From positions 1-20,455 of the IMG/VR virus record IMGVR_UViG_3300021225_000203: 20,455 nt of DNA; one strand, 5' to 3'. Position 1 is the stretch's first letter, and every line of letters begins with the position of its first letter. Shown in pieces: positions 1 through 20,455 of this stretch. Under the pieces are notes generated by a model. That model had not been told where the DNA came from and searched no databases. It saw nothing but the letters and a program-made list of their open reading frames with translations. Source of the DNA: a virus. The position numbers and the translations under genes are program-made.

Positions 1-129
1 CACGGTCATACTCATAAGCAGTGTGATGATATGATTGGCCCGACTAGAGTTATCTGTCACCCGCGCGGATATCCGAATGAGAATGCGTGGTATCAAAACT
101 ACCAACCTTTAATTGTGGAGATTGAATGA
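1..129 (+). CDS. Metallophosphoesterase, C-terminal end (partial)
   Basis: The reading frame is open from the first base and ends in TGA at 127-129; the start lies outside the window. The 42 visible residues begin with HGHTH, the GHxH metal-ligand motif near the end of calcineurin-like phosphoesterases. They finish with a CHPRGYPNEN segment and a YQPLIVEIE strand, which is how many phage and bacterial members end. The protein would be a dinuclear-metal phosphoesterase; its substrate cannot be told from this fragment. The stop overlaps the start of the next gene, so the two are probably co-translated. The motif is seen directly; the family name is inferred from it. Confidence 0.75.
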   Translation, partial: HGHTHKQCDDMIGPTRVICHPRGYPNENAWYQNYQPLIVEIE

Positions 130-380
130 TGACTGAACTACAATGGGCTGCCGCTAAAAAGGCTGGCATTGCCGTACTTGCCGCTATCTGTGTAATTTTA
201 ATTTTCCGAATGTCTCCAATTCTAGCATTTATGATTATATTTCTTAGCGGAATTGGTTTTGGAACATATACCTTTGTTATGGATATGGAAAAGCAAAAGA
301 CTGCCGAAGCGGAACATAAAGCATATATGGAAAAGCTCCGTAAGGAACACGAAGAAGCTCTTGACAAGATCAAGCGTTGA
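126..380 (+). CDS. Small membrane protein with charged coiled tail
   Basis: 84 residues starting at ATG 126 (a second ATG follows at 129), with GGAG at 116-119 as RBS. Residues about 14-28 and 31-51 are hydrophobic and look like two membrane segments. The last 30 residues are a Lys/Glu-rich helix likely to form a coiled coil on one face of the membrane. I do not recognise the family. It overlaps the preceding phosphoesterase gene by four bases and comes just before the SPFH gene, so a joint membrane role is possible but unproven. Confidence 0.7.
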   Translation: MMTELQWAAAKKAGIAVLAAICVILIFRMSPILAFMIIFLSGIGFGTYTFVMDMEKQKTAEAEHKAYMEKLRKEHEEALDKIKR

Positions 381-389
381 TGCTAAACT
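361..389 (+). promoter_or_regulatory. Sigma70-type promoter for the SPFH gene
   Basis: TTGACA at 361-366, a 17-base spacer and TAAACT at 384-389. The -35 lies in the end of the preceding gene. The spacer contains a small inverted repeat, ATCAA-GCG-TTGAT (369-381). It would start a transcript about 25 bases before the GTG at 421. Confidence 0.55.
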
Positions 390-420
390 ATACCTCTAAG
401 TTAATGAAAAGGAACTAACA

Positions 421-1344
421 GTGTCTTACGGAAATCGTTATGATGAAAATCAAAAGGAAAAGAAGTCTATGATTAAGAAGTATGCGACCTATGGCGGCCT
501 CGGTGTCGTATCTATTGGTACTTTGAGTGTGTTTTTCGGTTCGTGGTATACCGTTGATGAAGGTGAACGTGCTGTCATTTTGACGAACGGTTCATTCTCT
601 GAGATTGCTAATCCTGGCTTGAACTTCAAGACTCCGTGGATTCAGTCTGCTCGGTTCTTCTCTGTTCGTAATGAAGTTGTGACTTTCGAAAAGATGGCCA
701 CTTACTCTTTTGACCAGCAGACCGCAGAACTTCGTATCTCGGTAAACTATCAGATTTCTCCTGATCAGGTCGAGAATATCTATAAGAACTATGGCACTCT
801 TCAAGGTGCAATTGATCGCGTAATTCAGCCTAAGATTTATGAGAACGTGAAGAACGTTTTTGGTCAGTACACTGCACAGCGAGCCATTCAGGAACGCGGT
901 AAGTTGAATGCTGATATCCTGATTTCTCTACAGAATGCAGTGAAGAATTCTGGCATTCAGATCACTTCGGTTCAGGTTGAAAATATCGACTTCTCGGATT
1001 CGTATGAAGCCGCTGTTGAAGCTTCTGCTACTGCAAAGGCTGACATTGAACGTTCAAAGTCTGAGTTGCTCCGTGTTGAACAGGAAGCACAGCAGAAGGT
1101 AAAGCAGGCCGAAGCAGAAGCACAGGCTAAGAAGCTTCAGGCTGACGCTGATGCATATGCTACTAGCGCAGCTGGTAAGGCTACGGCTGAAGCCATTCGT
1201 GAACGTGGTGCTGCTCTTCGTGACAATCCGCAGCTTGTGGATCTTGTCGCAGCCGAGCGTTGGAATGGTCAGCTTCCGACTAGCATGATTCCCGGCTCTA
1301 CTGTGCCGTTCATCAGCCTCAACCCGACTGTCGTAGGAAAGTAA
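421..1344 (+). CDS. SPFH/band-7 (prohibitin/HflC-like) membrane protein
   Basis: 307 residues starting at GTG 421, chosen because AAGGA lies just upstream (around 410) and no better ATG precedes the membrane segment. Residues 21-40 form one membrane anchor, followed by VDEGERAVILTNG, the usual opening of the SPFH/band-7 domain, which runs to about residue 190. An Ala/Glu/Lys-rich coiled coil follows (about 195-255), then a C-terminal segment ending with SMIPGSTVPFISL. This is the prohibitin/HflC layout, a family that oligomerises into membrane rings and often controls membrane proteases such as FtsH. In a phage it could protect phage proteins from FtsH or organise the membrane, which is inference. 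It has its own promoter and a glutaredoxin gene directly after it. Confidence 0.92.
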   Translation: MSYGNRYDENQKEKKSMIKKYATYGGLGVVSIGTLSVFFGSWYTVDEGERAVILTNGSFSEIANPGLNFKTPWIQSARFFSVRNEVVTFEKMATYSFDQQTAELRISVNYQISPDQVENIYKNYGTLQGAIDRVIQPKIYENVKNVFGQYTAQRAIQERGKLNADILISLQNAVKNSGIQITSVQVENIDFSDSYEAAVEASATAKADIERSKSELLRVEQEAQQKVKQAEAEAQAKKLQADADAYATSAAGKATAEAIRERGAALRDNPQLVDLVAAERWNGQLPTSMIPGSTVPFISLNPTVVGK

Positions 1345-1345
1345 C

Positions 1346-1594
1346 ATGAAGATTGTAGTCTACTCAAAGCCGAACTGCCCATGGTGTGTGAAGGCAAAAG
1401 AACTGATGAACAAACTCCATTTGAGTTATGATGAAAAGGTTCTTGATGTGGACTACAAGCGTGAAGATTTGCGTGAACTTGTAGGTGAGCATCTGCCTCT
1501 TACGGTTCCGCAAATCTTCATTAACGATAGACGCATTGGCGGTTATGAAGATTTCGCAGATTGGTGCGATGAACATGGATATGGCAATGACTGA
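1346..1594 (+). CDS. grx: Glutaredoxin
   Basis: 82 residues with the thioredoxin-fold layout of small glutaredoxins: redox motif CPWC at residues 11-14, cis-proline TVP near 53-55, and IGGYEDF with the GG glutathione-binding turn near 63-69. The length is typical. T4-type phages commonly carry a glutaredoxin that supplies electrons to phage ribonucleotide reductase; no such reductase is in this window, so that link is inferred. It begins one base after the SPFH stop and its own stop overlaps the next gene. Confidence 0.93.
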   Translation: MKIVVYSKPNCPWCVKAKELMNKLHLSYDEKVLDVDYKREDLRELVGEHLPLTVPQIFINDRRIGGYEDFADWCDEHGYGND

Positions 1595-1775
1595 TGAAGT
1601 AGACAAGTATTGTCGTTCCGCTGCTGAAAAGCATTTGGATCGTCGTGCTTTGATATTCATTGAAGAGGCTATTGCTCATTACAATGGAAGACATGGTGTG
1701 AAAAAGACTAGACAATACCTTCAGTATATGCTAGAATATCTTGAAGAGTTTGAGACAGAGGAAAGAAATGAATAA
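1587..1775 (+). CDS. Conserved small phage protein, unknown function
   Basis: 62 residues from ATG 1587, whose start overlaps the glutaredoxin stop (ATGACTGA). In-frame ATGs at 1569, 1575 and 1581 are alternatives and none has a strong RBS. The protein is helical, acidic at the end and without membrane segments. I do not recognise a domain. The start is the uncertain part; the frame itself is supported by the tight overlaps on both sides. Confidence 0.65.
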   Translation: MTDEVDKYCRSAAEKHLDRRALIFIEEAIAHYNGRHGVKKTRQYLQYMLEYLEEFETEERNE

Positions 1776-2181
1776 GTTTCTAATCACGCTATTAGCTTTT
1801 AGCGTATTCGCCACACCAGCATTCGCTGGAAGTAATAATCAGTTTGAAAATTGGAAACGCAATCGTCATGCGCCTGTAGTAGGCAATGAGAGACATGATA
1901 ATCGACATTATCGTCATCGGCGTCACCACGGTGATGGCAATAATTATTGGCATGGTAAAAATCATAATTACTGGCACGGCAATAATAATAACTTCTACAA
2001 TGATCCTAATTTTTGGGGTGGTGTAGCAGGCGGTTTGATTGGCGGCGCGATTATCAATGAGTTTAACGATTACCCTGCTGCGCCTAGACCAGGAGCAGGA
2101 CCAGGTTGTTTTATTGTTCTACAGCCAGTAGAAGGCCCAAACTACGGCGTTGTCTATCGTGAAGTTATTCTTTGTAATTAA
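1768..2181 (+). CDS. Exported His/Asn-rich protein with glycine-zipper segment
   Basis: 137 residues from ATG 1768, preceded by GAGGAAA at 1759-1765. An earlier in-frame TTG at 1741 is less likely, because the signal peptide starts cleanly at 1768. Residues 1-20 are a signal peptide with an AFA-G cleavage site. Residues about 40-80 are rich in His, Asn, Tyr and Trp with WHG repeats. Residues about 89-102 (GGVAGGLIGGAII) look like a glycine zipper that could insert in a membrane. The C-terminus has two cysteines (PGCFIVLQP and the penultimate Cys) that could form a disulfide. Similar His-rich glycine-zipper proteins occur in rhizobial genomes. The role is unknown; metal binding in the periplasm is a guess from composition. 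Confidence 0.75.
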   Translation: MNKFLITLLAFSVFATPAFAGSNNQFENWKRNRHAPVVGNERHDNRHYRHRRHHGDGNNYWHGKNHNYWHGNNNNFYNDPNFWGGVAGGLIGGAIINEFNDYPAAPRPGAGPGCFIVLQPVEGPNYGVVYREVILCN

Positions 2182-2193
2182 TTGGAGAAAATG

Positions 2194-2463
2194 ATGTATA
2201 ATGTAACTATGAAGAAGAATGTAGACCTTGATCAGGAGCAGGCAAGTTACCTTGTCGGAGAGATTCTGAAGGAAGATTATCCTTTCCTTTGTCAAGAAGT
2301 AAGATCACTTCATCAAAAGCAGAATTTGAAGCCGCATGAGGCTGTGGATCTTCAGCGTAATATTGAAGTTCGAAATGCGATGAAGGTTCTGTTGACTTAT
2401 TATCTCACTCATAATGACCATACCGAATATTTTGAACTCCAGAGGGTTTACGGCAATGTTTGA
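2194..2463 (+). CDS. Conserved small phage protein, unknown function
   Basis: About 89 residues. GGAG at 2184-2187 favours ATG 2194 over the adjacent ATG 2191. The protein is mostly helical, with LDQEQASYLVGEILKEDYPFL followed by a helix with charged heptads, and no membrane segment or cysteine motif. I do not recognise the family. Its last bases overlap the start of the next gene by eight, which supports translational coupling. Confidence 0.7.
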   Translation: MYNVTMKKNVDLDQEQASYLVGEILKEDYPFLCQEVRSLHQKQNLKPHEAVDLQRNIEVRNAMKVLLTYYLTHNDHTEYFELQRVYGNV

Positions 2464-2725
2464 TAAGACTGAGCTTAAAGAAGCACTTTCAAAGTGTATC
2501 GCTAACGTCACCTTTACCAAAAAGGATGGCACTGCGCGCTGTATGGCGGCAACTCTAATGCCCGATCATCTTCCTGCTATCATAGCGGAAAATAATGTCG
2601 CGCATGTACCGAGGGTTCAGAACGATGAAGTCTTGGCCGTTTGGGATCTAGATAATAAGGCCTGGCGGTCATTCCGCTTGGACTCAATTACTAAAATTGA
2701 CTATATAGGAGTAGATAGAGTATAA
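2456..2725 (+). CDS. WYL_2 (DUF2693)-like SH3-barrel phage protein
   Basis: 89 residues from ATG 2456, with GAGGG about ten bases upstream. The pattern 'VTFTKKDGTARCMAATL ... LAVWDLDNKAWRSFRLDSI' matches my memory of the T4-type phage family DUF2693, now called WYL_2, an Sm-like SH3 beta-barrel. Such small barrels may bind nucleic acid or nucleotide ligands; the actual role is not known. It overlaps both neighbours, sharing the TAATG junction with the following basic peptide. Confidence 0.8.
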   Translation: MFDKTELKEALSKCIANVTFTKKDGTARCMAATLMPDHLPAIIAENNVAHVPRVQNDEVLAVWDLDNKAWRSFRLDSITKIDYIGVDRV

Positions 2726-2811
2726 TGCCACATCCACACAAGAATAGACCTCGTAAGGGTCGCCGTAAGATTGGTTCCGCTAAACGTAAGGCACGTAATA
2801 AGAGGAAGTAA
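2725..2811 (+). CDS. Very basic 28-residue peptide
   Basis: ATG 2725 overlaps the previous stop (TAATG) and TAA is at 2809-2811. More than half of the 28 residues are Lys, Arg or His, with no acidic residue. The next gene starts four bases later, and its RBS (GAGGAA, 2802-2807) lies inside this frame. The clean fit between two genes supports it as a real gene. A basic composition could also simply reflect AAG/CGT-rich sequence, so confidence is moderate. It would be expected to bind nucleic acid or ribosomes. Confidence 0.5.
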   Translation: MPHPHKNRPRKGRRKIGSAKRKARNKRK

Positions 2812-2814
2812 TAA

Positions 2815-3063
2815 ATGGGTAAAAAGAGCAGGGCTGAACGCCGTCATCACCATCAGCGTATGATTGATAAAGTCAAGAAGTTTCGTTTCGTACAACCAGA
2901 GTTTTACAATGGTGATGAAACGCAGAGACAGAAGCACATACGCCAAATGGCCGAGACACGCCATCCCTGCTCTTGCCATATGTGCGGTAATCCCCGCAGA
3001 ATGTTCAATGAAAAGACTATGCAAGAAATTAGATCAATGGAAAAGATGAACGATGAGTGCTGA
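2815..3063 (+). CDS. Small Cys-containing phage protein (CSCHMCGN motif)
   Basis: 82 residues from ATG 2815, with RBS GAGGAA at 2802-2807. The N-terminus is strongly basic (KKSRAERRHHHQR). A central motif, PCSCHMCGNPRR (about residues 51-62), has three cysteines arranged as in short zinc-binding knuckles. I recall similar proteins with a CSCxMCGNPR motif in phages and bacteria, with no assigned function. The end overlaps the next gene by 11 bases. Confidence 0.75.
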   Translation: MGKKSRAERRHHHQRMIDKVKKFRFVQPEFYNGDETQRQKHIRQMAETRHPCSCHMCGNPRRMFNEKTMQEIRSMEKMNDEC

Positions 3064-3376
3064 TAATGGAATTTATATTCTACAGACCGCTGGACCAGAA
3101 TTTCGTGTAGGATATCATCAGGCTATTGACAACATTTATGGAAACTTTTCCGATGAGTCTCTACAATGGCAAGGTGATCCAGAAGCAATTTATGGCTATT
3201 TCCATGTTGATAAGATGTTTCCCAATCTGGAAGAGGCCCTTGACTATGCCGAGGAGATACTCTATAATTATGCATATCTTGAAGACGGAATCTGTGTGAT
3301 TTCGGATTTCAAAGACTGGGATTTTAACAATCTAAGGAACAATTATGGCACGGAAGCCAAAGGCAGTACGCGGTAA
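3053..3376 (+). CDS. Conserved phage protein (MSADNGIYIL family)
   Basis: 107 residues from ATG 3053. The opening MSADNGIYIL, followed by an FRVGYHQAIDNIY segment and an acidic helix LEEALDYAEEI, is a pattern I recall from many phage hypothetical proteins. It is soluble and acidic, with no catalytic motif visible. It overlaps the preceding gene by 11 bases and the next by 32. Function unknown. Confidence 0.75.
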   Translation: MSADNGIYILQTAGPEFRVGYHQAIDNIYGNFSDESLQWQGDPEAIYGYFHVDKMFPNLEEALDYAEEILYNYAYLEDGICVISDFKDWDFNNLRNNYGTEAKGSTR

Positions 3377-4484
3377 GTTTGCTGACGAAAAGTATTTGGG
3401 TGTTGAACCCGACCTTCGCGGCGAGGTTTCAAATGCCGAGATTATAAACGCATACAACTGGTACAACTATTTTTATGATGCAGACCAGGCCAAGGCTTGG
3501 GTGATTGAGTACCTTAAAGAATTTCATAAAACAGAAAAGGAACTAATCAAAAATGCCAACAGAATTGATTCTAATTATTGCCGTACTAGCGGTTGGAACT
3601 GTCGTATTCTACTTCTCGGTGGCGACCTCCCGGAAGAACTCCGAGAACGTAACGAAACACGAATCCGAACCCTTGCCGCCAAAGCAGCCCGAGCCGATAG
3701 TGTACATGGAGAATCTTCTTCAGAAGCCGAAGAAGCCAAGAAAGAAGAAGTCAAGCAAGTAATCTCCATTCAGGAGCGTGTGACCAATCGTGCCAATGAA
3801 TTGATTGGTGAGATTGAAGAACATGTAGACAATTACTATCGCACTGGAACTGCATTCAAGGTCACCGAATGGTTGTCAAACCGTGAAGTGAAGCCTATGA
3901 TTGCTCAGAAGATTGCGGACTATTACAAGCCTCTTTATGCTGAAATCTTTGACGCTCTCAACGGCAAGGACGAACAGCTTAAAGAGGCTTATTCTTCCTG
4001 GAAAAAGCCGAAGCTAAAAGCGTATCTTGAGTTTATCAAGTCTATTGTAGCTTCGGCTGAAACTCGCGCAACTATTGTCAAAGCTACACGTAAGCCGCGT
4101 AAGAAGAAAGAGAAGCCAGCTTCCGCTATTGTAGCGAAGCTTAAGTTCAAGGAAAAGGACGATGAGTACAAGATCGCTTCAGTTGATCCCAAGCAAATTG
4201 TTGGATGCAATCAGCTTTGGGTGTTCAATACCAAGTATCGAACTATGGCTGTTTACAATGCTATGGGCCCTGCTGGGCTTAACGTCAAGGGCAGCACACT
4301 AACTGGCTTTGATGAAAAGACCTCAGTTGTGAAGAAGCTTCGAAAGCCTGAAGAGCAGATTAAGAAGCTCATGGACGGCGGTAAGATTGTACTGCGAAAG
4401 TATATGGACGATATTAAATGTAAGCCGAAGGAAGCCACTGGTCGTATAAATAATGAGACAGTGCTTCTAAGGATCATTAAATGA
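3345..4484 (+). CDS. Conserved T4-superfamily protein, unknown function
   Basis: 379 residues from ATG 3345. Three blocks can be seen. The N-terminal block (about 1-110) has NAYNWYNYFYDADQAKAWV and TSGWNCRILLLGGDLPEEL. The middle is helical and charged, with a Lys-rich stretch near residue 250. The C-terminal block (about 280-379) contains QLWVFNTKYRTMAVYNA, a glycine-rich GPAGLNVKGSTLTGFDE, and a final strand-rich segment with GRINNETVLLRI. I recall all three blocks from T4-like phages of marine hosts and others, always as a conserved hypothetical. Residues about 115-140 are low-complexity and overlap a second open frame (3553-3762). Confidence 0.85.
   Translation: MARKPKAVRGKFADEKYLGVEPDLRGEVSNAEIINAYNWYNYFYDADQAKAWVIEYLKEFHKTEKELIKNANRIDSNYCRTSGWNCRILLLGGDLPEELRERNETRIRTLAAKAARADSVHGESSSEAEEAKKEEVKQVISIQERVTNRANELIGEIEEHVDNYYRTGTAFKVTEWLSNREVKPMIAQKIADYYKPLYAEIFDALNGKDEQLKEAYSSWKKPKLKAYLEFIKSIVASAETRATIVKATRKPRKKKEKPASAIVAKLKFKEKDDEYKIASVDPKQIVGCNQLWVFNTKYRTMAVYNAMGPAGLNVKGSTLTGFDEKTSVVKKLRKPEEQIKKLMDGGKIVLRKYMDDIKCKPKEATGRINNETVLLRIIK
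3553..3762 (+). CDS. Possible overprinted small membrane protein
   Basis: A 69-residue frame starting at ATG 3553 lies wholly inside the 3345-4484 gene, in another frame. It has a clear N-terminal membrane segment (about residues 4-24), then a proline-rich stretch (PLPPKQPEP) and a Lys/Arg-rich end. AAGGA lies about 12 bases before the ATG, a little far for a strong RBS. The protein-like layout is striking for a chance frame, and the host gene is low-complexity just here. Even so, no independent evidence of expression can be seen. Confidence 0.3.
   Translation: MPTELILIIAVLAVGTVVFYFSVATSRKNSENVTKHESEPLPPKQPEPIVYMENLLQKPKKPRKKKSSK
4445..4452 (+). promoter_or_regulatory. T4-type late promoter
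   Basis: TATAAATA, the exact T4 late consensus, lies near the end of the preceding gene and 28 bases before ATG 4481. A start about six bases downstream of the motif would give a leader of around 22 bases. Chance occurrence inside coding sequence cannot be excluded. Confidence 0.4.
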
Positions 4485-4876
4485 CGAACGTATTCAAGTT
4501 TCCAGAACATAAGATCGTAAGAGAAATACCTCCGCAAATTGAAGAACTAGAGAAAGCAAAAGAGAAAGGCCGTCAAAACTACGCCGACGATATCATTGAT
4601 GATTTCATTGGCGGTATGCTAGACACTCTCGACAACTATGGTGTTGATAGTGATGGTAAAAGTTTTGAAAAGGATTTCTCTTTTGCTGTTGAAGCTCTGA
4701 GAGCCACAATCTATCGCTCATTATCAATCAATCATCACCTTCACGACTTCATCGATAGTAATGTTACGGTCATCAAAAAGGATGAAGATGGTAACATGAT
4801 GTTTGATATTGGATCTGATTCAGAAGAAATCATTATCAGTGATGCGACTGATTTAGAAGTTGACAATAAAGAATAA
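4481..4876 (+). CDS. Conserved phage protein, unknown function
   Basis: 131 residues from ATG 4481, overlapping the previous stop by four bases. It opens with MTNVFKFP, has a helical middle (DDIIDDFIGGMLDTLDNYGV; SLSINHHLHDFID) and a very acidic end. I recall proteins of this shape next to T4-type core genes in other phages, without a function. A strong promoter for the next gene begins in its last codons. Confidence 0.75.
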   Translation: MTNVFKFPEHKIVREIPPQIEELEKAKEKGRQNYADDIIDDFIGGMLDTLDNYGVDSDGKSFEKDFSFAVEALRATIYRSLSINHHLHDFIDSNVTVIKKDEDGNMMFDIGSDSEEIIISDATDLEVDNKE

Positions 4877-4897
4877 CTACTATATACTAATATAGTA
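4860..4897 (+). promoter_or_regulatory. Sigma70-type promoter with inverted repeat over the -10
   Basis: TTGACA (4860-4865), 17 bases, TATACT (4883-4888): near-consensus, directly before RNase H. The -10 lies within an 8-bp inverted repeat, TACTATAT-ACTA-ATATAGTA (4878-4897). This repeat could be an operator, or a hairpin near the 5' end of the RNA. Confidence 0.65.
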
Positions 4898-4915
4898 AAA
4901 GGAAGAAACATTATA

Positions 4916-5770
4916 ATGGCTATTTTGATAGACCTAAATCAGGTTTTGATTTCCAATCTGATGCAACAGATTAATTCGAATCCTAAAGAGAAGCTGGATG
5001 AGAACCTTATTCGTCATATGGTTCTAAACAGCCTTCGCTCATATATCAAGCAATTCAAGTCCAAGTATGGCGAAATCATTGTTGCTTGTGATTCCAAAAA
5101 GTATTGGCGCCGAGAAGCGTTTGTATTCTATAAGTCCAATCGTAAGAAGGATCGTGAAAAGTCCGACTTCGATTGGAATCTCATTTTTGAAACCCTGAAC
5201 AAGATCAGGGACGAACTCAAAGAGAATTTCCCTTATAAGGTTATCGATGTTGAAGGTGCAGAGGCCGATGACGTTATCGGTGTCTTGGCGCCTCGGCTTG
5301 CATCTAATGGTGAAGTACTAATTCTGTCTTCGGATAAGGATTTTGTACAGCTTCAAAAGTATGCTAATGTCATACAGTACAGCCCTATTCTGAAGAAGTT
5401 TGTACAAGTGGATAACCCTGCTCAGTATATCAAGGAGCATATCATCAAGGGTGACCGTGGCGATGGTATTCCAAACTTCTTGTCGCCTGATAATACGTTT
5501 GCTCTCGGTGAACGCCAGAAGACAATAAATAAGAAGAAGCTTGAAGAATGGATTAGCAAGTCACCTGAAGAGTTTTGTACCAATGAGGCTATGCTTCGTG
5601 GATACAAGCGTAACCAGATGCTAGTGGATCTAGACTTCATTCCTGAAACTCTGAAGGCGTCTATTGTTGAAGCTTACGAAAACGTTAAGTTTGGTAACAA
5701 GCAGAAGATGATGAACTACTTCATTGATAAAAAGCTGAGAAACCTAATTGAATGTTTGGATGAATTTTGA
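4916..5770 (+). CDS. rnh: T4-type RNase H (5'-3' exonuclease)
   Basis: 284 residues; T4 Rnh has 305. Alignment by eye with T4 Rnh runs along the whole protein. Visible active-site acids of the FEN/T4 RNase H family are D6 (AILIDLNQ), D59 (VACDSKKYWRR), E116/D118/D119 (EGAEADDVIG), D140/D142 (SSDKDF) and D180/D183 (KGDRGDGIPN). YWRR and YKSNRKK form the bridge region that handles flap DNA. It removes RNA primers and adjacent DNA from lagging-strand fragments and works with gp32, whose gene starts at 20273. RBS AAGGAAG at 4899-4905. Its last codons overlap the next start (TGATG). Confidence 0.96.
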   Translation: MAILIDLNQVLISNLMQQINSNPKEKLDENLIRHMVLNSLRSYIKQFKSKYGEIIVACDSKKYWRREAFVFYKSNRKKDREKSDFDWNLIFETLNKIRDELKENFPYKVIDVEGAEADDVIGVLAPRLASNGEVLILSSDKDFVQLQKYANVIQYSPILKKFVQVDNPAQYIKEHIIKGDRGDGIPNFLSPDNTFALGERQKTINKKKLEEWISKSPEEFCTNEAMLRGYKRNQMLVDLDFIPETLKASIVEAYENVKFGNKQKMMNYFIDKKLRNLIECLDEF

Positions 5771-6198
5771 TGAGCAACAATAACATTTATGAAATCTTAA
5801 GAGACTTTGAACGTGCGCCAGACAAGGCTGCTAAGATTGCGGTCTTACAGAAGAATGCTAGGCCTGCACTACTAGATGTATTACAGGGCGCAATGCATCC
5901 TGATATTACGTTTAATGTAAAGTCAAAGCCCTCATACCGTAGATCAGACGCGCCGCCGGGTATGGGATATTCTTCTATTGATGTTGAACTACGCCGCACA
6001 TATCTGTTTGTTGAAGGTAGCGCCAAAGCTCCGCCAAATCTAACAGATATCCGCAGACAGCAACTTTTAATTCAGATTCTAGAAGCACTAGAATCTCCCG
6101 AAGCAGATGTTTTTATGAACATGATACTAAAAGATTTGAAGGTCAAAGGTCTAACATACAAGCTTGTACAAGAAGCTTTTCCGGGATTATTGCCTTAA
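5770..6198 (+). CDS. Conserved T4-superfamily protein (DUF6433-like)
   Basis: 142 residues from ATG 5770, overlapping the rnh stop by one base; a TTG one codon earlier is less likely. The central block GMGYSSIDVELRR, the helix QQLLIQILEALESPEADVFMNMILKDL and the end LTYKLVQEAFPGLLP are a pattern I recall from T4-like phages beside rnh or other replication genes. The family name is from memory. Function unknown; the gene position suggests a replication or late accessory role. Confidence 0.8.
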   Translation: MSNNNIYEILRDFERAPDKAAKIAVLQKNARPALLDVLQGAMHPDITFNVKSKPSYRRSDAPPGMGYSSIDVELRRTYLFVEGSAKAPPNLTDIRRQQLLIQILEALESPEADVFMNMILKDLKVKGLTYKLVQEAFPGLLP

Positions 6199-6218
6199 TA
6201 TTGATTGAACTATACTAT
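6190..6218 (+). promoter_or_regulatory. Probable sigma70-type promoter for the SprT-like gene
   Basis: TTGCCT (6190-6195), 17 bases, TACTAT (6213-6218), in the short gap before ATG 6242. TATACT two bases earlier is an alternative -10 with a shorter spacer. The -35 is weaker than at the other promoters. Confidence 0.4.
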
Positions 6219-6241
6219 GTCATTTTTCTTAAAGGACAAAA

Positions 6242-6634
6242 ATGGCAAGGAAATCAAAATTAGCAAAGCTATTAGAAACAAATGAAGCATACGAATACGA
6301 TACAACGATTGAGGATTGCCAGCAATGGTTCAATGTCCTCAATCGTGAAATCTTCGACAACTCCCTCCCACAAGTTCATGAAATCGATATACGCTGGCGC
6401 CGTGGTGCTCTCGCATGGTATGACTATGACGAGACGCGACCTGGCTTTGGCACTGTGAAACTGCTAATGAACAAGCGATACAAATCAAAACAGTTTTTTA
6501 TTGAAGTGTTGGCCCACGAAATGGTACATCACTATCAATACATCTATAACGAAGAGATGGGTCACGGCTCCTCGTTCTTTAAATGGCGTGACAAGTTTAA
6601 CAAGAAAGGCTTGAACCTCGTAAGGGCTTATTAA
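6242..6634 (+). CDS. SprT-like zinc metalloprotease domain protein
   Basis: 130 residues, about the size of a bare SprT-like domain. HEMVH at residues 92-96 supplies two zinc ligands and the catalytic Glu, and GHGSSFFKW (H108) supplies the third. An aromatic segment (RWRRGALAWYDY) and a GFGTVKLLMNK strand precede it. SprT/Spartan proteins cut DNA-bound proteins; many T4-type phages carry this short form, with substrates unknown. The protein lacks the C-terminal zinc ribbon seen in bacterial SprT. RBS AAAGGA (6231-6236). Confidence 0.9.
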   Translation: MARKSKLAKLLETNEAYEYDTTIEDCQQWFNVLNREIFDNSLPQVHEIDIRWRRGALAWYDYDETRPGFGTVKLLMNKRYKSKQFFIEVLAHEMVHHYQYIYNEEMGHGSSFFKWRDKFNKKGLNLVRAY

Positions 6635-6635
6635 C

Positions 6636-6815
6636 ATGAAATATAAAAAGAATCACTATGGTACTCAAGAGAATGTTGATGATGAAGAATATGTGGATAT
6701 GCGAAATGGCGCAAAGCGCCGGCCAATCCGAAATTGGACAAAAGCTTATGTAGAACATTTGGATGAAGCCGACGAGATAGACGACTTTTATAGTAACACT
6801 AAAAGTTACAAATAA
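6636..6815 (+). CDS. Small acidic/basic phage protein, 59 residues
   Basis: ATG 6636 lies one base after the SprT-like stop; TAA is at 6813-6815. The sequence has an acidic first part (ENVDDEEYVDM), a central NGAKRRPIRNWTKAYVEHLDE segment, and an acidic stretch EADEIDDFY. The central segment resembles a conserved motif I recall in short T4-type phage proteins. No enzyme motif. A strong hairpin (6816-6854) begins directly after the stop. Confidence 0.65.
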   Translation: MKYKKNHYGTQENVDDEEYVDMRNGAKRRPIRNWTKAYVEHLDEADEIDDFYSNTKSYK

Positions 6816-6854
6816 GCATTAAGCAGGTATGCTCCACGGGCATGCCTGCTATGC
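6816..6854 (+). repeat. Hairpin formed by two inverted box copies
   Basis: AGCAGGTATG (6822-6831) pairs with CATGCCTGCT (6841-6850) with one G-U, and GCAT (6816-6819) with ATGC (6851-6854). The 3' arm contains the palindromic box of the downstream promoter. The 5' arm carries a second inverted box copy (AGCAGGTATGC, 6822-6832). No T-run follows, so it is a weak candidate as a terminator; a paired protein-binding site is as likely. Confidence 0.55.
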
Positions 6855-6894
6855 GTTTATAAACATTGAAGTTTTAGCTTGTGATCACTATCTC
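6840..6894 (+). promoter_or_regulatory. Early-module promoter P1 with upstream box
   Basis: Box GCATGCCTGCTATGC (6840-6854), 11 bases, TTGAAG (6866-6871), 17 bases ending ATCAC, then TATCTC (6889-6894). The same box, spacing and core recur at P2 and P3. The box centre lies about 54 bases before the expected start of transcription, a place used by activators that touch RNA polymerase. ATG of the served gene is at 6927 with GGAG at 6914-6917. Confidence 0.65.
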
Positions 6895-6926
6895 CTAGTC
6901 AAGAGACAATCACTGGAGACTATCAT

Positions 6927-7565
6927 ATGACTATCGCATGGCAAGAGCAGCACAAGGGCTTTTATGACTCCCAGTCAAACTGGGAAGGTGCTGTACTTAA
7001 GGTTGTACACGACCAAAGCTATCGGATCATGTCCGACGTTTGGGGATCCGCCGACTGGGCGCTCGTTTGGGACGAGGCCACGGCGTCTCCGAAGAATATT
7101 CTAGTCAATGTATACGACATGCAGGGACCCGACTGGAAACCCGTCCAGATCACTGTGGACGCGACTGATGAGGTTCGCGCTAAGTATCTGAAGTGGCGTA
7201 CTAATCTCGAATATGAGACCTTGCTCGGGACTGAGGAGCAGCGTGTCCGCCAGATTGAGAAGGGCGCTATCGCTAAGGTTGTCAAAGGCAAAAGCGGCAA
7301 GGGCACTATCGGTAAGGTTGTAGTCACCATGACTGCTCCGTATCGCTCCGGATGGCGTGCAAACCCTGAACTGAAGGTTGCAATTGCGACCTCTGACGTT
7401 AAGGTCAAGAAGGCCTTACGTTCGGGTAAGGTTGCTGAGGTCTATCAGGATGTGGGCTGGGCTTGGGCCCGTAACGTCATCCGGGAAGATATCGCCGAGA
7501 TCAACCAGCACATGCTCTGGCTTGAAGCGGAGAAGCGGGCTGTACGGTTCTGTACAGCCGCCTAA
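6927..7565 (+). CDS. Unknown phage protein with basic Gly/Lys segment
   Basis: 212 residues from ATG 6927 with a good RBS. The N-terminal part is Trp-rich (WQEQHKGFYDS, VWGSADWALVWDE). The middle holds KGAIAKVVKGKSGKGTIGKVVV (about residues 112-133), which resembles a KOW-like strand-turn. The last part is helical. I do not recognise the family. The codon use (GCC, CGC, CTC) is more GC-rich than in flanking core genes, as in the rest of this module. It has its own box promoter, so it is probably an early gene. An 8-bp inverted repeat, GGCTGTAC/GTACAGCC, covers its final codons (7538-7559). Confidence 0.75.
   Translation: MTIAWQEQHKGFYDSQSNWEGAVLKVVHDQSYRIMSDVWGSADWALVWDEATASPKNILVNVYDMQGPDWKPVQITVDATDEVRAKYLKWRTNLEYETLLGTEEQRVRQIEKGAIAKVVKGKSGKGTIGKVVVTMTAPYRSGWRANPELKVAIATSDVKVKKALRSGKVAEVYQDVGWAWARNVIREDIAEINQHMLWLEAEKRAVRFCTAA
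7538..7559 (+). repeat. 8-bp inverted repeat at a gene end
   Basis: GGCTGTAC (7538-7545), loop GGTTCT, GTACAGCC (7552-7559), directly before the stop codon region at 7563-7565. There is no T-run, so this is not a classical intrinsic terminator; it could act as an RNA end-stabilising hairpin. Confidence 0.4.
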
Positions 7566-7625
7566 TCGCTCTCCATGACGCTCCTAATCGATCCAGGAAA
7601 AACTCAACAAAATCAAAGGCTTAGT

Positions 7626-7802
7626 ATGGACACGGACCATCTGGTTCTGGCGTATCTTGAAAGTGGTGGTTGCATCACTGTCGGGCAATATTGCAAACCG
7701 CGCAAGGAAGAGTTGACCTTCAGAAATGACAAAGGCTCAACTTACAATATTGGTCGGAAAGCGGCGACACTACAATCTAAGGGTATAGCGTATCGGACCT
7801 GA
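7626..7802 (+). CDS. Small phage protein, unknown function
   Basis: 58 residues from ATG 7626, chosen because AAAGG (7615-7619) precedes it at a good distance. An in-frame ATG at 7575 would add 17 residues without a visible RBS. The sequence LVLAYLESGGCITVGQYCKPRKEELTFRNDKGSTYNIGRKAATLQSKG looks like a compact alpha/beta fold with two cysteines and no known motif. It belongs to the GC-rich early module. Confidence 0.6.
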   Translation: MDTDHLVLAYLESGGCITVGQYCKPRKEELTFRNDKGSTYNIGRKAATLQSKGIAYRT

Positions 7803-7809
7803 TCCTGGC

Positions 7810-7864
7810 GCATAGCTGGTATGCAATGGCAGGCATTGAAAACCGAGGTTGGCATCACTATATC
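7810..7864 (+). promoter_or_regulatory. Early-module promoter P2 with upstream box
   Basis: Box GCATAGCTGGTATGC (7810-7824), 11 bases, TTGAAA (7836-7841), 17 bases ending ATCAC, TATATC (7859-7864). The box is the exact reverse complement of the P3 box. The expected start of transcription falls on the A of an ATG at 7871. From there a 32-residue frame runs to TGA 7967-7969, so any product would be leaderless; no RBS is present. Confidence 0.65.
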
Positions 7865-7938
7865 CATTATATGATGATGACGATTCACACCCTCCACCGC
7901 AAGCTGTATCGCTTCTTTATTGGGCCTATGCGTCCCAC

Positions 7939-7994
7939 GCATACCAGCTATGCCTTCCATAAAGCTTGAAAAACAGCTTCGCAATCACTATATC
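7939..7994 (+). promoter_or_regulatory. Early-module promoter P3 with upstream box
   Basis: Box GCATACCAGCTATGC (7939-7953), 12 bases, TTGAAA (7966-7971), 17 bases ending ATCAC, TATATC (7989-7994). From the end of its spacer, P3 shares ATCACTATATCCA and TATATGA with P2. It drives the run of overlapping small genes from 8019 to 9054. Confidence 0.68.
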
Positions 7995-8018
7995 CAGTAT
8001 ATGAGAAAAGATCCCACT

Positions 8019-8195
8019 ATGTCAAAGACCCATCGCGCTGTCTGGCGCGCCGAACTTACCACCCCCACCGCCGGTCTGCTTGGCATTATTGAATGCAACG
8101 ACCTTCCTACGCTTCGCCGTCAGATTGTCAAAGAGTGGATTCCTACTCTTGATGACGGCGATATCATCCAGATTTTCGAAAGGTATGAAAACTAA
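8019..8195 (+). CDS. Small phage protein, unknown function
   Basis: 58 residues from ATG 8019, with a purine-rich GAGAAAAG (8003-8010) as a weak RBS. An in-frame ATG at 8001 coincides with the predicted start of P3 transcripts and would give a leaderless 64-residue form. The sequence (RAVWRAELTT, LPTLRRQIVKEWIPTLDDGDIIQIFE) suggests a small alpha/beta fold. The TAA overlaps the next ATG by one base. Family not recognised. Confidence 0.65.
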   Translation: MSKTHRAVWRAELTTPTAGLLGIIECNDLPTLRRQIVKEWIPTLDDGDIIQIFERYEN

Positions 8196-8422
8196 TGGCT
8201 CGTCCCCGCAAGTCTAAGATTGTAGATGCAATTCGTAAGCATGATGACGTTCACATTCGGCTGATGGCCGACTGTCTCGAAACGGCCATGCGCCACGCCG
8301 TCAAGGGTGATCTGGTTCGCATGATGGCTAATCTGCGAAATGCTTATGAGTTTGAACGGCAGATCCCGACTGATGTTAAGCTCGACATTTATTCCAACAT
8401 GGAGGTTCGTTCTAATGGCTAA
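8195..8422 (+). CDS. Small helical phage protein, unknown function
   Basis: 75 residues from ATG 8195 (TAATG junction with the preceding gene). Basic N-terminus (ARPRKSKIVDAIRKH), then amphipathic helices (DCLETAMRHAVKGDLVRMMANLRNAYEFERQ). No recognised domain. Its end overlaps the next start by eight bases. Confidence 0.65.
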   Translation: MARPRKSKIVDAIRKHDDVHIRLMADCLETAMRHAVKGDLVRMMANLRNAYEFERQIPTDVKLDIYSNMEVRSNG

Positions 8423-8696
8423 GCGCAAGACCGCCGATATCTCGGCAATTGTCGATTCGGCTAATCGTGTTCTCGCGGGCACGTGGCCTGCTAACACCAA
8501 GGAGTTTCGTTCTGGCGTGATTGTCATGCTCGAAAACATCCTGATGGAGGCCCAGTATCATCGCGGCTTTCGCTATCTGACCAATCACGAACTTCCCGGT
8601 GACGTTCTGCCTGGTGTGCGATACCGTGCTGACGGTACGCTCCCGGATTATAACGAACGTTTCGCCAACACCGATGATACGCGAAGGACCTACTGA
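8415..8696 (+). CDS. Conserved small phage protein (LPGVRYR...DDTRRTY)
   Basis: 93 residues from ATG 8415, eight bases before the previous stop; GGAGG at 8401-8405 is the RBS. The ending, with YHRGFRYLTNHELPGDVLPGVR and FANTDDTRRTY, is a pattern I recall from many unrelated phage small proteins of unknown function. No membrane segment. Shares a TGATG junction with the next gene. Confidence 0.7.
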   Translation: MAKRKTADISAIVDSANRVLAGTWPANTKEFRSGVIVMLENILMEAQYHRGFRYLTNHELPGDVLPGVRYRADGTLPDYNERFANTDDTRRTY

Positions 8697-8863
8697 TGGT
8701 TAATAAGAAAGCTGTTTTCAAGTATCTTGACGCCCTGCGGGACTCTGGAATTACCAACATGTTTGGTTCACCGCCTTATGTCCGTAAGGTCTTCGGTACT
8801 TCTAATGTCGAAAGCGTTAAGCTGGTGGTTGAGTGGATGGAATCTTTCAAGGAGAAAAATTGA
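8696..8863 (+). CDS. Small phage protein, 55 residues
   Basis: ATG 8696 overlaps the preceding TGA (TGATG) and the stop at 8861-8863 overlaps the next ATG in the same way. It starts MVNKKAVFKYLDALRDSGITNMFG and contains SPPYVRKVFGTSNVESVKLVVEWM, a small helical protein that I recall only vaguely from phages. Both junctions and codon use match the neighbours, which supports it despite the short length. Confidence 0.65.
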   Translation: MVNKKAVFKYLDALRDSGITNMFGSPPYVRKVFGTSNVESVKLVVEWMESFKEKN

Positions 8864-9054
8864 TGGGTCGTTATAAAGACGTTCTAATCGGTATTCAAGA
8901 ACTGGTCTGGAATGCCATTGAGACAGGCGCGCGTGACGAGGACGCCATCTATGCATATGTTTATATGCATGAGCCGATGGCCACGGAAGAGATTGTACAC
9001 GACATTCTGGCAGAGATCCAGAATGAGTATGATTATCAACTTCACGTTGCTTGA
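8863..9054 (+). CDS. Small acidic helical phage protein
   Basis: 63 residues from ATG 8863, with GGAG (8851-8854) upstream and the TGATG overlap. Acidic and helical (VWNAIETGARDEDAIYAYVYMHEPMATEEIVHDILAEIQNEY); the second half could be a small helix-turn-helix-like bundle. Its stop overlaps the -35 of the next promoter. Confidence 0.65.
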   Translation: MGRYKDVLIGIQELVWNAIETGARDEDAIYAYVYMHEPMATEEIVHDILAEIQNEYDYQLHVA

Positions 9055-9079
9055 CGCAGGACATTGTTCCTGCTAGGAT
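9051..9079 (+). promoter_or_regulatory. Sigma70-type promoter with inverted repeat in the spacer
   Basis: TTGACG (9051-9056), 17 bases, TAGGAT (9074-9079). The spacer is almost filled by GCAGGA-CATTGT-TCCTGC (9056-9073), a perfect 6-6-6 inverted repeat that could be an operator. It serves the gene at 9114. Confidence 0.55.
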
Positions 9080-9113
9080 ACTATTCGTTAAATGAAACAT
9101 ATGGAGTTTATTG

Positions 9114-9644
9114 ATGCCTAAGATTGCTGGTCGTGACGTTCGTGGCGAGTTCCTCGCCCTTCAACTTTTTGAAATTGGTAAAGCGGTGACGCCGAAGGAA
9201 ATCAACGACCACGTTGGTCGTGGTGATTATGCTGCAAAGTATATCTCCTTCCTGCGAAATCGTCATGGTTTCGAGTTCTCGGTTCAGAAAGACGGCCGTG
9301 AGGTTGTGTCTTACACTCTGATCGTAGAGCCGAAGGATGCTACTGACGTTCGTGCTAAGGCAACTGCTGCGCCTGCTGCTGCTAAGACTGTAAAGGTCAA
9401 GGCTGCACCTAAGGCGAAGGCTGCGAAGCCTGTTAAGGTTCGCCAGTCTAAGCAGACTGCTTCGGCGCCTGCTGCTAAGAAGGCGGCCCGCAATGTTCTC
9501 AAGGAACGCGCGGATGCTGAGGCTGACCGCTTGCTGGCTGAAATCGGCATGAAGAATGCTGGTGAGTATGCTGGTGGTACCTACTCCGTTGATCCCGACT
9601 GGGATTCCATGGACGGTATCGACGTGGCCAACTTCCTCAAGTGA
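9114..9644 (+). CDS. Winged-helix-like protein with histone-H1-like Ala/Lys tail
   Basis: 176 residues from ATG 9114 with GGAG at 9103-9106. Residues about 8-72 look like a small winged helix: helix FLALQLFEIG, a VTPKEINDHVGRGDYAAKYISFLRN helix pair, then strands FEFSVQKD and REVVSYTLI. Residues about 80-130 are a disordered Ala/Lys/Pro-rich tail with KxKAAPKAKAAKP repeats, as in linker histone H1 and bacterial HU/H1-like tails. The C-terminus is acidic. It should bind DNA, either as a regulator of the phage programme or as a DNA-compacting protein. It has its own sigma70-type promoter, so it is probably made early and strongly. The fold is inferred from sequence pattern. Confidence 0.75.
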   Translation: MPKIAGRDVRGEFLALQLFEIGKAVTPKEINDHVGRGDYAAKYISFLRNRHGFEFSVQKDGREVVSYTLIVEPKDATDVRAKATAAPAAAKTVKVKAAPKAKAAKPVKVRQSKQTASAPAAKKAARNVLKERADAEADRLLAEIGMKNAGEYAGGTYSVDPDWDSMDGIDVANFLK

Positions 9645-9646
9645 GG

Positions 9647-9654
9647 CATAAATA
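9647..9654 (+). promoter_or_regulatory. Possible T4-type late promoter (variant)
   Basis: CATAAATA, one base from the TATAAATA consensus, lies just after the 9114 gene stop and 28 bases before the ATG at 9682. The spacing equals that of the other late promoters to their genes. Confidence 0.4.
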
Positions 9655-9681
9655 TAACTATAACGAAATGAGGAAATACAA

Positions 9682-9900
9682 ATGCTAAGACGTTCCCTTG
9701 TAGCAGGGTTAACAGCCCTGCCTTTTTTTGCTGTTGTAGCTGCTGCTGCATCACAGCGTAACTCTGCAACATGGAAAGTACCAGCTGGTGTTAAGCAGAT
9801 CCGTGTCCGTTCTTGGAATCCTGATGGATCGATTGATATGGATCGTACCTTGAATGTTTCACCGAATCAAGTTTTCCGTATTGATGCGGTTGAAGATTGA
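9682..9900 (+). CDS. Small exported protein, unknown function
   Basis: 72 residues from ATG 9682 with RBS AGG at 9671-9673. Residues 1-22 are a signal peptide (LRRSLVAGLTALPFFAVVAAAA). The mature part is short and strand-rich (WKVPAGVKQIRVRSWNPDGSIDMDRTLNVSPNQVFRIDAVED) and resembles small beta domains of phage proteins. The DNA coding for residues about 8-16 also forms an intrinsic-terminator-like hairpin with a T7 tail (9703-9729). Function unknown. Confidence 0.7.
   Translation: MLRRSLVAGLTALPFFAVVAAAASQRNSATWKVPAGVKQIRVRSWNPDGSIDMDRTLNVSPNQVFRIDAVED
9703..9729 (+). terminator. Intrinsic terminator-like hairpin inside a coding region
   Basis: GCAGGG (9703-9708), loop TTAACAG, CCCTGC (9716-9721), C, then seven T (9723-9729). 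This is a textbook Rho-independent terminator but lies 20 bases inside the exported-protein gene. It could end transcripts from the 9051 promoter, or act as an attenuator that translating ribosomes melt. Confidence 0.6.
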
Positions 9901-9936
9901 TTCAGATCAATTCTTCAGTAATTGCCTTAATACACA

Positions 9937-9964
9937 ACAAATGCAATAAGCATTTGTATAAATA
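9937..9964 (+). promoter_or_regulatory. T4-type late promoter preceded by 8-bp inverted repeat
   Basis: TATAAATA at 9957-9964. Directly before and overlapping by one base is ACAAATGC-AATAA-GCATTTGT (9937-9957), a perfect 8-bp stem. Transcription should start near 9970. That start lies inside the 5' arm of the following hairpin ATGACC/GGTCAT (9968-9973, 9984-9989), next to the RBS GGGAG (9990-9994). Confidence 0.6.
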
Positions 9965-10002
9965 CTTATGACCTTTTTTGCTAGGTCATGGGAGATAAGA
10001 TT

Positions 10003-10197
10003 ATGCCAAATATCATCAAATCGATTGATATAGAAAGTGCATTTATAAAAATCTATGATAAGTTGGAATATCTAATAACTCGTCGTGATGAACGTGATAC
10101 AATATGGGAAAAAACAGTAAATGAATGTATTTGCGATATCGAACGATCCGCGGCAAGCAGCCGAATGGATGGTAATAAAGATCAAATATCAAAATGA
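10003..10197 (+). CDS. Small phage protein, unknown function
   Basis: 64 residues from ATG 10003, preferred over ATG 9988 because GGGAG (9990-9994) lies at a proper distance. Mixed charged helices (YDKLEYLITRRDERDTIWEKTVNECICDIERSAASS), with one CIC pair. No recognised domain. Expressed from a late promoter by position. Confidence 0.6.
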   Translation: MPNIIKSIDIESAFIKIYDKLEYLITRRDERDTIWEKTVNECICDIERSAASSRMDGNKDQISK

Positions 10198-10215
10198 TCT
10201 GTAAAGATGATGTTT

Positions 10216-10243
10216 TATAAATACTCTTAGAATATAGGAGTAT
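10216..10243 (+). promoter_or_regulatory. Late promoter overlapping an RBS-covering hairpin
   Basis: TATAAATA (10216-10223) predicts a start near 10229. ATACTC (10221-10226) can pair with GAGTAT (10238-10243), which covers the RBS GGAG (10237-10240). RNA started upstream would hide the RBS. RNA started at the late promoter lacks the 5' arm and leaves it open. T4 genes 49, e, soc and I-TevI are regulated in this manner. Confidence 0.65.
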
Positions 10244-10246
10244 GCT

Positions 10247-10702
10247 ATGAAAACTACACAAGACGGCGACCATAAGATTTGCAGCCAATGCCACTCGACC
10301 AAACATATAAACGAGTTTCCGAAAGCGGATCCTCGCACTAAATCTTATTCCAAATATAAGAATGGCATCAAACCTTGGTGTAAAGACTGCTATCGCACAT
10401 ATAACACTAAGTATATGCGAAAGGCCCGTGGTGAAGGATCGAAAGCTTATAGTCATTATTATAAGAAGTATGGTCTAACGCAAGAAGAAGTGATTCAAAT
10501 GCATGAATCACGGAATTTCAAGTGTGATATTTGCGGAAATAATACCGACCATCGGTATGATAAGTTATGTGTAGATCATTCACACACCACAGGAAATGTT
10601 AGAGGACTGCTTTGCTTTAGCTGTAATACCTTGCTTGGTAATGCAAAAGATGATATAATAATACTCAAGAACGCAATGGAATATTTGGAAAGAAACAAAT
10701 GA
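10247..10702 (+). CDS. Endonuclease VII/HNH-type nuclease, probable homing endonuclease
   Basis: 151 residues from ATG 10247. An N-terminal Cys4 motif (C12, C15, C45, C48) is followed by basic residues. The C-terminal endonuclease VII-type domain has structural zinc cysteines C93/C96 and C123/C126, the catalytic segment VDHSHTTGNVRGLLC (D110, H111, H113) and N131 in LGNAKDD. T4 gp49 resolves branched DNA, but this size with an extra N-terminal zinc finger is also typical of free-standing HNH homing nucleases, and I favour that. Expression appears restricted to late transcripts. Its end overlaps the next gene by four bases. Confidence 0.85.
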   Translation: MKTTQDGDHKICSQCHSTKHINEFPKADPRTKSYSKYKNGIKPWCKDCYRTYNTKYMRKARGEGSKAYSHYYKKYGLTQEEVIQMHESRNFKCDICGNNTDHRYDKLCVDHSHTTGNVRGLLCFSCNTLLGNAKDDIIILKNAMEYLERNK

Positions 10703-11235
10703 ACATCTTTGCTGTACACAGTAATCCTATTATTTCCGCACAGTATCTTGTTGATAAACATATCGTTAAAATGGTATTGGAAACAGCTCAATTACTGTCT
10801 ACGGCTCATCGTATTATTGACGGCGAAGAATATGTAGGCACAAGCAAGTCTGGTCGCAAGGCTAAACGATGGCTTCTGCCTGACGACCGCGAACATCACC
10901 TATATTCAGCCACACATATTAATCATCCGTCGGCCGTATGGGCCCGCGCGACCAATAATAACTACACTTGGCTAGCATGTCACTTTGGTGCATTGCTGAC
11001 CGAGTATACATATCGCTATGGTAAACACCATAAGTGTGAAGATATGGTAATTTGGCTTCAATATCCACCGCACAAAATTCCTGTCGGTTATCTGACGCCA
11101 GTAACACCAGCAATGCCTGATGAGTATAAAGTGCCTGGTGATAGTGTCGCGTCTTATCGCAACTACTATCGTATCGCTAAAGAACGTATGCATAAGTGGA
11201 CAAAGCGTGAACCTCCGGAGTGGATCAATGCCTGA
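10699..11235 (+). CDS. Conserved T4-superfamily protein, unknown function
   Basis: 178 residues from ATG 10699. The blocks MNIFAVHSNPIISAQYLVDKHIVKMVLETAQLLSTAHR, HPSAVWARATNNNYTWL, EYTYRYGKHHK and VASYRNYYRIAKERMHKW are, from memory, shared by a protein found widely in T4-like phages. Conserved His, Lys and Trp residues suggest an enzyme or nucleic-acid-binding role, but no function is known to me. It overlaps the endonuclease gene (ATGA) and the next gene. Confidence 0.82.
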   Translation: MNIFAVHSNPIISAQYLVDKHIVKMVLETAQLLSTAHRIIDGEEYVGTSKSGRKAKRWLLPDDREHHLYSATHINHPSAVWARATNNNYTWLACHFGALLTEYTYRYGKHHKCEDMVIWLQYPPHKIPVGYLTPVTPAMPDEYKVPGDSVASYRNYYRIAKERMHKWTKREPPEWINA

Positions 11236-11524
11236 TTATGAAGCAATAAGCAAAGACCTCTATGAGAGGTTCCATGTCGCATTTGAAAAACTCTATGTAT
11301 CGGAGTTGAAGGATCAAATCGCTGATAAGGATGAAGTCATCACTGCTCAGGATCATATGATTGCTGAACAAGCCGACCGCATCGAACAGCTTGAGGCGGC
11401 GCTGCGTCCGTTTGCCTGCAAATGCAGCGTCAAGGGGATGGGCGCGGGGGGCAACTGCACAAGAGGAAACGGGGAATGCGATTGCTGGAACGCCCGCGCC
11501 GCACTGGGAGAGGAGCGCACATGA
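11228..11524 (+). CDS. Coiled-coil protein with Cys-rich end
   Basis: 98 residues from ATG 11228, eight bases before the preceding stop. Residues about 20-55 form a coiled coil (DQIADKDEVITAQDHMIAEQADRIEQLEAAL). The end has five cysteines (C64, C66, then CTRGNGECDCW). The 3' third of the gene is markedly GC-rich (GGGGATGGGCGCGGGG) compared with its surroundings, as if acquired from a rhizobial host or another phage. Many tailed phages have proteins with a similar LEAALRPFA module, of unknown role. Confidence 0.7.
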   Translation: MPDYEAISKDLYERFHVAFEKLYVSELKDQIADKDEVITAQDHMIAEQADRIEQLEAALRPFACKCSVKGMGAGGNCTRGNGECDCWNARAALGEERT

Positions 11525-11766
11525 GCGACCTTGGGGAGAGGCTGCGGGACTACGCAAAGGATGATCATGAGCGAGGATGTAGTGGTCGGTACTATGACTG
11601 CCACTGCGGATACGATGACAAGCGTGATCAGTTGATTGACGAAGCCGCAGCCGAGATTGACAATCAACAGGCCGAGATTGAAGGTTTGAGGATCATCATA
11701 AAGGATCTTGAAAGACGCCTAGAACACGCAGAATGGCTTGTAGATAAATACAGACAAGATGAGTGA
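11521..11766 (+). CDS. Small phage protein with Cys/His cluster and coiled coil
   Basis: 81 residues from ATG 11521 (ATGA overlap), with GGAGAGG at 11509-11515. Residues 1-40 (SDLGERLRDYAKDDHERGCSGRYYDCHCGYDDKRDQLI) have a Cys-His cluster possibly binding zinc. Residues 41-75 form a coiled coil. I recall close relatives in rhizobial prophages and phages, which agrees with the suspected host group. Function unknown. Confidence 0.75.
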   Translation: MSDLGERLRDYAKDDHERGCSGRYYDCHCGYDDKRDQLIDEAAAEIDNQQAEIEGLRIIIKDLERRLEHAEWLVDKYRQDE

Positions 11767-12019
11767 AGAGACAACAATCAATTCAAAAACAAGTACAAGA
11801 ACTAAAAATCTTGTCACAGGCATTTTAATCAGCGGATGGATTCTATCTGTCCTGCTGATATTGTCTATTGTATCTGCTTCCGTATATCTTCAAGTAATGC
11901 ACCCTGAAACGCCACTGCCTGATACTCTACGTGAATGGTCAGGCATTTCAATTGGATTCTTGTTTGGTAACTTTTTCACTATCATCAAAGAATATGTGAC
12001 TGCCAATAACGACTTTTAG
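11759..12019 (+). CDS. Small membrane protein (holin-like topology, role unknown)
   Basis: 86 residues from ATG 11759, overlapping the preceding gene by eight bases. A Ser/Thr-rich cytoplasmic start is followed by a long membrane segment (about residues 18-46). A second hydrophobic stretch is GISIGFLFGNFFTIIKEYV (about 62-80). Two helices with short termini would fit a holin, but the gene is not next to an endolysin, so I do not call it one. Confidence 0.65.
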   Translation: MSEETTINSKTSTRTKNLVTGILISGWILSVLLILSIVSASVYLQVMHPETPLPDTLREWSGISIGFLFGNFFTIIKEYVTANNDF

Positions 12020-12042
12020 AATGAAGGATACTAAATAGAGAT

Positions 12043-12303
12043 ATGATTTACAGTTTCGAAGATATTGAGACAGGCGAAGAGTTTGAACTTCAAATGTCTT
12101 ATGACGAACTAAAAGATTTCCTTGTGGATAATCCCAAGGTCAGTCAGACTTTCCGTATGAATATCGTTGACCCAATGGGTATCGGTATCTCTAAGCCCCC
12201 ATCAGATTTTTCCAAGTATATTTTAGGTAGAGTGAAAGAGAAAGCGCCAGGCGCTAATAAGGCCACTCTAGAAAAAAGATGGCACATACCTAAGGAAATT
12301 TAA
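12043..12303 (+). CDS. Conserved T4-superfamily protein, unknown function
   Basis: 86 residues from ATG 12043. It opens MIYSFEDIETGEEFELQMSYDEL and ends DFSKYILGRVKEKAPGANK...RWHIPKEI; I recall both blocks from T4-like phage proteins related in form to short FmdB-like domains but without the cysteines. Its stop overlaps the homing endonuclease gene by one base, which probably inserted directly behind it. Confidence 0.75.
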   Translation: MIYSFEDIETGEEFELQMSYDELKDFLVDNPKVSQTFRMNIVDPMGIGISKPPSDFSKYILGRVKEKAPGANKATLEKRWHIPKEI

Positions 12304-12833
12304 TGGATTATTATGTTTACGCATACTTACGCCAGTCTGATAAAACTCCTTACTATATTGGTAAAGGTAAAAAATATAGGGCTTGGGATTCAGTAGAACA
12401 TCGTAAACATGGTATTAGTACACCTAAAGATAAATCACACATCATATTGCTTGAAACCAATCTTACCCAAGTTGGCGCTGCTGCCCTAGAGAGACGAATG
12501 ATTTCATGGTATGGCCGTCTTGATAAAAATAATGGTATACTGAGAAACAAAACTGATGGTGGAGACGGAGGTTCCGGAATCATATATTCTGAAGATCAGC
12601 GAGAAAGAATGCGACAGGCTAAACTTGGTAAAAAACAAAAACCCTCACACATTAAAAATATGATCGAAGCTGTATCGCAAGAATGGATAGTTACTGATCC
12701 TACCGGTGTAGAAATAAAGATCAAGAATTTAGCCAATTTTGCAAGAGATAATAATCTCGTATCAAGTTGTTTATATAGAGTTTCCAAAGGTGAAAGAATT
12801 AGTCACAAAGGATACTCTGTAAAACCGATATGA
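12303..12833 (+). CDS. GIY-YIG homing endonuclease with NUMOD repeats
   Basis: 176 residues. The GIY-YIG core is at residues 1-95: YVY (4-6), YYIG (17-20), KKYRAWD with R26, and the catalytic Glu E63 in ALERRMISWYG. A NUMOD3-like helix follows (YSEDQRERMRQAKLGKKQK, about 95-113). The C-terminus is a NUMOD1-like helix-turn-helix (NLANFARDNNLVSSCLYRVSKG, with HKGYSV). This is the layout of the free-standing seg-type endonucleases that spread between T4-like genomes. It sits between a conserved phage gene and phoH and is followed by a terminator at 12860. Confidence 0.9.
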   Translation: MDYYVYAYLRQSDKTPYYIGKGKKYRAWDSVEHRKHGISTPKDKSHIILLETNLTQVGAAALERRMISWYGRLDKNNGILRNKTDGGDGGSGIIYSEDQRERMRQAKLGKKQKPSHIKNMIEAVSQEWIVTDPTGVEIKIKNLANFARDNNLVSSCLYRVSKGERISHKGYSVKPI

Positions 12834-12859
12834 AGTCTAAAAGAAAGTTACGAGTTTTG

Positions 12860-12901
12860 GAAGAGAGCGGTCATGCAAGTGATTCGCTCTCTTCTGTTTT
12901 T
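12860..12901 (+). terminator. Rho-independent terminator after the GIY-YIG gene
   Basis: GAAGAGAGCG (12860-12869) pairs perfectly with CGCTCTCTTC (12885-12894), with a 15-base loop. TGTTTTTA follows. It separates the homing endonuclease from phoH; the RBS of phoH begins directly after the T-run. Confidence 0.75.
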
Positions 12902-12913
12902 AAAGGAGCTAAC

Positions 12914-13636
12914 ATGTCAAGAAAGCCAAAGAATAAGCCTCATAATCAGAAGAACCACAATGAAACTGAAAAGAAGGCTGCTCATTTCGAGTTAAGACAC
13001 ATTAAACCACTCACAGCAAATCAAGAGAAGGTATTCAATGCATACAATCAAGGCTACCACCTTATGCTCCACGGTTTTGCAGGAACAGGCAAAACATTCT
13101 GCGCTCTATACTTGGCACTAAATGAACTCTTGACAAAAGAGACAATTTATAATAAGATAGTCATTATCAGATCAGTTGTTCCTTCACGCGATATGGGATT
13201 TCTTCCAGGTTCAATGAAGGAAAAGATTATGGTTTATGAAGAACCATACAGAGAGATTTGTGATAGTCTATTTGGTCGTGGCGATGGCTACGACATACTA
13301 AAGATGAAAGGCATCGTGCAGTTTACAACTACATCATACTTACGCGGCCTAACATTCAACAAAGCAATTGTTATTCTGGACGAAAGTCAGAACCTATCAT
13401 TCCAAGAATGTGATACTGTCTTGACACGTATGGGTGATGAAAGCCGTCTACTTGTTTGTGGTGACTTTAGACAAACAGACCTAAACAAACCACATGAGAA
13501 AGAAGGCGTGACGCAATTGATGCGTATCACAAACAGAATAAATACTTTCCAACATGTAGAATTTGGCAAAGAGGATATTGTACGCTCCGGTTTGGTTAAG
13601 TCTTACATCATTCAGAAACATGAGTTAGGACTATGA
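12914..13636 (+). CDS. phoH: PhoH-like ATPase
   Basis: 240 residues from ATG 12914, chosen over an in-frame ATG at 12830 because AAGGAG (12903-12908) precedes it and the earlier start would span a terminator. Walker A is GFAGTGKT (54-61), Walker B is AIVILDESQN (151-160), and the conserved MGFLPGSMKEKI (about 94-105) and VCGDFRQTDL segments of the PhoH family are present. PhoH is a superfamily 1-like ATPase of uncertain role, proposed to act on RNA, and is common in T4-like phages. The basic Asn/His-rich first 25 residues are probably disordered. Confidence 0.93.
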   Translation: MSRKPKNKPHNQKNHNETEKKAAHFELRHIKPLTANQEKVFNAYNQGYHLMLHGFAGTGKTFCALYLALNELLTKETIYNKIVIIRSVVPSRDMGFLPGSMKEKIMVYEEPYREICDSLFGRGDGYDILKMKGIVQFTTTSYLRGLTFNKAIVILDESQNLSFQECDTVLTRMGDESRLLVCGDFRQTDLNKPHEKEGVTQLMRITNRINTFQHVEFGKEDIVRSGLVKSYIIQKHELGL

Positions 13637-13824
13637 AGACATTTAAATCATACAGAGATAAAAGTGATCCAACAAAAGAGAAGAATATAGAAATGGCTAT
13701 GAACGCGGTCAGTGAAGAGGGGCAAGAATATGCTGCTCATGATTATTATGGTAGTCCGAAGAAGATGGTACTAAAGCGAAAGTCACCCAGTTCTTCCGGT
13801 GGAAGTGCAGACGGTGGTGAATGA
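13633..13824 (+). CDS. Small phage protein, unknown function
   Basis: 63 residues from ATG 13633, overlapping the phoH stop (ATGA) and ending over the next ATG (ATGA). Lys-rich start, middle EEGQEYAAHDYYGSPKKMVLKRK, Ser/Gly-rich end. No domain recognised; likely translated with phoH and the exonuclease. Confidence 0.65.
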   Translation: MKTFKSYRDKSDPTKEKNIEMAMNAVSEEGQEYAAHDYYGSPKKMVLKRKSPSSSGGSADGGE

Positions 13825-14492
13825 AGAAGTTTAACTTTGTTGAAGGTCTGCCAGAACTAAAACAGTTAGAGACAGATGAAAGCACAGGCGAACGCTTCTA
13901 TATAACACCAAGCGGAGCCAAACTTCCATCTGTCACTACTGTTCTAAGCCACTTTAAGAAGAAAGCTATGATTGAGTGGCGTAATCGCGTTGGTCATGAA
14001 GAGGCTAACAAGATATCCACACGCGCGTCCATGCGAGGTACTAAGTTCCATAATATGATGGAAGGATATCTTCGCAATGAAGAAAACTTCCTTGAAGGTA
14101 TCATGCCTGACATGAAACAATCTTTTCGTGACATGCAAGAAACGCTTGACTTAATCGACAATATACACTATATTGAGAGTCCGCTACATAGTGAGAAGCT
14201 TGGTGTTGCAGGAAGAACTGATGTTATTGCCGAGTTTGGTAAGACACTTTCCATAATCGACTTCAAGACTTCTACTAAGCAAAAGAAAGTGGAATGGATT
14301 GAACACTACTTCGAGCAAGGCACAGCATACGCTCTAATGTATGAGCAGCTAATTGGAACGCCAATCGACCAGATTGTTATTCTAATTGCGACAGATGATA
14401 GTGACAAGCCTCAAGTATTCATTCGTGATAAGAGCCAGTACATCGAAAGCTTGCTGGAAAAGATTCACCTCTATAAACAGGAAAAGCTATAA
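13821..14492 (+). CDS. PD-(D/E)XK (RecB/MGME1-like) exonuclease
   Basis: 223 residues from ATG 13821. Motifs of the RecB-like nuclease superfamily are in order: KFHNMMEG (H77), E119 in IHYIESPLHS, GRTDVIAEF (D134), IIDFKTS (D147, K149), and the Q/Y motif FEQGTAYALMYEQ (about 165-177). The first half has SVTTVLSHF and a helical cap. Many T4-like phages of marine and soil bacteria carry it in place of other single-strand exonucleases; mitochondrial MGME1 is a relative. It probably trims single-stranded DNA ends in replication or recombination. Confidence 0.9.
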   Translation: MKKFNFVEGLPELKQLETDESTGERFYITPSGAKLPSVTTVLSHFKKKAMIEWRNRVGHEEANKISTRASMRGTKFHNMMEGYLRNEENFLEGIMPDMKQSFRDMQETLDLIDNIHYIESPLHSEKLGVAGRTDVIAEFGKTLSIIDFKTSTKQKKVEWIEHYFEQGTAYALMYEQLIGTPIDQIVILIATDDSDKPQVFIRDKSQYIESLLEKIHLYKQEKL

Positions 14493-14707
14493 TGTATCTA
14501 AACACATGGATGATCGCTGCTGTCATTGTTTCGTTTGGCATCTGTGCCTTCTATAGTAGACGCTCTGGATTTATTCTTGGTGCCACCGCAACTCTTCAGG
14601 CCTTAGAGCGTGAAAGGTTGATCAAAATTCTAGACGATGGTAATGTCAAGCGTTGGACACCATATGATGATGTGCCTGTGAAGAAGGCTACTCGAAAGAA
14701 GAAGTAA
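14492..14707 (+). CDS. Small membrane-anchored protein
   Basis: 71 residues; ATG 14492 overlaps the exonuclease stop (TAATG). One N-terminal membrane segment (about residues 6-22), a middle GFILGATATLQALERERLIKI, and a very basic end (VKKATRKKK). Single-anchor proteins of this type occur next to T4-type core genes; role unknown. It is the last gene before the tmRNA locus. Confidence 0.7.
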   Translation: MYLNTWMIAAVIVSFGICAFYSRRSGFILGATATLQALERERLIKILDDGNVKRWTPYDDVPVKKATRKKK

Positions 14708-14784
14708 ACTATATAAGAATACACTAGAGGTGAGAACGGCCTACTCACGCACCAGAGATGGTAAAGTAGCGAAAGTGAAGAGAT
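14708..14784 (+). other. Leader of the tmRNA locus with a hairpin
   Basis: No gene. TATATAAG at 14710-14717 could be a -10 but lacks a clear -35. GTGAG (14730-14734) pairs with CTCAC (14744-14748) around a nine-base loop. It may be the transcribed leader of the tmRNA precursor or part of the acceptor piece. Confidence 0.4.
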
Positions 14785-14877
14785 TCGGAAGTGGCGTCCG
14801 ACTAGTGTAACGATATTATCGATGAAGGAAGTTGAAAGACGTTTGGGACGGGGGTGCAAATCCCCCCACCTCCACCA
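14785..14877 (+). ncRNA. tmRNA acceptor piece
   Basis: T-stem GGGGG (14850-14854), loop TGCAAAT, CCCCC (14862-14866), acceptor 3' strand CACCTCC (14867-14873), encoded ACCA (14874-14877). An upstream hairpin TCGGA/TCCGA (14785-14789/14797-14801) may belong to it. TTATC (14816-14820) can pair with GATAA (15068-15072) of the coding piece, a possible P2 helix. The true 5' end needs RNA data. Confidence 0.8.
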
Positions 14878-15025
14878 GAGACACACGGTCGAACGCAAGA
14901 TGCTAGGACAAAATATGGTTGTTCGCGGGGCTGTGAACCTTAAAATCACAGGCGGCTGTTCGTTTGATTCGCGGTCTTGGTAGAATCAAAGCTAGTGATG
15001 TACACACTTACCGTGTGTCTTTGAT
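14878..15025 (+). other. tmRNA intervening segment with clamp helix
   Basis: 148 bases removed on maturation. AGACACACGGT (14879-14889) and ACCGTGTGTCT (15010-15020) are perfect reverse complements, extending the acceptor stem so that the two pieces are held together in the precursor. Inside are hairpins CTGTGA/TCACAG (14931-14936/14946-14951) and TTTGATTC/GAATCAAA (14963-14970/14983-14990), and CGAAC (14890-14894), which can pair with GTTCG (14921-14925 or 14958-14962). The expected RNase P cut is before G15026. Confidence 0.8.
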
Positions 15026-15197
15026 GGGGGTGTATTAGGCTCGACCTGCGTGAAATAGGTGACTGGAGATAATCGTAGGCGACTACGTACAAGCGCAAAA
15101 AAACTAAATGCAGCGAATGATAACGCTCCATACAAGATGGCCCTAGCGGCTTAACTTGGTGGGTATGGGTTCCACCTAGAAACAGAACGGGCCCACT
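15026..15197 (+). ncRNA. tmRNA coding piece with tag AANDNAPYKMALAA
   Basis: The tag frame runs from GCA 15110 (likely resume codon) through GCT to TAA at 15152-15154: AANDNAPYKMALAA, 14 residues. Caulobacter's tag, also 14 residues, begins AANDN, and E. coli's ends ALAA. After the stop, GGTGGG (15158-15163) pairs with TCCACC (15171-15176, with one G-U), and its loop TGGG (15166-15169) can pair with CCCA (15192-15195), forming a possible pseudoknot near the 3' end. Confidence 0.88.
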
Positions 15198-15223
15198 TAA
15201 CACACAAACACAAGGAAAATATT

Positions 15224-15478
15224 ATGACTAAGACACCATATGAACTTCGCTATAATCTTCTAGAAATGGCTCAATCTATCATCAACGAAAATCTCATGAA
15301 TGAACGCATTCGTCTCGAAAACGATTGGAATGGTTTAAGGGAACTTGCTATTGCTGCGGCCGAACGCGGCATCAACACTTCTGTTCCTGCTTTTCCTGAG
15401 ATTCCTAAGATGGATCCTAATGCAGTCATTGAGATGGCGAAGTTACTAAACAATTTTGTATCAAACACTGGAGAATAA
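15224..15478 (+). CDS. Conserved small T4-superfamily protein
   Basis: 84 residues from ATG 15224 with AAGGAAAA (15212-15219). It opens TPYELRYNLLEMAQSIINENLMNE, a long helix, then GLRELAIAAAERGINTSVPAFPEIPKMDPNAVIEMAKLLNNFV. I recall this YELR-helix protein from many T4-like phages of marine bacteria, where it is unassigned. It is the first gene after the tmRNA and is followed two bases later by the DUF992 gene. Confidence 0.78.
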   Translation: MTKTPYELRYNLLEMAQSIINENLMNERIRLENDWNGLRELAIAAAERGINTSVPAFPEIPKMDPNAVIEMAKLLNNFVSNTGE

Positions 15479-15479
15479 T

Positions 15480-15935
15480 ATGATTAAGACTACTATTGCT
15501 GCGGCTCTTGTCGCTACCGCATTCATGCTTACACCTGCTCAGGCTAATGGCGTGAAGCTCGGCACTCTTACCTGTCAGTTCGAAGGCGGACCAGGACTTC
15601 TCATCGGCTCTGTTCGTCAGGGTGAATGTGTCTATCGTGACAGTCAGGGCCACACCAAGAAGTATAATGCTGAACTCTCACGCCTTGGCGTTGATGTTGG
15701 CGTAACTGGCAATAAGACTGTCGTTTGGGCCGTTTTCGGTGTTGACGGTAAGTCTAATCTTGGACTCAAGGGAACTTACACCGGCCTTAATGCTGAAGCA
15801 ACTGCTATCGTTGGCGTTGGTGTAAACGCTCTCGTCGGCGGTTTCAAGTCTGGTATTGTTCTCAATCCAGTATCCATTTCTGGTCAGACTGGTCTAAATG
15901 TCGCGGCAGGTGTCGCAACCCTTAGACTGGAGTAA
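15480..15935 (+). CDS. DUF992-family exported protein
   Basis: 151 residues from ATG 15480, with GGAG at 15470-15473. Residues 1-23 are a signal peptide with AQA-N cleavage. The mature protein has the DUF992 pattern as I remember it: KLGTLTCQFEGGPGLLIGS with ECVY, YNAELSRLGVDVGVTGNKTVVWAVFG, LGLKGTYTGLNAEATAIVGVGVNALVGG, and LNPVSISGQTGLNVAAGVATLRLE. Two cysteines probably form a disulfide. DUF992 proteins are periplasmic proteins of unknown function largely restricted to Hyphomicrobiales. A copy on a phage points to host-derived cargo that may alter the cell surface, which is inference. Confidence 0.9.
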   Translation: MIKTTIAAALVATAFMLTPAQANGVKLGTLTCQFEGGPGLLIGSVRQGECVYRDSQGHTKKYNAELSRLGVDVGVTGNKTVVWAVFGVDGKSNLGLKGTYTGLNAEATAIVGVGVNALVGGFKSGIVLNPVSISGQTGLNVAAGVATLRLE

Positions 15936-15938
15936 TCA

Positions 15939-15973
15939 CTAAATAGTACAGTCTCTAAATTAGCGAGGTCTGT
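15939..15973 (+). promoter_or_regulatory. Possible late promoter with hairpin over the RBS
   Basis: CTAAATAG (15939-15946) resembles the late-promoter variants of T4-like phages. ACAG-T-CTC (15948-15955) can pair with GAG-GT-CTGT (15965-15973), covering the RBS GAGG of ATG 15974. A late start near 15952 would remove part of the 5' arm. Pairing is interrupted, so this is weaker than the case at 10216. Confidence 0.4.
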
Positions 15974-16429
15974 ATGAGAGTTGTTAAATCGTTTTACATT
16001 TGGTGGATCACCAATTTAGTCGTAGCTTCTGGTATTTTTTGGGCATATCACTTGGGACTTGTACAGAAGATTTGGCACGACGATGTGACAATGATCACAT
16101 CAGCACTCGCTATTCTTTACGTTATCACAACAGGCGTCATTGGCTATATCGCGTATACAAAACAGTATGCAAGTAAGCTAGTTGACGCCTGTTGGTTTTT
16201 ATCCGAACAGATGTTAGCCCTTGGTATGTTGGGCACCGTTGTTGGATTCATCTATCTACTTTCATCTGGCATTACATCAGCTTCCGTTACCGATCCAACA
16301 AGTCTAGCATCTTTATTAGCTAACATGTCAGTTGGTCTTGGTATTGCCTTGTACACGAATGCAGTGGGCATATTGGCAAGCTTGATATCAAAAAGTTTGT
16401 TATATGTAGTGACATACGATGAGCCATAG
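15974..16429 (+). CDS. TolQ/ExbB/MotA-like proton-channel protein
   Basis: 151 residues from ATG 15974. Four hydrophobic segments can be seen: about 8-26, 42-62, 78-97 and 115-145. The last two hold the family signature: LALGMLGTVVGFIYLL (T88) and MSVGLGIALYTNAVGILASLISK (T128), equal to the pore-lining helices with conserved threonines in ExbB/TolQ/MotA. These proteins form pentamers around a dimer of ExbD/TolR/MotB and use the proton gradient to do work in the periplasm. The overlapping next gene encodes the matching partner type. It is shorter than TolQ (about 230) because the cytoplasmic loop is nearly absent. Confidence 0.85.
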   Translation: MRVVKSFYIWWITNLVVASGIFWAYHLGLVQKIWHDDVTMITSALAILYVITTGVIGYIAYTKQYASKLVDACWFLSEQMLALGMLGTVVGFIYLLSSGITSASVTDPTSLASLLANMSVGLGIALYTNAVGILASLISKSLLYVVTYDEP

Positions 16430-17066
16430 AAAATTTGACTTTCGTACCGCTTACATAGACCTACTGATTAATCTACTGACTGGCACAGTTTTTCTATTCA
16501 TTCTTACAACGCTTCTTATTGCGCCAATCTCAAAACAAACTGAAGGCATCAAAAAGAATGCAGATTACATTATCACTATGGAATGGCCTGAGAACATAGA
16601 TTGTGATCTTGATATATGGGTACGTGATCCACAAAACAATATCATTTCATATAAGATGCCTGAATCAGGATTGATGTATCTTGAGCGTGACGATATGGGA
16701 CAACGCCGTAGTATTTTTGATGTGGGCGGCCAGAAAACTGTTATTGATCCAGACAACAAAGAATACGTAACATTGCGTGGCACATTCCCTGGTGAGTATG
16801 TTGTGAATGTTCATGTCTATTCATGTAAGGCTGCAACAGAAGAAAAGAGTATGCCAATCGATGCTCCTGTGAATGTGCCTGTCACTGTTGAACTAATGAA
16901 AATCAATCCAAGTCTTGTATCTGTGAAGAAGGTTATATTAACAATGACGCAAGTGTGGCAAGAGCAGACTGCGTTTAGGTTCGTTATGGGAGATAACAAG
17001 AATGTAATTCGTCTTATGACTGATTATGTTTCTGTAATGGGATCAAGAGGAGAGGAACAGAAATGA
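16419..17066 (+). CDS. TolR/ExbD-like partner with novel periplasmic domain
   Basis: 215 residues from ATG 16419, overlapping the channel gene by 11 bases. One N-terminal membrane segment (FRTAYIDLLINLLTGTVFLFILTTLL, about 8-34) contains D14 at the place of the conserved proton-carrying Asp of ExbD/TolR. The periplasmic part is not the usual TolR fold. It has a strand-rich domain with MEWPENIDCDLDIWVRDPQNN, then YLERDDMG, reminiscent of DUF2135/YfaP-type domains, and a further beta segment from about residue 120. The pairing with the upstream gene makes a stator-like complex likely; the target of its force is unknown. Confidence 0.75.
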   Translation: MSHRKFDFRTAYIDLLINLLTGTVFLFILTTLLIAPISKQTEGIKKNADYIITMEWPENIDCDLDIWVRDPQNNIISYKMPESGLMYLERDDMGQRRSIFDVGGQKTVIDPDNKEYVTLRGTFPGEYVVNVHVYSCKAATEEKSMPIDAPVNVPVTVELMKINPSLVSVKKVILTMTQVWQEQTAFRFVMGDNKNVIRLMTDYVSVMGSRGEEQK

Positions 17067-17656
17067 CACAGATACTCTTACTAATATTCGCTCTATTCTC
17101 TGCACTTATTATGGCAATATCGCTGTACTGGAATAATCTATCAGCAAAGTTTGTTTCTATTGCCTTACTTGTGATCTTAGCCAACTGTGTGTACTTCTCA
17201 CTTGATGGTGTTAAAGGTTGGCCCGCAGAAGAACCGCGTGAAGTCAAAGGCAATCTTGCTTCTGTTGTTATTATTAATCCATCAGAATCATTCGAAGGCG
17301 CAATCTATATCAGTGTGTTTCTGAAAGAAAAAGTTAAGTGGTATGAATATTCGTATTCACGTATTGCACCAAAAACATTCTATGTAAAATACTCAAACAA
17401 TCGCGCGTCCGAGTTTGAGAAGGCAAAGCAGGCTATGCAAGAGGGTAAAGAAGTTGTTATCAATGGAATCCCTCCGATGGAAGGTCAGGGAGAAGGTGTG
17501 CCATTTGATGGCGAAACTTTCGATATTTCTTCTGTCATTGGTGATATGATTGCAAGGCTAATGACTAAACAAGAAGACACTTACGAACCAGGTCATCCAA
17601 AAAGTATTGAGATAGTAGAACAAGGTTCTCCTCCAACAAAAGGAACAAGCGAATGA
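17063..17656 (+). CDS. Membrane protein of the TolQR/HtrA module
   Basis: 197 residues; ATG 17063 overlaps the previous stop (ATGA). Two membrane segments (about 3-20 and 29-47) are followed by a periplasmic domain beginning GWPAEEPREVKGNLASVVIINPSESFEGAIYISVFL and a Gly/Pro-rich, acidic tail. I do not recognise the domain. Tight overlaps on both sides place it in one operon with the channel pair and the protease, so it may be a linker or regulator of that complex. Confidence 0.75.
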   Translation: MTQILLLIFALFSALIMAISLYWNNLSAKFVSIALLVILANCVYFSLDGVKGWPAEEPREVKGNLASVVIINPSESFEGAIYISVFLKEKVKWYEYSYSRIAPKTFYVKYSNNRASEFEKAKQAMQEGKEVVINGIPPMEGQGEGVPFDGETFDISSVIGDMIARLMTKQEDTYEPGHPKSIEIVEQGSPPTKGTSE

Positions 17657-18639
17657 GATATGCAATTATAGGGCTAATGGCTCTTGCTCTAGTAGGATGC
17701 AAGTACCTACCAGAAAATACTGTAGAGTTGGTCGATGGTGTTAAGAACGGCACAGTACTCATCGAAAACAAAATAGATGCGGGAAATGGTGGTATTGGCA
17801 CAGGATTCATCATCGGTGAAAACATGATCCTTACCAACAATCATGTGATTGAGGGCAAAGGCAAGCTCACAGTTGTTTCTAATCATGATCAGGTAAGATA
17901 TGAAGCCGAAGTTGTTTATACTGATCCTATTGTCGATCTTGCTATAATCAAGCTAAAGAAATGGGATGAATTTACAAAGCACGAAGAAGCTGTTATTCTT
18001 TCACTTGGTGATAGTGATCAATCAGTTCCTGGCAGCAAGGTGGTAATCATCGGGCATCCATGGGGACTATATTGGACAGTATCAGAAGGTATTGTGTCTG
18101 CAAAGAATCGTCGTACTGGTCCAAATCCAAAGTATGTTGATCAGGTTGATGCCAAAATCTACGAAGGTAATTCTGGCGGCCCAGTATTCAATCAGCATGG
18201 GGAAGTCGTTTGCGTTAGCGAGTTGATGCTTGAAGGAAAAGGTGGCTCATATGGATTCTGTATTCCATCCAATCTGGTAAAGAAGGTAATCAATGATTTC
18301 CAGTTATTCAAAGAAGTGAGATGGAGAGCGATTAATGTAAATGTTGGGTTGACAGACGATGGTAGTTCTGTTATTATAAACTCTGTTGATGCGAATGGTG
18401 CGGCTGACAAGGCAGGAATTAAAGCTGGTGATAAAGTACTAGAAATCTTCACACCAGGTAATCATCCTGTTGGAATTAAAGTCACAAGTCCGAATGATTT
18501 GATAAGTGAAATTGCGGTAATAAATGGAAATGAAGACAAAGTGAAGCTATTGATTGAAAGAAATGGTGAAAAGCAAATGATTGATGTGATTACAAACTAC
18601 AAGCTATCGAACCAATACGAAGCTGATAAGAGCAAGTAA
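17653..18639 (+). CDS. HtrA/DegP-like serine protease lipoprotein with PDZ domain
   Basis: 328 residues from ATG 17653. A lipobox LVGC with C16 predicts a lipoprotein. The trypsin-like catalytic triad is visible: H64 (LTNNHVIEG), D95 (PIVDLAIIKL), S174 (EGNSGGPVFN). A single PDZ domain follows at about 225-320 (VNVGLTDDGSSVIINSVDANGAADKAGIKAGDKVLEI). This is the S1C/HtrA layout: periplasmic quality-control or regulated proteases activated through PDZ binding. The start overlaps the preceding gene by four bases, which argues that the protease works with the channel module. A role in degrading or modifying host envelope proteins during infection is inference. Confidence 0.93.
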   Translation: MRYAIIGLMALALVGCKYLPENTVELVDGVKNGTVLIENKIDAGNGGIGTGFIIGENMILTNNHVIEGKGKLTVVSNHDQVRYEAEVVYTDPIVDLAIIKLKKWDEFTKHEEAVILSLGDSDQSVPGSKVVIIGHPWGLYWTVSEGIVSAKNRRTGPNPKYVDQVDAKIYEGNSGGPVFNQHGEVVCVSELMLEGKGGSYGFCIPSNLVKKVINDFQLFKEVRWRAINVNVGLTDDGSSVIINSVDANGAADKAGIKAGDKVLEIFTPGNHPVGIKVTSPNDLISEIAVINGNEDKVKLLIERNGEKQMIDVITNYKLSNQYEADKSK

Positions 18640-18867
18640 ATGCCCACGAAAGAAGAGATTACAACGTTCTCACTGAATATTGAGACTTTGGTGAAGAAGA
18701 AGAATGTTTCATATATGGATGCAATTATCATGTATTGTGAATCTACTGGGCTTGAGATTGAACTTGCATCAAAGCTTATCAGTGGTGCCTTGAAGGCCAA
18801 GATCAAGATCGAAGCCGAAGAACTCAATTTCTTAGCAAAGTCGAATACGAACAAGTTACCTGTATGA
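18640..18867 (+). CDS. 33: gp33-like late transcription co-activator
   Basis: 75 residues from ATG 18640, directly after the protease stop. The segment IETLVKKKNVSYMDAIIMYCESTGLEIELASKLISGALKAKIKIEAEELNFL lines up by eye with T4 gp33 (IEKMVEEFGMSYLEATTAFLEEN...IIEKIQSEAIDENLL). T4 gp33 tethers the sliding clamp to RNA polymerase and activates late promoters; it is 112 residues there, so this is a short form. Position supports it: in T4 gene 33 precedes 59 and 32, as here. This agrees with the TATAAATA late promoters in the window. Confidence 0.85.
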   Translation: MPTKEEITTFSLNIETLVKKKNVSYMDAIIMYCESTGLEIELASKLISGALKAKIKIEAEELNFLAKSNTNKLPV

Positions 18868-19616
18868 TTGGAATTAAACCTCCGCCGCTATGGACAACCA
18901 TGAATGCGGTTCGTGATTATGAGAAAGCTATGACAGACACAAACACAGAATTGAAGTCGCATCTTTTTTCAGAAGATGATATCGACCGCATCAAAAATGC
19001 GAAAGCTTACGTTGAAGAAGCCATCCCCGACTGGGTGAAAAGCAACGCCTTTGTTGTTGTGGCTGGTGGTTGTTTTGCATCTCGGATGCATTTCGAAATG
19101 GTCAAGGACATTGATATCTTTGTTCTCGGCCATCATAATCCTGAAGATCAAAAGAAAATGCATGATGCCGTCAAGCGTAAGATGCAGATTTCTTTTCCCA
19201 CCATCTCTGATAAGACGCAAGACTATGCGCGAAATAATGATGCAGTTAAAGAAGTTTGGAATGAAGATCGAAAGAAAATTCAATACATCTTCACCAGTCA
19301 GAAGTCGCGCGAAGACCTTATCAACGACTTTGATTATGTTCACTGCATGACATCATATCATCTTGGCAGTCTCTATATCACTCGCAAGATTTTTGATGCG
19401 ATTAGGGACAGGAAGCTTATTGTCCAGAACCCTAAGAATATTCAGCAATGGCGTAAGAGTAAGTTCCGTGATCGTGGTTACATCGAAGTTCTTGAAGAGA
19501 AGAAAGAACCAACTCTCGGCGATATTCTTGCTGGTGCGAAGACTAATCCTCGGCGATTTGGAAATATTCCTGCTCTTAATCCTATTAAGGAAGATTATGT
19601 TTCATGGGAAGACTGA
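18864..19616 (+). CDS. Nucleotidyltransferase-like protein
   Basis: 250 residues from ATG 18864, overlapping the gp33 stop by four bases. The pol-beta-type nucleotidyltransferase signature is visible: AGGCFASRMHFEMVKDIDIFVLG (GG-x-S at about 68-72 with DID at about 82-84). Further on, INDFDYVHCMTSYH (third acid) and NPKNIQQWRKSKFRDRGY match a family that I recall from T4-like phages. Such enzymes transfer a nucleotide to RNA, protein or a small molecule; the substrate is unknown. In T4 genes 33 and 59 are adjacent, so this gene is an insertion in the cluster. Its end overlaps gp59 by 13 bases. Confidence 0.8.
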   Translation: MIGIKPPPLWTTMNAVRDYEKAMTDTNTELKSHLFSEDDIDRIKNAKAYVEEAIPDWVKSNAFVVVAGGCFASRMHFEMVKDIDIFVLGHHNPEDQKKMHDAVKRKMQISFPTISDKTQDYARNNDAVKEVWNEDRKKIQYIFTSQKSREDLINDFDYVHCMTSYHLGSLYITRKIFDAIRDRKLIVQNPKNIQQWRKSKFRDRGYIEVLEEKKEPTLGDILAGAKTNPRRFGNIPALNPIKEDYVSWED

Positions 19617-20203
19617 GCGGATATGAAACGTTCTGTCTCTATCTCGCTCTAAAGAACCATTTTACTCTTGACTCTTATTGTTACTTCAAGTATAATGGTA
19701 AGACTAAGCACATTGCTAAGGAAACTTATCTAGCAAGACGAGATAGATTTCAATTTGAGAAGTTGGCCCGAAACTGCGATAACATGCAGGATCACCTTGT
19801 GGCCAACCTACTAAAAGATAAGACATGGGTTGGTGACCTATTAGAAGATGAAGCATTCGATAACACCAATGCATATGTGAAGATCAACCAATCCATGTCT
19901 TACATATTTCGGAATGAATTGGAGAGAATAGGAGATATCAAATCCGCCTTACGTTTTGTCGGTCAATATCCAAATATTATACCGATTCTGATAAATGGTA
20001 CTATATCATATCAAACGTTTGTGATACTCAACTATTTCATCCAGTTCATTCCGATCTTTGATGCTAAGTTGCCAGATGATTTCATTTGGTCTAAGATTAG
20101 CTTCAAAGCCAAGAAGTTTGCGCCTTTTGTCCTTCGTGACTTAGACAAAAAAAAGTTTGCGAACATACTAAAAGAGCATGTAGAAACGGCTATATACTCT
20201 TGA
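19604..20203 (+). CDS. 59: gp59-like helicase loader
   Basis: 199 residues; T4 gp59 has 217. Alignment by eye with T4 gp59 covers the protein: LYLALKNHFTLDSYCYFKYNGK / KLYLMIKQHMNGKYDVIKYNW, YLARRDRFQFEKLA, LVANLLKDKTWVGDLLEDEAF, NPKVQ-like YPNIIPILI, ISYQTFVILNYF and a final KKFANILKEHVETAIYS. gp59 loads the gp41 helicase onto forked, gp32-covered DNA. Gene 32 follows directly, as in T4. The start ATG 19604 lies inside the preceding gene. Confidence 0.92.
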   Translation: MGRLSGYETFCLYLALKNHFTLDSYCYFKYNGKTKHIAKETYLARRDRFQFEKLARNCDNMQDHLVANLLKDKTWVGDLLEDEAFDNTNAYVKINQSMSYIFRNELERIGDIKSALRFVGQYPNIIPILINGTISYQTFVILNYFIQFIPIFDAKLPDDFIWSKISFKAKKFAPFVLRDLDKKKFANILKEHVETAIYS

Positions 20204-20228
20204 CAGGCGAGACTGCCTGTGATACAAT
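20200..20228 (+). promoter_or_regulatory. Near-consensus sigma70 promoter for gene 32
   Basis: TTGACA (20200-20205), 17 bases, TACAAT (20223-20228). The spacer contains ACAGGC-GAGACT-GCCTGT (20203-20220), a perfect 6-6-6 inverted repeat. Transcription should start near 20235, giving a leader of about 38 bases. Confidence 0.75.
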
Positions 20229-20240
20229 ACACTGATATAC

Positions 20241-20275
20241 AAAACATACAATGAACAAATGGAAAACATACAATG
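20241..20275 (+). promoter_or_regulatory. Tandem repeat in the gene 32 leader (candidate autoregulatory operator)
   Basis: AAAACATACAATG occurs twice, at 20241-20253 and 20263-20275; the second copy ends in the start codon of gene 32. The leader is A-rich and unlikely to fold. T4 gp32 represses its own translation by binding unstructured leader RNA, and this repeat could serve the same purpose. Confidence 0.45.
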
Positions 20276-20455
20276 TCAAACATTGCATCCCTCAAGAAGT
20301 ATTCGGCAGATATCGGTAGTACCACCAAGGAAATCGAAAAGATAAATATACATCAGGGTTCTAAAGACACTGAAGGAGATACTCGTTTCTGGACTTTGAC
20401 CCGCGACAAGGCTGGTAACGGCTCTGCTGTTATTCGCTTTCTGCCTGCGGCTGCT
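20273..20455 (+). CDS. 32: gp32-like single-stranded DNA binding protein (N-terminal part)
   Basis: 61 residues from ATG 20273 are visible before the window ends. They begin MSNIASLKKYSADI and reach FWTLTRDKAGNGSAVIRFLPAA, which corresponds to the N-terminal cooperativity segment and the start of the OB core of T4 gp32 (T4 has xWKxxxDxxGNGxAVIRFLPA). gp32 coats single-stranded DNA and organises replication, recombination and repair. RBS GGAAAA at 20261-20266. Position after gp59 matches T4. Confidence 0.95.
   Translation, partial: MSNIASLKKYSADIGSTTKEIEKINIHQGSKDTEGDTRFWTLTRDKAGNGSAVIRFLPAAA

Follow-up and report, generated by a model that had tools for sequence, protein, structure and literature searches.

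Two-piece tmRNAs are known from T4-like phages: one was reported in phage Melnitz in 2022, both Melnitz and Mosig carry them, and 53 two-piece candidates were called by ARAGORN among 18,146 phage genomes (PMC9004378). The record of Pelagibacter phage Mosig is annotated with SsrA, in the gene order PD-(D/E)XK nuclease, small ORF, SsrA, gp33-like gene. Insertions have also been described in tmRNA genes, with the 2025 tmRNA database reporting a tRNA gene in the intervening sequence (IVS) of one permuted tmRNA and a repetitive element in another, and with group I introns of standard tmRNAs carrying LAGLIDADG homing genes (PMC11915505). The stretch analyzed here, which we call the window, is a viral contig of 20,455 bases consisting of one fragment. 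Its tmRNA is a further member of the published type, the two-piece tmRNAs of T4-like phages, and adds to a known, little-studied set of phage-encoded ribosome-rescue RNAs. Greater weight falls on its IVS than on the tmRNA itself: what appears to be new, judging by sequence, is a folded RNA nested in this discarded spacer, copies of which lie in or beside the tRNA arrays of other phages. We also observed unannotated permuted tmRNAs in Sinorhizobium phage Phosso (L195, 3419-4021, with a long IVS), Caulobacter phage CcrRogue (L198, 1969-2287), and Pelagibacter phage HTVC008M (L197, 2905-3114).

The Rfam model RF04321 (tmRNA_permuted) matched 14815-15154 of the window over its full length (model positions 1-213) with 98.7 bits (E 1.7e-18, cut-off 47), and ARAGORN, independently of Rfam, also called a permuted tmRNA with the tag AANDNAPYKMALAA. 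Together with 46.4 bits for RF01849 (alpha_tmRNA) over 14755-15197, these matches bear out the first-pass annotation, which had recognized all parts of a two-piece tmRNA. It had proposed Rfam and ARAGORN as a check; RF04321 and ARAGORN were positive, whereas RF01849 came out slightly below its cut-off of 50, and relatives of the window score 54-124 bits with that model. The acceptor piece (14815..14877, + strand) comprises, in the RF04321 alignment, the 5' strand of a long helix, the T arm, the 3' acceptor strand, and CCA, with the acceptor end at 14867-14877. It is followed by an IVS of 148 nt (14878..15025, +), a multi-helix structured RNA with a closing helix of 10-12 bp, and by the coding piece (15026..15197, +), which carries the 5' acceptor strand GGGGGUG, a D-arm-like segment, the 3' strand of the long helix, and the tag frame, and which extends to 15154 in RF04321 and to 15197 in RF01849. 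The CCA ending at 14877 and the coding piece beginning at 15026 are where the annotation had placed them; its start at 14785 was too far left, as 14720-14809 is a separate skipping-rope RNA (RF02924) and the acceptor piece begins at about 14815. The annotation had taken up neither this skipping-rope RNA nor what the IVS contains, and its open question, whether such a phage RNA had been described before, is answered by Melnitz and Mosig. ARAGORN placed the tag reading frame, AANDNAPYKMALAA followed by a stop, at 15110..15154 (+), and the first alanine codon of the tag is uncertain (GCA or GCG).

Across the permutation, the acceptor stem GGGGGUG/CACCUCC pairs at seven of seven positions and keeps G3-U70, as originally described. 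Among 120 distinct phage permuted tmRNA genes, which had been selected for at least six acceptor pairs, all seven pairs are complete in 119 and G3-U70 is present in 120, and compensatory versions of the stem occur (GGGGGCG/CGCCUCC, GGGGACG/CGUCUCC, GGGGCUG/CAGCUCC, and GGGGAUG/CAUCUCC). Such retention of pairing and of G3-U70, in the window and in the phage genes, argues against a decaying copy, and the impression of a functional gene held up. The reading that a T4-like phage carries a permuted tmRNA of alphaproteobacterial type is supported, and all marks of function open to testing are intact. The open tag frame ends in ALAA, the usual kind of ending for a proteolysis tag, and the tags of relatives are intact and similar. 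The tag bears on the alternative that the tmRNA is a decoy, competing for SmpB or alanyl-tRNA synthetase and thereby blocking host rescue or retargeting tagged proteins. There is precedent in tmRNAs that consist of the tRNA domain only, of the mycobacteriophage DS6A type, which inhibit endogenous tmRNA (PMC11915505, PMC4131195), but a decoy would need no tag frame, whereas the window keeps one and similar tags are kept in its relatives; we regard this alternative as improbable. Searches that included positive controls found no SmpB gene, either in the window or in any of 10 relatives, of which five are 140-172 kb long, so that host SmpB is the likely partner of the phage tmRNA, and ribosome rescue by this RNA during infection seems plausible from its sequence features.

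Upstream of the tmRNA lies a T4-type PD-(D/E)XK-like exonuclease gene (13821..14492, +; phrog_298, E 2.4e-69), a synteny marker that stands in the same exonuclease-tmRNA order in Mosig; neighbors of the window tmRNA include genes for a PhoH-like protein, this T4-type exonuclease, and a 5' exonuclease. The stretch 12303-12833, just before the PhoH-like gene, resembles, by eye, a GIY-YIG homing endonuclease (YYVYAYLR...PYYIGKGKKYRAW) and has no Pfam match. Permuted tmRNAs scored above the cut-off in 44 of 50 viral records related through the exonuclease, a conservation that rules out chance capture. It also weighs on the idea that a bacterial tmRNA fragment was captured as the attachment site of an integrating phage, for which it can be said that integrases are known beside tmRNA-like sequence, for example in a short match by the integrase in Pseudomonas phage MR13. 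Against this stand the completeness of both tmRNA pieces and the tag, the retention of the gene in a T4-like neighborhood across those 44 records, and the lack of any integrase seen near the window tmRNA, making an attachment site barely credible. The major capsid protein of T4, Gp23, was found at 1e-138 or better in 8 of 13 tmRNA-bearing records tested, five of these eight being exonuclease relatives, and the five records without Gp23 are shorter fragments; no capsid gene was identified in the window itself, a 20-kb fragment. The T4-type label given by the first-pass annotation thus rests on neighboring genes and on relatives carrying both the tmRNA and Gp23 (about 1e-140). The gene next downstream of the tmRNA encodes an 84-aa protein (15224..15478, +) with no PHROG or Pfam match and with a homologous ORF in L128, and shortly beyond it lies a gene for a DUF992 protein (15480-15935; PF06186, E 3.6e-40). 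This DUF992 protein and the Rhizobium-phage relatives of the window's SPFH protein suggest an alphaproteobacterial host. Elsewhere, the window has genes for an Endonuclease VII family protein of T4-type function (10247-10702, PF02945), for an adjoining T4-type pyrimidine dimer glycosylase-like protein (10699-11235, PF03013), and for a protein that, by eye, resembles a secreted serine protease of the trypsin-like (HtrA) type and ends in a PDZ-like tail (17653-18639).

The skipping-rope RNA directly 5' of the tmRNA (14720..14809, +) matched RF02924 with 53.6 bits (cut-off 36.7, model positions 1-80). The same search recovered the window's own copy as positive control and gave no match in control genomes or in 97 other phage records, leaving the element seen in the window alone, and we rejected it as a regular partner of the tmRNA. 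In L128 and L131, a short ORF occupies the corresponding stretch. A string resembling T4-type late promoters (TATAAGAATA, compared with TATAAATA) at 14712..14721 (+) is a possible promoter of the RNA region: TATAARAATA has one exact copy in the window, at this site, and the string also precedes the array slot discussed below in L370 and L374, evidence that is suggestive only. A glutamine riboswitch as in Melnitz was rejected, as Rfam gave no match to one in the window or in 14690-15240.

The IVS is left unpaired in the Rfam models RF04321 and RF01849. In phage IVSs of at least 34 nt, the two ends pair in 631 of 720 cells over ten positions, falling to 236-455 cells when slid by 1-3 bases, and when 3' ends were re-dealt among genes, at most 420 pairs were obtained at positions 2-9 versus 532 observed. 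These alignments support a closing helix that covaries, and it is an inherited feature, because bacterial permuted tmRNAs also have IVS hairpins, many in the same register: in our control of 28 bacterial permuted tmRNA genes, from a sample of the phylum, most alphaproteobacterial IVSs are hairpins. IVSs in these 28 genes measure at most 75 nt, and phage IVSs are often larger.

What lies within the helix varies widely. When coding pieces are at least 85% alike (181 gene pairs), IVS identity is below 60% in 92 pairs, near the shuffled level of 53% (sd 5), and these dissimilar-IVS pairs include genes with coding identity of 0.99 and acceptor identity of 0.98-1.00. Conversely, the 69-nt IVS is the same in L149 and L132, whose identity is 0.72 in the coding piece and 0.75 in the acceptor piece. 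Sequence comparison thus indicates that phage IVS content is exchanged in both directions. Some phage IVSs carry ORFs behind a Shine-Dalgarno-like site, among them one for a 52-aa cysteine-rich protein in L128 (1543-1701) and short hydrophobic peptide ORFs in L121 and L390. Small ORFs of 23-54 aa span the tmRNA IVS in L128, L390, L047, L066, and L121. An ORF of about 144 aa for an HNH endonuclease (PF01844, E 8e-5 for the L131 copy) occurs in the IVS in five tmRNA backgrounds (L131/L135, L342, L343/L344, L345, and L346); its stop codon sits at the extreme end of the IVS, and the last codons (e.g., KKSL-stop) double as the 3' strand of the closing helix. L131 and L135, which come from different metagenomes, are identical across 1,100 bases around the IVS, making an assembly chimera unlikely. 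A 22-aa ORF in the window's own IVS was set aside as probably due to chance; it does not span the full IVS, and RNA structure fits this stretch better.

The window IVS folds better than its shuffles (z -2.67), and we rejected it as a known Rfam RNA, as it matches none. In a motif search, the tmRNA IVSs of L180/L332, L330, L333, L334/L336/L337, and L339 proved to contain a related unit of about 100 nt. Outside tmRNAs, the unit caps a hairpin, GGTTGTTTCTTC...GAAGAAACAACTT, that precedes the tRNA arrays of L331, L335, and L338, with further array-hairpin copies later found in L368, L379, and L435. The L333 IVS copy equals the L335 array copy over 98 nt, and the L335 genome carries the nested RNA in its array hairpin and has, in a separate place, a permuted tmRNA whose IVS is different. 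At least 21 different inserts, 31-114 nt in length, occupy this kind of array hairpin; tRNA-like sequence was observed in those of L370, L372, L374, and L375. A model of the nested RNA built without the window sequence (R1) found the window IVS with 53.7 bits (E 1.5e-11 in 526 kb), although a run of R1 with the filters off yielded only a partial, weak match (18.2 bits). The closest relative of the window's nested RNA, and its one close relative, lies between two tRNA genes (L430, 6522-6672), with 103 aligned identities and a score of 97.5 against a shuffled maximum of 46. A second model (R2), made from the window and L430 copies, recovered the R1 members in the searched loci; across 580 kb, no other match had an E value under 0.5. 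The two loop motifs also turned up in L425-L429, L431-L434, and L436, but R1 matched none of these loci and they were taken as chance.

Both sides have changed in 17 of 35 predicted pairs between the window and L430, a comparison that, like the score of 97.5 above, is independent of R1. Over 11 sequences, in an alignment fitted to the structure of R1, 15 of 31 pairs are double-changed and 98.8% of cells are paired, compared with 22-49% when slid. Two loops are identical across settings, and a CAAGAU/GUCUUG loop-loop contact is possible, always able to pair and hardly varying. By sequence and predicted fold, then, the nested RNA is a family in three settings tied to stable-RNA genes: the tmRNA IVS, the array hairpin, and between tRNA genes. 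The nested RNA and its array slot had no match in 50,697 records of sequenced phage isolates, and the family is known from assemblies alone, in which independent contigs agree. Neither the IVS cargo slot, nor its HNH gene, nor the nested RNA family was found in Rfam 15 or the openly searchable literature. As the nested RNA also lies in or beside the tRNA arrays of other phages, the spacer seems to be an exchangeable cargo slot. A simpler account would have a functional tmRNA whose IVS is a processing hairpin only, its content neutral stuffing and its likeness to tRNA arrays the outcome of passive recombination between RNA-gene regions. Bacterial IVSs are indeed short hairpins, IVS content varies with the tmRNA arms unaffected, and many phage IVSs are unique (71 singletons). 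Neutral stuffing would not, however, keep the helices of the nested RNA through double changes with two loops identical across settings, and complete ORFs with Shine-Dalgarno sites span some IVSs; we consider this account unlikely, if less so than a decoy. The variety of cargo in itself fits neutral insertion as well as function.

We therefore prefer, as the probable reading, a working alphaproteobacterial-type two-piece tmRNA that relies on host SmpB and has as its spacer a cargo slot with a nested RNA. Both tmRNA pieces would be expressed as one precursor, cleaved by RNase P just before 15026 and processed at the 3' side to leave CCA at 14877, and would pair via the acceptor stem and the longer helix. 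Charged with alanine, the tmRNA would act with host SmpB in trans-translation during infection, and the tag added to stalled products would be (A)ANDNAPYKMALAA. The excised 148-nt spacer would be a copy of a structured RNA of phage tmRNA/tRNA precursor spacers, not filler. We propose that the slot tolerates any insert, as long as it folds back on itself and spares both tmRNA arms, and that inserts (structured RNAs, small ORFs, and the HNH endonuclease) move through homing or through recombination within the conserved arms. That the slot can hold an HNH gene may mean that homing drives part of IVS turnover, and this turnover could protect from the HNH enzyme. Given that the nested RNA sits in a spacer beside RNAs cut free by processing, tmRNA/tRNA maturation should release it as a separate molecule, its ends held by the closing helix; once free, it might work as a small RNA, or it may be no more than a tolerated passenger of the slot. 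Spacers discarded from tRNA precursors can have regulatory roles, as does the 3' external transcribed spacer of E. coli leuZ, which is a precedent for the mechanism alone, apart from any relation in sequence or structure to the window IVS. The fuller proposal, in which the spacer is an exchangeable slot, intron-like without splicing, with a new RNA family shared with tRNA arrays and released by the cuts that mature the tmRNA, and with room also for small genes and a homing endonuclease, seems to us evenly balanced between right and wrong. Such an IVS would let a stable-RNA gene accommodate extra RNAs, short genes, or a homing endonuclease without harm, because normal processing removes the insert.

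Compared with described systems, Melnitz and Mosig are closest, likewise having a permuted alphaproteobacterial-type tmRNA in a T4-like phage, and in Mosig, as in the window, a PD-(D/E)XK nuclease gene and a small ORF come ahead of the tmRNA. The IVS of Mosig is a 44-nt hairpin, whereas that of the window is structured over 148 nt, and both described phages have a glutamine riboswitch where the window has none seen and carries a skipping-rope RNA. Alphaproteobacterial ssrA (RF01849) has gene order, acceptor stem, G3-U70, tag type, and IVS hairpin in common with the window, but the bacterial copies listed score mostly 200-318 bits with that model, against 46.4 for the window, and the bacterial IVSs examined stay within 75 nt, against 148. 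Like the loci described here, the T4 tRNA cluster (rnaC, rnaD, and SegB by annotation) has small stable RNAs together with a homing endonuclease gene among the tRNA genes of a phage array; R1 and R2 searches of this cluster gave no match, and a relation of the nested RNA to rnaC/rnaD, of which neither model detected any, was rejected. Unlike the group I introns of standard tmRNAs, the phage IVS cargo involves no intron or splicing. Finally, the inserts in the tmRNA database are single permuted cases, whereas the IVSs of phage permuted tmRNAs repeatedly contain HNH genes, small ORFs, or a structured RNA.
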